From: Fibrobacter sp. UWH4
GTDB taxonomy: Bacteria > Fibrobacterota > Fibrobacteria > Fibrobacterales > Fibrobacteraceae
Length of the DNA stretch: 64,000 nt
NCBI RefSeq assembly: GCF_900142475.1
Contig: NZ_FRAY01000002.1
Span: forward strand, 372,001 to 436,000
Direction of reading: 5' to 3'
A program made the position numbers and the translations under genes. This document shows, in pieces, positions 1 to 64,000 of the stretch. Each line of letters begins with the position of its first letter. Position 1 is the stretch's first letter. The notes beneath the pieces are model-generated. The model made no database searches. It was given only the letters and a program-made list of their open reading frames with translations, and was not told where the DNA came from.

Positions 1-2
1 AC

Positions 3-1238
3 GAGGAAGTCTCGTGGAAGGGCCAGACCGACATCGCCGAATTCTACAAGCGTAGCGGACACTACCCCGCCATTGGCGGCTTCGATATGCTGTTTGCGGC
101 AGGCGGCCACCATGAAGAAGGCTGGTTCAAGGGCTACACCGAAAACAACTTGCTCATGACCGAAGACTTGTGGAACATGGGCGGCATTCCGACTTATACT
201 TGGCACTGGAAGGTCGGCGAAGACACCGTATTCTACACGCAGGGCACTCCCGCAGGCTTTAACAACCCCGGCTGCACCGAAGGCGTTATGGGCACTTCGA
301 ACACAAATACCTGCTTTAACTACACCAAGGCTTTCAAGGGCGAACAATGCCAGGAACTTGATGAAACCTCACAGGAATACAAGGACATTGTCGCCGACGT
401 GGACATTGTCTCGGGCTACTTCAAGCAGCTGCAAGACAAGGGAATCGCCGTCGTATGGCGCCCCTTGCACGAAGCAAGCGGTGGCTGGTTCTGGTGGGGT
501 ACTGCAAGCCCCGAATGCTATGTGCAGCTGTACCGCCTGGTATTCGATCGCATGGTCAAGACAAACAAGCTCACCAACCTGATTTGGGTCTGGAACATCA
601 ATACCGACCCGAAATTTGGTTACGACTACAGCGCTCTGAATGCAGCATGGTACCCTGGCGATGAATACGTGGACATTGTCGCTGTTGACATTTACGACCC
701 GCTGAATGACCACAATTCTGCAGCCAATTACTACAACAAGATTGTGAGCGACGTGGGCACAAGCAAGATGATTGCCTTGAGCGAAAACGGAGCCATTCCG
801 GATATTGACAGCATTGCCGAAGACAAGGCCTATTGGAGCTACTGGATGACCTGGAGCCAGACCTGGAGCGGAAATTTCTTGGAAAAGACTCCGACAGACA
901 TGTGGAAACGCAACTTGGATGACGAACGCATTATCGCCCTCGACGACATGCCCGGTTGGGACAATGTGAAGGCCGACATCAGGATGGCTCGCCGTATAGG
1001 ATCCAACAACCTGGCCGTCAATATGCAGGGCAACCAAGTTACCGTATCGCTTGCTCATGCCGGAGCAGCAAGCATTGCCCTGTTCGACTTGCTCGGCCAT
1101 AAAGTCGCAAGCCTCGCCCAAGGAAACCTGCCTGCAGGAACCACTGCATTCAATCTTGACGGTATCGCCAGCGGCCATTACATTGTGCGCGTCAAAGTCG
1201 GCAGCACCAGCCTCGCAAAAAAAATTTCACTAAAATAA
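3..1238 (+). CDS. GH26 endo-beta-1,4-mannanase, secreted (5' end outside window)
   Basis: The reading frame is already open at the window edge, so the N-terminus and signal peptide are missing. The fragment matches glycoside hydrolase family 26, which cleaves beta-1,4-mannan by a retaining mechanism. The acid/base region reads RPLHEASGGWFWWG, with the Glu codon at 471-473. The nucleophile region reads ALSENGA, with the Glu codon at 783-785. The last roughly 70 residues form a small beta-rich domain (LFDLLGHKVASL ... HYIVRVKVG ... KKISLK) like type IX-secretion C-terminal sorting domains; similar tails occur on four other secreted proteins here. A strong terminator follows and the next gene is a GH5 endoglucanase, so this is a plant-wall-degradation locus. 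Family call is firm; exact substrate (mannan, gluco- or galactomannan) is inferred. Confidence 0.9.
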   Translation, partial: EEVSWKGQTDIAEFYKRSGHYPAIGGFDMLFAAGGHHEEGWFKGYTENNLLMTEDLWNMGGIPTYTWHWKVGEDTVFYTQGTPAGFNNPGCTEGVMGTSNTNTCFNYTKAFKGEQCQELDETSQEYKDIVADVDIVSGYFKQLQDKGIAVVWRPLHEASGGWFWWGTASPECYVQLYRLVFDRMVKTNKLTNLIWVWNINTDPKFGYDYSALNAAWYPGDEYVDIVAVDIYDPLNDHNSAANYYNKIVSDVGTSKMIALSENGAIPDIDSIAEDKAYWSYWMTWSQTWSGNFLEKTPTDMWKRNLDDERIIALDDMPGWDNVKADIRMARRIGSNNLAVNMQGNQVTVSLAHAGAASIALFDLLGHKVASLAQGNLPAGTTAFNLDGIASGHYIVRVKVGSTSLAKKISLK

Positions 1239-1280
1239 TCAACACCGAAAATAGACAACACCATATTTCTAGTCAGGAAA

Positions 1281-1314
1281 GCCGATTTTGAGCAAAAATC
1301 GGCATTTTTCTTTT
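1281..1314 (+). terminator. Rho-independent terminator of the GH26 gene
   Basis: GCCGATTTT pairs with AAAAATCGGC across a short loop and is followed by ATTTTTCTTTT. It lies about 40 nt after the mannanase stop codon. Confidence 0.85.
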
Positions 1315-1367
1315 GTTAAAGGCTTTCACAAATATTAAGCGACCTTGCGGCAAAATTATTCCCGTTT

Positions 1368-1605
1368 TTACATACTTTTCATATAAAAAAGAGTCTTCAG
1401 TATGTAAAGAACCTCTTCTTTTTTTTATTGTTACATACTTTTTTCATTTTCAAGCAACTTAGTATGTAATTTTTTTCAAAAAAGAGGGGAAAACGGCAAA
1501 AAATCCCCCAAGAAACTTTCTACAAGTACCAAAGTCTCTTATTTTTGCACGGAAAAATCTGTTTTTTACATACTAACCGCACTGTTTTTAGCATTTAGTA
1601 TGTAA
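1368..1605. promoter_or_regulatory. Array of six phased inverted 9-mers TTACATACT/AGTATGTAA
   Basis: Perfect copies lie at 1368-1376, 1399-1407, 1431-1439, 1461-1469, 1566-1574 and 1597-1605, strictly alternating in orientation. Centre-to-centre distances are 31, 32, 30, 105 and 31 bp, close to 3, 3, 3, 10 and 3 turns of B-DNA. The sequence between motifs is not conserved, which argues for protein-binding half-sites rather than a duplicated element. The likely target is the downstream GH5 gene; the binding protein is unknown. Confidence 0.6.
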
Positions 1606-1809
1606 CGATGTCCGGCAAAGCACAAAATACAGCCTAATTAGGCATGTAAAGCCGTTCATATTCCTCTTTTAAAGTCCCTGTTGAGAATTCTACACCGCAA
1701 AAAACATACAGACGCATATTTTTTGTTTAAAACGGCCTTGCAAAATCTAATTTCAGATAGAACTACAACGGGGCAAGTTATGCCCACATATACCATATAA
1801 GGAGTCAAA

Positions 1810-3912
1810 ATGTTTGGTATCGGAAAGTTTGGTATCGCGGTCGGCGCGCTCTCGCTCGCAAGCACCGCTGCGTTCGCCCTCCCCAAGGCGACCGAGATTT
1901 ACCCCGACATGGGTCTCGGCTACAACATCGGCAACACGATGGAAGTCCCGGGGAACCCGACTGGATGGGGCAACTCTTTCCCTGACGCCGCCTACGTGAA
2001 GGCAATCAAGGACGCAGGATTCAACACCGTGCGTATTCCCTGCGCCTGGAACAGCCACGCCTCTAACGGCACCATTAACGCCGGCTGGCTCGACTCCGTA
2101 AAGACCGTCGTCGATCTCGTCATCAACAACGGCATGTACGCCATCTTGAACAGCCACTGGGACGAAGGTTGGCTCGAAGACGAAGTCTTTAGCGGCGGAC
2201 ACATCGACCGCAACGGAAATCAGGCCACAACCGACTCGTCCAAGGTTCGCGCCCTGCAAGAAGGCTACTGGAAGCAAATTGCAGACTACTTCAAAACCTA
2301 CGACGAACATCTGATTTTCGCATCCGCCAATGAACCTGGCGTGAACGATCACCGTGGTGGTTCCGCTGCAGATGGATACACCGACAACGGCCAGCTGGCT
2401 TTCAATGAAGACCGCATGACCATCTTAAAGCGCCTCCACGAAGCATGCCTGCGCGCCGTACGCACTTCCGGCGGCAACAACGCCACCCGTATCGTGGTCG
2501 TGCAGGCCCCGCGTACCGAAATTGACAAGGTCCCGCTCCTTTCCGCGCAATACCCGACAGATCCGGCAGGCGAAGGCTACACCATGGCCGAAATCCACTT
2601 CTACCCGTACCAGTTCTCGCTCATGACCAGCGGCGACGAAAGCTGGGGCAAGATGTTCTACTACTGGGAAGACCAGACTCCGGGTAACGACGCAGCACAT
2701 ACCTGCTCTGGCTCCTCTCTCGGATCCAAGAGCTCTATCGACCAGCTGTTCAGCGGCCTCAAGAGCACTTTCTACGACAAGGGCATTCCGGTCGTGATCG
2801 GTGAAATGGGCGCCGTCAAGCGTTTCTCGCTCACAGGAGACAACCTGAAGGCTCACTTGAAGGCTCGTGCCGCCTGGTACGGCTACACAGTTGCAGCCGC
2901 CAAGAAGAACGGTCTCGTTCCTTGCGTATGGGACACCGGTGACGAAGGCGATGGTAACATGACCATTATCCGCCGCCAGGTGAACAAATTCGGCGGCAAC
3001 GTGGGTGACATTACCGACGTCGAAACTTTGAACGCCATGCGTGAAGCATTCGGCCAGGCAGCTCTTCCGGGCGGTTCCATTGATTCTCTCGTCAACCAAA
3101 ACCCCGACATTCCCGAAGGTTCCGGCAAGGGCGTGCAGGTGACTTACCAGACAGTAACTTCCGACTCCAGCGAAGTGGGTACACTGCGCATCAACCTTGC
3201 TAGTGGCAAAAACGACCTTTCCAAGTACGTTGGCATCGAAATTCGTCTGAAGGGTTCCGTCACTTCTGCAGGCCCGTGCACCAACGCAGCAAAGGATTGC
3301 GGTGAATACGGCTGGACCTCCATGGACCTCTTCATGATGACTGGTAGCAGCTGGGCATGGTTCGACGCTCCCGTACTGCAGCAGGCCGACCAAGAACTCA
3401 ATGCGTCCAAGTTCCAGACTTTCCAGGTCAAGTGGGATGACTTCCGTACCACTCCCACAGGCCTCAACTCGGTGAACGCCATCGGCTTGAACCTTTACGG
3501 CACGCAGGTCACCGGCACCATCACCTTCGACTACATCAAGGGCATCAAGGCCGACGGCTCCACCGAAATCATCGACGATTTTGACAAGAAACCGCAACTC
3601 GAAGGCATCGCCTCTGCCAAGATTGTCGCGCTCAGTGGAACGGATGCCATCAAGCCCGCAGCAGTCGCCGCAACGTCCAAGATGTTCGTGAACGTTCAGT
3701 ACGGCTCCGTTATGGCTCAGTTTAACGCCGCAGCAACCGCTCCGGCCAAGGCTATGCTCTTGAACAGCATGGGCCAGGTGATTGCACAGCAGAATTTCAC
3801 CGCAAGCAAGGGCATGAACACAGTTGAACTTTCGAGCGACTACCGCGGTCCGGCCGTACTCATGGTCAAGCAGGGCAGCCAGCGTTACATGCAGAAGGTG
3901 ATTCTGAAGTAA
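1810..3912 (+). CDS. Secreted GH5 endoglucanase (cellulase) with C-terminal binding-type and sorting domains
   Basis: The start is set by AAGGAG a few bases before ATG and by a signal peptide ending near residue 23 (LASTAAFA). Residues about 30-400 form a GH5 catalytic barrel: GYNIGNTMEVPG, then TVRIPCAWNSHA, acid/base Glu175 in SANEPG, and nucleophile Glu332 in VVIGEMGA. This pattern resembles the endoglucanase-type GH5 subfamilies. Residues about 430-610 form a beta-sandwich-like region rich in aromatic and polar residues, possibly a carbohydrate-binding or accessory module, ending in IIDDFDKKP. The last 70 residues (LLNSMGQVIAQQ ... YMQKVILK) are a sorting-type C-terminal domain. Retaining hydrolysis of beta-1,4-glucan outside the cell is expected from the family. 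The gene stands alone between a terminator and a large upstream regulatory region. Confidence 0.9.
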   Translation: MFGIGKFGIAVGALSLASTAAFALPKATEIYPDMGLGYNIGNTMEVPGNPTGWGNSFPDAAYVKAIKDAGFNTVRIPCAWNSHASNGTINAGWLDSVKTVVDLVINNGMYAILNSHWDEGWLEDEVFSGGHIDRNGNQATTDSSKVRALQEGYWKQIADYFKTYDEHLIFASANEPGVNDHRGGSAADGYTDNGQLAFNEDRMTILKRLHEACLRAVRTSGGNNATRIVVVQAPRTEIDKVPLLSAQYPTDPAGEGYTMAEIHFYPYQFSLMTSGDESWGKMFYYWEDQTPGNDAAHTCSGSSLGSKSSIDQLFSGLKSTFYDKGIPVVIGEMGAVKRFSLTGDNLKAHLKARAAWYGYTVAAAKKNGLVPCVWDTGDEGDGNMTIIRRQVNKFGGNVGDITDVETLNAMREAFGQAALPGGSIDSLVNQNPDIPEGSGKGVQVTYQTVTSDSSEVGTLRINLASGKNDLSKYVGIEIRLKGSVTSAGPCTNAAKDCGEYGWTSMDLFMMTGSSWAWFDAPVLQQADQELNASKFQTFQVKWDDFRTTPTGLNSVNAIGLNLYGTQVTGTITFDYIKGIKADGSTEIIDDFDKKPQLEGIASAKIVALSGTDAIKPAAVAATSKMFVNVQYGSVMAQFNAAATAPAKAMLLNSMGQVIAQQNFTASKGMNTVELSSDYRGPAVLMVKQGSQRYMQKVILK

Positions 3913-3976
3913 GTTTCGTGTGGAGTCCCGGCAGGTTGGAGTGTCTTTGCCGGGATTGCTTGGAAAAAAGCAAAAG

Positions 3977-4009
3977 GAATCTGGTCTGAACGACCGGATT
4001 CTTTTTTTT
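3977..4009 (+). terminator. Terminator of the GH5 gene
   Basis: GAATCTGGTC and GACCGGATTC form a 10-bp stem (one G-T pair) around TGAAC, followed by eight T. Confidence 0.88.
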
Positions 4010-4051
4010 CGCCATCCTTGCAGGATTCCAGGACGGTGTTTCGTAGAAATG

Positions 4052-7000
4052 TTACAGCACCGAAGCGGAATCCAACGCAAAGATTTCGCCTAATTGCTTA
4101 TCATCCATGTCGGCAAGCCAGGTTTCACCGGCGTTCACCGTCATCTCGACGACGGCCTTTTTGGCTTCGAGCAGCGCGTCGATTTTTTCTTCAAAAGTAC
4201 CCTTGGTAATAAAGCGGTGTACCTGCACATTCCTGGTCTGCCCAATACGGAACGCACGGTCCGTCGCCTGCGCTTCGATAGCGGGATTCCACCACAAGTC
4301 ATAGTGAATCACCTGCGAAGCGGCGGTCAAGTTAAGACCGGTTCCTGCCGCCTTGAGCGAAAGGATAAGCACCTTGTCTTCGGGATCTTCCTGGAACCGA
4401 CGCACCATTTCGTTGCGTTGATTCTGTGTACAGCCGCCGTGGTAAAAATCCGCCTTGATTTGCAATTCGCGTTCAAGCGTTTCTTGCAGTAGCTCGCCCA
4501 TTTCGCGGAACTGCGTAAAGATGATAGCCTTTTCGCCCTGTTCCTGAATAGAACGCAGCAAGTCGAGAAGCATCCCCAATTTTCCGGAATCTTCGACCTT
4601 CGCCTCCCCCGCCTTCAAGTAGGTACGCGGGTGGTTGCAAATTTGCTTGAGCGCAAGAATCATCTGGAGAATAAGTCCCTTGCGCTTGAAAAGGTTGCTC
4701 GCGCCAGCAGGAGCCGCAGAAGCAGGCGCGGCATCCGCGCCATCGGCAACCGCGAGCACATCCGCACCGATATCCATTGACGGACCTTCTTCAAGCAGTT
4801 GCAATTCTTCCATAAACTTGTCGAGGATCTTCTTGTACAGCGCCGCCTGCGACCGCGTCAGTTCCGCATACTCGTTCTGCTGAATCTTGTCGGGCAAGTC
4901 ACTGATAATCGTCTTGTCCGTCTTCATACGGCGAAGCATAAAGGGAGCGGTTATCTTCTTGAACTTTTCAGCGACCGCCTGGTTTGCATTCTTCTGGATA
5001 GGCGTTTCGTACTTGTCGCGGAATTCCAGCGCCGATGGCAAAAAGCCACGGTTGCAGAAATCCATAATCGTCCAGAATTCCATCAGACGATTTTCGACTG
5101 GGGTTCCGCTCATGGCAATCTTCATCGGAGCTTTGAGTGCGCGAATCTTGCGACTCTGTTCGCTGTCGGCATTCTTGATATTCTGCGCTTCGTCGATTAC
5201 GATCACGCGCCAATTCAGCTTTTCAAGTTTCTTGAAATCGAGGCGACACGTCGAATAGGTCGTAATCAGCAAGTCTGCATTGAATTTTTCCAGCTTGCGG
5301 CCCGCCCCATGGTAAGTAAACACCTTGAGTTCGGGCGCAAACTTTTTCACTTCCATCTGCCAATTGCACAAAAGTCCCGCCGGCACCACCACGAGAGCAC
5401 GCCCTTCGGCAAGGCGACCTTCCTGTTTCAGCTTCAAGAGGAAAGCGATTACCTGGAGCGTCTTTCCAAGGCCCATGTCGTCTGCCAAGATGCACCCGAA
5501 ACCCATCTGCAAGTTCTTGTACATCCACGAATAACCGCGCATCTGGTAAGGGCGAAGCGTCGCGTTCAGGTTCTCCGGTAAATTCGTCTCGGTTTCCCCG
5601 CGCCACACATCCAGCTGCTGCTTTAGCCCGTCAGTCATATCGACAGGGATGTCGTCGCATTGCCCCGTCAGGCAAGCCTGCAGAAGTTTCGCCGTCGAGG
5701 GAATAAAATCCTCGGAAGCATCATCCACATCGGAGTCCGCAGCAGAATCAGTGGCGCCGTCAGCATCCGCAGCCTCACCCGCAGAATCCGCGTCATCAAC
5801 AGCGCCATCGGCAACAATCGCACCTCCGGCCTTTTTCTTTTCGCGTTCGTCGATACGCTGCTGTAAAAGCGCAAGATCGTCCGCCGTATATTCTATGTAG
5901 CGGTCCTTGTACTTGAGGAGCCCTTCGGCATCCTTGGCAAGCCGCATGAATTCCTCGGCGGGAATTTTTTCGTCGCCCAGAGCCACTTCCCAGTCAAAGT
6001 CCAGCAGGTCACCCGCGGTGAACGCCCCGATACCAAGGCTTCCCTTGAGCTTCATCTGCGTCTTGGGGCGTGCAATTTCCTTGAGGGAACGCGGCATCTC
6101 GGTCACGATGCCGAACACCTCGAATTTCTTGATGGAATAAGTGACAAATTCCTTGAGTTCCGCGCCCTTCATCACGATCGGTTCTACCGCATGAACTTCC
6201 AAGTATTGCTTCATCGGCTTGAACGTTTCCGAGACGCAGTTGAGCACGTTCATCAGCGACAGAAGCCGCGGATCGCTATTTTCAAAGAGGGCCTTGAGAG
6301 GTTCGCGACCGACCGACGATTCCACGAAAACATCCAGGGCAATTTCCTTGCCAAGTTCCGAGCAGCGGAAAATAATCTTGTGGTTGAATTCCAGCGAATT
6401 GTAGACGGAGAACCACGCCTGAATCTTCGACGGAATCTTGAGCCCGTTTGACGCCAGTTTTCCCGACTTGCAGTCAAAGAAAAATCCGAGCAGGTTTTCG
6501 TGGGTTCCCTTCTTGTAACTCTGCGCCGTACGCGCAAAACGGAGCAGCTTGCCGATAAAAATCGAGAGGATATGTTCGGCGGCTCCGTCCAGGTCTTCGC
6601 GCAGCAAGTCACGCACTGTAAAAGCGAAATCGTCGGGAACACCCTTTTCAAGTTCTGCCACCACCGCAAGCACATCAGGAAGCATCTCCGCCGGGAGCCA
6701 GCGCACCTGCGCCGTCACGCCGTTCAGCCAGAACACCTGCGGGTAAATCGCACCGCAGCGCACCAGGTAATACGCCACCATCAGGAGCTGATGCACAAAA
6801 CGTACCGTCACATGGTTATGCCACACGCAATCCTGGTTCAGGCGGCAAAGCGCTCCCATAATATTTTCAACGGAAAGCCCCTCGGCCACCACGCGCTCGT
6901 CTTCAAGCTGGCTGAATGTCCACTGCCATCCGCGAGCATGCACCACCTGCAGGCGTTCCCGTTCCATCAAGAAAGTGTGCGCATGGTAGATTCCAAAATC

Positions 7001-7762
7001 CTGTGCAAACTGTTCAAACTTTTCAAAATGGTTGTAGAACAGGCGGCAACGTTCCAGTTCGTCAACAAAACTCTTCTTGAAATTGCCTGCGGGGCAAAAA
7101 TCCGGACAATTCGACAACATCGCCGGAAGCACATGGGAATAATCGCGCCACTCGTTAAAATTGAACTTGGGTACGCGCGGCATCTCTGTACGGTCGTTTA
7201 CCGGCAAAATCCGCACCAGAGTCGATTCGCTCGGCACATCCGATTCCACCGGTTCCGGCTTATAGTCCTTGAGGTAAGCGATATCGATTCCGTGAATCCT
7301 GAAAAGCACAAACGGGTCCGAAGAAATCATTTCACCCAGTTTCAGGAACACCGATATCACGTAACGGCAAGGAAGCGGATCCTTGCAGTCACAGTTCATG
7401 TTCACGTGGTCGCAGGTTTCGAACAGGGAAAGCCCGCACTTCGACAGGAGCAACTCAATCGAGGGATTCATCGCCTCGTTTGAAAGAGCCGTGAGCTCCA
7501 CCGGCTGCTGCTTCAGAAGCCCCACAAAGACATTGGCCCGTTCCTTGTCAAATTTCGGGAAAACGAGGTAAACATTGTGCGAACCGCCATTCGGCCCCTT
7601 CACCTCGGCCATGACGCGGTTGTCGGACACCGTAAAGGGCTGGACCTGCCCACGCCCCACATACTTGAAAGCCAGGTCAATATCGCGGGCGGACGCACCC
7701 GAAAGCAAGTGGTCTAGCCACTTCTTACTCCACCAAGTACTTCCGTATACACCATATTCCAT
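4052..7762 (-). CDS. SWIM zinc-finger / SNF2-family DEAD-like helicase
   Basis: A 1236-residue protein. The N-terminus (YGSTWWSKKWLDHLL) and a Cys/His cluster CDHVNMNCDCKDPLPC are typical of bacterial SWIM-domain proteins. The C-terminal half is a full SNF2 ATPase: motif I DDMGLGKTLQ, motif II DEAQNIKN, SGTPVENR, then the second RecA lobe with IIFTQFREMGELL, AAGTGLNLTAASQ and ATDRAFRIGQT. Such proteins are ATP-driven DNA translocases thought to act on transcription or repair complexes; the substrate here is unknown. Two low-complexity Ala/Asp-rich stretches (about residues 644-690 and 990-1020) interrupt it, the second inside the helicase core. The ATG follows a TATATTTG promoter element by only 7 nt with no spaced Shine-Dalgarno sequence. 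Confidence 0.9.
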   Translation of the reverse strand: MEYGVYGSTWWSKKWLDHLLSGASARDIDLAFKYVGRGQVQPFTVSDNRVMAEVKGPNGGSHNVYLVFPKFDKERANVFVGLLKQQPVELTALSNEAMNPSIELLLSKCGLSLFETCDHVNMNCDCKDPLPCRYVISVFLKLGEMISSDPFVLFRIHGIDIAYLKDYKPEPVESDVPSESTLVRILPVNDRTEMPRVPKFNFNEWRDYSHVLPAMLSNCPDFCPAGNFKKSFVDELERCRLFYNHFEKFEQFAQDFGIYHAHTFLMERERLQVVHARGWQWTFSQLEDERVVAEGLSVENIMGALCRLNQDCVWHNHVTVRFVHQLLMVAYYLVRCGAIYPQVFWLNGVTAQVRWLPAEMLPDVLAVVAELEKGVPDDFAFTVRDLLREDLDGAAEHILSIFIGKLLRFARTAQSYKKGTHENLLGFFFDCKSGKLASNGLKIPSKIQAWFSVYNSLEFNHKIIFRCSELGKEIALDVFVESSVGREPLKALFENSDPRLLSLMNVLNCVSETFKPMKQYLEVHAVEPIVMKGAELKEFVTYSIKKFEVFGIVTEMPRSLKEIARPKTQMKLKGSLGIGAFTAGDLLDFDWEVALGDEKIPAEEFMRLAKDAEGLLKYKDRYIEYTADDLALLQQRIDEREKKKAGGAIVADGAVDDADSAGEAADADGATDSAADSDVDDASEDFIPSTAKLLQACLTGQCDDIPVDMTDGLKQQLDVWRGETETNLPENLNATLRPYQMRGYSWMYKNLQMGFGCILADDMGLGKTLQVIAFLLKLKQEGRLAEGRALVVVPAGLLCNWQMEVKKFAPELKVFTYHGAGRKLEKFNADLLITTYSTCRLDFKKLEKLNWRVIVIDEAQNIKNADSEQSRKIRALKAPMKIAMSGTPVENRLMEFWTIMDFCNRGFLPSALEFRDKYETPIQKNANQAVAEKFKKITAPFMLRRMKTDKTIISDLPDKIQQNEYAELTRSQAALYKKILDKFMEELQLLEEGPSMDIGADVLAVADGADAAPASAAPAGASNLFKRKGLILQMILALKQICNHPRTYLKAGEAKVEDSGKLGMLLDLLRSIQEQGEKAIIFTQFREMGELLQETLERELQIKADFYHGGCTQNQRNEMVRRFQEDPEDKVLILSLKAAGTGLNLTAASQVIHYDLWWNPAIEAQATDRAFRIGQTRNVQVHRFITKGTFEEKIDALLEAKKAVVEMTVNAGETWLADMDDKQLGEIFALDSASVL

Positions 7763-7769
7763 AGCCCCC

Positions 7770-7813
7770 CAAATATAGTAATTTTTTGTATTAAAATTTG
7801 CTCATTTGAGCAA
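7770..7813 (-). promoter_or_regulatory. Promoter of the SNF2 helicase with overlapping palindrome
   Basis: On the minus strand TATATTTG (7777 to 7770) lies 7 nt before the ATG. About 20 bp further upstream, where a -33 box is expected, sits the 16-bp palindrome TTGCTCATTTGAGCAA (7798-7813). The arrangement suggests a repressor or activator site over the promoter. Confidence 0.45.
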
Positions 7814-7865
7814 TAAAACTACAAACGGCAGCGACCGCCGCTTACAGATCCCAGACTAGGGACCA

Positions 7866-8417
7866 TCAGGTAAAATCCCTGAAAAACTCCGGGCGGTGAA
7901 AATCGGGTTTCTCGGTTTCAATCTCGAATGCGCTCAGGTAGTGCGGCGTTTTCGCCTTGTCGGCGCACTTGTACAGGTTTCCCCTGAGTTGGACTCCGTT
8001 GAAACTTTGGATGCCAAGGATGCTCGCCGGAATCTGCACCGTCATTCCCCAGCACACCAGGTTGCCTGCCACGCTGGCAAGTTGCTTGGTCCGAATCACC
8101 TTGTCGATTTCCGACTGCGGAAGCGCCGTGCGGTTATTGCGGTCGGGGCCACGGGCCGCCAAAAGGTAGCCACGGCTAGTCGTTTCGAAGTTGAAGTACT
8201 CACCGGGATTCACTGGACTCTGTAGGAAAATTTCGACGCAGGAATCTTCCCAACTGCGGCCGTTGTCGCCATCGACTTCGGCACGGAAGCAGTCCGAAGG
8301 TTCTTCCACCGTAAAGTGGATCGTGAAATAATCCGCGGAAAGTTCCGCCTCGGCAAGCACGGTCGGGAGAGCGATTCCCTGATTCTGGGGCCAGTTCATA
8401 TTCGGTTTCAAGAGCAT
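7866..8417 (-). CDS. CBM9-like domain protein
   Basis: A single-domain, 183-residue protein without signal peptide. It has the beta-sandwich signature of the CBM9-like family: FTVEEPSDCFRAEV, then WEDSCVEIFLQSP, FNFETTSRGYLL, and near the end NLYKCADKAKTPHYLSA and PDFHRPEFF. Members often accompany carbohydrate-active proteins, but the role of stand-alone cytoplasmic versions is not established. It is divergent from spoVG, and the three 11-bp sites at 8436-8467 lie directly in front of its start, so the two genes may share regulation. Confidence 0.75.
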   Translation of the reverse strand: MLLKPNMNWPQNQGIALPTVLAEAELSADYFTIHFTVEEPSDCFRAEVDGDNGRSWEDSCVEIFLQSPVNPGEYFNFETTSRGYLLAARGPDRNNRTALPQSEIDKVIRTKQLASVAGNLVCWGMTVQIPASILGIQSFNGVQLRGNLYKCADKAKTPHYLSAFEIETEKPDFHRPEFFRDFT

Positions 8418-8435
8418 GTGTTAATAATAGTAAAC

Positions 8436-8467
8436 TGATTAATCAGTGATTAATCGGTGATTAATCA
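8436..8467. promoter_or_regulatory. Three tandem 11-bp sites (TGATTAATCA-type)
   Basis: Near-identical palindromic decamers start at 8436, 8447 and 8458 (TGATTAATCA, TGATTAATCG, TGATTAATCA), each separated by G. The exact 11-bp period puts them on one face of the helix. They lie about 65-100 bp upstream of the sigma-54 -24 element, a normal place for an enhancer-binding protein, and also just upstream of the divergent CBM9-like gene. Confidence 0.6.
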
Positions 8468-8531
8468 CCTCGGCAGATTCGTCTTTTTTTGAAATTGTCG
8501 TTTTTTCGTTTAATTTCGCCATTTTTTCAAA

Positions 8532-8548
8532 TTGGCACGGTTCTTGCA
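8532..8548 (+). promoter_or_regulatory. Sigma-54 (-24/-12) promoter for spoVG
   Basis: TTGGCACGGTTCTTGCA matches the sigma-54 consensus TTGGCACG-N4-TTGCA; the invariant GG (8534-8535) and GC (8546-8547) are 12 bp apart as required. It lies 74 bp before the spoVG start, leaving a leader of about 60 nt with AGGAGG near its end. Confidence 0.8.
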
Positions 8549-8621
8549 AATAGGGTTCCGACAACGGCACGGGCAATTCGTTACGTTGCCAGCAAATTCA
8601 CACATAAACTAGGAGGCCTAT

Positions 8622-8945
8622 ATGGCTGAAGAAAAGAAGAAGAAAGAATGGAATGCGACCGGGGCGTTCGACTGCCTCGCCGTCACCAGTGTGCAGGTTT
8701 ACCCCTTCAAGGAAGGCCCTTCCATGGGGCATATCAAGGGGCTCGCATCGGTCGTGCTCAACGACCAGTTCCTGGTTCGCGGGCTTCGCGTGATGGAAGG
8801 CGAAAACGGCATGTTCGTGGGTTACCCGATTGATCCGTTCTTCAAGGGCGAAGAATTCCGTAGCGTATGTTTCCCGATGGCACGCAACCTGCGCGAGCAT
8901 ATCGAAAATTGCGTTCTTGAAAAGTACCAGGCCGCAGTCGCCTAA
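8622..8945 (+). CDS. spoVG: SpoVG family nucleic-acid-binding regulator
   Basis: A 107-residue protein aligning over its length with SpoVG: CLAVTSVQVYPFKEG, GLASVVLNDQFLVRGLRVMEG, NGMFVGYP, then EEFRSVCFPMARNLRE and a final helix. SpoVG proteins bind DNA and RNA and act as site-specific regulators in many non-sporulating bacteria. The N-terminus has a short lysine-rich extension (EEKKKKEW). Start chosen from AGGAGG placed 7 nt upstream of ATG. Expression appears to depend on a sigma-54 promoter (8532-8548). The ComM-like gene follows after 9 nt with its own AAGGAG and is probably co-transcribed. Confidence 0.9.
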   Translation: MAEEKKKKEWNATGAFDCLAVTSVQVYPFKEGPSMGHIKGLASVVLNDQFLVRGLRVMEGENGMFVGYPIDPFFKGEEFRSVCFPMARNLREHIENCVLEKYQAAVA

Positions 8946-8954
8946 GGAGAATCC

Positions 8955-10490
8955 ATGTTCCGTCGAATCCGTTCTTACTGCTTGTTTGGAATAAAGGCTG
9001 TCCCGGTGAGTGTCGAAATCGATGCCTCGCAGGGGCTGCCGGGTTTCACCATGGTAGGGTTACCCGACAACGCGGTAAGGGAATCACGGGAACGTGTCGT
9101 TTCGGCGATTCGTTCCATTGACAAGGTGGTGACCGGTTTCCGGACTACGGTGAACCTGTCACCCGCGGATTTGCGGAAAGAAGGAAGCGCCCTGGATCTG
9201 CCGCTTGCCATCGGGCTGCTGGTTGCGACCGGCGAAATCGAAGTTCCCCAACTTGAAAACCTCGTTATCGTGGGGGAACTTTCGCTCGATGGCCTGCTGA
9301 AGCCGATTCGGGGCGCGCTTTCGATTGCCATGAGCCTTTCGGAAAAGTCCAAGAACATCCTGGTGATTCCTCGCGCGAACGAAAGCGAAGTCTCGCTGGT
9401 CGAAGGAATCCGCTATGTCTGCGCAGATACCCTCAGGGAATGCGTCGAGGCTTTGGAAGCGGGTGCAGAGAATGTTGCCAGGTGGGCCACCGGCTTCCGT
9501 TTTAAGAATAAATCAACTATTACCGCAAATGACATTCCCGATTTCAAGAATGTCGTCGGGATGGAGGGCGTCAAGCGTGCGCTGGAAGTGGCCGCGGCTG
9601 GAGCGCACAACTTTCTGCTGGTAGGCTCGCCCGGAGCGGGCAAGACGCTCTGTGCAAAATGCCTGCCGGGCATTTTGCCCGAAATGACCGAGACCGAGAT
9701 CCTAGAGACAACCCGCATCCACTCGTGCGCAAGAACGGCCGGTGATTCCGACGAATTCAAGCCGGTCATGACGCGCCCGTTCCGCACGCCCCACCACAGC
9801 GCGTCCATGGTGTCCTTGGTGGGGGGCGGCACCCGGCTAAAGCCGGGCGAAGCGAGCCTCGCGCACAACGGCGTCCTCTTTCTGGACGAGCTCCCCGAAT
9901 TTAACCGCAGCGTTTTGGAGGCCCTGCGCGAACCAATGGAAGAAGGTTCCATCTCGGTCAGCCGTGCGAGCGGCACCGTCGTCTGGCCTGCCCGATTTAT
10001 GATGGGAGCGGCCATGAACCCCTGCCCCTGCGGTTACGCCATGGATCCCAAGCGACACTGCACCTGCCTCCCCGAGGCACGCAAACGTTACCAAGAAAAA
10101 ATTTCAGGACCTCTCCTTGACCGCATCGATATCCAAGTGAGCGTTCCTCCCGTAGACGCCTCGCAATTTGCATCGAAGGCCTCCGCGGAGCCGTCCGCAG
10201 AAATCCGCAAGCGAGTCTGCGCCGCCCGCGACATCCAACGCAAACGGTTCAAGGGAACCCGCTTCAAGACGAATGCGGAAATGAGTTCCAATTTCGCCAA
10301 GGATAGCTGCAACCTCTCCTCCGCCACCGAAAAATTCGCCATCAACGCCGCCGACCGAATGAACTTGAGCGCCCGCGGCTACTATAGACTATTAAAGGTC
10401 GGGCGCACCATCGCCGACCTTCGAAATTCAGAATCAGTTGAAATCGAGGACCTCTCCGAAGCCCTGCGCTACCGCGCCTTCAGAAGCTAA
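8955..10490 (+). CDS. ComM/YifB-type Mg-chelatase-like AAA+ ATPase
   Basis: 511 residues, the usual length. The N-terminal ChlI-like fold reads VEIDASQGLPGFTMVGLPD and NLSPADLRKEGSALDLPLAIG. The AAA+ module has Walker A GSPGAGKT, Walker B VLFLDELPEF and sensor-1 region MGAAMNPCPCGY; a C-terminal lid carries LSARGYYRLLKVGRTIADL. ComM homologues are hexameric helicases that promote branch migration in natural transformation; many non-competent bacteria also have the gene. The position behind spoVG suggests co-transcription from the sigma-54 promoter. Confidence 0.92.
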   Translation: MFRRIRSYCLFGIKAVPVSVEIDASQGLPGFTMVGLPDNAVRESRERVVSAIRSIDKVVTGFRTTVNLSPADLRKEGSALDLPLAIGLLVATGEIEVPQLENLVIVGELSLDGLLKPIRGALSIAMSLSEKSKNILVIPRANESEVSLVEGIRYVCADTLRECVEALEAGAENVARWATGFRFKNKSTITANDIPDFKNVVGMEGVKRALEVAAAGAHNFLLVGSPGAGKTLCAKCLPGILPEMTETEILETTRIHSCARTAGDSDEFKPVMTRPFRTPHHSASMVSLVGGGTRLKPGEASLAHNGVLFLDELPEFNRSVLEALREPMEEGSISVSRASGTVVWPARFMMGAAMNPCPCGYAMDPKRHCTCLPEARKRYQEKISGPLLDRIDIQVSVPPVDASQFASKASAEPSAEIRKRVCAARDIQRKRFKGTRFKTNAEMSSNFAKDSCNLSSATEKFAINAADRMNLSARGYYRLLKVGRTIADLRNSESVEIEDLSEALRYRAFRS

Positions 10491-10491
10491 C

Positions 10492-10857
10492 CTAGCGGAT
10501 TATCTTGATGGAAGATTCGGCGCCGGCGCTTTGCGGGATTGCGAGCGGCTTGCGGACAGAAACTTCTGCCGCGACGGTCTTCGGGTAGTGGTTCAGGATA
10601 TGTTTCGCGGTTTCTACAACCAGCGTTTCTTCTAACTGAAAACGGGACTTGCAAACGAAGTCCTGTACATCATCAGCTAACTGAACATAATCAATGGAAT
10701 GAGCCAAATCCTCGTTGCGAGCAGCGAGGGTAAAATCAAGCCACACGGAAATGTTCATCACCACCGGCTGCTCGTTTTCGCGTTCGAAAGGGAGCGTGCC
10801 GATAATGCAGCTGAACTCCAGGTCCCGTATAGAGATTTTACCCGTTTCGACTACCAT
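10492..10857 (-). CDS. folB: Dihydroneopterin aldolase
   Basis: A 121-residue protein of normal length. It carries the FolB pattern: ISIRDLEFSCIIGTLPFERE, DLAHSIDYVQLADDV, QLEETLVVETAKHIL and the C-terminal VRKPLAIP with the conserved lysine. The enzyme converts 7,8-dihydroneopterin to 6-hydroxymethyldihydropterin in folate synthesis. Its start overlaps the end of the upstream minus-strand gene by 7 bp, so translation is probably coupled. No other folate genes are nearby. Confidence 0.88.
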   Translation of the reverse strand: MVVETGKISIRDLEFSCIIGTLPFERENEQPVVMNISVWLDFTLAARNEDLAHSIDYVQLADDVQDFVCKSRFQLEETLVVETAKHILNHYPKTVAAEVSVRKPLAIPQSAGAESSIKIIR

Positions 10858-11888
10858 ACGAAGAGGACAACAGCGCCAGCAATGGCACCGGCAGCGACAC
10901 CGAACCAGATGTTACGGGCGGTGGCGTAAGAATCGTGAGTTGCCTTGTTTTCGTCCATGCGCTTCTGCATGTTGGCCAAGGACCAGTCAGAGTTACCGGC
11001 CTTCTCGGACATTACCGCACGACACTTATCGGGGTTTGCGTCAGCGGCGCAAACACTCAAGACCTTGTCGTTGATTTCGGAAAGCTCGTCGTAAGCATCC
11101 TGAGCTTCGCCGGCCTTGCTGTGGTTCAAAACACCCATCACGATGCCGGCACCGGCAACGGCGGACAGAGCAACGGCAGCCCAGAAACGGACTTCATCAG
11201 CAATACCGAAACGGTCGCCCACATCGTTTGCAGCGTCGCTTGCGGCGTAGTCGCGATCATCGGCAGATGTATTGTCAACCGGAGCGGAAGTATTGTAAGA
11301 AGTGTAATCTTCTTCATCTTCGTCTTCGCAGTCCGGATCGTATTCGTCACATTCTTCTTCTTCGCTAGAGCTTGCGGCGGGAGTGGCAGCGGCAACGGTT
11401 TCTTCCTCTTCTTCGGCAGCCGGAGCGTCGCCCTTCAAGGTCACCGGAGAACCGTCAATAAAGACAATCGCAGTCGTAAGACCAGGTGCGTAAACAGCCT
11501 TACCATCGAAGTAGACCTTTTCGACATCCTTATCGGCGGACATACCGCGACGTTCATAGAGCTTTGCCGAAATGAGCTTGGAATAATCAACGCCTTCGGC
11601 AGTCAGAGCGGTCATCGAGGAAAGGTCACCCTTGCCACCCTGGTAGAGCTGGTAAGAGGTTTCGGATTCACCAAACGGATCTTCAAACTTCTGACGGACG
11701 ACCAGGCGGCCTTCTTGGAGCGTTTCGACTTCATCTGCAGGAGCGACCTTAAGCGTTCCGCCAAATTCGGCAACGATATAGTCATCCGGTGTGCCCGCAT
11801 CCTTTGCGGAAAATTCTTCAATATCGTACACGCCAGCAAAAGCCGATACGACAGACAGGCAGAGAACCATCAAAAGTGAACGTTTCAT
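10851..11888 (-). CDS. Secreted/envelope hypothetical protein, Glu/Asp-rich
   Basis: Function not recognised. A signal peptide (MKRSLLMVLCLSVVSAFA) is followed by a roughly 130-residue folded region, an acidic low-complexity stretch (SSEEEECDEYDPDCEDEDEE, about residues 175-195), and two glycine/alanine-rich hydrophobic segments: one near residue 240 (WAAVALSAVAGAGIVMGVL) and one at the extreme C-terminus (WFGVAAGAIAGAVVLFVW). A four-cysteine region (VCAADANPDKC) lies between the hydrophobic segments. The start is preceded by TTGGAGTG. It overlaps folB by 7 bp but no functional link is evident. Confidence 0.65.
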   Translation of the reverse strand: MKRSLLMVLCLSVVSAFAGVYDIEEFSAKDAGTPDDYIVAEFGGTLKVAPADEVETLQEGRLVVRQKFEDPFGESETSYQLYQGGKGDLSSMTALTAEGVDYSKLISAKLYERRGMSADKDVEKVYFDGKAVYAPGLTTAIVFIDGSPVTLKGDAPAAEEEEETVAAATPAASSSEEEECDEYDPDCEDEDEEDYTSYNTSAPVDNTSADDRDYAASDAANDVGDRFGIADEVRFWAAVALSAVAGAGIVMGVLNHSKAGEAQDAYDELSEINDKVLSVCAADANPDKCRAVMSEKAGNSDWSLANMQKRMDENKATHDSYATARNIWFGVAAGAIAGAVVLFVW

Positions 11889-12161
11889 TTATCACTCCAA
11901 ATTGTCTAATTTTTTTTTTGAAATATATAAAAAAATATGGACAATTGCATCAAAAATATGCCTTAACATTACACATTTGTGAACATTATGTTTTCCCATC
12001 GGGCGAATTGTTTCCCAATGTTTACAAGCATCGCGGAAAAATGCAAGCGGGGCGTTACGGGGCCGGCGATTACAGAAACCCATGACGCTCGGTCATAGCC
12101 ATGCAAGCATGGCTGCGACTCTCGCTTACAGGGTTTTGAGGCCCCGTTCGAAGGGGTAGCG

Positions 12162-12183
12162 CCCTTCGACAGACTCAGGGACC
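12162..12183. repeat. Dispersed small repeat, CTTCG-RCA-CTCAGGGACC type
   Basis: CCCTTCGACAGACTCAGGG plus ACC. Related copies lie at 37915-37936, inside prmC (38537-38560) and inside the helicase gene (60597-60620), so it is a dispersed family. Confidence 0.6.
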
Positions 12184-12242
12184 TATGTTCCTGAGGATGG
12201 CGATGGAAGCGAGGGGGAGACTCCCTCCCCCTACAACCTCTA

Positions 12243-12292
12243 CTCTGGATCCCCTCCCCCATCGTGCTACGCACTCCGGGGTCGAGGATGAC
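12243..12292. repeat. Dispersed intergenic repeat, GGATCC...GGATGAC type
   Basis: CTGGATCCCC...CCGGGGTCGAGGATGAC with imperfect palindromic ends. Similar layouts occur at 17485-17578, 23281-23331 and, in opposite orientation, 52047-52082. Confidence 0.5.
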
Positions 12293-12394
12293 TTATGTGA
12301 AATCGGGCGGCTCGGCGATGCCCCAAAGCATTCGTTTTTTGTCGCATCACTCGCCTTTGACGGGTTCAAAAAGGGATTTGCAAGCAGCTCCGCA

Positions 12395-12425
12395 TTGTTC
12401 GCCCTACGCAAAGTTACTATATTTT
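12395..12425 (+). promoter_or_regulatory. Promoter of pgk
   Basis: TTG at 12395-12397, a 20-bp spacer, then TATATTTT(G) at 12418-12426, matching the Bacteroidota-type TTTG-N20-TAnnTTTG layout. A leader of about 35 nt with AAGAGG precedes the ATG. Confidence 0.5.
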
Positions 12426-12463
12426 GCCCGTAAAATTTTAACCCTAAAAAGAGGATTGCTACA

Positions 12464-13720
12464 ATGGCAAAGCTTTCTATCGAAGATCTCGAACTCGCCG
12501 GCAAGCGCGTGTTCATCCGTGTCGACTTCAACGTTCCGCAGGACAAGGTGACTGGCGAAATCACCAACACCAAGCGTATCGAAGCCGCTCTCCCGACCAT
12601 CCAGTACGCTCTCGACAAGGGTGCAGCCGTCGTGCTCGCTTCTCACCTCGGCCGTCCGAATGGCGAAAAGAACATGAAGTACACGCTCGCTCCGGTTGCA
12701 AAGAAGCTCGAAGAACTCATCAAGAAGCCGGTGAAGTTCCTCTCTGACTGCGTGGGTCCGGAAGTCGAAGCCGCCTGCGCCGCTATCAAGCCGGGTGAAA
12801 TCATCCTCCTCGAAAACCTCCGCTTCCACATCGAAGAAGAAGGCAAGCGCAAGATCAAGAACGCCGATGGCACCGAAACTAAGGAAAAGGCCGACAAGGA
12901 AGCCGTGAAGGCCTTCCGCGCAAGCCTCACCAAGCTCGCTGACGTCTACGTGAACGACGCTTTCGGTACCGCTCACCGCGATCACTCCTCTATGACTGGT
13001 GTTGCACTGCCGCAGCGTGCCGCTGGTTTCCTCATGAACAAGGAACTCAAGGCATTCGACCAGGTGCTCAACAATCCTCCGCGTCCGTTCCTCGCCATCC
13101 TCGGCGGTGCAAAGGTCGCTGACAAGATCCAGCTCATCAACAACCTTCTCGACAAGGCCGACAAGATCATCATCGGCGGTGGCATGGCTTTCACCTTCAA
13201 GAAGGTTCTCAACAACATCGAAATCGGTTCTTCCCTGTTTGACGAAGAAGGCGCCAAGCTCGTTCCGGATCTGATGGCCAAGGCCAAGGCTGCCGGAAAG
13301 GAAATCATCCTCCCGGTTGACTACATCGCTGCCGACAAGTTCGCTGCCGACGCTGCCACGAAGGCTGTCTCTGACGCCGAAGGCATTCCGGCTGGCTGGA
13401 TGGGCCTCGATGTGGGCGCTGAATCCACCAAGCTCTTCGTGAACGCTATCAAGTCCGCCAAGACCATCGTCTGGAACGGTCCTGCAGGCGTGTTCGAATT
13501 CGAAGCCTTCGAAAAGGCTACCAAGGCTATGGCCGACGCTATCGTCGAAGCTACCGCTGCCGGCGCAATCACCGTGATCGGTGGTGGCGATACCGCAACG
13601 GCTGCCAAGAAGTACGGCGCCGACAAGAAGGTGACCCACACCTCTACGGGTGGTGGCGCTTCCCTCGAACTCCTGGAAGGCAAGGTTCTTCCGGGCGTTG
13701 CAGTGCTCACGGATAAGTAA
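12464..13720 (+). CDS. pgk: Phosphoglycerate kinase
   Basis: 418 residues. N-domain: [43 protein letters not shown]-domain: [34 protein letters not shown] and the phosphate-binding end [28 protein letters not shown]. It interconverts 1,3-bisphosphoglycerate + ADP and 3-phosphoglycerate + ATP in glycolysis. A lysine-rich insertion (about residues 128-146) accounts for the slightly long protein. Codon use is strongly biased (CTC, AAG, GAA), consistent with high expression. Monocistronic: its own promoter lies upstream and a terminator downstream. Confidence 0.97.
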
Positions 13721-13725
13721 TGGTT

Positions 13726-13761
13726 TGTCATTGCGAGCCCCGTAGGGGGTGAAGCAATCTC
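13726..13761. repeat. Dispersed intergenic repeat, TGTCATTGCGAG...GCAATCTC
   Basis: Imperfect palindrome with ends TGTCATTGCGAGC and GAAGCAATCTC just after the pgk stop codon. A related element (GGATTGC...GCAATGAC) lies at 37899-37950. Confidence 0.55.
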
Positions 13762-13781
13762 AATTCAAATTCTTAAAGGGG

Positions 13782-13809
13782 ACCCTCGTTCGCGAGGGTT
13801 TCTTTTTTT
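13782..13809 (+). terminator. Terminator of pgk
   Basis: ACCCTCG/CGAGGGT stem with a TTCG tetraloop followed by TTTCTTTTTTT. Confidence 0.9.
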
Positions 13810-13821
13810 ATCTTTGAACTT

Positions 13822-14613
13822 ATGAGATATCTTGTTTTTATTCTTTTATTTGCAATGTCCGTGTTCGCACAAGAGACAAATTCATACGCTCCGACCGAAG
13901 CACCGATCGAGGATCCTGCCACGCAGCCCCAATACGTGCAATATCCAAACCAGCCGCAAGATGTGTCGGTTCAACAAAATGTGCAAACTCCGCAATACGC
14001 CCCCGCGCAATACGGTCAACCCAGCCAATATCCCCCGCAACAGCAGTACGCCCCGGCGCAGTATCCGACACAATACCCGAATCAGTATCCTGCCCAGCAG
14101 CCTTATTATGCTCCGGCACCGTACCCCGTTGCACAGCCGCAGTACCCGCTTCAATACTACCAGCAGGTTTTCTATGACGACAGTGTCGCCTACTACCAAA
14201 ACAAGATTGAAATCTACACTCAAAGCGGCAATTCGAAGCGGAGAGCGGGCAACGCCATGATGATCGGAGGCGGTATTGCCGCTGCAATCGGAGGGATTAT
14301 GATGATCGGCGCATTGGACGATACCGACGACGATGACTGTCGCTACAATGATTACCGGTGCAATGAAGACCACGAAGGTAAAGAGAACATCGCCCTTGCT
14401 GGTTACTGCGTATTCCTCGGAGGCGCCGGCGTTTTCATCGCAGGCGTCGTCGTAAAGATTGTGGGCGGATCCAAGCTGCGCAAGGCAGAGCGTTTCCGCA
14501 ATTCCCTTGTGCAGTACAACTACAGAAGACAACACGCCCTGCAACTGCAAATCGAGCCTTTAATCAACGCCCGCAAAGGCTCCTACGGCAGCAGACTTTC
14601 CTTGAATTTCTAG
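13822..14613 (+). CDS. Secreted/membrane protein with Pro/Gln/Tyr-rich repeat region
   Basis: Function not recognised. Signal peptide MRYLVFILLFAMSVFA is followed by about 100 residues of low complexity built from units such as QYPPQQQYAPAQYPTQYPNQ. A more ordinary second half contains two hydrophobic glycine-rich segments (AMMIGGGIAAAIGGIMMIGA and CVFLGGAGVFIAGVVVKIVG) separated by an acidic Cys-containing loop (DDTDDDDCRYNDYRC), and a basic C-terminal tail. The layout suggests an inner-membrane-anchored protein with an extended periplasmic segment. It is the only gene between the terminators at 13782 and 14647. Confidence 0.65.
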   Translation: MRYLVFILLFAMSVFAQETNSYAPTEAPIEDPATQPQYVQYPNQPQDVSVQQNVQTPQYAPAQYGQPSQYPPQQQYAPAQYPTQYPNQYPAQQPYYAPAPYPVAQPQYPLQYYQQVFYDDSVAYYQNKIEIYTQSGNSKRRAGNAMMIGGGIAAAIGGIMMIGALDDTDDDDCRYNDYRCNEDHEGKENIALAGYCVFLGGAGVFIAGVVVKIVGGSKLRKAERFRNSLVQYNYRRQHALQLQIEPLINARKGSYGSRLSLNF

Positions 14614-14646
14614 TTCGTAGACACTTAAAAAAAATGATTTGCGCAA

Positions 14647-14678
14647 CTCTGCAATATACTTTGCAGAGCTTCTTTTTT
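14647..14678 (+). terminator. Terminator of the Pro/Gln/Tyr-rich protein gene
   Basis: CTCTGCAA/TTGCAGAG stem with a 6-nt loop, followed by CTTCTTTTTT. Confidence 0.88.
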
Positions 14679-14709
14679 ACAATTTATTAGATTTTCGCAA
14701 GGAACCCCT

Positions 14710-15543
14710 ATGCATAAGTTCGAGACATTTCTTTTATTCCTCGTCGCATCGTTGTTATGCGGGTGTACCTTCATCGAAACCAAGGTCGAAATGACCAAGG
14801 GTCGATTTAAAATTCCCGAAATAGAAAACTTTAATGGCGTGGGAAAATTCGTACCTGAACAGACCTTACTAAAGGGATTCTCGTTTTCTGTCGCCAAATC
14901 AAAAGACCGAGAAATTCCGATGGACGTCTCAAACGAAAAAGAAGACTTTTCGGATTCAATCACCCTGCCCAACAGCAAAATCGACTTCGCCTACGTACAC
15001 AAGACCTGGGATTTCGCAGGTACAGCAGACTTTTTATTCAAGGACGAAATAGTCCTATCGGGACTATCCTTCGGCTTCAATTCGTCACTATCCGCATTTA
15101 TACGGGGCGTTGTTGGTATAAACTTAACGCATTTTGAAAGTGGACTTTTCGGATATTTCGCCTTAGGGCAATGGCAAAGTTCTTACACAGGATACCAATA
15201 CACAGAAAGCTTCTATGACATGGGCGATCGCATCCCTGCATCCAAAGAAACGTACGAAGAAAATTATTCTGGAAAAATTGTAACCACCGCCGCAGCAGGA
15301 ACCTACGCTTCCGTCTATGCGGGACCAGCGGCCCTTTCAGGATCCATTTCTATGTTCTCCCCGTGGGGCGGCACCGAAGACAGAATGGACCTGACCTTTG
15401 AATTTCCTTACCTGTTCAAGGCGTACCTGGGGACATCGCTCTGGATTGGTGACCATATCAAAATTTCCGCAGGCATCACTGACTACCTGAACGCCGAAAA
15501 GAGGAATTTGTCATTCGGCGGATCCGCAGGACTATGGCTATAG
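14710..15543 (+). CDS. Lipoprotein of unknown function
   Basis: 277 residues with a lipoprotein signal (LVASLLCGC, lipid-modified Cys19). The mature part has alternating hydrophobic and aromatic strands near the C-terminus (YLFKAYLGTSLWIGDHIKIS, GGSAGLWL), compatible with an outer-membrane or beta-rich fold. No family was recognised. Codon use is more A/T-rich (AAA, TTA, ATA) than in pgk or the hydrolases, shared with the next gene. RBS AAGGA precedes ATG. The next lipoprotein gene starts 11 nt after its stop codon. Confidence 0.65.
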   Translation: MHKFETFLLFLVASLLCGCTFIETKVEMTKGRFKIPEIENFNGVGKFVPEQTLLKGFSFSVAKSKDREIPMDVSNEKEDFSDSITLPNSKIDFAYVHKTWDFAGTADFLFKDEIVLSGLSFGFNSSLSAFIRGVVGINLTHFESGLFGYFALGQWQSSYTGYQYTESFYDMGDRIPASKETYEENYSGKIVTTAAAGTYASVYAGPAALSGSISMFSPWGGTEDRMDLTFEFPYLFKAYLGTSLWIGDHIKISAGITDYLNAEKRNLSFGGSAGLWL

Positions 15544-15554
15544 GGGGGAAGATT

Positions 15555-16265
15555 ATGGGATCTCTATCAAAAAAATTCCTTGCCGTATTGTTAATGACGC
15601 TGATGATTTCCGGTTGCGCTAGTGTCAATACAGGCCATGCAGAAATTTATTTCAACCAAAGGACCGTAAAGCATCAAATTCTAATTGATGGGGAAACATA
15701 CGCCGAAATAAGCCCCGCCCAAAATTCCGCAATGGTAGCCGTCAACATTCCCAAAGGGGAACATCAACTGACCATAGTAAACAACAGCAATATCTTGTTG
15801 GATACGACCTTGGTCATCGGAAATAACCACAACCGCAACAAATGGCTAGAATGGTCCATAGGCACGACAGGACTGCTCGGGTCGATTACTTTTGGAGGTG
15901 TAGGGTGGATTGTAGGCTTGTTCTTATTTACTGTGCCTCATCTTCTTGATCAATCATTTAATGAAGCGGACGCAATTCTCAACATAGCGGCAATCACGCC
16001 CCCAGATATCGAAGAATTTTACAGTGATTCCATATACGCAAACATTATCTTTAATTCCGTTACAAACAGAAAATTTTTTTTCAAGCCAGAAGCTCTTTGT
16101 TATGACGAACCCACTAACCTGATTTGGATAAAAACCTATAGCAACCTATCTTATTACGACTTAGAAATGGTCTCGTTATGCACATCTCAAGAGTCTGACA
16201 TTCAATGCAAGACCCCAGACAAAAAATTCTGGCAAGATTTTCAGTGTCGTCCAAAACCCGAATAA
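15555..16265 (+). CDS. Lipoprotein of unknown function, partner of the preceding gene
   Basis: The frame opens at 15534, but ATG 15555 is preferred because GGGGGGAAG precedes it and because it gives a normal lipoprotein signal (LAVLLMTLMISGC, Cys21). The mature protein has a short beta-rich domain (YFNQRTVKHQILIDGETYAE ... IPKGEHQLTIVNNS) resembling a PEGA-like surface module, then one hydrophobic hairpin (TTGLLGSITFGGVGWIVGLF) and a cysteine-containing C-terminal region. The A/T-rich codon use matches its upstream partner, so the two probably arrived or evolve together. Function not recognised. Confidence 0.62.
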   Translation: MGSLSKKFLAVLLMTLMISGCASVNTGHAEIYFNQRTVKHQILIDGETYAEISPAQNSAMVAVNIPKGEHQLTIVNNSNILLDTTLVIGNNHNRNKWLEWSIGTTGLLGSITFGGVGWIVGLFLFTVPHLLDQSFNEADAILNIAAITPPDIEEFYSDSIYANIIFNSVTNRKFFFKPEALCYDEPTNLIWIKTYSNLSYYDLEMVSLCTSQESDIQCKTPDKKFWQDFQCRPKPE

Positions 16266-16328
16266 ATCAAAATGTTGTCCGTCAAAACGGATAACCCAAG
16301 CGCAAAGGATTCTACGTAAAGTGGTAGG

Positions 16329-17423
16329 CTAGTTCGCTTTCTGGACGCTGTCGCCGTAGATGGTTTTCCAGTCGTTCTTCATGGACACGGGAATCCATCC
16401 GTTCTTTTCACTGGCGGCACGCATCTTTTCGGCCTTGGCCTCGTTGCCGTATTCGCGTTCGAGGTCATCGCAGAGGAGCATAAAACCCATAGCCCTGTAC
16501 TTGTTGCCGTGAATGGCATAGTTCAAGAGGCTTGCGTCGGTACCGCTGTTACCGAAGGCGAGCACGGGCTGGTAGCCGATTTCGCGGGCAAGGGCTGTCA
16601 CCTTGTTCATCTGCAGATTCTTGATGATGCTCTCCCCCGCAAGCACGAGTTTGTCGCCATCCTGGATGGTATAGGCGAGACCGTCGGCGCCGTTCTGGTT
16701 ATTTGACACCACGACTACATCGGAACCGATAATCTGCCGAGGCGGAAGACCGAGGCCGTCCATGACGACGGGGCGCATCGTGTAGCGTTCGGTGCCGCTG
16801 CTCACGTAAACCGTAAATCCGTTTGCGGTCAGGAACTTGACCACTTCGACCATCGGCTTGTAATAGGCTTCGCCACGCTTGAGGCCCGTAAAGCCCGGCT
16901 GCGGTTCTGCCATAAAGGCGCGAACGTAAGCCTCAAATTCCGAGAGCGTCATGCCCTTGTAGGCCTGCGCGACCATACGTTCGCGTTCGGCGCTAAGTCC
17001 AGGGAAGACCTTCTTTTCGCGACCTTCGCGGGCGGCCTTCAGTTGCTGCTTGGACGGCTTGAAAGTTGAATCGTCAAGGACGCGGTGTTCAAAAAGCATC
17101 CAGTCAAAGTAGGTCGGAGCCGTTTCGAGGAAGAGTGTACCGTCCCAGTCGAACGCGGCAATACGGCGTTCCACCGGGATAAAGTCCGGCGAAGTAGAAT
17201 CTGTCACCGCACGCACGAAAGCTTCCAGAGAATCCTTTGCAGGAGCATGTTCCGTCCACAGCGAGAGAGTTACCGGGCGTTCCGGGAGCGAAGCGGACTG
17301 TTGCGCCTGCGAGGCAACCGGAGTCTGCGCAGCGGCAGTCTTTTCTTTGGGACATTTTTCGCAGCAGCCTGCAAAAAACAGGGCTGCAATTGCACTCGTC
17401 GCAATAATTCGAGAAAACATCAT
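16329..17423 (-). CDS. HAD-superfamily phosphatase-like lipoprotein
   Basis: A lipoprotein signal ends in LFFAGC (Cys20) and is followed by a short linker. The HAD fold begins at residue 90 with FDWDGT (nucleophile Asp92, acid/base Asp94), continues with a helical cap, then motif II VYVSSGTERY and motif IV FGNSGTDASLL. This order matches phosphoserine-phosphatase-like HAD enzymes. As a lipoprotein it would act in the periplasm or on the envelope, perhaps to release phosphate or process a phosphorylated small molecule. It lies beside a Na/Pi cotransporter on the same strand, which suggests but does not prove phosphate scavenging. RBS GGAAGG precedes ATG. Confidence 0.78.
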   Translation of the reverse strand: MMFSRIIATSAIAALFFAGCCEKCPKEKTAAAQTPVASQAQQSASLPERPVTLSLWTEHAPAKDSLEAFVRAVTDSTSPDFIPVERRIAAFDWDGTLFLETAPTYFDWMLFEHRVLDDSTFKPSKQQLKAAREGREKKVFPGLSAERERMVAQAYKGMTLSEFEAYVRAFMAEPQPGFTGLKRGEAYYKPMVEVVKFLTANGFTVYVSSGTERYTMRPVVMDGLGLPPRQIIGSDVVVVSNNQNGADGLAYTIQDGDKLVLAGESIIKNLQMNKVTALAREIGYQPVLAFGNSGTDASLLNYAIHGNKYRAMGFMLLCDDLEREYGNEAKAEKMRAASEKNGWIPVSMKNDWKTIYGDSVQKAN

Positions 17424-17484
17424 ACACCTTCCTTCTTATGTTTTTTAGAAATATAACACATTTTGATAGAAGGTGAAAATGTAT

Positions 17485-17578
17485 CTCTGGATCCTCCCCA
17501 TTCGGGGACCATGCGCACTAAGGTTACAAGTAACCAAGTGCTGTCCGCCGTCGGGCGTACCGCCCTCCAGGATGACAG
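17485..17578. repeat. Composite intergenic repeat, CTGGATCC...CCAGGATGACAG
   Basis: Outer inverted ends CTGGATCCTCC and CCTCCAGGATGACAG enclose an inner palindrome GGTTACAAGTAACC. Related to the elements at 12243, 23281 and 52047. Confidence 0.5.
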
Positions 17579-17618
17579 CAACGGGAATAATGCAATATTG
17601 CGAAGTTTGCAGGTGAAT

Positions 17619-19325
17619 TTAAGTGGAGAATTTTTTGTTCGTGTGAGCCTCGACCACGTTCACCACGTAGTCACCGAGCTTTTCGCAATCGTTCACCACG
17701 TCCATGTAGTGAACACCCATCTGGTAGCTGTACTTCTGCGATTCGATGTCGGTGATATTTTTCTCCTTGAGGAGCTTGCGGTAATCGTTGATCTCATTCT
17801 CCATATTCAGCGTACGGTTTGCGTCGGCAGTCACAGCATCGCTAATGACATCAATCATGTTCGTTAACGCCTTGTCGCAAAGCTGCATCATGTGCTTGAT
17901 GCGGTTGTACTGCTCTTCGGTAAAGTCGTCGGTACTCCTAAACTTGCGGTTGATGGCGCGGGCCATGTTATAGCAGGAATCCCCGATACTTTCGATTTCA
18001 GAAATTTCGCGGAGCATCGACTGGATATTCGTCTTACTTTCGGGACTCAAGCGGCCTTCGGAAACCTGGTTCAGGTACTTGGCAATTTCGATTTCCATGT
18101 TGTCGCTGATGCCTTCGTACTTTTCGATGCGGGCAAAGAGCTTCACGAAATCGTTCTCGTCCTTCATCTCGAGCAGTTCGGGCACCATGCGGAACATCTT
18201 CTGCGTGCGGGCTGCAAACAAGTTAATTTCCTTGCGGGCTTCAAAAAGCGAAAGTTCCGCAGTGCTCATGAGGCCCGCGCTGATAAACTTGACCTTGAAA
18301 TCCTCGCCGTCTTCCTTCTCGCGGATAATCTTGCAGATGATTTTTTCCATCGGCTTGATGAACCAGATGAGGATAAGCACGTTGCAGAGGTTGAATGCCG
18401 TATGGAAGGCAGATAGCGCGTAGGTCACACGGACGCTCGCCTGGGCAACTTCTTCGTCGGTGTGCGGCACAAACGTCGGGTCGAACCCTACGATGCTGCA
18501 CACCATGTTCACGAACGGGCGGAACACTATCAAAACCCACACCACGCCGAACACGTTGAAGAGCATGTGCGCCAAGGCCGCGCGCCTTGCCTGCGTACTT
18601 GCCGAAAGAGCGGCGAGGTTCGATGTCACCGTGGTACCGATGTTTTCACCCATCACGAGCGCAATGCCCTGGTAAATCGGAAGCACTCCACTGCTGCAGA
18701 GCAAAAGCGTAATCGCCATGATAGCCGCAGACGACTGCACGCACATGGTAAGGACGCTACCCAGCAGCAAGAAGAGGAGCGTGCTGAAGATTCCCCAACC
18801 GCCAGTCGTCGCAAAGAAGTTGATCACCGTCTGGTTGTGAGCCAAGTCCATAGCCACCGCATTTTCACGCAGCGTGGTAAGGCCGAGGAACATGAACGCG
18901 AAACCGAACACGAATTCGCCGATACTCTTGGTCGAATTCTTCTTGGTGTAAGAAAGGATGATGCCGAGGGCGAAGAAGGGCCACACCACCGAGCTCATGT
19001 TGAACTGGAACCCGAAAACGGACATAATCCATGCCGTGGCCGTAGTACCGATGTTTGCACCCATGATAACAGGAATGGCCTGACTCAATGTGAGCAGGCC
19101 AGCGTTAACGAAGCTTACGGTAAGGACGGTCGTAGCGGTAGAAGACTGCACCGAGGCAGTCACAAAGGTACCTGTGAGAAGGCCTCCGATGCGGTGCTTG
19201 GTCATGGTTCCAAGGACAGCACGCAGGTGACCGCCCGTGAGTTTCTGCAAGCCTTCGCTCATGGTCTTCATGCCGAACATGAGGAGCGCAAGGCAACCTA
19301 TCATTTTAAGAATCATAAGTGTCAT
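17619..19325 (-). CDS. Na/Pi cotransporter family protein with PhoU-like C-terminus
   Basis: 568 residues. Two inverted-repeat transport units carry the family signatures TASVQSSTATTVLTVSF and CVQSSAAIMAITLLL, plus IPVIMGANIGTTATAWIM and VMGENIGTTVTSNLAAL. From about residue 350 the protein becomes soluble and alpha-helical, like PhoU domains (EIESIGDSCYNMARAINRKF). The family imports or exports phosphate with sodium, and the PhoU part is thought to regulate. Promoter-like TATATTTTTA on the minus strand (19430-19421) lies about 97 nt before the start. The HAD lipoprotein gene is downstream on the same strand, about 195 bp away and separated by a repeat. Confidence 0.9.
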   Translation of the reverse strand: MTLMILKMIGCLALLMFGMKTMSEGLQKLTGGHLRAVLGTMTKHRIGGLLTGTFVTASVQSSTATTVLTVSFVNAGLLTLSQAIPVIMGANIGTTATAWIMSVFGFQFNMSSVVWPFFALGIILSYTKKNSTKSIGEFVFGFAFMFLGLTTLRENAVAMDLAHNQTVINFFATTGGWGIFSTLLFLLLGSVLTMCVQSSAAIMAITLLLCSSGVLPIYQGIALVMGENIGTTVTSNLAALSASTQARRAALAHMLFNVFGVVWVLIVFRPFVNMVCSIVGFDPTFVPHTDEEVAQASVRVTYALSAFHTAFNLCNVLILIWFIKPMEKIICKIIREKEDGEDFKVKFISAGLMSTAELSLFEARKEINLFAARTQKMFRMVPELLEMKDENDFVKLFARIEKYEGISDNMEIEIAKYLNQVSEGRLSPESKTNIQSMLREISEIESIGDSCYNMARAINRKFRSTDDFTEEQYNRIKHMMQLCDKALTNMIDVISDAVTADANRTLNMENEINDYRKLLKEKNITDIESQKYSYQMGVHYMDVVNDCEKLGDYVVNVVEAHTNKKFST

Positions 19326-19496
19326 AGGACATTCCTACGGAACGCCACTACCGGATCATCGTCGCTGCCTTTCAGCTAGTTCGGGCTCATGGCGGTGAGT
19401 TGTTTATTGTAAAGAGTACGTAAAAATATAGTAAAGTACCAGCATTTTCCCATTCCATAAAGGGCTATAAAAAAGGAAAAAATTTATTACAGCAAG

Positions 19497-19518
19497 GCCC
19501 CCGTCAAATGACGGGGGC
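19497..19518 (-). terminator. Strong hairpin at the end of the GLUG-type gene
   Basis: GCCCCCGTCA/TGACGGGGGC perfect 10-bp stem with a 2-nt loop, 15 nt after the stop codon of the minus-strand gene. The T-run is clearest on the plus strand, so it may act in both directions. Confidence 0.65.
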
Positions 19519-19532
19519 TTTTGTCTCAAAAA

Positions 19533-22500
19533 CTAGCGGATATTTACAATTCTTGTCTGTTTTCCGCTACGGACAATGTAGCGACCCGCCCTCGGAACCG
19601 AGAGATTCACCGTAGTCCCATAGGCACGTGCCGTCGCCACCAGGCGGCCCTGCATATCGAGTACCGCCACCGGCCTTTTTTCGGCAAGACCAGTCACAGA
19701 AATATTCCGTGCAGAAACTTCCACCTGCATCAAAGGCGCCACAGGCTTAACCAGCACAGGAGTCGTTCCACCTTCACCCTGGCCCGTAGAATCGTCACCC
19801 GCGAGCACCACGTCTTCCCGGAAACTCAAGACATACGGCTCATCCGAATCCCCATAGAAATCCTTGACCACTTTTACATTGCAAGTCGAGGTCGTATCCG
19901 TTTTCATCTTGGGCAGGCAGTCTCCAAATACCCACTCTGCATTAGTCAAGAAGGCAAGATTACCCTTCATCTCATCAAAGGACTTGAAGACGGTCGTTTC
20001 GGTATCAAATTCGTTTGTCTCATCGACAGCATACTTTGCAAAAGCAGAAACCGACTTGCCACCATAATAATAGTTGGCCAAGGAATTACTTCCGCCTAAA
20101 AATTCATACACCAACGATGCTATGCCGGTTCCCGACAGTGTATCCGAATAATTATATCCCGAGGCAATTCGTCCACCATCGATTACAGACGCAATTCCTC
20201 CTGTATATCGAAGTGTCGAGCCACCCTCGTTCTTGACAGTTCCCCTGTTGTAGTCGTCATAGACAGATGTAGCAAGGCCATACCCCAAAAGGCCTCCAGC
20301 ATAAGCGACACTATCCGAAGCCTTGACAGTTACAGGTCCATAGTTATATGAATAAACGACAGTTGTTGTTGCGAAACGCGTCCCACTGCTCAAGCTACTG
20401 AAGGATCCGTTACTTAAGCCAATCACACCACCTGCATACACCGCCTTACCCGAAAGGGCGTGAACACGACCCCAGTTGCCACCAGCGGTAAACGTATTCA
20501 CAGAATCCAACTGTCCCGCAATGCCGCCAATAGTAAGGATACCCGAAGTGGAGCGACCTTCAACCAGTCCCGTATTATGGTTTCTACTCATCGAGCTCCT
20601 GACCGCATGTCCCACGATTCCTCCCGCAGAAACAGATCCGTCACCCGAAGCAAGCACCATTCCGCTATTAGAATTATCAATAATCGTGGCCGAGCCGCTG
20701 TATCCAGAGCCCGCATAACCGATAATGCCGCCCACAAGTTGCCCAGACACTCGGCCTGAATTTGCATTTTCGACAACAACGGCATTGCCCTCCGCAACGA
20801 TACCACCAGCAACGCCATCCGAAAGAACAACTGTATTTTCGTTCGTATCATTACGTACGACGCCATAGTTATGCGCCACAATTCCTCCCGCTAAATCCCC
20901 ACCGCGCACAAGGCTATTGCGTATCTTGACATTGCGGATACAGGAATTTTTACCGAGTTCAATCGCAACACCGGCCGCAGACATTCCATAGTTATTTTCA
21001 AAGCGGCTATTGGCAATCGTCAAGTTTTCAACAAGCGCTGTATCCCCGACACAATAGAATATGGAGCGCGACATATTGAGCCCATAAATGGTATGTCCGT
21101 TACCGTTAAAGCGCATTTTCAGGCACCCGGTCCGGCTCGTGTCAGTTGCAATTTTCTGCTTCGCCAAATGAACTGTATCCTTCCCCATGACGATGTCGTT
21201 GGCAAGTTCAACCTTGAGCTTATAAGGATACCTTTTATAGGTATAACCCATCTCCAGGAAGTTATTCAGTTCAGAGGAATTTGAAATGGTGTAGACAAGG
21301 GTATCGCCCTCTACGTGCGACAACGGCATTGCAAATTCGCCCTTGTCAAAGAAAACCGAATCGTTTTTATACAAGCTATCGAAAGTGAACACCGGATACC
21401 CACCGCGGCGCACACATAGCTTTCTGTCTGCAGTTTCTCCGTTCGATGTATTCAGCGTTGCCACCATTTCGTCACTTTGCAGTTCCGCAGTCGTTTTCTT
21501 GCAGTCCGTACATTCCACTAAATCGCTGTACAAGATTTGACCCAGCGCGCTCACATTAGAAAGAGTGCCGTCGTAATAGGTATTACGCGGAGGAACCATA
21601 GCGTTGGTGTAGCCGGTTATGCCCCCGATGGAATCTCCCTTTATGCCGGGAGCCGCACTATAGGCATTCTGGATATAGAAATCTGGATAAGTATAGCGTC
21701 CCACGATTCCACCAACATAACTTCCGCCATAAGAGAGCTTTCCCTTTGCCGAGACACTTCCACGGTTATAGACATCGGTTATCATCATCTCGTTTGCGTA
21801 GCCCGCAATGCCACCTACATCCAGTTCTTCCGAAAGGGTCGACGTATCCGCTACGCTACCCGTCACATTACCGTAGTTGTAGGAACGGCGCAGTGCATCA
21901 TTAAGATTGTACGGACGATCCGCCCACCCTAAAACACCGCCTACATAAGTTCTGAAAACACCTTCCGCATAAACATTTCCGCGGTTACCCAACTTGTCAA
22001 ATCCAAGATAATTGGAATTCATCTGTTCATTACCAATAACGCCACCAACATACGTCTTCAGTTCACCACCGTAGCCGTAAGCCTTGACCGCCCCCTTATT
22101 CAACGCGTTGCTTATGGGAAGATAACGATTTTCACCAAAGATTCCTCCAACGGCGAACTCACCCGTTTTAAAGGCGCCTTCGACCATTGCAGTCACATTA
22201 CCTTCATTCAAAAAATCGCGGAGTTCACCCGTTTCGTACCGATGAAGATGCTTGTTGCCAATAACACCACCCACATAAGAATAAACCGGCAAAGATGAAG
22301 TTGGATCGCTTTCAAACGAAACCTTGGACGACACGTCGCCATAGTTTTGCAAATTGGCAACCGAGCCGAGCACATAGCCCGCGACACCGCCCACATACAC
22401 TTCCCTATGCGCCGTTACCACTTCAACTGCACCACGATTGACACAGCCTTCTATGGCATAGCCGGGTTGCGATTCCGCGTACCCAACGATACCACCAATA

Positions 22501-23225
22501 TAAATATCGTACGAGAAATCTGTTCTGTCAGTCACCTTTTCCGAATAGATGACCTTCGCCGAATTGGAACAGCCAAGGATGCGGCCTCTAGAGTAGCCAA
22601 CAATGCCGCCCACATAGGATGCCCCCGTAACAGAGCCACCCTCGACGCTACTATTGAAAATGGCAGTAAGTTCATCGTCCGACGAAATCATGCGGCCCGC
22701 GATACCACCGGCATAATAAGCAGACACCACCTTCGTATTGGTCACATTCACATTCTGCACAACACCGCGCAGCATGTCGGCAATGGCGCCAACATAATAA
22801 GCCGTATCGCTACCGAAGGAACTGTTTGCCACATTGACGTTGCGGACTTCGCCCACGTTAATTCCGATGGTTTCGAACATGGAATTCTCGGCATTCAAAC
22901 CATAAACAGTATGACCGCGGCCATCAAAGAACCCCTGAAAGAGGGACTGGTCCTTATTTCGAACCCATTTTTTAGAGCAAAGCTTCGACGTGTCCGAGCC
23001 AAAAATAATATCGTTTTTTAGATAGGCTCGAAGCGTTTCGTCATACTTCTTCAGCACCGTTGCCGAATCCAGGAACCAGACTAGTTCTTCTGGGGTCGTG
23101 ATTTCGTAGTAGTCCAGGCCATCACTCTTGACGACCTTCGGTAACTTGGCCGAGCCCGACCACGCCGCAAAAGCCCCCTGCACAACGGCAAGCAGGGCAA
23201 CTGCAAAGCACCACTTTTTAAGCAT
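19533..23225 (-). CDS. Large secreted GLUG-repeat surface protein with sorting-type C-terminus
   Basis: 1230 residues, with signal peptide MLKKWCFAVALLAVVQGAFA. Nearly the whole mature chain is made of short repeats with the core VGGIVGY...G.I..C.N.G.V (for example YVGGIVGYSRGRILGCSN, VGGIAGYANEMMITDVYN, AGGIVGHAVRSSMSRNHN), the GLUG pattern of bacterial adhesins and surface proteins, expected to fold as a beta-solenoid. Two similar halves begin with ITTPEELVWFLDS and ISNSSELNNFLEM. Two CxxC/Cys pairs occur (VECTDCKK). The C-terminus (VLDMQGRLVATARAYG ... RAGRYIVRSGKQ) is a sorting-type domain like those of the hydrolases here. A role in attachment to plant fibre or neighbours is plausible but inferred. 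RBS AGGAGG is well placed. Confidence 0.82.
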   Translation of the reverse strand: MLKKWCFAVALLAVVQGAFAAWSGSAKLPKVVKSDGLDYYEITTPEELVWFLDSATVLKKYDETLRAYLKNDIIFGSDTSKLCSKKWVRNKDQSLFQGFFDGRGHTVYGLNAENSMFETIGINVGEVRNVNVANSSFGSDTAYYVGAIADMLRGVVQNVNVTNTKVVSAYYAGGIAGRMISSDDELTAIFNSSVEGGSVTGASYVGGIVGYSRGRILGCSNSAKVIYSEKVTDRTDFSYDIYIGGIVGYAESQPGYAIEGCVNRGAVEVVTAHREVYVGGVAGYVLGSVANLQNYGDVSSKVSFESDPTSSLPVYSYVGGVIGNKHLHRYETGELRDFLNEGNVTAMVEGAFKTGEFAVGGIFGENRYLPISNALNKGAVKAYGYGGELKTYVGGVIGNEQMNSNYLGFDKLGNRGNVYAEGVFRTYVGGVLGWADRPYNLNDALRRSYNYGNVTGSVADTSTLSEELDVGGIAGYANEMMITDVYNRGSVSAKGKLSYGGSYVGGIVGRYTYPDFYIQNAYSAAPGIKGDSIGGITGYTNAMVPPRNTYYDGTLSNVSALGQILYSDLVECTDCKKTTAELQSDEMVATLNTSNGETADRKLCVRRGGYPVFTFDSLYKNDSVFFDKGEFAMPLSHVEGDTLVYTISNSSELNNFLEMGYTYKRYPYKLKVELANDIVMGKDTVHLAKQKIATDTSRTGCLKMRFNGNGHTIYGLNMSRSIFYCVGDTALVENLTIANSRFENNYGMSAAGVAIELGKNSCIRNVKIRNSLVRGGDLAGGIVAHNYGVVRNDTNENTVVLSDGVAGGIVAEGNAVVVENANSGRVSGQLVGGIIGYAGSGYSGSATIIDNSNSGMVLASGDGSVSAGGIVGHAVRSSMSRNHNTGLVEGRSTSGILTIGGIAGQLDSVNTFTAGGNWGRVHALSGKAVYAGGVIGLSNGSFSSLSSGTRFATTTVVYSYNYGPVTVKASDSVAYAGGLLGYGLATSVYDDYNRGTVKNEGGSTLRYTGGIASVIDGGRIASGYNYSDTLSGTGIASLVYEFLGGSNSLANYYYGGKSVSAFAKYAVDETNEFDTETTVFKSFDEMKGNLAFLTNAEWVFGDCLPKMKTDTTSTCNVKVVKDFYGDSDEPYVLSFREDVVLAGDDSTGQGEGGTTPVLVKPVAPLMQVEVSARNISVTGLAEKRPVAVLDMQGRLVATARAYGTTVNLSVPRAGRYIVRSGKQTRIVNIR

Positions 23226-23280
23226 AGATTTCCTCCTAACAAATTATACGCAACAAATATAAATTATTCTGCGTCGTTAG

Positions 23281-23331
23281 GAGATCCCCGCCGGATTTTA
23301 CCCCGCACTTGATGCGGGGCGGGGATGACAT
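23281..23331. repeat. Dispersed intergenic repeat with inner CCCCGCA...TGCGGGG stem
   Basis: GAGATCCCCGCC...GGCGGGGATGACA ends around an inner CCCCGCACTTGATGCGGGG hairpin, between ispF and the GLUG-type gene. A shorter relative (GCCGCACTTGATGCGGC) lies at 41772-41792. Confidence 0.55.
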
Positions 23332-23337
23332 AGCAGC

Positions 23338-23823
23338 CTAAAAGCTACGGACCATGGCGATGGCCTGGGAGGCGATTCCCTCGCCGCGACCGGTAAAGCC
23401 GAGCTTTTCGGTGGTCGTTCCCTTAATGCCAACCTGCTTCACGTCAAGACCAAGCACGCGGGCGATATTCGCCTTCATCTGGTCCTTGTGCGGGTTCACC
23501 TTCGGGCGTTCGCACATCACGACACTGTCGATATTGATAATCTCGTAACCGGCCTTCTTGACTTCTTCACCGACCTTGCGCAACAGTTCCAGACTATCGG
23601 CACCTTTGAAGGCGGGATCGGTGTCCGGGAAATACGTTCCGATATCGCCGAGCCCAGCGGCCCCGAGCAAGGCGTCGCTAATGGCATGCAACAACACATC
23701 GGCATCGCTATGGCCGAGCAGGCCCTTTTCGTACGGAATGTCCACCCCGCCGATAATGCACTTGCGACCTTCCACCAACTTGTGAACGTCAAAACCGATA
23801 CCCGAACGATAAATCTTATCCAT
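23338..23823 (-). CDS. ispF: 2-C-methyl-D-erythritol 2,4-cyclodiphosphate synthase
   Basis: 161 residues, normal length. Metal ligands Asp12 and His14 lie in GIGFDVHKL and the third, His46, in [19 protein letters not shown]. Further conserved segments are [18 protein letters not shown] and the C-terminal [19 protein letters not shown]. The enzyme makes the cyclic diphosphate intermediate of the non-mevalonate isoprenoid pathway. The previous pathway enzyme IspD is encoded separately at 35978. The gene lies 24 bp after the YfhO-like gene on the same strand and is probably co-transcribed with it. Confidence 0.96.
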
Positions 23824-23847
23824 AATGAATCCTTTATTATAATCTAA

Positions 23848-26622
23848 CTAACACTTGGTGCGGCAACGTACGGCGGTGACTGCACCGAGAACAATCAACA
23901 GCACCGCTGCAATTACACTCACAAGAATCGTCTTATGGAACGGGGCGCTGCGGTATTCCATGCGGACTTCGGAGTTACCAGCCGGAATCTGCACGGCGCG
24001 CAAGGTTCCAAACGCCTTGTAGACTTTAGTTTCTTTGCCGTTCACGTAAGCCTTCCAATACGGGTGATAGTTGCCGGCGACGACCATGAAGCCTTCGCGG
24101 TCCGCAGTCACGTTGAACACCTGCGTATCCATCTTGGGACTTGCGACAAGCTTTGCAGAACCCTGAATCGGGCCCTTGGCAGCCACGCTGCCCTTGCCGT
24201 CGAATTCCGGAGCTTCAGACAAAATAACTTTTTCGCGGTAGAAGAACTTGCCCGGCTCGTCGCCGTATTCAGGGGCAGTCGGCTTTGCCGCCACAGCACT
24301 TGCGGAATCAGCGGTAGCGCTATCGGCGGTCGTAACGGCGGAGTCTGCAACGGGTTCTGCCACCGGTTCGGCGGTTTTCTGTTCACGAATGGCGGCCTGT
24401 GTCTGAAGCGTCTTTATGGCAGCGGAATCATCCATCACCACGGCTTCGCCGTAGAGGTAGGCCTCGCCCATTGCCGTCGGAATCGGCATGTAGGTCGTTC
24501 CCTGACGACTATCGAAAATGATGGCGCCCACGTTCATCAAGTCGAGGAACGGGTGCACGGCCGTCGGGTCATTGATATTCATCAGGTAATTCGCGTCCTG
24601 CTGACCGCCGCGGAAGGCACGGTAGCTCGCCAGTTCGTTATCGTGAATGCCGTCGGCATTGCGCATGTGGTACTGCGGGAAAATGTTTCCACTCAATGCC
24701 TTGTTGCGCGACAGCGAAAGCACGCGCGGCGTATTCAAGGAATCACTCTTGTACGGTGCCTTGATAGCGGCAACCACCGGATTAGTCGGCTGCAAGTATT
24801 CACCTGCCGGAACATTCTGAACGAACGCGCCATCGATAAAGAAAAGTTCGATACCTGCGGCAAGCGCAAGCACGCCCGCCTTCTGTGCCACTGGAGCCTT
24901 CCACTTCGCCACAAAGAGCGTCACCGCGACAATCACCAGCACCAGCACAAAGCCAGGGACAGCCTTGCCGGCGGTCGCATTCATCACGATTTCGTTCAGC
25001 GGCTTAAAGTAAGGAGCGGTAATCGGATCTTCCAAAAGTTTCTGGCCGCTCATGAGCATCACGCCGAGATAGGCAAAGCCGATAAAGATGCAAGCCTGCA
25101 GTGCACGCGGAGTTCCCGGAAGGCCCTTCTGGAATGCCTCGGTCAAATTTGCAACGGTAAGCTTTTTCTTCTGGTCATCAAGGCTCATCACGCCAAGGCA
25201 AAGGGCGGCATAAAGAATCATCACCACCAAGCCGACTGGGCCAATAAAGATTGTCCAGGCAAAACGGGCAATCAAGGCAAGCACCAGGAGCACGCCATAC
25301 ATGGCAGAACCATGCAACAAGGCGCGACGGTTATCTTCGGCTTCGGCGGATTCTTCAGGAGTCTTGCCCTCGGCCGAGAGAGCCTTCAAAACCGGGCCCG
25401 CCATCATCACGAGCAAGAGCGGCAACCAGAACAGCGCCATGCCCGGAGCACGGAAGTTCTTGACACCCGGGAGCACATTGTACCACAGCTTGAACAGCGG
25501 AGAATGATCGCCCATGCCGTAGCTCAAGGCGACAACAGCACCCAAGCCCCAGAAAGCCGCATAGCGACGCTTTCCCGGCAAGAACAGGCAAAGGAATCCG
25601 AGGAAGGTGAGCAAGGCGCCCGCATTGTTATGGTCCAACTTGAACGCATTGTGGCCCCAATAGAACGGCGAACCGCCCTGCAGCTTGCGGTATTCGTCCA
25701 TCGAGAAACTCACGAAAGAGGAACCTTCGAGATCACCCGTCTTTTCGTTCTGTTCGTAAACGTCCACACCCACAAAGCCCGGCAACAGAATCTGCGCCAT
25801 TTCTTCTTGGTGCAAGGACCAACTCACGGCGTGGCCGTAATTGGTGTGGCTATCGTCACCGCGCACCGACTGCGTGGTCGTGTACATGTAAGGCGGTACA
25901 ATCTGGAAGCAAGAAAGAGCAAGGCCAAAGCCGAGGCCCACCGCAGCAAGGCCAAGGCGCTTGCCGCGAGTCTTTAGGGCATCGCAATGGAAGGCGACTT
26001 CGTAAAGCGTGTAAAGGCCAGCACCCCACAGGAACAAGTAGGTAAGCTGCAGGTGCGAACCCAAAATCATCCAGGCGACCGAGAGCGCAAGCACAATCAT
26101 GTAAGGAATGCTACCCGAGCGTACCACCTTGCGAATAGCAAGCAAGGCAAGAGGCGCAATGGCAAAGACCATCATCTTGCCGTCGTGGCCACCGTACAGG
26201 TAGGTAAAGAATTCCGGCGAGAAGGCGTAAAGCATTCCGAGGAGGCCCGCCCACCAGCGGTTCCCCGTCAGGTTCCAGGCGAGAGCCATGGCGCTCATAA
26301 AGGCCACCCACAAGGTCAAGATAAACTTGAAACCCACGGCGCGGGCCGGGTCCATCAGGAACTGCACCCACACCAGCGGATGGTAAGCGTCAGCGAACAA
26401 GGCATCGATCGTCGGCACGCCACCCAAGCGGGAATCGTCCCATTCGGTGAGTACGGCACTTTCGGCGCGCAGAATGCGGCTACCGATACCGTTCAGCTGG
26501 TCGCTGTTGAGCATGAGCTGGTTCGGGTCGAACGCAAAGTCGCGGAACACGATCAGCAAGATTCCAAGGAAAATGGCGGAAACCGCCACGAAAAATGCAG
26601 GTTTCTTATTTAAGAAATTCAT
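23848..26622 (-). CDS. YfhO-like polytopic membrane protein
   Basis: 924 residues with about a dozen membrane segments. The N-terminal region carries the acidic loop expected of GT-C-like proteins (LMLNSDQLNGIGSRIL, WDDSRLGGVPTIDALF), followed by the aromatic loop FTYLYGGHDGKMM. The C-terminal soluble part has the YfhO-type strand pattern (LVASPKMDTQVFNVTADREG, VVAGNYHPYWKAYVNGKE) and ends in one membrane helix. YfhO proteins are linked to glycosylation of lipoteichoic acid or other envelope polymers in Firmicutes; the role here is unknown. An Ala/Glu/Asp-rich insertion (about residues 735-780) lies in the soluble part. A 23-bp dispersed repeat sits just upstream of the start. Confidence 0.82.
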   Translation of the reverse strand: MNFLNKKPAFFVAVSAIFLGILLIVFRDFAFDPNQLMLNSDQLNGIGSRILRAESAVLTEWDDSRLGGVPTIDALFADAYHPLVWVQFLMDPARAVGFKFILTLWVAFMSAMALAWNLTGNRWWAGLLGMLYAFSPEFFTYLYGGHDGKMMVFAIAPLALLAIRKVVRSGSIPYMIVLALSVAWMILGSHLQLTYLFLWGAGLYTLYEVAFHCDALKTRGKRLGLAAVGLGFGLALSCFQIVPPYMYTTTQSVRGDDSHTNYGHAVSWSLHQEEMAQILLPGFVGVDVYEQNEKTGDLEGSSFVSFSMDEYRKLQGGSPFYWGHNAFKLDHNNAGALLTFLGFLCLFLPGKRRYAAFWGLGAVVALSYGMGDHSPLFKLWYNVLPGVKNFRAPGMALFWLPLLLVMMAGPVLKALSAEGKTPEESAEAEDNRRALLHGSAMYGVLLVLALIARFAWTIFIGPVGLVVMILYAALCLGVMSLDDQKKKLTVANLTEAFQKGLPGTPRALQACIFIGFAYLGVMLMSGQKLLEDPITAPYFKPLNEIVMNATAGKAVPGFVLVLVIVAVTLFVAKWKAPVAQKAGVLALAAGIELFFIDGAFVQNVPAGEYLQPTNPVVAAIKAPYKSDSLNTPRVLSLSRNKALSGNIFPQYHMRNADGIHDNELASYRAFRGGQQDANYLMNINDPTAVHPFLDLMNVGAIIFDSRQGTTYMPIPTAMGEAYLYGEAVVMDDSAAIKTLQTQAAIREQKTAEPVAEPVADSAVTTADSATADSASAVAAKPTAPEYGDEPGKFFYREKVILSEAPEFDGKGSVAAKGPIQGSAKLVASPKMDTQVFNVTADREGFMVVAGNYHPYWKAYVNGKETKVYKAFGTLRAVQIPAGNSEVRMEYRSAPFHKTILVSVIAAVLLIVLGAVTAVRCRTKC

Positions 26623-26648
26623 GCGGATAATGTAGATAATTCGGAGTT

Positions 26649-26671
26649 CGGAATTCGGAGTTCAGAATTAT
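26649..26671. repeat. 23-bp dispersed repeat, copy 1
   Basis: The core GGAATTCGGAGTTCAGAATT (26651-26670) and one or two flanking bases on each side are identical to 35893-35915. A partial direct copy (TTCGGAGTTC) lies directly upstream. Confidence 0.7.
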
Positions 26672-26728
26672 TAGGAACTATTATATACAAGCTACAAGAA
26701 CCGCTAAAAAGCAGAAAGCACCAAAGGG

Positions 26729-26746
26729 CGGCTGGGAATCCAGCCG
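26729..26746 (-). terminator. Hairpin downstream of the 40-residue peptide gene
   Basis: CGGCTGG/CCAGCCG stem 25 nt after the small gene's stop codon. On the minus strand it is followed by CCCTTTGG and later TTTCTGCTTTTT, so the T-run is imperfect. Confidence 0.55.
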
Positions 26747-26771
26747 TCTTAATCAAAAAAATGTTTTAAAA

Positions 26772-26894
26772 CTACTCTTCGGACTTGTTTTCGAGCTTGT
26801 CGTCGGCAGAAGAATATTTAATCAGGCAATACACGCCGAAAGCCGAGATGACGCAAGCGGCGGCAATGGCGACATACTTAATGATCTTTCCCAT
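26772..26894 (-). CDS. 40-residue single-span membrane peptide
   Basis: Read on the minus strand, ATG at 26894 is preceded by AGGAGA at 9-nt spacing, and the frame runs 40 codons to TAG. The product begins MGKIIKYVAIAAACVISAFG, continues with a short hydrophobic end (VYCLIKY) and finishes with a charged tail (SSADDKLENKSEE). This gives one membrane span with two cysteines inside it. A hairpin follows the stop codon. The good Shine-Dalgarno sequence, clean start-stop and following hairpin support a real gene; function is unknown. Confidence 0.68.
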   Translation of the reverse strand: MGKIIKYVAIAAACVISAFGVYCLIKYSSADDKLENKSEE

Positions 26895-26960
26895 AAATTT
26901 CTCCTATAAAAAAGCTTTAGCTATAAGATACACAATTTTTTCAAAAAAAGCAAAAAAAAA

Positions 26961-28130
26961 CTAAAACGCTTGGTAAATTTTGAATATCGCGAGAATCTTT
27001 CCGATAATCGCCGGAATCCCCGGACACAAGAAGCAGAGAATGACGCGCGTCACGCGGTTTTTCCACCAGCGCCGCACCTGCCAGATATCGTCGGCCAAGG
27101 TTTCCATCTCGGACACGCGGGGTGGCCTCATGTAAACCTGCGTAAGCGCCGTAAAGAACCCGACGCCAATCAGCGGAGTAAGTCCCGTAAACGGAGCCGC
27201 CACCAGCGCCACCAAAATCGTCACCGGATGCCCGCCCGCAATTACCGTACCGAGCATGGCACCACCGCCGGTAAGCATCGCCCACTGGAGGCTGAGTTCG
27301 CCCGCCTTCTCAAAACCCGCATGGACTCCAACCGCGATAATGCTTGCGATAATCGCCACGGGAATCACCCAGCCGATAATCTTCCAAATCGGCGCACTCT
27401 TCGGAATCACGCTGATAGATTCCTCGCTCGGAAGTTCGCGGTCTTCTTCGATGATCTTCGCGATTCCGTTCATGTGCCCCGCACCCACGACCGCCACAAT
27501 CTTCTTGCCGGGAGCATTCTTGATCTTGCTTGCCAGGAACTGGTCACGTTCATCGATCAGCACCTGCTTGACCTCAGGGAAAGACTTGCCGAAATCCTGC
27601 ATCATAGCACTCAGGGCGTCCTGCTCCTTGATCTTGGCGAGGTCTTCTTCGCTGACTTCCGTCTTGTCGAAGATACTCGCAAAAAGCCCGCCCAGCAAGC
27701 TAAGCTTACGGTACCATGGAGTACACGCCCACGTACGGCGCAACGTAATCTTGATGTCACGGTCGGCAAGCACCAGTTCGGCGCCACGGCCCTCGGCGCA
27801 GTCCACCGCTTCCTTGAGTTCGGAACCCGGCTTTACGCCCGTCTGGGCACCCATACGCTTCTGGTAAGACCCCAGCACCAAGTTCGCAATCAAAGTTCCA
27901 AGTTGCTTGTTCTTGATAACCTGCTTCAGGTCCGTCTTTTTCCAGCGGTCCGGCTCCTTGATAGACTTCAGTCGACCTTCATCCAGCTCGACGCACACCG
28001 TGTCGGGTGCTTCCGCCTCGATGGTTGCACGGACAAGATCCTTTGAAACCTGCGAAATATGGGCGGTGCCGATTAAAACAAACTCTCTATCGTCTTTTTT
28101 TATGCGGTAAATATCAGATTTTTCGTTCAT
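26961..28130 (-). CDS. TraB/GumN-family membrane protein
   Basis: The frame can be extended upstream to a TTG at 28148, but ATG 28130 (MNEKSDIYRIKKDD), preceded by TTAAGG, is preferred. The soluble N-terminal part has the TraB pattern: FVLIGTAHISQVSKDL, TVCVELDEGRLKSI, ELVLADRDIKITLRR, and VAVVGAGHMNGI near residue 225. These Gx(2)H and GAGH motifs are the family hallmark and resemble a Tiki/EreA-like metal-dependent hydrolase fold. The C-terminal 150 residues have four or five membrane spans (IIGWVIPVAIIASIIAVGVH and others). The original TraB shuts down pheromone activity in Enterococcus; the role of the widespread relatives is open. Confidence 0.82.
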   Translation of the reverse strand: MNEKSDIYRIKKDDREFVLIGTAHISQVSKDLVRATIEAEAPDTVCVELDEGRLKSIKEPDRWKKTDLKQVIKNKQLGTLIANLVLGSYQKRMGAQTGVKPGSELKEAVDCAEGRGAELVLADRDIKITLRRTWACTPWYRKLSLLGGLFASIFDKTEVSEEDLAKIKEQDALSAMMQDFGKSFPEVKQVLIDERDQFLASKIKNAPGKKIVAVVGAGHMNGIAKIIEEDRELPSEESISVIPKSAPIWKIIGWVIPVAIIASIIAVGVHAGFEKAGELSLQWAMLTGGGAMLGTVIAGGHPVTILVALVAAPFTGLTPLIGVGFFTALTQVYMRPPRVSEMETLADDIWQVRRWWKNRVTRVILCFLCPGIPAIIGKILAIFKIYQAF

Positions 28131-28187
28131 CGCCTTAAATGATAGCAAGAAAACGCCCCCTACATTGAAAATTTCAGCTCTTTTTTG

Positions 28188-28216
28188 TTGACTTTTATAA
28201 AAAATGTTTATATTTA
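28188..28216 (+). promoter_or_regulatory. Housekeeping-type promoter of the 28250 lipoprotein gene
   Basis: TTGACT (28188-28193), a 17-bp spacer and TATTTA (28211-28216). The short leader contains AGGAGG and then CGGAGG closer to the ATG. Confidence 0.5.
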
Positions 28217-28249
28217 GGAGGAAATCTATTTTTTCGGAGGTTTTACCCT

Positions 28250-28861
28250 ATGAAAAAAATTCTGGCTTACCTTTCTTTGGCCGCACTGGTCCTAACCGGC
28301 TGTGCAGGTTCCAAGTCCGATGACCCGGAAGCCCTCGACAACGCCCTTGTCGGTTTCACCTCTTGCGTGCAGGGTTCCCGCTGGCAAGAAGCCCTTGAAT
28401 ACGTCACCCCGAGCGAGGCTGACGACATCGCCACTTCCGATGGATACGAATTCAAGGACGAATACAAGACCGCAGCACGCCGTCTGCCCCTTTCCACCCT
28501 GCGCAGGGCCGGTCTCGAAGTCGATAGCCGCGGTCGTCTGATTGGCATCAAGGCCGCCATGGACGAAGCAAACGAACGCTACGTGATGTCCGAAGAACAG
28601 GCCAAGGTCGGCACGAACCTGAAGCAGATGGAAGACGAACGCATCAAGCGCCGCATTGAACAGGGTCAGAAGATCTTGCAGGAAGAAGAGGAAGAAGCTT
28701 CCCAGGAACAGGAAGAAATCGTCTATTCCAACAAGCTGACCGAAGAAGAAAAGCGCAAGTACGGCAGCACCCGCGACCTTCAGGCTCCGGAAGCTTACCA
28801 GGACGAAAACACCGAAGCAGCCGAAGAAGAAATCTACGGCGGCGACTACGAAAATCCGTAA
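28250..28861 (+). CDS. Glu-rich lipoprotein of unknown function
   Basis: 203 residues. A lipoprotein signal (AALVLTGC, Cys18) is followed by a small helical domain (ALVGFTSCVQGSRWQEALEY, SEADDIA) that looks like a tetratricopeptide-type or lipoprotein helper domain. A long charged helix of about 60 residues is rich in Glu, Gln and Lys (IEQGQKILQEEEEEASQEQE), probably a coiled coil. RBS CGGAGG lies about 9 nt before ATG. A second lipoprotein gene follows after 21 nt. Function not recognised. Confidence 0.72.
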   Translation: MKKILAYLSLAALVLTGCAGSKSDDPEALDNALVGFTSCVQGSRWQEALEYVTPSEADDIATSDGYEFKDEYKTAARRLPLSTLRRAGLEVDSRGRLIGIKAAMDEANERYVMSEEQAKVGTNLKQMEDERIKRRIEQGQKILQEEEEEASQEQEEIVYSNKLTEEEKRKYGSTRDLQAPEAYQDENTEAAEEEIYGGDYENP

Positions 28862-28882
28862 TCATCTTGCCTGACGGAAACG

Positions 28883-29353
28883 ATGAAAGGTCTTTCCAAA
28901 CATTTTGCAAAAGCGGCGCTTCACAAAGCGTCGTTTTTTTCAGTCGCTCTTGCGGCATTCTGCGGTTTTTTCCTTATTGCTTGCGGAGATCTCGGACCGG
29001 ATCCGGATGCCGACGGAGCAAGATTCAGCAACCAATTCCGCTACTACTGGACTCAAGACTGCCGTTATGACAGTTTCGGCGCTTATGACTGCGGGCCAAT
29101 GCGCAACATAAGCCCGTCGATGAAGGTCGGCCTTCGAGTCGATAGCGACGGACTCGCCAGCCTGAACCTGGATGGGGACCGTTACTATTACCTCGAATCG
29201 GAATACGACGAAGGATACGATTCCGAATTCGGAAGCTACTTCCATTTCTATCAGGACGACGACGAACTGACCATCTACAAGGACGGTTCTGAAATGGCCT
29301 GGTGGAAGACCAGCGAAGGTACAGTCACCTACTATTTCTACGATATATACTAG
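28883..29353 (+). CDS. Small lipoprotein of unknown function
   Basis: 156 residues, with a long basic N-region and a lipoprotein signal ending in CGFFLIAC (Cys34). The mature part is acidic and Tyr/Asp-rich (RYYYLESEYDEGYDSEFGSY) with predicted beta-strands and two Cys (DCRYDSFGAYDCG). It follows the Glu-rich lipoprotein by 21 nt and is probably in the same transcript. No family recognised. Confidence 0.65.
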   Translation: MKGLSKHFAKAALHKASFFSVALAAFCGFFLIACGDLGPDPDADGARFSNQFRYYWTQDCRYDSFGAYDCGPMRNISPSMKVGLRVDSDGLASLNLDGDRYYYLESEYDEGYDSEFGSYFHFYQDDDELTIYKDGSEMAWWKTSEGTVTYYFYDIY

Positions 29354-29391
29354 GCTACTGGAGGTGCGCCGAGAACGGGCACCAGCAGGAT

Positions 29392-30438
29392 TTACAGAAT
29401 TAACATTCCGTCGCCGTAGCTGAACAGCTTCATTTTATTCTCTACAGCCATCTTATAGGCTGCAAGCGTATTTTCGCGGCCGTAGAACGCGGACACCAGA
29501 AGAATCAGCGAACTTTTGGGCCAGTGGAAATTCGTAAGGAGACCATCCACAATCTTGTAGCGGTAACCGGGGTAGAAGAACGCATGGGTCACGCCCGATT
29601 GCGCCTTCACGATTCCGTTTGCATCGGCGATCGTCTCGACGACACGCGTACTTGTGGTACCCACCGTTACAATGCGGCCCCCTTCGCGTTTTGCCTTGTT
29701 GATAATCTCGGCATTTTCCTTGGTGAGTTCGTAATGTTCGCCGTGCATCTTGTGCTGGGTGAAATCTTCCACCGAGATATTCTGGAACGTTCCCGGACCC
29801 ACATGCAGCGTGACTTCGGCCACATAAACGCCTTTCGCTTTGAGGGCTTCGAGCATTTCTTCGCTAAAGTGGAGGCTTGCCGTCGGAGCAGCCACAGCGC
29901 CGGAATACTTTGCAAAAATCGTCTGGTACGCCTTCTTGTCGTCTTCGTCATCGGGGCGGTCAATATAAGGCGGCAGCGGCACGTGACCTTCACGGTTCAT
30001 TACCGCTTCGAGTTCCACCGGCGTTACCGCAAAGCGGAGCACGCGGGCTCCGTCTTCCTTGATATCTTCGACAATCGTCTTGACGCCCGCAATATCAAGT
30101 TCGCGCCCAATCTTGAAAGCCTTACCCGGGCGAACCTGCGCCTCGTAGCGAGCGGAGCCGTCTTCGGCTGGGATCAACGCCTGCACCAGGAGCGTTTCCA
30201 CTTCGCCACCGTGCATCGTGTGTCCGTACAAGCGCGCCGGAATCACCTTGGTGTTGTTTACCACCAGGCAATCCCCCGGCTTGAACAAGTCCACAATTTC
30301 AGGAGCCTTCATAATGTGGCGTTCACCGCCATCTTTCGGGCAATGCAAAATGCGGGTTTTCCCCTTGCCCGCCGTGCGGCTAGCAATCAGTTCCTTGGGG
30401 AATTCAAAATTATAGTCAGAAAGATTATGCGATTCCAT
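29392..30438 (-). CDS. queA: S-adenosylmethionine:tRNA ribosyltransferase-isomerase
   Basis: 348 residues, full length. QueA signatures: YNFEFPKELIA at the start, DCLVVNNTKVIPARL, HVPLPPYIDR, TASLHFSEEML, VTLHVGPGTF and HKMHGEHYEL, then TTSTRVVET and the end FHWPKSSLILLVSAF. It transfers the ribosyl part of SAM to preQ1-modified tRNA to make epoxyqueuosine. It starts 1 nt after the stop codon of the WYL regulator, so it is translated from the same transcript. Confidence 0.95.
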   Translation of the reverse strand: MESHNLSDYNFEFPKELIASRTAGKGKTRILHCPKDGGERHIMKAPEIVDLFKPGDCLVVNNTKVIPARLYGHTMHGGEVETLLVQALIPAEDGSARYEAQVRPGKAFKIGRELDIAGVKTIVEDIKEDGARVLRFAVTPVELEAVMNREGHVPLPPYIDRPDDEDDKKAYQTIFAKYSGAVAAPTASLHFSEEMLEALKAKGVYVAEVTLHVGPGTFQNISVEDFTQHKMHGEHYELTKENAEIINKAKREGGRIVTVGTTSTRVVETIADANGIVKAQSGVTHAFFYPGYRYKIVDGLLTNFHWPKSSLILLVSAFYGRENTLAAYKMAVENKMKLFSYGDGMLIL

Positions 30439-30439
30439 T

Positions 30440-31423
30440 TTAGCGGTCCATTTCGGACAAAGCGTCTTTCAGTTTCTGCTTGACCGTTTCCTTAAGCGAT
30501 GCCGGCTTCAAGATGCGAACATCCGTGGCAACGCCCATCAGCCAAGAAACAAAGTCCGGCGTAATACGGAGTTTCATATCCACAATCATATTCTTGTTCT
30601 TGTCGTAACGCTTTGAAATCGCGGGATTAAAGTGGGAACGTTCAAACTGCGTCTGCAGCCACCTGTTGCGAATTTCCAAGGTGATATCTTCAGGCTTGTC
30701 CTTGCCCGTGTACTTGCCGAATGCGTACTTGTAATGCGTTGCAGCATCAAAAACAAACTTCGGCACGGCGTGGTTTGTTTCCTGCACGTTCTTGATTTGC
30801 TCGAACAGGTAATTCTTGAAAACCTGATTTCCCTTGTCGTCTTCTTCGCCGGCAATCAAGTACAATGTATCCATTCGCATAATCACCTTGACCGGGAAAA
30901 CTTCCTTGTTTTCGTCGATGACAGCGGAATGATCGGTTGCGTGGCTATACTGAATCTTGATCGCGAAACCTTCATGAATCGCCTTGAGTACCTTATTGAC
31001 ATGAGTCGAATTCAACTTGTCATCGCTGAACGGGCCGTAATCCAGAACATAGTCCGGGTCCGTCGTAATGGCGTCGGGCTTAAAATCTTCGGGATCGGTG
31101 GTCTGCATGACCTTGATCAGCTTGTCCAGCAGCTTAGTCGTCTTGATATCTGCTGCAGAAGTCTCGGACAGGTTTTTCTTGATCTTTTCGAGCTGCTTGA
31201 CCACGTCCTGGTTGAAGTTCGCTTCTTTATCCGTCTGAATGACATAGAAGGTTTCACCGTTTTCCTTAAACTTGCGAAGGCCGCAGTTTTCGGCATTGAT
31301 GACTTCCAGATGACGGAAGATGGTACGGGGACCGCACCCCATCAAATAAGCAAGACTGTTGACAGTCTGCTTGACTTTCAACTTGCTCTTAATCGCATTA
31401 ATTTTTTCGTAACCGGTCGCCAT
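30440..31423 (-). CDS. WYL-domain transcriptional regulator
   Basis: 327 residues. The N-terminal winged helix has the pattern of DeoR/HTH_11 domains (TVNSLAYLMGCGPRTIFRHL). The WYL domain follows (AIKIQYSHATDH, VIMRMDTLYLIAGEED, NYLFEQIKNVQ), then a C-terminal WCX-like extension. WYL proteins are ligand-sensing regulators, often of stress, repair or defence genes, and some bind nucleic acid fragments. It lies between queA and the BON protein gene in one minus-strand run; its targets cannot be read from the sequence. Confidence 0.85.
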   Translation of the reverse strand: MATGYEKINAIKSKLKVKQTVNSLAYLMGCGPRTIFRHLEVINAENCGLRKFKENGETFYVIQTDKEANFNQDVVKQLEKIKKNLSETSAADIKTTKLLDKLIKVMQTTDPEDFKPDAITTDPDYVLDYGPFSDDKLNSTHVNKVLKAIHEGFAIKIQYSHATDHSAVIDENKEVFPVKVIMRMDTLYLIAGEEDDKGNQVFKNYLFEQIKNVQETNHAVPKFVFDAATHYKYAFGKYTGKDKPEDITLEIRNRWLQTQFERSHFNPAISKRYDKNKNMIVDMKLRITPDFVSWLMGVATDVRILKPASLKETVKQKLKDALSEMDR

Positions 31424-31433
31424 GGGCGCCTCC

Positions 31434-32672
31434 TTATATCAATCTCAAGCGGTTTTCTACCGCCGTCGTCTTCGTTTTTTTTAACAAAGTAAACAATGCC
31501 AGTTGTTTCTGGAAAGTCGACTGGACATGACCTTCCAGCAGGAACTTCCTGTTGTTACAAGAAACCCGGATATAGGCCCCCCGCAGCAACGCATTCGTCG
31601 ATAAATCGGTTTCCAGTTCCTTACACAGTTCTACATTCATCGGATCCGAAAGTTCCGTCACCAAGCAAACAAGGTCGCGGACTCCGGGAATTTCTCCCAA
31701 ACGGTTTTCCAAATCCTTGGGACGTTCGTTTTCGTAGCACGAAGACTGGATCTGGACCTTTCCACCGGACACATTGACTTTATAGTCAAAGAGATGCATT
31801 GCCGGTGATTCAAGAAGTTCATAGATACTCGATTCGATGTCGCTGTCCGTTATCTGCGTCGAGACCTGCAACCGCGTAAAATTCACGCAGCCACGCACCT
31901 TCGGAAGCGCACTCACGCAATTTTCCATTGCACGCTGAATCGTATAGTTCTTGACCAGTCCTTTCAAATAAACGATACCCTGGCCAACTTCTACAGACAC
32001 CTTGTCGCTGTCTTCCGGGAAGACCTGAGACAACTTTCCCTGCACGATTTCGCGCAAACGGTCATTCGGCAAATTCTGTGCCAACGGAGGCAACGTGATA
32101 AAAACAAGTGTCGAATCTTTCAAAAGAACGACAAGCTTGTCTTTCTCGCCATCATTCACCAACCCCACCGCCAATCCGAACTGGTCACGAATGGCATGGT
32201 AAACATTGTCACCCAACAAGGTCTGCGCACTCTGGGCCGGCAACAGACGATAACCTTCGGAAGATTCTTCCTGTTCTATCACGACCTTGGGCAGCTCCAT
32301 TTTCTTTTCGGAGGCGCCATCATAATTTACGACGACTATTTCCCTGTCAGGCCCTTGGAAAACGCTCTTGACCACCCCCGGCTTGGGAGCGTTCTTAAAG
32401 TAAATCCAGTTGCCCGGTACAATGCGATTGTAACCGTAAATTTTGGTATAGTCCTGATTGACGCAGTCGCGACGGCAGAAAACAAACTCTTGCGAGAAAG
32501 CGACAAACATCGTCGCGCAGGCATCGCAACAACACAACAGCGGAATCTGCGGATCCATTCCCCCGAAAGTCGAATACACCTCGCGAGCATAGATGCCGTG
32601 TTCCACTACCTTCTGGCAGCGGCGGCAAAACAGCCTTTGTGTATACAACCTATGTGGAAACTGGGAACGCAT
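31434..32672 (-). CDS. BON-domain protein with N-terminal zinc-ribbon-like Cys clusters
   Basis: 412 residues, no signal peptide. The first about 70 residues contain paired cysteines (LFCRRCQKVV, then LLCCCDACATMF and FVFCRRDC), a probable zinc-binding module. The middle (about residues 75-200) has small beta-rich segments. The C-terminal half holds at least two BON-like units: KVSVEVGQGIVYLKGLVKNY with a following LPKVRGCVNF, and YKVNVSGGKVQIQSSCYENE with IPGVRDLVCLV. BON domains usually bind membranes or occur in envelope stress proteins; a cytoplasmic BON protein with zinc ribbons is unusual. It is encoded directly upstream of the WYL regulator. Confidence 0.65.
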   Translation of the reverse strand: MRSQFPHRLYTQRLFCRRCQKVVEHGIYAREVYSTFGGMDPQIPLLCCCDACATMFVAFSQEFVFCRRDCVNQDYTKIYGYNRIVPGNWIYFKNAPKPGVVKSVFQGPDREIVVVNYDGASEKKMELPKVVIEQEESSEGYRLLPAQSAQTLLGDNVYHAIRDQFGLAVGLVNDGEKDKLVVLLKDSTLVFITLPPLAQNLPNDRLREIVQGKLSQVFPEDSDKVSVEVGQGIVYLKGLVKNYTIQRAMENCVSALPKVRGCVNFTRLQVSTQITDSDIESSIYELLESPAMHLFDYKVNVSGGKVQIQSSCYENERPKDLENRLGEIPGVRDLVCLVTELSDPMNVELCKELETDLSTNALLRGAYIRVSCNNRKFLLEGHVQSTFQKQLALFTLLKKTKTTAVENRLRLI

Positions 32673-32676
32673 GAGA

Positions 32677-32774
32677 AGTGGTTGGTGGCTGGTGATTAGT
32701 GGTTAGTGGTTAGTGGTTAGTGGTTGGTGGTTGGTGGTTGGTGGTTGGTGGTTGGTGGTTAGTGATTAGTGGTT
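32677..32774. repeat. Tandem heptanucleotide repeat, 14 units of RGTGRTT
   Basis: Fourteen contiguous 7-bp units, mostly AGTGGTT or GGTGGTT with GGTGGCT, GGTGATT and AGTGATT variants, immediately upstream (minus strand) of the BON protein start. Related ACTAACCACTGTTTACTAATC sequence follows at 32818-32850 towards gltX. Confidence 0.9.
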
Positions 32775-32846
32775 AGGTTTAAATAATCGAGGCTTTACCG
32801 CCTAACTATTCCTGTTTACTAACCACTGTTTACTAATCACTGTTTA

Positions 32847-34319
32847 CTATTTCATCAACGGCATTGCGACGTCAATGCGGCGCAGCACTTCGTCCTTGCC
32901 GATGATTTCGAACATTTCCCAGAGGCCGGGGCCTGCGGTCACGCCAGAAACAGCGAGGCGCGGAGCACCCACAAGTTCACCGACCTTGTGACCGCAACGT
33001 TCGGCGAGATCGTAGAATCCCTTCTCAATAACCGGAGTCTTGAAGTCCTCGATAGAGGCGAGCATATCGCGCACGAGGGTCGCCACTTCTTTGGAGCCTT
33101 CTCCGAAGTGCTTCTTCGCACCCTTTTCGTCGTAGGTGGTCGGAGCCACAAAGAAGTACACAGCCATGTCGGCCAGATCCTGCACAAAGTGGGCACGCGG
33201 CTTCAGCTGCTTCACGATTTCGTCGAGGCGTTCTTCCGGTTCCTTCGAGAGGTCAATACCCTTTGCGGCAAGGCCTTCCTTCATGATTCCCTTGAGGAAC
33301 GCGTCATCGCACAGGTGAATGTGCTGGCCGTTCATCCACTGCAGTTTCTTTTCGTCGAAGCTTGCGGACTTCGGGTTGATGCGTTCCAGCGTGAAGCTTT
33401 CCACCATTTCCTTGATGGTCATGACTTCGCGGTCGTCGCCCGGATTCCAGCCGAGGAGCGCGAGGTAGTTCACGAGAGTCTCCGGCAAGTAGCCGAGGTC
33501 GCGGAAATCGCCCACGGAAGCGGCACCCTTGCGCTTACTGAGCTTACCGCCATTCTTGTCGAGAATCACCGGCAGGTGGCACCATACGGGCGGCTGCCAG
33601 CCGAAGGCCTTGTACAAGAGTTCGTGCTTCGGCGTGGAGCTGATCCATTCGTCGCCGCGGAGCACGTGGGTCGTACCCATCAGGTGGTCGTCCACGACGC
33701 TTGCAAAATGGTAAGTCGGATAACCGTCGCGTTTGATGAGCACGAGGTCGTCCAGAAGTTCGTTCTGGTAGCTGATGTGACCGCGAATCATGTCGTCGAA
33801 TTCGGTAACACCCGTTTCGGGCACCTTGAAGCGAATAACAGCCTTTTCGCCAGCTGCAATGCGGGCTTCGGCTTCTTCACGGCTGATATTGCGGCAGTGG
33901 CGGTCGTAGCCCGTGACCGGCACGTGGCTCTTTTCCTGTTCAGCGCGGACTTCCTGCAGGCGTTCTTCGGTGCAGAAGCAGTAGTAGGCGCAGCCGGCGT
34001 CCAGGAGCTTCTTGATTTCGCGGTGGTAAATGTCCAGACGTTCGCTCTGGAAGTACGGGCCGCAGTCGCCTTCGCAACCCGGACCTTCGTCCCACTGGAG
34101 TCCCAGCCACTTGAGGTCGCGCATCAAGTCATGGAGCGCAGTTTCGTTGTAACGCTTGCGGTCGGTATCTTCAATACGCAGGTAGAAGGTGCCGCCCATG
34201 TGTTTTGCAAAAAAGTAGTTGTAAATAGCAGTACGCGCACCGCCCACATGCAGGTAGCCCGTCGGGCTCGGGGCAAAACGGACGCGGACAGGACGGCTAG
34301 AATTGCAATTTTCGCACAT
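32847..34319 (-). CDS. gltX: Glutamate--tRNA ligase
   Basis: 490 residues, normal length. Class I synthetase with the HIGH-type motif FAPSPTGYLHVGGARTA near residue 15 and the KMSKS-type motif GGKLSKRKGAAS near residue 255. Between them lie YLRIEDTDRKRY, FCTEERLQEVRAEQ and LRGDEWISSTPKHELLY; an anticodon-binding helical C-terminus follows. It charges tRNA-Glu with glutamate in the cytoplasm. The start has GAGGAAAT upstream and a TATTTTTTG element (34354 to 34346). It heads the minus-strand run that continues with the BON, WYL and queA genes, though a tandem repeat separates it from them. Confidence 0.96.
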   Translation of the reverse strand: MCENCNSSRPVRVRFAPSPTGYLHVGGARTAIYNYFFAKHMGGTFYLRIEDTDRKRYNETALHDLMRDLKWLGLQWDEGPGCEGDCGPYFQSERLDIYHREIKKLLDAGCAYYCFCTEERLQEVRAEQEKSHVPVTGYDRHCRNISREEAEARIAAGEKAVIRFKVPETGVTEFDDMIRGHISYQNELLDDLVLIKRDGYPTYHFASVVDDHLMGTTHVLRGDEWISSTPKHELLYKAFGWQPPVWCHLPVILDKNGGKLSKRKGAASVGDFRDLGYLPETLVNYLALLGWNPGDDREVMTIKEMVESFTLERINPKSASFDEKKLQWMNGQHIHLCDDAFLKGIMKEGLAAKGIDLSKEPEERLDEIVKQLKPRAHFVQDLADMAVYFFVAPTTYDEKGAKKHFGEGSKEVATLVRDMLASIEDFKTPVIEKGFYDLAERCGHKVGELVGAPRLAVSGVTAGPGLWEMFEIIGKDEVLRRIDVAMPLMK

Positions 34320-34386
34320 AATTTCCTCTTTTGTTTATTCCGTGTCAAAAAATAGCAATTTAAAATGACTCCAGATTCAACTTTTC

Positions 34387-34394
34387 TATCTTTG
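34387..34394 (+). promoter_or_regulatory. TAnnTTTG promoter element of the symporter gene
   Basis: TATCTTTG, 43 nt before the ATG of the AGCS symporter; exact match to the Bacteroidota -7 consensus. Confidence 0.5.
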
Positions 34395-34437
34395 GGGCCG
34401 TTAATCGAAACAGCCACCCTTTTCTACGGGATTATTT

Positions 34438-35880
34438 ATGGAAACTTTAAATTCCATCTTAGATGCTATTGACGGCTATGTTTGGGGAGTCCCCCTGATT
34501 GTCATTATCCTCTTCGTAGGATTCCTGCTCACCATCCGCCTCGGCTGCCTGCAGGTTCTGAACCTACCGAATGCACTTCGCTATATACTCCACAACGAAA
34601 AGGGCGGCGAAAGCGAAGTGTCGAGCTTTGGCGCTCTCTGCACAGCCCTTGCAGCCACAATCGGCACGGGTAACATCGTGGGCGTCGCCACCGCTATCGG
34701 TACCGGTGGCCCGGGTGCCCTCTTCTGGATGGAAGTGGCCGCATTCCTCGGTATGGCCACCAAGTATGCCGAAGGCCTGCTCGCCGTCAAGTACCGCACT
34801 ATCGGCAAAGACGGCAAGGTATTGGGAGGCCCGTTCTACTACATCGAAACTGGCATCAAGGAACGCTTTGGCTGGAACATGAAATGGCTCGCTGTCATAT
34901 TTGCCGTATTCGGCATTGGCGCGGGACTCCTCGGTATCGGCACCATCACTCAGGTAAACGGTATCACCAGCGCCATGGCCCGCCTCACCCCGAACGCCCC
35001 TGAATTCATTAACCTCGGTGGCAATTCCGTTTCTTGGACCACCGCCATCGCAGGCCTTTTGGTTACCATTTTCGCCGCAACCGTTATCATCGGCGGCTTA
35101 AAGCGCATCGCAAAAGTTTCGACCTACATTGTCCCGATCATGGCGATTGTCTACATTCTCGCCTGCGTGCTCTTGCTGCTTTTGAACTTCGCCCAGATTC
35201 CGCTGGCTATCCAGACGGTCGTGCAAGCCGCATTCAACCCGAGCGCCATTACCGGCGGTGCCGTCGGCACCATCTTTATCGCGATGCAGAAGGGTATCGC
35301 CCGCGGTATTTTCAGTAACGAAGCAGGCCTCGGTTCTGCCCCGATTGCAGCGGCCGCCGCCAAGACCAAGGAACCGGTTCGTCAGGGTTTCGTCTGCATG
35401 ACCGGCACCTTTTTTGACACCATTATCATTTGTACCATGACAGGCCTCGCCATCGTGGTTTCGGGCGCATGGGACCCGAAGCTCGGTCTCGAAGGCGTGA
35501 ACATCACCATGGAAGCCTTCTCCCGCGGACTTGCCATCGTTCCGGCCGGTTCTGTCATCGCACCATTCTTCCTCGCCATCGCCCTGGTGTTTTTCGCGTT
35601 CACCACGATTCTTGGCTGGGCATACTATTCCGAAAAGTGCCTGCAGTACCTGATGGGCGGCAAGAACGAAAAGGCCACCCTGATTTACCGCTGGGTCTAC
35701 ATCGCGGCAATCTTTATCGGCCCGTACCTCACGGTAAGCGCCGTATGGACTAGCGCCGATATCTTCAACGGCCTTATGGCATTCCCGAACTTGGTTGCGC
35801 TGATTCTCTTGAGCGGAATAGTCTCGAAGGAAACCAAGGATTACCTTGAACGCCTCCACAACGGCCACGTAGGTGACTAA
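34438..35880 (+). CDS. Sodium:alanine/glycine symporter (AGCS family)
   Basis: 480 residues with about ten membrane segments. Family hallmarks are AATIGTGNIVGVATAIGTGG and MEVAAFLGMATKYAEGLLAV in the first third, and GIARGIFSNEAGLGSAPIAA plus GTFFDTIIICTMTGLAIVVSG in the middle. AGCS carriers import alanine, glycine or related small amino acids with Na+. Monocistronic by appearance; the promoter element is at 34387. The substrate cannot be told from the sequence. Confidence 0.92.
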   Translation: METLNSILDAIDGYVWGVPLIVIILFVGFLLTIRLGCLQVLNLPNALRYILHNEKGGESEVSSFGALCTALAATIGTGNIVGVATAIGTGGPGALFWMEVAAFLGMATKYAEGLLAVKYRTIGKDGKVLGGPFYYIETGIKERFGWNMKWLAVIFAVFGIGAGLLGIGTITQVNGITSAMARLTPNAPEFINLGGNSVSWTTAIAGLLVTIFAATVIIGGLKRIAKVSTYIVPIMAIVYILACVLLLLLNFAQIPLAIQTVVQAAFNPSAITGGAVGTIFIAMQKGIARGIFSNEAGLGSAPIAAAAAKTKEPVRQGFVCMTGTFFDTIIICTMTGLAIVVSGAWDPKLGLEGVNITMEAFSRGLAIVPAGSVIAPFFLAIALVFFAFTTILGWAYYSEKCLQYLMGGKNEKATLIYRWVYIAAIFIGPYLTVSAVWTSADIFNGLMAFPNLVALILLSGIVSKETKDYLERLHNGHVGD

Positions 35881-35892
35881 TTAGTTTGGATT

Positions 35893-35915
35893 TCGGAATT
35901 CGGAGTTCAGAATTA
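35893..35915. repeat. 23-bp dispersed repeat, copy 2
   Basis: Identical over 23 bp to 26649-26671 (core GGAATTCGGAGTTCAGAATT). It lies between the symporter stop codon and the ispD promoter and is followed by partly similar AGAATTTCGAAGTTCG. Confidence 0.7.
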
Positions 35916-35956
35916 GAATTTCGAAGTTCGTTTTTTTAATTTGGAAATGAAGCAAA

Positions 35957-35964
35957 TATATTTC
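35957..35964 (+). promoter_or_regulatory. TAnnTTTG-like promoter element of ispD
   Basis: TATATTTC, 13 nt before the ispD ATG; the very short leader contains GGAAGG. Confidence 0.45.
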
Positions 35965-35977
35965 GTCGGAAGGTTTT

Positions 35978-36694
35978 ATGTTGGATTTTAAAGGCAAATT
36001 TGCGGCGGTGCTCCCGGCGGGGGGACTCGGCAAGCGCATGGGTGGAAACATTCCCAAGCAGCTTATGGTTCTGGGCGGCAAGCCCGTTTACCGTTACAGC
36101 CTAGAAACCTTCCTTTCGATGGAAGAAATTGCCGAAGTCGTGATGGCCGTACCCGCCGACTGGAAAGATCATTTCGAAAAAGAAATTTTCGGTCAATCAC
36201 CAAGCGAACTTGACGCCCTTATTACAAACAAGTTAAAAATTGTCGTGGGTGGAGCGGAACGTTGGCAGTCCGTGGAAAACGGCGTGAACGCGCTCACGAG
36301 TGGTGCCGAATATGTTCTGGTACACGATGTGGCACGCCCGTTCATCAGCAAAGAAATCATTCTTGATGTCTGCAAGACTCTTGTTGAAAAAGGCAGTTGC
36401 CTTGTGGCAAAGCCCGCGGTCGACACCATCAAGATTGCAAAAGACAGCTGCGTACAGCAGACTATCGACCGCAACACCGTATGGATGGCGCAGACCCCGC
36501 AGGCGGCCTCGATTGCCTTACTGAAAAAGCTCTACGGGCGTATCGCCGCAGAGCCTTTGAACTTCACGCCCACCGACGAAGCGAGCATTCTTGAATACTT
36601 CGGCGAACGCGTCTACATCGTCAAGGGTAACAACCTGAACGACAAGCTTACGACTCCCGAAGACTTCGAAATTTTCGCAAACAGAGCCCATTAG
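35978..36694 (+). CDS. ispD: 2-C-methyl-D-erythritol 4-phosphate cytidylyltransferase
   Basis: 238 residues. The nucleotide-binding N-terminus reads AVLPAGGLGKRMGGNIPKQ. Further segments are VVGGAERWQSVENGV, YVLVHDVARPFIS, LVAKPAVDTIKI and WMAQTPQAAS, and the C-terminal KLTTPEDFEIF. It makes CDP-methylerythritol from MEP and CTP in the non-mevalonate isoprenoid pathway. Not linked to ispF (23338), unlike the ispDF arrangement of many bacteria. Start fixed by GGAAGG 6 nt upstream of ATG. Confidence 0.95.
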   Translation: MLDFKGKFAAVLPAGGLGKRMGGNIPKQLMVLGGKPVYRYSLETFLSMEEIAEVVMAVPADWKDHFEKEIFGQSPSELDALITNKLKIVVGGAERWQSVENGVNALTSGAEYVLVHDVARPFISKEIILDVCKTLVEKGSCLVAKPAVDTIKIAKDSCVQQTIDRNTVWMAQTPQAASIALLKKLYGRIAAEPLNFTPTDEASILEYFGERVYIVKGNNLNDKLTTPEDFEIFANRAH

Positions 36695-36790
36695 CATACG
36701 CGCTCTACCGGCCCTACACAACAATTTTCTTGTGACGCCGCAGCACGCAAACGCAAAAACAAGTTTTTGCGCGTCCTCGCCTTGCATTGC

Positions 36791-36822
36791 TTTGTCGCTG
36801 CGCTCGCCTTTTACTAAATTTG
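36791..36822 (+). promoter_or_regulatory. Promoter of prfA, predicted leaderless
   Basis: TTTG (36791-36794), a 20-bp spacer and TAAATTTG (36815-36822) match the Bacteroidota consensus exactly. Only 6 nt separate it from the prfA ATG and there is no Shine-Dalgarno sequence. Confidence 0.6.
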
Positions 36823-36828
36823 AGCCCG

Positions 36829-37896
36829 ATGAAAGATAAAGCTAAAAAACTGATTGAAAAGTACGAGGAACTGGAATCGGAACTCGGTAATCCGGATGTT
36901 CTTTCTGACCAAGCCCGTTACAACAAGATTCACAAGCAGTACAAGGGTATCGAAAAGGCTGTACTCAAGGCTAAGGAATACCTGCAAATGCTAAACGACC
37001 AGGAAGAATGGAAGGCCGCCCTTGGCGATTCCGACCCTGAAATGGTCGCAATGGCGAAGTCGGAACTTTCCGACATCGAAAAGAAGCTGCCGGTTATTAC
37101 CGACGAGCTCCAGATTTTGATGGTGCCGAAGGATCCGTGGGATTACCGTAATGCCACGCTCGAAATCCGCGGCGGTACCGGCGGCGACGAATCAGCCCTT
37201 TTTGCGGGCGACCTGTTCCGTATGTACCAGGGCTACTGCAGCCGCATGGGCTGGAAAATGACTATCCAGGATGCGAGCGAAGGCACCGTAGGCGGTTACA
37301 AGGAAATTCGCGTATTTATCGAAGGCGACAGTGTTTACGGCACCTTGAAGTTCGAAAGCGGCGTGCACCGCGTACAGCGCGTGCCCGAAACCGAAACGCA
37401 GGGGCGCGTACATACGTCTGCCGCAACCGTTGCAATTCTCCCCGAAGCTGAAGAAGTCGACGTGGAAATCCGCGAAGCCGACATTCACATGGACACCTAC
37501 CGTTCTTCGGGCGCCGGCGGTCAGTACATCAACAAGACGGACTCCGCCGTGCGACTCACCCATATTCCGACAGGCGTGGTGGTGAGCTGTCAGACCGAAC
37601 GCAGCCAGCTGCAGAACCGTTTGCACGCCATGGAAATGTTGCGTTCCAAGATTCTTGACGCCGTGATTGCAAAGAAGGAACAGGAAGAAGCCGCGAGCCG
37701 TAAGGCCCTGGTGGGCACTGGCGACCGCTCCGCAAAAATCCGCACCTACAACTTCCCGCAGAACCGCGTGACCGACCACCGCATCGGTCTTACACTCTAC
37801 AACCTGGACAAGGTCATCACCGGCGACCTCGATGAAATCATCAACGGCCTCCAGATGGCGAACGCCCAGGAAAAGCTCGGAAAGTTCAACGCTTAA
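36829..37896 (+). CDS. prfA: Peptide chain release factor 1
   Basis: The start is set at ATG 36829 (MKDKAKKLIEKYEELES), giving 355 residues, the family norm; the upstream in-frame extension has no counterpart in RF1. Domain 3 carries the catalytic GGQ in RSSGAGGQYINKTDSAVRL, preceded by GRVHTSAATVAILPE. The stop-codon-recognition tripeptide region reads VPETETQG, a PxT variant typical of RF1 (UAA/UAG). It releases finished peptides on the ribosome and is methylated on the GGQ Gln by PrmC, encoded next. The promoter element ends 6 nt before the ATG, so the mRNA is probably leaderless. Confidence 0.96.
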   Translation: MKDKAKKLIEKYEELESELGNPDVLSDQARYNKIHKQYKGIEKAVLKAKEYLQMLNDQEEWKAALGDSDPEMVAMAKSELSDIEKKLPVITDELQILMVPKDPWDYRNATLEIRGGTGGDESALFAGDLFRMYQGYCSRMGWKMTIQDASEGTVGGYKEIRVFIEGDSVYGTLKFESGVHRVQRVPETETQGRVHTSAATVAILPEAEEVDVEIREADIHMDTYRSSGAGGQYINKTDSAVRLTHIPTGVVVSCQTERSQLQNRLHAMEMLRSKILDAVIAKKEQEEAASRKALVGTGDRSAKIRTYNFPQNRVTDHRIGLTLYNLDKVITGDLDEIINGLQMANAQEKLGKFNA

Positions 37897-37898
37897 TT

Positions 37899-37950
37899 GG
37901 ATTGCCGCGCCCCTCCCTTCGGCAAGCTCAGGGACCTGGGGCACGCAATG
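37899..37950. repeat. Composite intergenic repeat between prfA and prmC
   Basis: GGATTGCCGCGCCCC and GGGGCACGCAATGAC are imperfect inverted ends around the small repeat CCCTTCGGCAAGCTCAGGGA (37915-37934). It sits in what would otherwise be a tight prfA-prmC operon. Confidence 0.6.
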
Positions 37951-37972
37951 ACGCACGATAGGAATGTCTATA

Positions 37973-38887
37973 ATGCCGCAGATGACCGTACTTGAAATTT
38001 TGAACCGCACCAAGGTATTCTTCGAAAAGAAGGGAATTCCCGATGCGCGCCTAGACGCCGAGTACATCATCAGTCACGGGCTCAAAATGAAGAGCCGCAT
38101 GGACATTTACCTGAACTTCGAAAAGCCGCTGACCGACGCAGAGCTCGACGTGCTTCGCCAGATGGTGGCACGCCGCGCGAACCGCGAACCGCTGCAGCAT
38201 ATTATCGGCGACACGAGTTTCCGCGGATTTATCATCAAGTGCGACAAGCGGGCGCTGGTCCCGCGCCCCGAAACCGAAATGCTTGTCGACATGGCGAAGG
38301 AACGCCTCAAGGGAATCGAAACTCCGCTTATCGTGGAAGTGGGCACGGGAACAGGGGCGATTTCGATCGCCTGCGCGAAAGAAATCGCCGGAGCAAAAGT
38401 GCTCGCCACAGACATTTCTGAAGACGCACTTTCGCTCGCCCGCGAAAATGCAGAAGTCAACGAACTGGGTTCAAACACAGAAGGCACAAATCTTACCTTT
38501 GCTCAAGGCGACTTGCTGGACGCCGTCACCGGCGAAGCACTTCGGCAAGCTCAGTGCCCTTGCGATGCAAAAATTGACTGCCTGATTGCAAACCTCCCCT
38601 ACATTCCCGATAGCGAAAAAGGGAAGCTCCAGCCCGAAGTCGACAAGTTCGACCCGGCGCTCGCCCTCTATGGCGGACCCGACGGACTTTCACTTGTCCG
38701 TAAGCTCCTCCAGCAGACTGAAGGCAAGCTGAACGCAGAAGCCTCGATTCTCCTTGAGATCGGTTCCGAACAGGCTGAAGTCCTGAAAAACGAAGCCGCC
38801 AACTACCCGTGGCTTGAATTCGCAGGAATTCACAAGGATTATTGCGGTAACATCCGCTTTGTCAGCTATAAGACCGCTCACGCCTAA
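37973..38887 (+). CDS. prmC: Release factor glutamine N5-methyltransferase
   Basis: The frame allows ATG 37964 or 37973; the latter is preferred because AGGA lies 10 nt before it. A helical N-domain (ARLDAEYIISHGLKMKSRMD) and HIIGDTSFRGF, PRPETEMLVD precede the SAM-binding EVGTGTGAISIACAKE. The catalytic loop reads IANLPYIPD, an NLPY variant of the usual NPPY. PrmC methylates the GGQ glutamine of RF1/RF2; prfA is directly upstream. Residues around ALRQAQCPC are encoded by a copy of a dispersed DNA repeat (38537-38560), an apparent insertion in a loop between the SAM fold and the NLPY motif. Confidence 0.92.
   Translation: MPQMTVLEILNRTKVFFEKKGIPDARLDAEYIISHGLKMKSRMDIYLNFEKPLTDAELDVLRQMVARRANREPLQHIIGDTSFRGFIIKCDKRALVPRPETEMLVDMAKERLKGIETPLIVEVGTGTGAISIACAKEIAGAKVLATDISEDALSLARENAEVNELGSNTEGTNLTFAQGDLLDAVTGEALRQAQCPCDAKIDCLIANLPYIPDSEKGKLQPEVDKFDPALALYGGPDGLSLVRKLLQQTEGKLNAEASILLEIGSEQAEVLKNEAANYPWLEFAGIHKDYCGNIRFVSYKTAHA
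38537..38560. repeat. Small dispersed repeat inside prmC
   Basis: GCACTTCGGCAAGCTCAGTG plus CCC, hairpin-forming ends GCAC/GTGC, closely related to 37915-37936. Translated in frame as part of ALRQAQCP. Confidence 0.6.
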
Positions 38888-38926
38888 TCATCAAAGTACG
38901 GCCCCGAAGCGTTCGCTCTCGCAACC

Positions 38927-38948
38927 ACGCCTCGTTAATACGAGGCGT
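38927..38948. terminator. Hairpin after prmC
   Basis: ACGCCTCG/CGAGGCGT perfect 8-bp stem with TTAATA loop. It is followed only by TTTG, so termination may depend on the second hairpin at 38992. Confidence 0.5.
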
Positions 38949-38991
38949 TTGTTGCTCACAAAAGACCGTTCGCGCTTAATCACTCCTGACC

Positions 38992-39026
38992 GCCCCTGTT
39001 TAAGAACAGGGGCTTTGTCGTTTTTT
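38992..39026 (+). terminator. Terminator upstream of the beta-barrel gene
   Basis: GCCCCTGTT/AACAGGGGC stem with TAAG loop, then TTTGTCGTTTTTT. Confidence 0.85.
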
Positions 39027-39122
39027 CGGCGCTTATTTCAAGCCGTTTTGAAGCATTTTCTTTATTCCGCGCCTCAATTTTATACTATTTTATTACAAAA
39101 TAACTCAAAGTTTGGAGAGAAT

Positions 39123-40088
39123 ATGAAAAAGTTCTGGACACTTGTCGCCTGCACACTAATGGCAACCTCGATCTCGTTCGCTCAAGAAGAAGAATATTAC
39201 TACGGAGTGCAAACCGAGGAACCGTCCGCAAACCAAACTTCTGAACCCTGGCCGGACGAAGCAGAACAATCCAGCGAAGCTGAACCCGCAGAAGAAGCAC
39301 CTGACGCACCGGTAGCCAAGCAGGTCAATAATCAGGTTACAAACCAGACCAACATTCAACAAGCAAATCAGGTCACTATTCAGAACAACTTCTACGCACA
39401 AGCGAACGAAGCTCCCGCTCCGGCAAGCAATGCTCAAGCAAGCGAACCGCAGGATTCCTACGAACGCCCTGCCAACAATGAACAGAAATTCGGCATCGGC
39501 CTCCGAGCCGCTTTTGACTACGGCATGATGTACGGATTCAAGAACGAGGATGACGATGTGGACGGCTCCCCCACCGGCATTGGTTTCGAAGGCGGCCTTA
39601 TGGGAAGAATCCAGCTTGTTTCCAATCTGCATTTCGCACCGGAAGTCAACATCGCCTTTGTCCGCACCGAACACGAATACCTACACCAGAAACGAACCTA
39701 TACCAGCATAGACCTCGAAATTCCTCTCCTGATGCGCGGAATCGTTCTGGACAAGTTCTACGTCACCGGTGGTCCGCAACTGAACCTCAACCTGAGCAAC
39801 GATTTCGACTACGACAACAAGGAAGCAGCCGAGGGCTACGAAGAAAAAATTGACGAAGCCAAGTTCACCTTCGGCCTTGCGGTGGGTGCCGGATTCAACA
39901 TCATCGAAGGACTCTTTATCGATGTACGCTTCTACATGGGACTTATGGATCTCTATCCGGACGTAAAATCCATCAGCGACTACGAAGACGGCGACATCGT
40001 AAGCGAAGGAGACGACTTCTCCTACATCAGCATGAAGGGCGCCAAAATGATGAAGATCAAGGCCGGTCTCAGCTACTGGTTTATCTAA
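39123..40088 (+). CDS. Outer-membrane beta-barrel protein with Asn/Gln-rich N-terminal linker
   Basis: The open frame begins far upstream, but ATG 39123 with GGAGAG before it and a clean signal peptide (KKFWTLVACTLMATSISFA) is the real start (321 residues). Residues about 20-120 are low-complexity: first Glu/Pro-rich (EQSSEAEPAEEAPDAPVAKQ), then Asn/Gln-rich (VNNQVTNQTNIQQANQVTIQ). From about residue 125 alternating strands (KFGIGLRAAFDYGMMYGF ... GIGFEGGLMGRIQLV ... YTSIDLEIPLLMRGIV) end in MMKIKAGLSYWFI with the terminal aromatic residue typical of outer-membrane barrels. Resembles OmpA-like/PF13568-type porin-family proteins. Function unknown beyond an envelope role. Confidence 0.8.
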   Translation: MKKFWTLVACTLMATSISFAQEEEYYYGVQTEEPSANQTSEPWPDEAEQSSEAEPAEEAPDAPVAKQVNNQVTNQTNIQQANQVTIQNNFYAQANEAPAPASNAQASEPQDSYERPANNEQKFGIGLRAAFDYGMMYGFKNEDDDVDGSPTGIGFEGGLMGRIQLVSNLHFAPEVNIAFVRTEHEYLHQKRTYTSIDLEIPLLMRGIVLDKFYVTGGPQLNLNLSNDFDYDNKEAAEGYEEKIDEAKFTFGLAVGAGFNIIEGLFIDVRFYMGLMDLYPDVKSISDYEDGDIVSEGDDFSYISMKGAKMMKIKAGLSYWFI

Positions 40089-40117
40089 CCATCCGCTTTC
40101 CAACATCAGGGTAAAAC

Positions 40118-41758
40118 ATGAGAACGCTTGCCAATTTGACCTATAAGGAGTGCCCTCCGATAGTCACCGCCGAGTCCATGCGTTTCTTGGACGGCGACAC
40201 CAAAAGGAGCCGCGTTTCCAATTCCGGTTTTCATCCTCTCTGGGATATGCAAACTGAACCCGCTGCGTCTGACAGCAACGAGTTCGCCTCCCCGATCGAC
40301 GCCGGATACGCCCTGATGAAATTAGCCGGCAAGGCCCTCTTCCGCCGCGTCCGTAAAATTCTCGGCGAAGATGCCGAAGGAAAATCCGTCGCCATTTTTG
40401 TGGGCGGCGGCAACAACGGCGGCGACGGACTCGCCCTTGCAAGCAACTTGATCGAAGCGGGAATTCCATGCACCGTCTATTCGCTTGCCAAGGCGGAATC
40501 CTTCAAGGACGAAGCATCGCTCGCCTACCAGGATTTTGAGAAGAACGGCGGGAAGCTGGTCTATACCGGAGAACGCTTCCCCGAAAATTCGCACTTTTCT
40601 CTCGTCGTGGACTGTATGCTCGGAAACGGCGCGTCCGGAGAACTGCGCCCCGCATTTGCCCGCGCCGTAATCGCCATCGGCGAATGGGGAATCCCCATCC
40701 TCGCTGCAGATGCACCCACCGGATTCGACTTCACAGCTCACTGCTGCGGAGTTCCCTGCACCGAAGCTACCGAAACAATGCTCTTCGGGCTTCCGCGACT
40801 TGACGCCTTCACGCAAGAAGGCGCAAAGGCTTTCGGCAGCCCCATCATCGAACCGCTTGACTACCCCGACAACCTTGTCGACAAGATCAACAGTGGCATA
40901 TTCCTTGCCAGCGAGAAAATGATTCCGGCATTGCTCCCCGACCGTGACGAATTCGGCGACAAGCGCGGCCAAGGTACCGCAATGATTGTAGCCGGCTCCG
41001 GGAACATGACCGGGGCGGCGGCTCTTTGCACCAAGGCGTGCCTCCGCAGTGGAGCGGGACTTGTTACGACGGCAACCCCCAAGGCACTACTTCCAGCATT
41101 GCAATCAAAACTGGACGAACCGGTATTCTACGGAATTGGCGACGAACGCACCGACAAGCTCTCGATTATGCATCTGATGCAGTTGCAGGACCTCGCCACC
41201 CACCAAAGCGCCATCGCGATTGGCCCTGGACTTGGCATAGACACCGAAACGCAGGATGCCATCCGAATGTTCCTGACCGGTTTACAGACGCCCGTCGTCG
41301 TCGATGCCGATGCGATTAACGCCTGCGGTTCCGCATTCTTCTGCATGGAAGGTGGTCCCGCGAATGCGATTATCACGCCGCACAAGCGCGAATGGGAACG
41401 CAACTTCGGCCCACTCCCAACAAATGAATGTTTCTACCCGGAATACCTGCAGCAGTTTGCAACGCAGTTCAAGATTACTATCGTGCTGAAGGGTTGCCCC
41501 ACCTACATAGCCATTCCCGACGGACGCGTGTACGTGATTCCGGCCCGCAATTCTGGCCTCGCCAAGGGCGGCGCAGGCGACGTGCTTACCGGCATCATTA
41601 CGGCACTCCTTGCGCAAGGTTTGCCGACAGCAGAAGCAGCTGTTCTCGGCGTACTCCTGCACCAGAAAGCAGGCCGCCTGACCCGCGAAAAAATGGGAGC
41701 ATTTGGCATGCTCCCAAGCGACGTAATTGAAATGTTACCCACCGCATTCGGCTGCTAA
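40118..41758 (+). CDS. nnr: Bifunctional NAD(P)HX epimerase/dehydratase
   Basis: 546 residues combining two repair activities. The N-terminal YjeF_N domain (NnrE) has VFVGGGNNGGDGLALA-type sequence (observed IFVGGGNNGGDGLALASN) and VVDCMLGNGASGELR, and epimerises R-NAD(P)HX to S-NAD(P)HX. The C-terminal ribokinase-like domain (NnrD) has GQGTAMIVAGSGNMTGAAAL, AIGPGLGID, VVDADAINA and the end NSGLAKGGAGDVLTGIITAL, and dehydrates S-NAD(P)HX using ADP or ATP. The spacer between YjeF_N start and GGGNNGGDG is longer than usual. No strong Shine-Dalgarno sequence (AGGG at modest distance). Confidence 0.92.
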   Translation: MRTLANLTYKECPPIVTAESMRFLDGDTKRSRVSNSGFHPLWDMQTEPAASDSNEFASPIDAGYALMKLAGKALFRRVRKILGEDAEGKSVAIFVGGGNNGGDGLALASNLIEAGIPCTVYSLAKAESFKDEASLAYQDFEKNGGKLVYTGERFPENSHFSLVVDCMLGNGASGELRPAFARAVIAIGEWGIPILAADAPTGFDFTAHCCGVPCTEATETMLFGLPRLDAFTQEGAKAFGSPIIEPLDYPDNLVDKINSGIFLASEKMIPALLPDRDEFGDKRGQGTAMIVAGSGNMTGAAALCTKACLRSGAGLVTTATPKALLPALQSKLDEPVFYGIGDERTDKLSIMHLMQLQDLATHQSAIAIGPGLGIDTETQDAIRMFLTGLQTPVVVDADAINACGSAFFCMEGGPANAIITPHKREWERNFGPLPTNECFYPEYLQQFATQFKITIVLKGCPTYIAIPDGRVYVIPARNSGLAKGGAGDVLTGIITALLAQGLPTAEAAVLGVLLHQKAGRLTREKMGAFGMLPSDVIEMLPTAFGC

Positions 41759-41771
41759 AGCTACTAATGTC

Positions 41772-41800
41772 ATGCCGCACTTGATGCGGCATCTCCTTTT
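41772..41800. terminator. Repeat-derived hairpin between convergent nnr and flavodiiron genes
   Basis: ATGCCGCACTTGATGCGGCA plus T forms an 8-bp stem, followed on the plus strand by CTCCTTTT. It belongs to the dispersed GTCATNCC...GNATCTCC repeat family but is placed to end nnr transcripts. Confidence 0.6.
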
Positions 41801-41803
41801 CTA

Positions 41804-42961
41804 CTAAAGTAGTTCAGAAACCAATTTGTCCATCGCAGCTTCGGATTCGGCGCTGAGCGTCGATTTTACCGTCACTACCGTTTCGGCAAGCGTCACGTTC
41901 TTGAGCGAGGAGAGGATTTCGGTCATCTTCTTTGCGGCCATCGGAGCCCACGTGCCATTCTCGACAACGCCCACCTTGCGGTTGCTGTAATTCTTCGCCT
42001 TCAAGTGATTCAGGAAGTCTTCCATCACCGGGAAAAGTCCCGCGTCATACGTGGGAGCAGCCACCACCATGCGGTCGTAACGGAAAGCGTCTTCGATGAC
42101 TTCGGCCATGTCGCTGCGGGCAAGGTCAGAAACCACCACCTTCTCGACACCGGCGGCCTTGAGTTTTTCACCAAGCAATTCCGCGGCCTTCTTGGTTCCG
42201 CCGTAAATTGAGGCATACGCCACGAGCACGCCTTTGTCTTCGGGAGCGTAGCTGCTCCAGGTGTTGTACTTGTCGATGTAGTAGCCCAAATTTTCGGTAA
42301 GCACCGGGCCGTGCAGCGGGCAGATTGTCTTGATGTCGAGCGCGGCAGCCTTCTTGAGAACCGCCTGCACCTGGTTGCCGTACTTGCCCACGATATTGAA
42401 GTAGTAGCGGCGGGCTTCGCAGGCCCAGTCGTCCGGGTCAGCATCGTACACGCCGAACTTGCCGAACGCATCGGCCGCGAACAGCACCTTTTCGCTCTGC
42501 TCGTAGCTGAACAGCACTTCGGGCCAGTGCACCATCGGAGCTCCGATAAACTGCAAGGTGTGCGCACCGAGTGCAAGCGTATCGCCTTCCTTCACGGTCT
42601 GCTTCTTGACCGATTCAGGGAGTGTCATGAACTGCGGCAGGAGCGCAAAAGCCTTCGCCGAGGAAACGAGAGTCGCTTCCGGGTACTTCGCGACAAAATC
42701 AGCAATGCCACCGGCATGGTCCGGTTCCAGATGGTGAATCACCAAGTAATCCGGTTTGCGCCCAGCGAGAGCAGTTTCCAGATTGGCAAGCCATTCATTC
42801 ACCTTGTGGGCATCCACCGTATCGGTCACGGCAATTTTTTCGTCCACAATCACATACGAATTGTACGCCATGCCCTCGGGCACCACGTACTGGCCTTCGA
42901 ACAAATCCAAGTCGCGGTCATCAACTCCGATGTACTTGATATTTTCGCTAAAGTTCTTCAT
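41804..42961 (-). CDS. Flavodiiron protein (A-type flavoprotein)
   Basis: 385 residues, normal for the minimal two-domain form. The N-terminal metallo-beta-lactamase-like domain keeps all diiron ligands: HLEPDHAGG (H-x-E-x-D-H), PMVHWPEVLF, DAFGKFG and CPLHGPV. The C-terminal flavodoxin domain has the FMN loop AYASIYGGTKKAAE and VAAPTYDAGLFP. These enzymes reduce O2 to water or NO to N2O, protecting anaerobes from oxygen or nitrosative stress, which fits a strict anaerobe. RBS AGGAG precedes ATG. No rubredoxin is encoded alongside, so the electron donor is unknown. Confidence 0.94.
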   Translation of the reverse strand: MKNFSENIKYIGVDDRDLDLFEGQYVVPEGMAYNSYVIVDEKIAVTDTVDAHKVNEWLANLETALAGRKPDYLVIHHLEPDHAGGIADFVAKYPEATLVSSAKAFALLPQFMTLPESVKKQTVKEGDTLALGAHTLQFIGAPMVHWPEVLFSYEQSEKVLFAADAFGKFGVYDADPDDWACEARRYYFNIVGKYGNQVQAVLKKAAALDIKTICPLHGPVLTENLGYYIDKYNTWSSYAPEDKGVLVAYASIYGGTKKAAELLGEKLKAAGVEKVVVSDLARSDMAEVIEDAFRYDRMVVAAPTYDAGLFPVMEDFLNHLKAKNYSNRKVGVVENGTWAPMAAKKMTEILSSLKNVTLAETVVTVKSTLSAESEAAMDKLVSELL

Positions 42962-43014
42962 AAAGACTCCTGATAATTTCGTAGAGAATTTAACAATTTA
43001 TCGGACGGAGATTC

Positions 43015-43722
43015 TTAATCTTCCAAGAAATACTGCACATTCGTCACGACGCGGACTTTCTTGATGTACGGCGTATTTTCATCGCGGTCCTCGATGGAGA
43101 ACACGCCCTGCGTGGCGGTCTTGATTTTGCCAAGCTTGCTGTCGGAATCCTTCGCGAATTTTTCAGCAGCGGAGCGTGCATTCTTTGTCGCCTCGTCAAT
43201 CATGGCGGGCTTGATTTCATTGAGACCGTTAAAGCTATAGACGGTGCGGTACTGGTAATCGCTGCCGCTAAAAGCGATTCCATGTTTCAGGAGTTCGCCC
43301 TGTTTTTCCATGGCCTTACGAACAAGTTCTACATCGTTTGTCGCCACCGTTGCAACCACGGTTGCCACATAGCGATAATTGTGTTTGCCTCCGCTGTAGA
43401 GTTCGCCGTCGGCATCGACAATGGCCGGGGTCGAGTAAGTAATGTTTTCTTTTTTAACGCCGTTTTCGAGCAGGAACTTTTCAAATATCTGCGATTTGGA
43501 CTGTAGCGTTGCAGAAAGTTCGGCAAGATCGTTGCCCACTTCTTTGTAAACAATCGGCCAAATCACGAAATCAGCCGGTACTTCGCGTTCGGCAAGGCCT
43601 CGCACGAACACCACGCGGTCGCGGTCCTTGACATCGATTTGCGCGCGATAGAAAAATGCACCCAGGCACAAAATGGCGAGCGCCAGAATGAGAGCCTCTT
43701 TAACTCGTGATTGCATAAACAA
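43015..43722 (-). CDS. SIMPL-domain (DUF541) membrane-anchored protein
   Basis: 235 residues. One N-terminal membrane helix (ALILALAILCLGAFFY) is followed by the SIMPL pattern: VVFVRGLAEREVPADFVIWP, then VKKENITYSTPAIVDA, YRYVATVVATVATNDVELVR and the C-terminal SAAEKFAKDSDSKLGKIKTA. Family members are periplasmic or surface proteins of uncertain role (the eukaryotic namesake binds a signalling kinase). RBS AAGGAG lies 6 nt before the ATG. Divergent from the zinc-ribbon membrane protein gene at 43787. Confidence 0.88.
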   Translation of the reverse strand: MFMQSRVKEALILALAILCLGAFFYRAQIDVKDRDRVVFVRGLAEREVPADFVIWPIVYKEVGNDLAELSATLQSKSQIFEKFLLENGVKKENITYSTPAIVDADGELYSGGKHNYRYVATVVATVATNDVELVRKAMEKQGELLKHGIAFSGSDYQYRTVYSFNGLNEIKPAMIDEATKNARSAAEKFAKDSDSKLGKIKTATQGVFSIEDRDENTPYIKKVRVVTNVQYFLED

Positions 43723-43786
43723 CTCCTTTTTTTCTTTAAGTCAATATACAAAATTCTATATTACCAAAGTAAAAAAGGAGAACAAG

Positions 43787-44800
43787 ATGATTTGTCCTAA
43801 ATGCGGCAGAAAATACGAAGACGACATGCCCCAGTGCCTGTGGTGTGACGCCCCCAACCCCAAAATAAACAAGCAAACGGAACCCGAACAAGAAACAAAA
43901 ATCGAACAGCATCCGGTTCAGGAAAAGTTTGACGAAACGAACGCCATTTCAAATCAAAACTGCGAATGTCCGGAAACCTCCGAAACTACGGAACCCGAAG
44001 ACAACACCATGCCCCGCAAAGGAACGCTTATTTTCTGGATGGGTGCTATTTTTGGTGAATTGGGCGTGCACTGCATTATGAGCGGGAGAACCCTGAGAGG
44101 ATGGTTGTACCTCTTTTTCGGAGGATTCACATTCAATTTTTGGAAAGGGTTTCTAGGTCCACTCAACATTCATTTTCCGCTTTGGATGCATATCCTAATG
44201 AACCTGGCAAGCGTCGTCGTTACAGTCCTTGCATGCATCGACGTCTGGAAGATTGCACAAGGTAGATATGTTCATTCAAAAAAAGGCTTTACATATACAG
44301 GCGCAAAATGGATGTTCGCCATTGCCATTTTATGCTACATGATTAACGGAATATTTATTGCATCTTCAACCATCAAAATCATCAGTAACGGATTTTTCAA
44401 TATAGAGACCTACGACAGAACCGATGACAATGTTCAAGCCTGTTATGAAAACATGGCCTCTTCTGTAGAAGATTACATTGATAGACAGGAGAAATTCTTC
44501 GCAACCGAAAAAAGGTTAGGAAATTTCGAAGTAATTGCTTTCATCCCGACAGCATACAAATGCCACATCAATCACTTTGTGACACAAGACCTTGGGATAG
44601 GAATAAGCATTAAATATAGATCCTTTATTACAGACTGTAAAACAGGATCCATCTGGACATTCTCGGCGTCCGTTCAAGATGACAAGCTCGTCTGGTACAC
44701 CACCACACCCAAAGACGAAAAATGCAAGGAAACATTCCCAAAATTTTATGAGTTGAAAGACAAGCTGGAAAAACAACAGACTGAAAGTTCCGCGCAATAA
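43787..44800 (+). CDS. Zinc-ribbon membrane protein with TM2-like segment
   Basis: ATG 43787 with AAGGAG upstream is the start; the longer frame is spurious. 337 residues. The N-terminus is a zinc ribbon (CPKCGRKYEDDMPQCLWC). A charged linker to about residue 80 leads into four hydrophobic segments; the first pair (MGAIFGELGVHCIMSGRTLR, GWLYLFFGG) resembles a TM2 domain. A soluble C-terminal region of about 130 residues has a Cys near its end (IYDCKTGSI-type context: FITDCKTGSIWTFS). Codons are more A/T-rich than in neighbours, as at 14710-16265. Function unknown. Confidence 0.72.
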   Translation: MICPKCGRKYEDDMPQCLWCDAPNPKINKQTEPEQETKIEQHPVQEKFDETNAISNQNCECPETSETTEPEDNTMPRKGTLIFWMGAIFGELGVHCIMSGRTLRGWLYLFFGGFTFNFWKGFLGPLNIHFPLWMHILMNLASVVVTVLACIDVWKIAQGRYVHSKKGFTYTGAKWMFAIAILCYMINGIFIASSTIKIISNGFFNIETYDRTDDNVQACYENMASSVEDYIDRQEKFFATEKRLGNFEVIAFIPTAYKCHINHFVTQDLGIGISIKYRSFITDCKTGSIWTFSASVQDDKLVWYTTTPKDEKCKETFPKFYELKDKLEKQQTESSAQ

Positions 44801-44804
44801 TTGT

Positions 44805-44812
44805 TATCTTTC
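44805..44812 (+). promoter_or_regulatory. TAnnTTTG-like promoter element of polA, predicted leaderless
   Basis: TATCTTTC lies 5 nt before the polA ATG, just after the upstream stop codon; no Shine-Dalgarno sequence is present. Confidence 0.5.
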
Positions 44813-44817
44813 AAGCT

Positions 44818-47670
44818 ATGGCCGAAAAGACTTTACTTTTGCTCGACTCCTATGCGCTCGCGTTCCGCATGTTTTACGCCTATTCGCAGAACCCGCTCAA
44901 GAACAGCCAGGGCGAAGAGGTTTCGATGATGCACGGTTACTGGGGTGCGGTGCTCCGCATTTTGGCCCAGCACAAGCCGACGCATTTTGCGATTGCACGC
45001 GATGTCGCACACACGAAGACTTTTAGGCACGAACTTTACCCCGACTACAAGGCCAATCGCGGCCCCATGCCCGAAGAGATGGCAGCGCAGATGCCGCTCC
45101 TTGGCGAAAGTCTTGAAGCGAGCGGTATTCCGCTGCTTTCGGAACCGGGTTACGAAGCGGATGACGTAATGGCAAGTACCGCCATGGCCGCCGTCAAAGC
45201 GGGCTTTGACCACGTGGTCATTCTGAGTAAAGACAAGGATATGTCGCAGATTGTGACTGACAAGATTCACCTTTTCCACCTGACGAAGGGCGCAGACGGC
45301 ATTGACTTCGGTCCGGAACAGGTGCTCGAAAAATACGGGCTTCCGCCGGAGAAAATCCGCGACTACCTCGCGCTCATGGGTGACGCAAGCGACAACGTTC
45401 CCGGCGTGCCGAAGGTGGGCCCGAAAACGGCAATCCAGTTGCTGAACGATTACGGCGACATGGACAACCTGTACGCGAATCTCGACAAGATTACCAAGAA
45501 GGGTTTGCACGACAATTTGGCGAACAACCACGAAAAGGCATTCCTCAGCCGCGAACTGGTGACGCTCCAGACCAAGCGCGCCTTTAGCGGGAACCTAGAT
45601 GCACTTGAATATAACGGCCTGCACGTGGATACCTTGGCGCAGCTGTTCAAGGACCACGAAATCAACAGTCTGCTGCGCCTGCTCGAGAAAGTCCCGAGCA
45701 AGGCGGGATTCGTGCGGGAAGGTTCTGATGGCGTGGAAGGCGTCGATAATTCAACGGACGCAGAAGTGGAACGGGCAGATTTCGCAGTCGATGTTCCGCC
45801 GCCGTACATTTGCGTCGATACCGACGAAATCTTTGAGCAGATGAAGGCGGAGTTTACTGCATCGTCTTTGATTGGCGTAGACACCGAAACAGACGGCCTC
45901 GACCCGATGCAGTGCAACATCGCAGGCCTCTGCCTTGCGTCTGCCGACAGCGACGGCAACGTGGCGAAGGGCTACTACATACCCCTTGCGCACACCGACG
46001 AAATCGGGTTCCCGCTCCCCGCAGGCAAGGGCGGCAACTTCGACTTCAACAAGGCGAAGGAGTGGTTCTGCACATTTTTCGCCGACATCACACCCGCCGC
46101 AGGTTCCGAGACGCCGCGCGCATTCGTATTCCATAACGCAAAATTCGACCTGCATGTTCTCGCACGCGCGTTCAAGATTCCGCAATCCGTTATCGACAAC
46201 GCAAACATCATCGACACGCTGATTGCCGCCTGGATGCTTTCGCCGGGGCAATCTGGCCTCGGGCTCGACAACCAGGTGATGCAACGCCTGCAGCACGAGA
46301 TGATTCCCATCGAGAACCTCATCGGGCGCGGCAAGAACCAGATTACGTTCAACCGCGCGCCAATCAAGGACGCCACCGAATACGGCGCCGAAGATGCAGT
46401 CTACACGCTCCGCCTTTGGAAGCCTCTCAAGCAGGAACTCGAAAAGCTCGACTACGTGAAGTACTTCTTCGCGCAGGAAATGCCGCTGCTGAAAGTTTTG
46501 TACCAGATGGAATCCGTGGGTGTCGCCATCGATGTTCCGGCTCTCAAGACGCTGGAGCAGGAACTGGGCCGCCGCATCGAGAATCTCGAGAAAGAAATCT
46601 GCGACATGGCTGGTTTCGAATTCAACATCGGTTCGCCCAAGCAGCTCGGCGATGTGCTTTTTGACACGCTCGGACTCCCTGAAATCAAGAAGCGCAGTAC
46701 CGACGCCGTGGTTCTCGAAGAACTCAGCTACAAGGCGCCGCACCCGATTGTTTTTGCCGTCATCGAGTACCGCGAACTCAAGAAGATGCAGAGCACCTAC
46801 ATCTCGGTGCTCCCGACGCTGGTGAATCCGGATACCAAGCGCATTCACACGAGCTTTATCCAGTGGGGTACTGCGACGGGCCGCCTTTCGAGCCGCGATC
46901 CAAACTTGCAGAACATCCCCGTTCGTAGCGACCTCGGCAAAAAAATCCGCGCCGCATTCGTGCCACAGAGCAAGGATAACGTGATTCTTGCAGTGGACTA
47001 CTCGCAGATTGAACTCAGAATGCTTGCCCACTTGAGCGGAGACGAAGCGCTCATCGAAAGCTACAAGGAAGGTATCGATATTCACGCCCGCACCGCCGCC
47101 GCGATTTACGGAGTGGGCCTCAACGAAGTCACCAGCGACATGCGCCGCGACGCCAAGGTGGTGAATTTCGGCGTGCTCTACGGCATGACCGCCTTCCGCT
47201 TGAGCCGCGACTTGAAAATTCCGATGTCGCAGGCGAAGGACTTTATCACCGGCTACTTCGACATGTACCAGGGCGTGCAGCAGTATATCGAAGACATCAA
47301 GGCGGCCGCCCACCGCGACGGTTATGTAGAAACGCTTTCGGGCCGCCGCCGCTACATCGCAGGCATCGACTCTAGCGACCGCATGGAATCGCAGATGGCC
47401 GAGCGCATGGCCGTGAATACTCCTGTGCAGGGCTCCGCCGCCGACTTAATCAAGATTGCGATGATACGCATTCAGAAGCGAATCAACGAAGAGAACCTAC
47501 CACTCCGCATGATGCTGCAGGTCCACGACGAACTCGTGTTCGAATGCCCCCGCGACCAGGTGGAAGCGATGGCCCAGATGGTGAAATCCGAGATGGAAGG
47601 CGCCATGGAACTCAAGGTTCCGCTCGTCGCGAGCGTCGGCTTCGGCGAAAACTGGCTCGTGGCACATTAG
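44818..47670 (+). CDS. polA: DNA polymerase I
   Basis: 950 residues with all three domains. The 5'-3' exonuclease (about 1-300) has LLLDSYALAFRMFYAY, YEADDVMAS and LMGDASDNVPGVPKVGPKTA. The 3'-5' exonuclease (about 340-540) keeps the catalytic DTETDGLDP and FHNAKFDLHVL. The polymerase domain has LAVDYSQIELRMLAHLSGDE (motif A, observed as AVDYSQIELRMLAHLSG), the O helix MRRDAKVVNFGVLYGM, and motif C LQVHDELVFECP. It fills gaps and removes primers in replication and repair. The start follows a TATCTTTC promoter element by 5 nt with no ribosome-binding site. Full-length and intact. Confidence 0.97.
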   Translation: MAEKTLLLLDSYALAFRMFYAYSQNPLKNSQGEEVSMMHGYWGAVLRILAQHKPTHFAIARDVAHTKTFRHELYPDYKANRGPMPEEMAAQMPLLGESLEASGIPLLSEPGYEADDVMASTAMAAVKAGFDHVVILSKDKDMSQIVTDKIHLFHLTKGADGIDFGPEQVLEKYGLPPEKIRDYLALMGDASDNVPGVPKVGPKTAIQLLNDYGDMDNLYANLDKITKKGLHDNLANNHEKAFLSRELVTLQTKRAFSGNLDALEYNGLHVDTLAQLFKDHEINSLLRLLEKVPSKAGFVREGSDGVEGVDNSTDAEVERADFAVDVPPPYICVDTDEIFEQMKAEFTASSLIGVDTETDGLDPMQCNIAGLCLASADSDGNVAKGYYIPLAHTDEIGFPLPAGKGGNFDFNKAKEWFCTFFADITPAAGSETPRAFVFHNAKFDLHVLARAFKIPQSVIDNANIIDTLIAAWMLSPGQSGLGLDNQVMQRLQHEMIPIENLIGRGKNQITFNRAPIKDATEYGAEDAVYTLRLWKPLKQELEKLDYVKYFFAQEMPLLKVLYQMESVGVAIDVPALKTLEQELGRRIENLEKEICDMAGFEFNIGSPKQLGDVLFDTLGLPEIKKRSTDAVVLEELSYKAPHPIVFAVIEYRELKKMQSTYISVLPTLVNPDTKRIHTSFIQWGTATGRLSSRDPNLQNIPVRSDLGKKIRAAFVPQSKDNVILAVDYSQIELRMLAHLSGDEALIESYKEGIDIHARTAAAIYGVGLNEVTSDMRRDAKVVNFGVLYGMTAFRLSRDLKIPMSQAKDFITGYFDMYQGVQQYIEDIKAAAHRDGYVETLSGRRRYIAGIDSSDRMESQMAERMAVNTPVQGSAADLIKIAMIRIQKRINEENLPLRMMLQVHDELVFECPRDQVEAMAQMVKSEMEGAMELKVPLVASVGFGENWLVAH

Positions 47671-47706
47671 CGCCTTTTCAAACTTCGCTGGGAGCGCTCA
47701 CTTTTC

Positions 47707-47714
47707 TATCTTTA
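47707..47714 (+). promoter_or_regulatory. TAnnTTTG-like promoter element of the GH57 gene, predicted leaderless
   Basis: TATCTTTA lies 6 nt before the GH57 ATG (spacer CCCCGT); no Shine-Dalgarno sequence. Confidence 0.5.
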
Positions 47715-47720
47715 CCCCGT

Positions 47721-50135
47721 ATGGAAAAGAAGCACCCCCTTTATTTTACGATTCACGGTCATTTTTACCAGCCGCCGCGCGAAAATCCCTGGACAGGCGT
47801 CATCGAAAACCAGCCCAGCGCACGCCCGTTTCACGACTGGAACGACCGCATTGCTAGCCAGTGTTACAGTCCCAATTCTGCAAGCCGTATTCTTTCGCCG
47901 AACGGACGCATTGTCGATATTGTCAACAACTATGACTTTATGAGTTTCAACATGGGTCCGACCCTGATGGGATGGATTCGCACGAACACTCCGGATACCT
48001 ATAGGCGAATTCAAGAAGCGGACAAGCGAAGTGCCGAGCGACTGAAAGGCCACGGCAACGCAATCGCCCAGGTCTACAACCACATCATCATGCCGCTCGC
48101 CTCGCAAGAGGACAAGAAGACTCAAATCCGTTGGGGCATCGAAGACTTCAAATTCCACTTCGGACGCATGCCCGAAGCCATGTGGCTCGCCGAAACCGCC
48201 ATCAACTTCGAAACGGTGGTGGAACTCATCAAGGCGGGGATCAAGTTCACCATCCTTTCGCCGACACAGGCCGACAAGTTCCGCAAATTTGGCGACTCTC
48301 AGTGGACCGGTTGCAGCAACACCGACATCGACACGACTCGCCCTTATCGCATCTACCCGCGCAACAAGGACGGCGTTCTCGTTTGCGACGGCTACCTGGA
48401 CGTATTCTTCTATAACCCGTGGCTTTCTTCTGCGGTAGGCTTTGAACACCTACTGCGCAGCGCAGAAACATTCGGTAACCGCATCAAGGACGCCTGGGAC
48501 GAAAACCGCACAGACCCGCAGCTGGTAAGCATCGGTACCGATGGCGAAAGCTACGGTCACCACGAACCGTTCGGCGACATGTGCGCCGCCTGGCTCTACA
48601 ACCACTACGCCCCCGACCACAACATGGTACCGGTAAACTACGGTTGGTTCCTTGAAGAATTCCCGCCCCAGCACGAAGTGATGCTCAAGAACTTCTACAG
48701 CGAAGGCTGCGCCTGGAGCTGTGCCCACGGCGTTGGCCGCTGGTACCGCGATTGCGGCTGCTCTACTGGCGGTGGGCCGGGTTGGAACCAGAAATGGCGC
48801 GGTCCGCTCCGCGATGCATTCAACCACTTGAAGAAACTCGCCGACGATATTTTCGTCCGTGAATTTGAAAAGATATCCGACGTAGACCCGTGGGAAGCAC
48901 GCAACAATTTTGTCGAAGTCCTGGTCGCCCCCGAAGACGAATCGCGCGTACAGGCATTCCTCGCCAAGACGGTCAAAAATCCGAACGACGCAGACATGTG
49001 CGCGAAAGCCATCCGCCTGCTTGAAATCCAGAAGTTCTGCCTGTTCAGCTTCACGAGCTGTGGCTGGTTCTTCAACGACATCGAAGGTCTGGAACCGGTG
49101 CAGAACATGCGCTACGCCCTCCGTGCCATGGAGCTTTTGGAACCATTCCTGCCTTACGGTCACCACATCAAGAATGAAGTTATCAGCATTCTCGCCCGCG
49201 CCACAAGTAACGAACACAAGTGGAACGGTGCCGAAGTGTTTACGAACTATGCCGAGGAAAAAGTTCCGGTGGTCGTGAAGGAAATGGCCGAACAGGCCGC
49301 CATGTTCCACCTGAACCTGGAAGACGATTCCGAAAAGAACAAGAAGATTGTCGCTACGAAGATTGCTTCGCGCAGGCGCCAGACACTCGTTCGCACGGAA
49401 TATTTCGACAAGTACATCAACGAACGCCGCATTTCGACGGTACTTGCCATCACCGACATGCTCGGCCGTATCAACCTGGTCGTCGCCGATGGCGAAAACG
49501 AGCAGAACGGGCTTAAGTTTGTTGAAAATCCGAATATGAGCACGCAGGAACTGCAGGCGCTCTACCCCACCGCCTATGTGGTTCGCATGCGCAACCTGAT
49601 GAGCGACTCCATCAAGCGCATCAACCAGATTTCGACTAAGAAGTACCTGAACGAAATTACGGAATCGTTCTCGAACTTCGCCCTTTCTCACGGGCTTTCG
49701 ATCGACAGTCTGGCCGACCTCGACCATACCCTGCCAGATACGATGCGCAAGATTCTTTCGCTCGAAATCAACTCCAAGATTCACCACCTGGCACTCGAAT
49801 ACATGGAAAACGACGACCAGAAGGTTTTCGACGAAATCAAGGATTTGATAGAGGAAGCGAACGCCCTGCACACGCATTATTCCTTTGGCGGAACAGGCCG
49901 TATGTTCCATGCAAAGCTCATCAAGCTGATCGACTCCGTTTTCGAAAGCTTCGATACGAACGCCGTTCATCACATCACGGGACTTATCACGGTTGCCGAC
50001 TGGCTCAAGCTCGAAATCGACAAGACCAGTCTCGAGAACAAGGTGTTCCCCGCTTACCAGGAATACGTGAAATACCCGACCAGCAAGATTGCGGCACTCA
50101 AGCCGATGTTCAGCTGGTTGAATTTCGAGGTTTAA
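47721..50135 (+). CDS. GH57 family glycoside hydrolase/glucanotransferase (DUF3536 type)
   Basis: The open frame overlaps polA, but the real start is ATG 47721 (MEKKHPLYFTIHGHFYQPPR), giving 804 residues. The N-terminal GH57 barrel has YFTIHGHFYQPPRENPW, FNMGPTLMGWI, MWLAETAINFET (candidate nucleophile Glu158) and SIGTDGESYGHHEPFGD (candidate acid/base Asp274). A Cys-rich segment CAWSCAHGVGRWYRDCGCS and a long helical C-terminal DUF3536-like region follow. No signal peptide, so it acts in the cytoplasm, probably on glycogen or maltodextrins; hydrolysis versus transfer cannot be decided from sequence. Downstream hpt begins 14 nt after its stop codon. Confidence 0.9.
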   Translation: MEKKHPLYFTIHGHFYQPPRENPWTGVIENQPSARPFHDWNDRIASQCYSPNSASRILSPNGRIVDIVNNYDFMSFNMGPTLMGWIRTNTPDTYRRIQEADKRSAERLKGHGNAIAQVYNHIIMPLASQEDKKTQIRWGIEDFKFHFGRMPEAMWLAETAINFETVVELIKAGIKFTILSPTQADKFRKFGDSQWTGCSNTDIDTTRPYRIYPRNKDGVLVCDGYLDVFFYNPWLSSAVGFEHLLRSAETFGNRIKDAWDENRTDPQLVSIGTDGESYGHHEPFGDMCAAWLYNHYAPDHNMVPVNYGWFLEEFPPQHEVMLKNFYSEGCAWSCAHGVGRWYRDCGCSTGGGPGWNQKWRGPLRDAFNHLKKLADDIFVREFEKISDVDPWEARNNFVEVLVAPEDESRVQAFLAKTVKNPNDADMCAKAIRLLEIQKFCLFSFTSCGWFFNDIEGLEPVQNMRYALRAMELLEPFLPYGHHIKNEVISILARATSNEHKWNGAEVFTNYAEEKVPVVVKEMAEQAAMFHLNLEDDSEKNKKIVATKIASRRRQTLVRTEYFDKYINERRISTVLAITDMLGRINLVVADGENEQNGLKFVENPNMSTQELQALYPTAYVVRMRNLMSDSIKRINQISTKKYLNEITESFSNFALSHGLSIDSLADLDHTLPDTMRKILSLEINSKIHHLALEYMENDDQKVFDEIKDLIEEANALHTHYSFGGTGRMFHAKLIKLIDSVFESFDTNAVHHITGLITVADWLKLEIDKTSLENKVFPAYQEYVKYPTSKIAALKPMFSWLNFEV

Positions 50136-50149
50136 CCACCGAGGTCAAT

Positions 50150-50695
50150 ATGTTCAGGATGTCAGAAAAACCGCTCATTCCCGCAGACAAGACTCGCGAA
50201 CGCGTCGCAACGCTCGCCCGTGAAATTGCCGACGCCTATGACTACGACATTCTGCTTTCGGCCCTTACCGGAGCTTACATGTTCACTGCCGACTTGAGCC
50301 GTGAACTTGCAAATGCTCAAGGAGCGAAAGCCCCCCATAAGCGAATCGCCTTCATCAAGGCGTCAAGCTATGGTGATTCCACCGAATCCAGCGGCAAGCT
50401 CCAGGTGCAGGGCCTTGAAAGGATCCCCCTTCAGGGCAAAAAAGTCCTGATGGTCGACGACATCGCCGATACAGGAACTACACTTCTCGGCCTCACGGAC
50501 ATGCTCAATGAGGCCGGGGCCAAGGAAGTCCGCACCTGCGTGCTATTGAACAAGCAGGAACGGCGCGAAGTTGAAATCAAGGCCGACTTCGTGGGTTTTG
50601 AAATTGCAAACGAATTCGTGGTCGGATACGGACTCGATTACGCAAACGAGTACCGCACCCTTCCCGAAATATGGACGCTACAGGAGGCTGACTAA
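50150..50695 (+). CDS. hpt: Hypoxanthine/guanine phosphoribosyltransferase-like protein
   Basis: 181 residues. The type I PRTase fold shows the PRPP-binding motif VLMVDDIADTGTTL near residue 105, a hood region at the start (IPADKTRERVATLAREIADA) and the purine-binding end DFVGFEIANEFVVGYGLDYANEYRTLPEI. It matches HPRT, which salvages hypoxanthine or guanine to IMP or GMP. GAGG precedes ATG 50150. An A-T overlap of stop and next start (TAAATG) couples it to the following membrane protein gene; cysE and nth follow in the same run. Confidence 0.9.
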   Translation: MFRMSEKPLIPADKTRERVATLAREIADAYDYDILLSALTGAYMFTADLSRELANAQGAKAPHKRIAFIKASSYGDSTESSGKLQVQGLERIPLQGKKVLMVDDIADTGTTLLGLTDMLNEAGAKEVRTCVLLNKQERREVEIKADFVGFEIANEFVVGYGLDYANEYRTLPEIWTLQEAD

Positions 50696-51202
50696 ATGGC
50701 GAACAACGATTTTGATGACGTCCGGCTCCATGCCACTCAAACATTCGAAGCGGTTGAACGCAGCTACAACAAGATTGGCCGCGGCAAGCGTTTCTTGATC
50801 AATCTGGCCGTATGCCTTTTGTTCTTTATGGCGGGCTTCATCGTATGCAACATATTCAACAGCGTTCCGAGCGAAGGCGTCATTGAACGAGTCGCCGCCC
50901 AGCCGGATATGCCGAACAAGTGCAAATACCGTTACGACCGAGCCATGGAATACGCCATTATGCACGAATGCGTTTTCGGCAAAGGTACCCCCAGCAACGA
51001 AAAGACGCTCATACAGCGAGTCAACTACTGTACCTGCGCCCTTGAAAGCGTGCAGAAGAAAAAGCCCTACCAGAAAATGTTTGAAAACAACCTCGTAGAC
51101 TTCACCTTCAAAATCCGCGAAGAAAATCTATGCAAAGAAAACAAGGTGATTCCCACCTTGGATGACGAAGAAGAAGAGTCGAAGGACAAGGCTAAAAAAT
51201 GA
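50696..51202 (+). CDS. Single-span membrane protein of unknown function
   Basis: 168 residues. A soluble N-terminus is followed by one hydrophobic segment (FLINLAVCLLFFMAGFIVCN, about residues 38-57), then a periplasmic or exported domain with four cysteines (KCKYRYDRAMEYAIMHECVF, NYCTCALES, ENLCKEN). The charged tail ends in DEEEESKDKAKK. Begins at the base after the hpt stop codon and overlaps cysE by ATGA, so it is firmly inside the operon. No family recognised. Confidence 0.75.
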   Translation: MANNDFDDVRLHATQTFEAVERSYNKIGRGKRFLINLAVCLLFFMAGFIVCNIFNSVPSEGVIERVAAQPDMPNKCKYRYDRAMEYAIMHECVFGKGTPSNEKTLIQRVNYCTCALESVQKKKPYQKMFENNLVDFTFKIREENLCKENKVIPTLDDEEEESKDKAKK

Positions 51203-51987
51203 CCGTCGAAGAAATTGAAAAGAAAATCCGCTGCGAAGCAGAAAAACTGGTTCACGACGAGCCGCTTTCGGTACTGATGCTTACCGAACAAGTTCTAAAC
51301 TGCAAAGATTTTGCAGCCATGCTCACGGTAACACTATCGTGTCAGCTGGCGGGTGAAATTATGGACCGCAACGAACTCGAAAAAGTCTTCGGAATTCTTT
51401 ACCTCAAGTACCCGGAACTGGTGACCTGCGCAAGCAAGGACTTGTACGCAACAGTCCTTCGCGATGCCGCCTGCACCAGCTTCCTAGAGCCTCTTCTCTT
51501 CTTCAAGGGGTTCCAGGGTCTGCAAGCCTACCGCGCCGCCCACGCCCTGTGGCAGGAAGGCCGTTCATTCCCCGCCAAGATGCTCCAGAGCATCATTAGC
51601 CGCAAGTTCGGCATGGACATTCACCCGGCCGCTAAAATCGGCTACGGCCTCTTGATTGACCACGCCACGAACCTGGTCATCGGTGAGACCGCGGTGGTCG
51701 GAAACAACGTGAGTTTCTTGCACGGCGTGACCCTCGGCGGTACCGGGAACGAAGTCGGCGACCGTCATCCGAAAATCGGAAACGGCGTGATGCTTGGTGC
51801 CCATGCACAGCTGCTCGGCAACATCCACATCGGCGATGGAGCAAAGATTGGCGCTGGCGCTGTAGTGGTAAGCGACGTTCCGGCGCATACGACTTACGCA
51901 GGCGTCCCCGCCGTACAAGTCGGTAAGCCGCACGACGAAATGCCAAGTTTCAACATGCAGCAGGACTTCACTCGCGACTGCGAGTAA
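51199..51987 (+). CDS. cysE: Serine O-acetyltransferase
   Basis: 262 residues. An N-terminal helical domain (DAACTSFLEPLLFFKGFQGL, AYRAAHALWQEGR) precedes a left-handed beta-helix with hexapeptide repeats: DIHPAAKIGYGLLIDHATNL, VIGETAVVGNNVSFLHGVTLGG, VMLGAHAQLLGNIHIGDGAK. The catalytic His of LIDHA and the LHGVTLGG loop are intact. It acetylates serine with acetyl-CoA, the first step of cysteine synthesis. Starts by ATGA overlap with the membrane protein gene. Feedback inhibition by cysteine is usual for the family. Confidence 0.95.
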   Translation: MTVEEIEKKIRCEAEKLVHDEPLSVLMLTEQVLNCKDFAAMLTVTLSCQLAGEIMDRNELEKVFGILYLKYPELVTCASKDLYATVLRDAACTSFLEPLLFFKGFQGLQAYRAAHALWQEGRSFPAKMLQSIISRKFGMDIHPAAKIGYGLLIDHATNLVIGETAVVGNNVSFLHGVTLGGTGNEVGDRHPKIGNGVMLGAHAQLLGNIHIGDGAKIGAGAVVVSDVPAHTTYAGVPAVQVGKPHDEMPSFNMQQDFTRDCE

Positions 51988-52046
51988 TGAGACAAAGGTT
52001 CTCCAACCTTATAAAGGTTCCTGAGCAAGCGAAACACCTCAAAACG

Positions 52047-52082
52047 GTCATCCTGGAACGACTGAAAGGAGTGACGGGATCC
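52047..52082. repeat. Dispersed repeat read through upstream of nth
   Basis: GTCATCCTGGAACG...AGGAGTGACGGGATCC matches the GTCATCC...GGATCC family. It is open in the nth frame, creating an apparent 33-residue N-terminal extension, but the family start at 52086 is preferred. Confidence 0.55.
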
Positions 52083-52085
52083 ATT

Positions 52086-52721
52086 ATGAAGAAAGCAGAA
52101 AAAATTAAGTTCATCAGTGAGACACTCGACGAGTTGTTTCCTGACCCGCCGATTCCTCTGGATTACTTAGACCCCTATACGCTCTTGGTCGCCGTGGTCC
52201 TGAGCGCCCAATGCACCGACCTCCGCGTCAATCAGGTGACCAAGGAACTTTACAAGAAGGCGAAAACGCCCAAGGCCATGGTGAAACTCGGCATCGAAAA
52301 GATAACCGAAATCATCAAGCCCTGCGGTCTTTCTACCACCAAGGGCAAGAACATTTTCAACTTGTCCAAGATTCTTGTCGAAAAGTACGACAGCGTTGTT
52401 CCGCAAACTTTCGAAGAACTCGAAGCGCTCCCTGGTGTCGGCCACAAGACGGCCAGCGTCATGATGATTCACGCGTTCAAGATTCCGGCCTTCCCCGTAG
52501 ACACGCATATTCACCGCCTCGCCAAGCGCTGGGGACTTTCCGACGGTTCATCCGTCGAACAGACAGAAAAAGACCTCAAGAAAATCTTCCCCGAAAGCGA
52601 ATGGGAAAAGCGCCACCTGCAAATCATCCTGTTCGGGCGTACTTATTGCAAGGCTCTCGGCCACATGCCCGAAAACTGCCCTATCTGCAGTGTCGTCGGT
52701 TGCAAGGTCACCAAGAGCTAG
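52086..52721 (+). CDS. nth: Endonuclease III (DNA glycosylase/AP lyase)
   Basis: The frame opens at 51987 (overlapping the cysE stop as TAATG), but the extra residues are encoded by a dispersed repeat. With ATG 52086 the catalytic Lys121 and Asp139 fall almost exactly where E. coli has Lys120 and Asp138, which supports this start (211 residues). The helix-hairpin-helix reads LEALPGVGHKTASV and the Asp lies in FPVDTHIHRLAKR. The C-terminal Fe-S ligands read CKALGHMPENCPICSVVGC, so spacing is C-x9-C-x2-C-x4-C rather than the common C-x6-C-x2-C-x5-C. It removes oxidised pyrimidines and nicks at AP sites. Its 3' end overlaps the convergent membrane protein gene by 14 bp. Confidence 0.92.
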   Translation: MKKAEKIKFISETLDELFPDPPIPLDYLDPYTLLVAVVLSAQCTDLRVNQVTKELYKKAKTPKAMVKLGIEKITEIIKPCGLSTTKGKNIFNLSKILVEKYDSVVPQTFEELEALPGVGHKTASVMMIHAFKIPAFPVDTHIHRLAKRWGLSDGSSVEQTEKDLKKIFPESEWEKRHLQIILFGRTYCKALGHMPENCPICSVVGCKVTKS

Positions 52722-53460
52722 AACTGTTCCGCTGGTAAAACCAGTAGTAGAACAGACTCCAGGCGCCCCACAATACGCATAGCCACATTCCTACATAGCC
52801 CGCGGTATACACGGCGTTTGCAATCGTATCGTACTTCAAGAGCAGTCCCGTTTCGGACAAAATAAAATTCCAGTCATGAAAACCGTACGGAGCCTCGGCA
52901 CCGGTACCGCCGCTAATCAGAGTCAGTTTCATGTGCAAGGCATCGTCAATATACACCGCCACATCGATAAAGTTTTCGAACGCCCACCAAAGCGCCACCG
53001 ACGCCCCTAAAATATCGCGCGGTTTAATCCACAACGCAAAGCAGAATACCAGCGGCATGATTATCTGGAAAAGCGAACCGCCCAGCGAATGCAACACTCG
53101 ATTTCCGAAAAAAGAAAACACAATATGTCCCGTTTCGTGCACCGGCAAATTCAGGCGATGCAGATACTGGGCAATCCAAGCATCATAACCATCGCGCATC
53201 AGTTGCACCGTAAAAATGATCATCAACACGACGAGCAACAATCGGAACGGAATAAAATGCGCCCCGCCAAGCGTTTTGGGGTACAATAAAAACTGTACCA
53301 CCACGGGCCACGTTCCGGGATCATCCAGGCGAAATGTCGAAGGGGCATCGCACTTGACCGTCACCAAGTTCAACGGGACCTGATCGGTCGCCTTCGAGAA
53401 CCTTGGTGCAGATCCTGTCTGCCGCTCTTCAAGAATTTTCGGGGTGTTTTCGTCCTTCAT
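52708..53460 (-). CDS. Membrane protein with HETGH metalloprotease-like motif
   Basis: 250 residues with about five membrane segments. The segment LNLPVHETGHIVFSFFGNRV places an HExxH-type motif (HETGH) in the second third, next to a hydrophobic helix, as in M50-like intramembrane metallopeptidases. A further acidic segment WWAFENFIDVAVYIDDALHM could provide the third metal ligand. The soluble N-terminus (about 60 residues) has no recognised domain. The same fold occurs in proteins without proven protease activity, so function is inferred. Convergent with nth, with a 14-bp overlap. Confidence 0.68.
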   Translation of the reverse strand: MKDENTPKILEERQTGSAPRFSKATDQVPLNLVTVKCDAPSTFRLDDPGTWPVVVQFLLYPKTLGGAHFIPFRLLLVVLMIIFTVQLMRDGYDAWIAQYLHRLNLPVHETGHIVFSFFGNRVLHSLGGSLFQIIMPLVFCFALWIKPRDILGASVALWWAFENFIDVAVYIDDALHMKLTLISGGTGAEAPYGFHDWNFILSETGLLLKYDTIANAVYTAGYVGMWLCVLWGAWSLFYYWFYQRNSSSSW

Positions 53461-53569
53461 ACGCCTAAATATATATTGTTCGATTTAAAAGACAACACTT
53501 TTTTAAACCAAATCTCTACACAAACCCATCCAAAAAATTTATTTTCGCTACAAAAACAAGGATGTGTGT

Positions 53570-55688
53570 ATGAAATCAAACTTTAGAATGGCTGCAGTCG
53601 CAACCATTTCGGCTCTTGCCGCCACGACCATGACGCAGGCCGCAAGCATTACTGTAGACCCCTCTGCCACAAAGCAACAAATCATCGGCTTCGGCGCCTT
53701 ACCAAAGCTGGATTACCGCACTCGGCACCACAACGCAAGAAGCGCTCTACGACACCGCCTTCACCGGCCTGAACCTGTCGCTACTTCGTGTTGGCAACTG
53801 GCTGCAGGACGAATCCGAGGGTGTAAGCAAGGACGACATCAAGATCGTAACCGCAGGCAAGAAACGCCTCGGGAGCCACATGAAAATTGAAATGTCCAGC
53901 TGGTCTGCACCGGCAAGCCTCAAACCGAGCGGAGACATCAACGGCAAAAAAGACGGTGTCTTCTACTCAGGCAAGAATTCCACATTAAAAGCATCATCTT
54001 CCGATCCCTACGGCAAGTACGCCTACCGCGAATTCGCCAGCTGGTGGAAGCGTTCCTACCAGGCCTACGAAGCAGTGGGCATCGCTCCCGACTACATCAG
54101 TTTCCAGAATGAGCCGGACATGTTCGCCGAATACGAAGAGACCCTGTTCACCCCGACGGAGAACGACACCTCCGCAGGTTACGCCCAGGCACTCAACGCC
54201 ATGCGCGACACCATGAACACCCTCGCGAACCCGCCCAAAATTCTTGGCCCGGAACCCCTCGGCATCGGTTACAACAATTTCCAGAAATACGCCAAGGCAC
54301 TCACCGATTCCAAACTGGACGGCTATGCCTACCACCTATACCATGCCGGCGACGGAAACGACAATTCCCTCGCGAACTACATGAGCCCCGAAAGCTTCCG
54401 CAGTCCCATGAAGGCTATCGCCACCAGCTACGGTTCCGACGCACGCCCCATCATCATGACCGAATTCTGCTCCATGGAAGAAAACGGCAAGGAAGAATAC
54501 ATGACAGGCCTCGCACACATTATGCAGGTTGGCTTTACCGACGGCAAGCTCAACAGCTACATCGCCTGGGAACTTTTCTGGGGCGAAGGCAAGGGACAGC
54601 TTATCGGAGTCTGCACCAAGGGCTGGGGTAGCTGCACCGAGGACCAAATCAACATCAGCCCCGAATACCACGCCATGCGCCACTACTCCAAGTTCGTGAA
54701 CCCGGGCTGGCGCGTCGTAAGTTCCACTTCCGAAGGTAGCGGGCTCTATGCAGTCGCCTTCCGCAGCGCCGACTGCGACTCTATCACAGTGGTCGCCATC
54801 AACGAAAACAGTTCGAGCTTAAGCCTGAATGCCCCCAGCGTTAACGGATACAACGCCGTATACGCCGTGCAGTCCGTCGAAAACGGAAGCAAGAGCAAGG
54901 ACATTGCCACTAGCGTGAGCTACAGCCTGCCGGCAAATTCCATCACGACTTTCGTCTACACGACCAGCAACACCGCCGCTCTTTCCTGCGAAGATTCCCC
55001 GATTGTGGACCCCTACAAGCCCGCCGATGTAGGCGACACAATAGTCCTCGTCGACTACGCCACCACCAATACGGTTTCCAACTGGAGCGGCGACTTTACC
55101 GTAACTTACGGCACCAAGGCTATCGACGGTGTAAGCAGCTACGCAACGGTTCCCCTAGCTGGTTGCGAACAAGGTAGCGACGATTGCAGTTACCAGCACG
55201 CAATCTTCGAAGTTCCCGCTAATGCATCCGACGCGCTTTCGACCTGCAGCGAGCTCGTTATCACCATGCACAGCCAAGATGACACGACTACCTACGTCAA
55301 TGTGGGCGGAGCCGGTTCCGAATGGATTAGCTACGAATAAGGCAGACAGGCCGGCAGCAGTTCCTGGACTGAATCCACGGTCGACCTCACCAACGAAGCT
55401 GAAAACGGATCCTCGAAGATAACCTTCAACAGCAACGGTTCCGGCGTCTATATTTCCAAGATTATCGCAACCGGTTGCGGCGGCAGCTCCGCCATCAAGA
55501 ACATCCGCACAAACTTCGCCAGCAACATGAACGCAAACGCCAAGGTGTTCGACCTGAACGGCAACCTCGTGTGGAGTGGCCTCAAGGGCCAGGCTCTGAA
55601 CGCCGACGGCACGCTCCGCCTGAACCTCCGCCAGGGCATGTACCTCATAAAGACAAAGGATACGACGGCGAAGGCCATCAAGAAGTAG
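53570..55688 (+). pseudogene. GH30-family secreted xylanase/glucanase-type hydrolase, broken by a frameshift and an internal stop
   Basis: Start ATG 53570 after AAGGA, with a signal peptide ending near ATTMTQA. The GH30 N-terminal strand reads KQQIIGFGA in frame 2; at about 53699 the reading frame shifts, and sense resumes as YQSWITALGTTTQEALYDTA in frame 3. The catalytic regions are intact there: acid/base ISFQNEPDMF and nucleophile IIMTEFCSM. A C-terminal beta-sandwich module is then cut by an in-frame TAA (55338-55340) within WISYE/GRQAGSS, although the sequence continues coherently to TAG 55686-55688 and ends in a sorting-type tail (KVFDLNGNLVWSGLKGQA, GMYLIKTKD). Two independent lesions indicate gene decay unless they are assembly errors. 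The family acts on xylan or beta-glucans. Confidence 0.82.
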
Positions 55689-55716
55689 CGCATTCGCTTC
55701 ACCTACGCAACTTGCA

Positions 55717-55746
55717 AAAAGGCACCGGAAATATCCGGCGCCTTTT
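55717..55746. terminator. Bidirectional terminator between the GH30 pseudogene and the next gene
   Basis: AAAAGGC/GCCTTTT outer stem and CCGGA/TCCGG inner stem, followed by T-rich sequence on both strands, placed between convergent genes. Confidence 0.85.
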
Positions 55747-55767
55747 CATTTGAAATTTAAAAAGTAA

Positions 55768-56778
55768 TTACTTAAGCAGAATCTTCTGTGCAAGATTCAC
55801 GGAGCCTGCAATGCGCACCATGTACACGCCCGCATCGAGGCGGGAAAGGTCCATGGCAGACGCGGCAGAACCTTTCAGCATAACTTGTCCCTGGAGGTTC
55901 GTGATTTCCACGCGGGAATCACCACGGATACCACTGAAGGAAAGCGTACGGTCCGTAAGGATTGCCTTGGCGGAATTTGCCCTAGCAACACTGGAGAACC
56001 CCGCAGAGATCACTGAACATTCGTCCTTCCAACCGAGCTCCTTCAGGATGAAGGTTCCCGAGACATCTTCGGCACGACTATTTTTCAGGCGAATCTTCAA
56101 GCCGACGGACTTTTCCGTAGCGACAGAAATCGGTTTCTTGTTTTCATCCCAGCCGTCCTGCTTGAAGTCGGACCAGGCAAAATCAAGGGTAGTCGGTCCC
56201 GGGGTCGTAGGGAGTTCTGCATACCAGGAGTCATAACCATTGGTCTCTTCGTCCCAGGAAAGTTCCATCTGGAGCGGTATCACGGAACCAACGGCAGTGC
56301 CGGAACCGATCCACTGGTAACTAATACAATAACCGGGATTGCTGGAAATGTCCATCGCAGATTTGTCTTTTAACCAGTCAAAACCAAGACCGGCAATTGC
56401 CGGAGCAGCAGCGGTTCCGCCCGCAGCGGACATAGTTACGACAAGACCGCCATCCTTAACAAGGTTTCCGTTGGGGATGATGTCGCCATCTTCATCGGCC
56501 ATAATCAACTTGTAGGTACCGTCATCGTTTTTCGTAATGGGTTCAAACGACACCTTCTGACCATTTTCGGTATCGCCGGCATAGGCGTACCACCAGCCTC
56601 CTATATTCGGATCTACACACGCTGTCGAACCGTCTTCATTTTCCCAAGCACACGGGAGTGTTTGGGGAATTTGAACTTGGTAAGCGTCGACATACATATT
56701 CCAGAGACTGCCCGCAGCCATGGCGAAACCCGCTGCAGAAAGCACAACGGCGGGAAGAATAAATTTTGTCTGTTTCAT
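55768..56778 (-). CDS. Secreted protein with sorting-type C-terminus, possible carbohydrate-binding function
   Basis: ATG 56778 is preferred (GGAG immediately upstream); the GTG two codons earlier belongs to the RBS region. Signal peptide MKQTKFILPAVVLSAAGFAMA. The mature chain has beta-rich segments with aromatic and acidic residues (WENEDGSTACVDPNIGGWWY, LQMELSWDEETNGYDSWYAE, TTLDFAWSDFKQDGWDENKK, SVGLKIRLKNS) resembling the binding-type regions of Fibrobacter cellulases. The C-terminus (VEITNLQGQVMLKG ... GVYMVRIAGS ... AQKILLK) is a sorting-type domain. No catalytic motif was seen, so a substrate-binding or fibre-adhesion role is inferred from composition and context beside the GH30 pseudogene. 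Confidence 0.68.
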   Translation of the reverse strand: MKQTKFILPAVVLSAAGFAMAAGSLWNMYVDAYQVQIPQTLPCAWENEDGSTACVDPNIGGWWYAYAGDTENGQKVSFEPITKNDDGTYKLIMADEDGDIIPNGNLVKDGGLVVTMSAAGGTAAAPAIAGLGFDWLKDKSAMDISSNPGYCISYQWIGSGTAVGSVIPLQMELSWDEETNGYDSWYAELPTTPGPTTLDFAWSDFKQDGWDENKKPISVATEKSVGLKIRLKNSRAEDVSGTFILKELGWKDECSVISAGFSSVARANSAKAILTDRTLSFSGIRGDSRVEITNLQGQVMLKGSAASAMDLSRLDAGVYMVRIAGSVNLAQKILLK

Positions 56779-56878
56779 AATCACTCCTTTACCTCAAGGG
56801 CAACAATCCAAATATACATTATTTTATACATAAAACAACAAGAAATCTTTTTTTGAAAAAAAATCACACACAAAAAAA

Positions 56879-56898
56879 CCTCTGCATCATAGCAGAGG
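56879..56898 (-). terminator. Terminator of the 56936 gene
   Basis: CCTCTGC/GCAGAGG 7-bp stem with 6-nt loop; on the minus strand it is followed by TTTTTTTGTGTG. Confidence 0.85.
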
Positions 56899-56935
56899 CT
56901 TTTCGCATCATTTCCTTATTCAGGAAACCAGAGAA

Positions 56936-57574
56936 TTACCCTTCTTCAAGAGCTTCCTTGTATTCGTCGACCGTCGCGATGTATTCATCGATCATGTCGT
57001 CCTTGGAATCAAGGTAGGCAAGGATCTGTTCCAGATGTTCCTTCTTGAACACGGCCTTGAGCTGACGGCTGGCATGTCCGCGGTAGCCCCATTCCTTGAG
57101 GATTTCATCGGTCACCACAAAGGCATCGTTCATGGACACAAAACGCATCGGACCATAGACAGCCCAGTTGTGTTCCATCTGCATGCATTCCGGTTCTTCA
57201 AGTTCCGGGTTCGCCATGTAGCGCTGGATGTGACGGGTACGCACGTCCTTGATCTTGTCGATGCGCATATAACCCATAATCAAGTACTTGTTGCGGAGTT
57301 CGGAATCGCTCAGGCCTTCGTAACGGGTGCCGAACAGAATGTAACGGCTCTTAGCCTTGAGGATTGCATTGATCGCCTTCACGTTATAGCAGCTCATCAG
57401 GCCATAGGTGCTGGTTTCGTAGTTGGGTTCGTAAAGAAAACCCTTGCCGTTTTCGTTGAGCTGGTCGCGGACCGGCATTTCGGACTGGTGGCTGGTTTCG
57501 ACGTAGAGCAGGCTACCGGCAGCGTTGCCGCGATAATCCTGCCAACCTTCGAGATTGATCTGTGTTTTAGGCAT
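56936..57574 (-). CDS. Conserved-looking protein of unknown function
   Basis: 212 residues, no signal peptide or membrane span. Composition is that of an ordinary globular protein: an N-terminal beta-strand segment (AAGSLLYVETSHQSEMPVRD), a central part RYILFGTRYEGLSDSELRNK and YLIMGYMRIDKIKDVRTRHI, and a C-terminal helical region with EWGYRGHASRQLKAVFKKEH. The central pattern is reminiscent of small nucleic-acid-modification or PUA-like folds, but no family was recognised. Preceded on its own strand by a stable hairpin (57634 to 57605) in the putative leader and followed by a terminator. Confidence 0.7.
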   Translation of the reverse strand: MPKTQINLEGWQDYRGNAAGSLLYVETSHQSEMPVRDQLNENGKGFLYEPNYETSTYGLMSCYNVKAINAILKAKSRYILFGTRYEGLSDSELRNKYLIMGYMRIDKIKDVRTRHIQRYMANPELEEPECMQMEHNWAVYGPMRFVSMNDAFVVTDEILKEWGYRGHASRQLKAVFKKEHLEQILAYLDSKDDMIDEYIATVDEYKEALEEG

Positions 57575-57604
57575 TTGTCATCCACTCTAGTTAGGTTAAA
57601 CTTT

Positions 57605-57639
57605 GGGAACCCCGAATTTTGGTCCGGGGTCCCCTTTTT
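57605..57639. terminator. Stable hairpin in front of the 56936 gene
   Basis: GGGAACCCCG/CGGGGTCCCC long stem with a 10-nt loop. The T-run (CTTTTTA) is on the plus strand, yet no plus-strand gene ends here; on the minus strand it lies in the leader of the 56936 gene. Confidence 0.5.
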
Positions 57640-57655
57640 ATATAAATCTTACAAG

Positions 57656-57676
57656 CGGACTACTTGTGGTAGTCCG
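57656..57676 (-). terminator. Hairpin downstream of murI
   Basis: CGGACTAC/GTAGTCCG perfect 8-bp stem with a 5-nt loop, 37 nt after the murI stop codon on the minus strand; T-run weak. Confidence 0.5.
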
Positions 57677-57712
57677 TTGCTTATTCCAATACGCAAGATA
57701 CAAAAAAATAAG

Positions 57713-58522
57713 CTAGAAGGTAATCGATTCCGCCGAAAAACCCGTCATTCCAAAGAGCGAGGCCCCTTTTTCGAAGAATTTCGCGGTATCGGTGGTCAAA
57801 AATCGGGTTTTTCCATTTTTTGTAAGACGATTTTCCATTTCTGGATGCCGTCTCAGGTAGTCCACCGTCTTTTCAGCCACGATATCCCCCTGGAAAACCA
57901 GACGGACCTTCTCGGGCAAAGCAGCACGGATCGCCCCTTCCAGGAGCGGGTAATGCGTACAAGCCAACAGGAGCGTATCGATTTCGGGATCCTCGGCAAG
58001 CAGGGCATCAATATCCTTCTTCACAAAGAACTTCGCCCCCTCGGACTCCCTTTCACCGTATTCGACCAGCGGCACCCACATGGGGCAGGCATGCTGCGTC
58101 ACCTTGAGGCCAGGGTAGAAATGCTTGATTTCAATCAGGTAACTGCCCGAAGAAACTGTTCCCGCCGTTCCGAAAATGCCGATGTGCCCCGACCGGCTGA
58201 ACTTGCCGATTTCTTCGGCGGTGGGTCGCACAATGCCAAGCACGCGCTTATCGGGGAATTCGTAAGGGAGAACATCCTGCTGGATGCTCCGGAGCGCCTT
58301 GGCAGACGCCGTGTTGCAGGCGAGAATCACCAGCGGGCATCCGCGGCTGAACAGCTCGCGCACCGCCTGCAGCGTATAACGGAAAATCGTCTCGAAACTG
58401 CGGGAGCCATAAGGGGCGCGGGCATTGTCGCCCAGGTAAAGGTAATCGTACTGCGGAAGCGCCTTCTGCAAATTCCGGAGAATCGTGAGGCCCCCAAAAC
58501 CCGAATCGAACACGCCGATCAC
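57713..58522 (-). CDS. murI: Glutamate racemase
   Basis: 269 residues. N-terminal GVFDSGFGGLTILR and LGDNARAPYGSRS match the family. The two catalytic cysteines are Cys69 in LACNTAS and Cys188 in LLACTHYPLL. It makes D-glutamate for peptidoglycan. The start codon is GTG, which overlaps the TGA stop of the upstream helicase-acyltransferase gene (GTGA), so translation is coupled. Last gene of the envelope run that begins at 63973. Confidence 0.95.
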   Translation of the reverse strand: MIGVFDSGFGGLTILRNLQKALPQYDYLYLGDNARAPYGSRSFETIFRYTLQAVRELFSRGCPLVILACNTASAKALRSIQQDVLPYEFPDKRVLGIVRPTAEEIGKFSRSGHIGIFGTAGTVSSGSYLIEIKHFYPGLKVTQHACPMWVPLVEYGERESEGAKFFVKKDIDALLAEDPEIDTLLLACTHYPLLEGAIRAALPEKVRLVFQGDIVAEKTVDYLRRHPEMENRLTKNGKTRFLTTDTAKFFEKGASLFGMTGFSAESITF

Positions 58523-60939
58523 AGGGCGTCCTCCATCATCTTGTGGACCATGGGGAGCATGTGAACCTTGGGGTCGAACTTCTCGTTTTCCTTACGGCAT
58601 TCCAGGACATCGACCGGAGCAAGAATCTTCACGTTCACCTTGCGGCGGCCCCAATCCTTGCGGCGTTCCCACACGGGGCCGGAGCCTTTGATCACGAGCG
58701 GCAACAGGATTGCATCGTTTTCACAAGCGAAACGGAACACGCCACTCTTGAAGGTGCCGAGCGCACCGGTCTTGCTGCGAGTCCCTTCCGGAAAAATAAA
58801 CACGCGTACCGCATTTCCCCTTTCGGCAATCGCCTCGCGCACCGCCTTGGCGGCACCACCCTTTTCACGGTTCACCAAAATGCAACCAATCTTATGCATC
58901 CAGAAATGCAGAAACGGAATACGACCGAGAGACTTTTTCGCGACAAAGCCCACCGTCTTCTGAATGGCCAGGAACACGATCGGGATATCGGCAAAGGAAT
59001 TATGGTTCCCTACAATAAACACGGGACGGGTCCAATCCACCTTACCGAGCTGCGCCTGGTCTTCGATCGTCAAGTCCACCCGCAGCCGCCTCATGCAGAA
59101 TCTCGAGAAGTCCTGAATCTTATGGTCCAGCCACGCCCCGAAATTCTTGCCATAATAAGGCTTGGTAAACGGCAGAGTCAGTATATACATCAGCATATAC
59201 CCAAGCACCGTCGCGGCAACATAAATTTTAAACAAAATAACAGGCATCTTGAATTTTGAATCCCGATCCCGGGCTTTTTCCGATACGACAGGCCACCCTT
59301 TTGCAGGGAAGGCTGGGGAAGTCATACCGCGAGGCAAAAAACGCGACCGTCTGAATCGACGAAGTTTGCCTTTCCAGAATCTACATTTGCAATATAACAA
59401 AAATAGGCAAGCCTCGGCACGGGTCACCCCCACATAATAAAGCCTCCGTTCCTCATCGAGTTGTTTCTTTCGAGCCTTACGGTCACCGGTACATTCGCCG
59501 GGAGTCAGTTTTTCGCAGAGTCCCGCATAATACACCACCGCATACTGAAGCCCCTTGGACGCATGCACCGTCTCGATGTGCACCCCGTCTTCAACAGTCA
59601 CTTCGGGCGCAGTCTCCCCATTTTCCGTCTCGCCCGCATCCGCCACGACATCACCTGCAATAGGAATCCCGTAGTCGCGGAGGGCCTGTTCGTAATAAAG
59701 CCGCTGCCGGTTGTAGCGCACAAGGATTGCAAAATTTTTCCACAGCAGGTCATAACCCAGCCGGAGTTCCCTGATCGATTCCACAATCTTCTGGATTTCC
59801 TCGACAGGATTGTCGGACACCCAGACTTCGGGCTTACGGTTCTCCTTGTAAAGCGGATTACCACCGGAACCATTCAAGTTGCCAGCCCGGAGCATCTTGC
59901 GCAAGTGAATCGGCTTGTTCTTGAAGATGTCATTCGCCAGGTACAGCACATTCGGAACCGAACGGTAATTCCATTCCAAGCGAATCTGAGTCGATTCCTT
60001 GAAGTCCTCGCAGAAGCGCTCGATGTTTCCGATGTCGGCACCGCGAAAGCCGTAAATGGCCTGGTCGTCATCGCCTACGACAAACAGCTGCTTGCGGTCG
60101 CCGAGCAAGCCTTTCACCAAACGATACTGCGAAGGGTTGATATCCTGGTACTCATCCACCAGGATTTCTTGCCACTGTTTGCGAAAATAATTCCGAGCCG
60201 CCTCGTTGGTTTCGAGCAACTGAATCGCCGAATAAATCAGGTCTTCAAAAACGACTTGCCCCGATTCGAGTACCGCGTCGCGAAGCGGTTGCAATTTCGC
60301 CGATACCGCCTCACCGTAGCTGTCCGAAAACAGGTTTTCCCGCAACACCTTGACTTTCAACTTGAGTTTCGAAAGCGCCTGCGAAAAATCCCGCTCCGAA
60401 AATTCCGTCGGTACGGGCATTTTCTTGAAGCCAATGAGCTCGTACGCATAAGGTCCCTGTGGTTCGGCGGGTTCACACTTCGCAGGCTCGCTAACCTGAT
60501 TAAGGTTCCCAAGCTTGCTGCTTGCGGTGAGTTTTGTTGAACCGAGGGGCCGAAGGGTTCGTTCACTTCGGCCCCGCTCAGTGAACTTGTCACTAGGTTC
60601 CTGAGCTTGCCGAAGGGCCGGCCGAAGGAGTGGCACCCTGCATTTCAACATGTACAGTGCAAGCGAATGGAACGTACACAGCCGCACGCCCGCGTCCGGG
60701 AACAATTTTTGCACGCGATCCCGCATCTCGGCGGCGGCCTTTGCGGTGAAGGTCAACGCCAAGATTTTTTCAGGTTCTACACCGCAAAGAATCCTGTACT
60801 GGATTCGCTTGGTCAAGACAGACGTCTTGCCCGAGCCGGCCCCCGCCAGAATCAATAGTTGCGCACCTTTCTCATGGTCGTGCAGCACCGCCGCACGCTG
60901 GTCAGAATTCAATCCCTTGAGGATCTCTTCGGCGTCCAT
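58519..60939 (-). CDS. UvrD/Rep-type helicase fused to a PlsC-type acyltransferase
   Basis: One uninterrupted 806-residue frame. Residues 1 to about 540 form a superfamily 1A helicase: Walker A GAGSGKT (33-39), LTFTAKAAAEMR, DEYQD (262-266), VGDDDQAIYGFRGAD, ETVHASKGLQY and RRLYYVGVTRAEA. Residues about 565-806 form a 1-acyl-sn-glycerol-3-phosphate acyltransferase: membrane helix near ATVLGYMLMYILTLPF, HX4D motif GNHNSFADIP and FPEGTRSKTG. An internal ATG at 59247 could start a separate acyltransferase, but it lacks a ribosome-binding site. About 57 residues (roughly 106-163, LRQAQEPSDKF ... AEPQGPYA) between helicase motifs derive from dispersed repeat DNA. RBS GAGG precedes the ATG; murI overlaps the stop codon. 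Stop-codon loss between two genes is the likely origin. Confidence 0.85.
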   Translation of the reverse strand: MDAEEILKGLNSDQRAAVLHDHEKGAQLLILAGAGSGKTSVLTKRIQYRILCGVEPEKILALTFTAKAAAEMRDRVQKLFPDAGVRLCTFHSLALYMLKCRVPLLRPALRQAQEPSDKFTERGRSERTLRPLGSTKLTASSKLGNLNQVSEPAKCEPAEPQGPYAYELIGFKKMPVPTEFSERDFSQALSKLKLKVKVLRENLFSDSYGEAVSAKLQPLRDAVLESGQVVFEDLIYSAIQLLETNEAARNYFRKQWQEILVDEYQDINPSQYRLVKGLLGDRKQLFVVGDDDQAIYGFRGADIGNIERFCEDFKESTQIRLEWNYRSVPNVLYLANDIFKNKPIHLRKMLRAGNLNGSGGNPLYKENRKPEVWVSDNPVEEIQKIVESIRELRLGYDLLWKNFAILVRYNRQRLYYEQALRDYGIPIAGDVVADAGETENGETAPEVTVEDGVHIETVHASKGLQYAVVYYAGLCEKLTPGECTGDRKARKKQLDEERRLYYVGVTRAEACLFLLYCKCRFWKGKLRRFRRSRFLPRGMTSPAFPAKGWPVVSEKARDRDSKFKMPVILFKIYVAATVLGYMLMYILTLPFTKPYYGKNFGAWLDHKIQDFSRFCMRRLRVDLTIEDQAQLGKVDWTRPVFIVGNHNSFADIPIVFLAIQKTVGFVAKKSLGRIPFLHFWMHKIGCILVNREKGGAAKAVREAIAERGNAVRVFIFPEGTRSKTGALGTFKSGVFRFACENDAILLPLVIKGSGPVWERRKDWGRRKVNVKILAPVDVLECRKENEKFDPKVHMLPMVHKMMEDAL
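60450..60625. repeat. Repeat-rich insertion inside the helicase coding region
   Basis: A block of nested inverted repeats: GGTTCCTGAGCTTGCCGAAG (60597-60616), CCGAAGGGTTCG and CACTTCGGCCCCGCTCAGTG, and GGTTCGGCGGGTTC...GGCTCGC. It is translated without stops and lies between the helicase motifs TFHSLALYMLKC and FKKMPVPTEF. The 60597-60616 unit belongs to the same family as 37915-37936. Confidence 0.6.
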
Positions 60940-61037
60940 AACGCCTCGTATGGAATGGGGCGAAGTACATGTACAGCGCCACCGCTATCTAATAACCGTC
61001 GCACGCCCAGGGATTCTCCAAGGCCTGCGCCGTCGAA

Positions 61038-62060
61038 TTATTTCGGCTCGTCGTTCACCTTCGCCGGCGTATTTGCAACAGGGCTTCCGCCGAGCAAAAA
61101 GACAAATGCACCGAACAAACTCAGTACCAGGCTCACAAAGTAAGCGAGCAACTGAATCACCACCGATTCAAGCCCCGGCACTCCGGCACGTGCAAACAGC
61201 GACTGCGCCAAAAGTTCACGCGGGCCAAAACCGCCAATCGATATCGGGAGCGCACTCACGATCGCCACCAGCGGGATGTAGTAAAAGTACCACGAAATCG
61301 AGAGGTCCACGCCGACCGCGATTCCGCAAAAATAGTGAACGAAAATGCGCAACGACTGCGTCACCGCCGAAAGGCCGCTAATAAGCATCCAGAGTTTTGC
61401 CGAACGGAACTGCTGGAACCGTTCGAACATGTGAATCAGCCGTTCGTTAATCTTTTTCGGAAAAACTTTCGCGAGCACCTTGCACAACAAGCGCCCGAGC
61501 CTGCGGCTGCAAAGGGCGGCAAACAAAGCACAGAATCCAATAAAAATCCACACCGAAGGCCACATGAACGATCGTTGCGCTTCGTCGTGCATAAAGAACA
61601 TCAGGCCCATCGCAAGTGCAAACAACGTAATAAAGAAAAGGCCGAACAGGCGATCAAAGAAAGTCGCCGTAAGTCCTGCGCCCACGGTATCCTGACCTCC
61701 CTGCATGCGGATGTCATAAACCTTCTTGGCGTCGCCACCCACATTGCCCGGCATAAAGTTATTGAAGAAAAGTCCTACGTAATAAAGCTTGAGCAAATGC
61801 CCGTAGCCCATTTTCACGTTCTGCTTTTCGAGCAACAGTTTCCACTGCAGGCACGCCGTAAAGTTCGAAAGTCCAAGGCACAACAAGGCAACAAAAAGCG
61901 GCCACACGCTATGCGCGCTAAAGAGCCTATACAAATCGTCGACGCTCCAGTCCGGCGCCTTCACGATATTTCGGGACACAAAATAAGCCGGAACCGCAGT
62001 CACCACCAGTTTCAAGCAAAAAATCAGCACCGATTTCAGTCGGCCATTCACCTTACTCAT
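61038..62060 (-). CDS. LPG-synthase-like flippase family membrane protein
   Basis: 340 residues with about eight membrane segments. Family (lysylphosphatidylglycerol synthase TM region/UPF0104) hallmarks: the N-terminal VVTAVPAYFVSRNIVK, the middle YYVGLFFNNFMPGNVGGDAKKVYDIR, and the C-terminal ALPISIGGFGPRELLAQSLF. It lacks the aminoacyl-transferase domain, so it is probably a lipid or lipid-linked glycan flippase. It starts by ATGA overlap with the GT4 gene, which suggests joint work on an envelope glycolipid. Confidence 0.88.
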   Translation of the reverse strand: MSKVNGRLKSVLIFCLKLVVTAVPAYFVSRNIVKAPDWSVDDLYRLFSAHSVWPLFVALLCLGLSNFTACLQWKLLLEKQNVKMGYGHLLKLYYVGLFFNNFMPGNVGGDAKKVYDIRMQGGQDTVGAGLTATFFDRLFGLFFITLFALAMGLMFFMHDEAQRSFMWPSVWIFIGFCALFAALCSRRLGRLLCKVLAKVFPKKINERLIHMFERFQQFRSAKLWMLISGLSAVTQSLRIFVHYFCGIAVGVDLSISWYFYYIPLVAIVSALPISIGGFGPRELLAQSLFARAGVPGLESVVIQLLAYFVSLVLSLFGAFVFLLGGSPVANTPAKVNDEPK

Positions 62061-63190
62061 TTCCTCCCCCCCACTTGTCGCTCTATAACGGCATCCTGCA
62101 AAAGGTCGAGAGTCTTCTCGGCAGCAATGTCCCAGCGGAACTCACCCGCATAACTCTTCGCCGCCGCCGAAAGTCTCGTGCGCAAATCGTCGTCGCTATA
62201 AAGCCTGTCCATTTCGGACGCACAAGTATGAAAATCCCCCACCGGGAACAAGAGTCCCGTTTCGCCGTTTCTTACGCTGTCGCGGAGTCCCGGCACATCG
62301 CTTGCAATCGTCGTCGTTCCAAGCCTTGCAGCCTCCACTACCGTAAGGCCCCAACCTTCCTTGTAGCTCGTCTGCAAGAGCGCCACCGCTTTCTGCAACA
62401 GGGCGCGTTTCTTCGACGGCGTCACAAATCCCAAAAGTTCAACACGTTCTGTCAGTCCGCGTTCCTTGAGCCACGCCGGAATCTTTTTCAGGAGCGGACC
62501 ATCGCCCGCCACTACAAGCTTTACATCAGGGTGGTTCTCGGCAAATTCTTCAAAAGCCTCGAGCGCCGTCCAAATTCCCTTGTAGCGGTGCACGCGCGAA
62601 AGCCACAAAAAATACGGCGTACTCGGCACGTCTTCGGTCGCCAAGACCTGCGACGGATCCACATCGTCCGATCCATTATAAACCACCGAGATGCGGTCTT
62701 CGTCAATTCCGATTTCTTCAAGTTCGTACTTGGTGCTCGGGCTTACCACCACAAACGGCTGCTTGCGGTAGAACCACGGAATAACGCGTTCGAACGCCCA
62801 CACCATAAAGGCAATTGGGAACGACGCCTCATGGAAAATGGAGCTGCGCCACAAATGGTGCATCTGCACCACCACCGGCTTCTTGGTCAAGAACGGCGTA
62901 AACAGCGGAAGCTTGTTCAAGTCCTCGACCACCACATCGAAATTGAATTCACGGTCCAGCTTGCGGATATTCATCGCCGTCGTCAGCTGAAACAGCAAAT
63001 CGCCACCCTTGCGAACCACCTCAATTCCGTCCACCGTTTCGCGGGCCTTGCAGCCGGCAAACGCCGTCGTCAGGAGCACAACCTTGTGCCCCGATTCTAC
63101 AATCTGAGAAAAAATACGGTGAAGGTGCTTTTCGGCGCCCCCTGCGGCAGGGTGCATCCGGTCGCGGTAATTGACTACAAGGATGTTCAT
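62057..63190 (-). CDS. GT4-family glycosyltransferase
   Basis: 377 residues, GT-B fold. N-terminal acceptor domain: VNYRDRMHPAAGGAEKHLH and VVLLTTAFAGCKARE. C-terminal donor domain: FLWLSRVHRYKGIWTALEAF, LVVAGDGPLLKKIP and the EX7E region SYKEGWGLTVVEAARLGTTT. Retaining transfer of a sugar from a nucleotide donor is expected; donor and acceptor are unknown. It starts 3 nt after the methyltransferase stop codon and overlaps the flippase-like gene by 4 bp. Confidence 0.92.
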   Translation of the reverse strand: MNILVVNYRDRMHPAAGGAEKHLHRIFSQIVESGHKVVLLTTAFAGCKARETVDGIEVVRKGGDLLFQLTTAMNIRKLDREFNFDVVVEDLNKLPLFTPFLTKKPVVVQMHHLWRSSIFHEASFPIAFMVWAFERVIPWFYRKQPFVVVSPSTKYELEEIGIDEDRISVVYNGSDDVDPSQVLATEDVPSTPYFLWLSRVHRYKGIWTALEAFEEFAENHPDVKLVVAGDGPLLKKIPAWLKERGLTERVELLGFVTPSKKRALLQKAVALLQTSYKEGWGLTVVEAARLGTTTIASDVPGLRDSVRNGETGLLFPVGDFHTCASEMDRLYSDDDLRTRLSAAAKSYAGEFRWDIAAEKTLDLLQDAVIERQVGGRK

Positions 63191-63193
63191 CGG

Positions 63194-63973
63194 CTAGGGC
63201 TTTCTGCCCAGGACTCCAATGCACAACTGCGTGTAGTGCATAAGCGAATTGTTTTCGAGCGAATCAAGAATCTTGTCCTTGACCTTCTGGTAGGCAGATC
63301 CTTGCAGCGGATACTTCGGCAGTTCCACGCCCACCTTGAAGCCCACTTCACGCACAATGCGGTAAAAGAGGTTCGGGCGCATCCAGTCGCCATAATCGTA
63401 AACGCATTCAAAACCCGCATCGGTCATGAGCTTTTTCAGCTGCGGCATGGTGAACTGCTTTTCCCAACCGGCAAACCACTTGTCCATCGCAATCAGAATA
63501 TGCTTGATCACGGTGTACGGGTGAACGGTCTGCGGCACGTCGCACAGGCAGTGACCGCCATGCTTCAAGATGCGGTAGTTTTCCTTGATCAACGGGAGCG
63601 AATCCTTGAAATGCTCGGCCAACCCCTGATGGAAAACCAAGTCAAAAGTGCAATCCGGGAACGGAGCCTTGAAGGCATCGCCACGCACAAGCTTCAGGTT
63701 ATCGTAAAGGTTATCCTTCGCGCGAATGGCATCCACAATCTTCAAACTGTTTTCAGCGTAATCGAGCACATAGACATCGGCACCCAAACGAGCCAGTTCT
63801 GCGCTGTCGCGACCGGTACCGGCGCCGACCTCCAAAACCTTGAGGCCTTCGAGCTTAAAATTCTTCTTAATCGTATTCAACACAGACGGGGACGAAGGGT
63901 ACACCTTGTCCATATCGTTCTTCTGTTGCCAAAATCTGTTCCAGACAGACTGATCAGGTTCTTTAATAGACAT
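63194..63973 (-). CDS. Class I SAM-dependent methyltransferase
   Basis: 259 residues. The SAM-binding motif VLEVGAGTGRDSAELARLGA begins near residue 50; the acidic motif II VLDYAENSLKI and motif IV FDLVFHQGLAEHF follow, then NYRILKHGGHCLCDVPQTVH. This is the Methyltransf_11/25-type fold. The C-terminal part (DWMRPNLFYRIVREVGFKVG) is family-variable. As first gene of a run with a glycosyltransferase and flippase, it may methylate a glycan or lipid intermediate. A TATATTTT element ends 7 nt before its ATG with no ribosome-binding site. Confidence 0.88.
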   Translation of the reverse strand: MSIKEPDQSVWNRFWQQKNDMDKVYPSSPSVLNTIKKNFKLEGLKVLEVGAGTGRDSAELARLGADVYVLDYAENSLKIVDAIRAKDNLYDNLKLVRGDAFKAPFPDCTFDLVFHQGLAEHFKDSLPLIKENYRILKHGGHCLCDVPQTVHPYTVIKHILIAMDKWFAGWEKQFTMPQLKKLMTDAGFECVYDYGDWMRPNLFYRIVREVGFKVGVELPKYPLQGSAYQKVKDKILDSLENNSLMHYTQLCIGVLGRKP

Positions 63974-63980
63974 AGCGTGT

Positions 63981-63988
63981 AAAATATA
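63981..63988 (-). promoter_or_regulatory. TAnnTTTG-like promoter element of the methyltransferase gene, predicted leaderless
   Basis: On the minus strand TATATTTT is followed by 7 nt (ACACGCT) and the ATG; the window ends before any -33 element can be checked. Confidence 0.4.
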
Positions 63989-64000
63989 CTAATTCGAAAT

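Follow-up and report, generated by a model that had tools for sequence, protein, structure and literature searches.

Phased inverted repeats upstream of a GH5 cellulase gene of Fibrobacter sp. UWH4 probably serve as a binding scaffold for a nuclease-like protein of 273 aa, whose gene (G000:C6:92383-93201) lies outside the window, that is, the whole stretch of 64,000 nucleotides that was analysed. Judged from sequence comparisons, the array would be a REPIN-like satellite of a protein that regulates its own gene. We read it as a satellite binding array because each protein of the family has its own motif, because the N-terminal part of the protein is swapped as a cassette, and because arrays are dispersed in genomes that carry the matching gene. 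More broadly, we lean, by a small measure, towards regarding these genes and arrays as a previously undescribed class in Fibrobacter, in which a nuclease-like protein would use an exchangeable hairpin cassette to read a phased array that controls its own gene and also spreads as satellites through the genome, with more than 15 specificities in the genus.

Results

The window array consists of six perfect 9-mers at positions 1368-1605, in alternating orientation, exactly as the first-pass annotation had described them. The half-sites start at 1368 (+), 1399 (-), 1431 (+), 1461 (-), 1566 (+) and 1597 (-), with zero mismatches, which reproduces the claimed spacings of 31, 32, 30, 105 and 31 bp. 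As also claimed, no further exact copy of the 9-mer occurs in the 64 kb. The sole refinement of this original observation is a regrouping of the copies into inverted pairs. The natural unit is an inverted pair of 39-40 bp, and the array comprises three TTACATACT-N21/22-AGTATGTAA units, for which the expectation after dinucleotide shuffling is 0.00. Unit A (40 bp, 1368-1407) has its half-sites at 1368-1376 (+) and 1399-1407 (-), unit B (39 bp, 1431-1469) at 1431-1439 (+) and 1461-1469 (-), and unit C (40 bp, 1566-1605) at 1566-1574 (+) and 1597-1605 (-). The centres of A and B are 62.5 bp (6 turns) apart, and those of B and C 135.5 bp (13 turns). We annotated the array as a putative satellite binding array without strand. 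The GH5 cellulase gene (1810-3912, plus strand, Pfam PF00150) begins 204 bp downstream; it is a neighbour, and its control by the array is putative. Upstream lies the 3' end of a GH26 gene (3-1238, plus strand, Pfam PF02156), cut by the window start, and a terminator-like hairpin identified by consensus match only (1281-1303, plus strand) follows this gene, shortly ahead of the array. The GH5 gene adjoins a large ORF (4052-7762, minus strand) that resembles, by eye only, an SNF2-type helicase.

Units of the window motif measure 38-41 bp; apart from the half-site TTACATAYTAA(A) and a dyad-centred A/T tract, they have no fixed sequence. Distances between unit centres cluster at 63, 74, 84-86, 95-96, 105, 136 and 147 bp. 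This spacing corresponds to whole helical turns (113 centre distances, R=0.89 at 10.5 bp), with a Rayleigh p of ~1e-40 that is optimistic because some arrays share ancestry. Two different motifs, taken separately, gave the same helical phasing. Moreover, the half-sites of orthologous arrays have diverged by 2%, compared with 18% for the DNA between them. In the GH5 array, compared between G000 and G080, divergence amounts to 5.6% in the half-sites and ~50% in the intervening DNA, with hardly any length change. In arrays conserved between species, neighbouring bases change about nine times as much as the half-sites, and the spacing is kept, a contrast that is somewhat inflated since the arrays had been found by their motif. 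Unit geometry, phasing and half-site constraint are directly supported by these comparisons, and the helical phasing implies, as far as sequence can tell, recognition of duplex DNA.

The 3.7-Mb genome to which the window belongs, G000, contains 14 exact units, or 17 with the 7-mer core, all within six intergenic arrays; a reversed control pattern returned 0. Within the bacterial family, exact units were confined to Fibrobacter (18 of 111 genomes), and units with the TTACATAY core were found in 21 of 80 Fibrobacter genomes, many of the genomes compared being incomplete MAGs with predicted start codons. A scan for two adjacent units in one genome per prokaryote species retrieved one Fibrobacterales MAG and otherwise Fibrobacter contigs alone. 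Among the 55 arrays that we inspected, there was no overlap with a called gene. According to a codon-based gene caller, the 53 arrays with both neighbours, a few of them mutually orthologous, lie between tandem (24), convergent (16) or divergent (13) genes. The other G000 arrays of the window motif flank amtB/trpA, a tRNA pair, an SMR transporter/TfoX-like gene, nhaA and a prenyl synthase gene, and the neighbours for both motifs of this genome additionally include lptD-like, tsaE, NAD synthase and other genes. No functional theme emerged among the array neighbours of G000 for both motifs. The hydrolase genes among them are GH26 and GH5 at the window array and GH45 at one array of the second motif (L207). 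In two species, arrays with opposite spacing order occur near the same gene and tRNA region (L016, L104), perhaps as independent insertions. Nine array-flanking ORFs (at L054, L078, L094, L097, L098, L106 and L112) have in common what we take to be a FISUMP-like domain; this family is abundant in Fibrobacter, and its adjacency to arrays may be due to chance.

When genes next to arrays were clustered across many genomes, one dominant family emerged, of ~273 aa and in otherwise different surroundings and species. One array of the window motif lies upstream of the G000 member. Pfam, NCBIfam and PHROGs hold no family for this protein, and PDB sequence searches with its family gave nothing meaningful. 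A match to the end of PADLOC PDC-S68 covers its C-terminal ~110 residues (E=4e-24), and residues S167-K168-S169-E170, D201 and E216-H217 are conserved at 99-100% in 78 members. The C-terminal domain resembles a PD-(D/E)XK-type nuclease, with conserved residues as would be expected of such an enzyme; its third motif reads E-H in place of E-x-K, and neither structure prediction nor PDB sequence searches yielded a fold. The AlphaFold2 model, built from five sequences, was too poor for use (pLDDT 47), and the assignment of a nuclease fold is therefore based on sequence. No transposase family was detected in the protein at a meaningful score in Pfam or NCBIfam. Within the phylum, full-length members were found only in Fibrobacter and one sister genus, and a scan of viral contigs revealed no relative. 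A 30%-identical homologue is encoded in a human-gut 'phage' record (L268, MT839528) beside a BspA-like repeat protein, and an exact search found no array there. This homologue suggests that the family exists in other phyla. A search of the literature on Fibrobacter repeats, phased operators of nucleases and PDC-S68 found nothing relevant.

Within the 700 bp upstream of the 78 members, we found at least two motif-specific units in 70 cases and at least three in 56, compared with 2 and 0 of 78 shuffled sequences; these counts are underestimates, giving one unit for the gene of G000 and for two of its close relatives (L114-L116) where an exact scan finds two or three. In arrays upstream of family genes, the distances again fit whole helical turns (R=0.95 over 139 distances). 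Upstream arrays also occur in relatives with as little as 35% identity, each relative having a motif of its own, and more than 15 motifs were recorded, including ACCTATAA, GGGCATATAA, GGGGCGTATAA, TTACGTACT, TTACGGACT, TAGGACT, TTGTAGGC and TGCTACT. Sharing of a motif goes with similarity at residues 40-51 far more closely than with similarity elsewhere (partial r=0.66 with overall protein similarity removed); these residues form the first strand of a predicted beta-hairpin (LRVxTNHxRPQYYIV). For residues 43-56 the correlation is 0.57, a value as high being obtained in none of 2000 permutations. One locus is shared by two close species, G024 (L130) and G023 (L132), with 98% identity ahead of the array and 94% from codon ~53 until past the end of the gene. 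The middle block of ~680 bp, which comprises the array and the first ~53 N-terminal codons, is without similarity, and the motif changes from GGGCATATAA to ACCTATAA. The pair G035/G083 (L119/L122) displays a similar pattern. Such block replacement at the same locus, together with a motif switch, indicates that the array and the reading module are exchanged as one cassette. The linkage between protein and array and the N-terminal specificity module are both directly supported by these findings.

Arrays also follow the gene across genomes. Units of TTACATACT were present in 12 of 12 genomes with the matching gene and in 9 of 68 others (p ~5e-9), and units of ACCTATAA in 10 of 10 and 6 of 70, respectively (p ~5e-9), counting in both cases the gene's own upstream array. 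For a third motif, predicted from the gene, units beyond the gene's own array were found in all four genomes with the gene, and relics in six others. G061 and G075 have the gene and its array and few or no further arrays; in G040, G071 and G081, two of them less than 90% complete, we observed many arrays and found no matching gene. G000 itself has a second gene-array system, at G000:C5:39239-40561 (L018 15233-16561) and 13 further loci (L195-L207), with a paralogue (C5:39239-39952) that has a ACCTATAA array to itself, and with 42 units spread over ~15 arrays. Within G035 and G038, array copies can be aligned at 65-78% and have sharp borders that fall on the outer units. The site of array L201 is occupied in G000 and empty in G034, G056, G061 and G094; flanks have diverged, and this comparison did not resolve insertion ends or a target-site duplication. 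Altogether, the spread of arrays is directly supported.

Discussion

From these patterns we infer that the N-terminal helix and beta-hairpin of the nuclease-like protein read the DNA motif, and that the conserved, PD-(D/E)XK-like C-terminal domain may cleave DNA. Two copies of the protein, possibly as a dimer, would occupy the inverted half-sites of a 40-bp unit, which lie three turns from each other on either side of the central A/T tract. On one face of the helix, two to six such units could then bind the protein cooperatively and form one oligomeric nucleoprotein complex. The array upstream of the nuclease-like gene would control that gene, in a form of autoregulation. Satellite arrays would multiply in the genome through duplication or insertion, in which the nuclease may or may not take part, and later be held by selection. 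The most likely arrangement would be REPIN-like, with a single self-regulated protein and a population of its own sites, some of them perhaps with a local role.

The nearest organisation is that of REPIN/RAYT, or REPtron, which consists of REP doublets and a REP-associated HUH transposase, TnpA-REP (PMC3116915, PMC8266576). Both types of system have a single-copy gene beside its repeats, inverted doublets as extragenic and dispersed units, and several co-existing and co-evolving pairs of gene and repeats, including relics. However, the Fibrobacter protein, PD-(D/E)XK-like with a beta-hairpin reader, is unrelated to the HUH/Y1 transposase, and its units come in phased sets of two to six, with tens of units per genome. 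Moreover, whereas REPIN/RAYT systems use single-stranded DNA hairpins, the phasing of the Fibrobacter arrays and the lack of co-variation within them suggest that they follow the duplex helix and do not act as folded hairpins. The C-terminal ~110 residues of the protein are homologous to those of the PADLOC PDC-S68 candidate defence proteins. These are large, with models of ~1200 residues, and share with the Fibrobacter protein the C-terminal domain only; its N-terminus is the putative DNA-reading module.

Autoregulated operators with multiple sites are known from restriction-modification controllers and toxin-antitoxin repressors. The Fibrobacter genes are similar in that a potentially harmful enzyme is encoded downstream of its own phased, putative sites. 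They differ in that no common partner gene was found, arrays with the same motif are dispersed in the genome, and the units are inverted pairs three turns apart.

The first-pass annotation had interpreted the window array as a dedicated operator for a transcription regulator of plant-wall hydrolases. In favour of this view, it is relevant that the array lies ~200 bp upstream of the GH5 gene, and that a comparison of the upstream regions of orthologous GH5 genes showed it to be conserved in several species, though the left-hand gene differs in G060 and G080. A second-motif array also flanks the GH45 gene at L207. Nevertheless, unrelated housekeeping genes adjoin most arrays, the 16 of 53 that lie between convergent genes are located where no promoter is expected, and the neighbour that recurs consistently is the nuclease-like gene. 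The arrays do not precede a functional regulon, as those of a hydrolase operator should. We therefore regard dedication to hydrolases as improbable, and retain from the earlier proposal that the array is in phase with the helix and evidently cooperative, and that it serves a DNA-binding protein not described before. Its alternative suggestion, that each unit forms an RNA stem-loop, is the least credible of all, as are single-stranded hairpins. Each unit can pair and the region folds better than shuffled sequences (z=-5.2), but the whole-turn spacing follows the DNA helix and there is no Rfam match at the arrays. In addition, the half-sites vary independently at position 9, where 30 mixed C/T pairs were counted and independence predicts 37.7, and show no compensatory base-pair changes of the kind seen in structured RNA.

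Two other explanations are unlikely, to a similar degree, and have more in their favour. The protein might wrap or bridge the arrays to organise the nucleoid, its nuclease-like fold being merely structural. Small dispersed sites with a role in chromosome architecture exist, such as matS and parS, and helical phasing, A/T tracts at the unit centres, intergenic location irrespective of gene direction and purifying selection on half-sites are all compatible with this role. It is difficult to reconcile with the wide variation of array number among genomes, the absence of the family from many of them, the diversified motifs of paralogues within one cell and the invariance of the predicted active-site residues. 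Alternatively, the arrays might be neutral, MITE-like mobile repeats, spread by the protein or by recombination and functionless after insertion. Homologous copies with sharp borders in one genome, presence or absence between species, and relic arrays in genomes without the matching gene would all agree with this notion. However, half-sites change about nine-fold less and spacing is kept at arrays conserved between species, and this strong constraint at orthologous satellites argues against purely selfish copies.

If true, the preferred reading, a satellite array of a self-regulated nuclease-like protein, would represent a second and unrelated way, beside REPIN/RAYT, in which a bacterial chromosome maintains a set of short sequences linked to a single gene. 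It would also offer a natural recognition code, in which about a dozen hairpin residues face more than 15 DNA motifs with natural swaps, so that the rules are directly testable. Furthermore, it would account for repeats that stand out ahead of a cellulase gene of a rumen-type bacterium and could otherwise be mistaken for a hydrolase regulon.

Finally, some individual arrays are unusual in their composition. The longest array seen (L229, G060:C4:112665-116420) has six TAGGACT units upstream of a paralogue, with spacing alternating between 64 and 137. At G039:C70:18811-19133, the spacers of units 1 and 3 are identical and those of units 2 and 4 almost so, which indicates that arrays can grow through duplication of a two-unit block. 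Arrays in direct orientation on both sides of the gene occur at L129 (G020:C3), L139 (G025), L266 (G088) and L232 (G083), and those flanking the gene at L129 are 93% identical over 181 bp. In a satellite array present in two species (L302, G024:C8; L303, G023:C14), ACCTATAA units are joined by a unit that carries GGGGCATATAA, the sister gene's motif, as its left half-site; this array is largely identical between the two species, whereas the adjacent gene is only ~83-85% identical.
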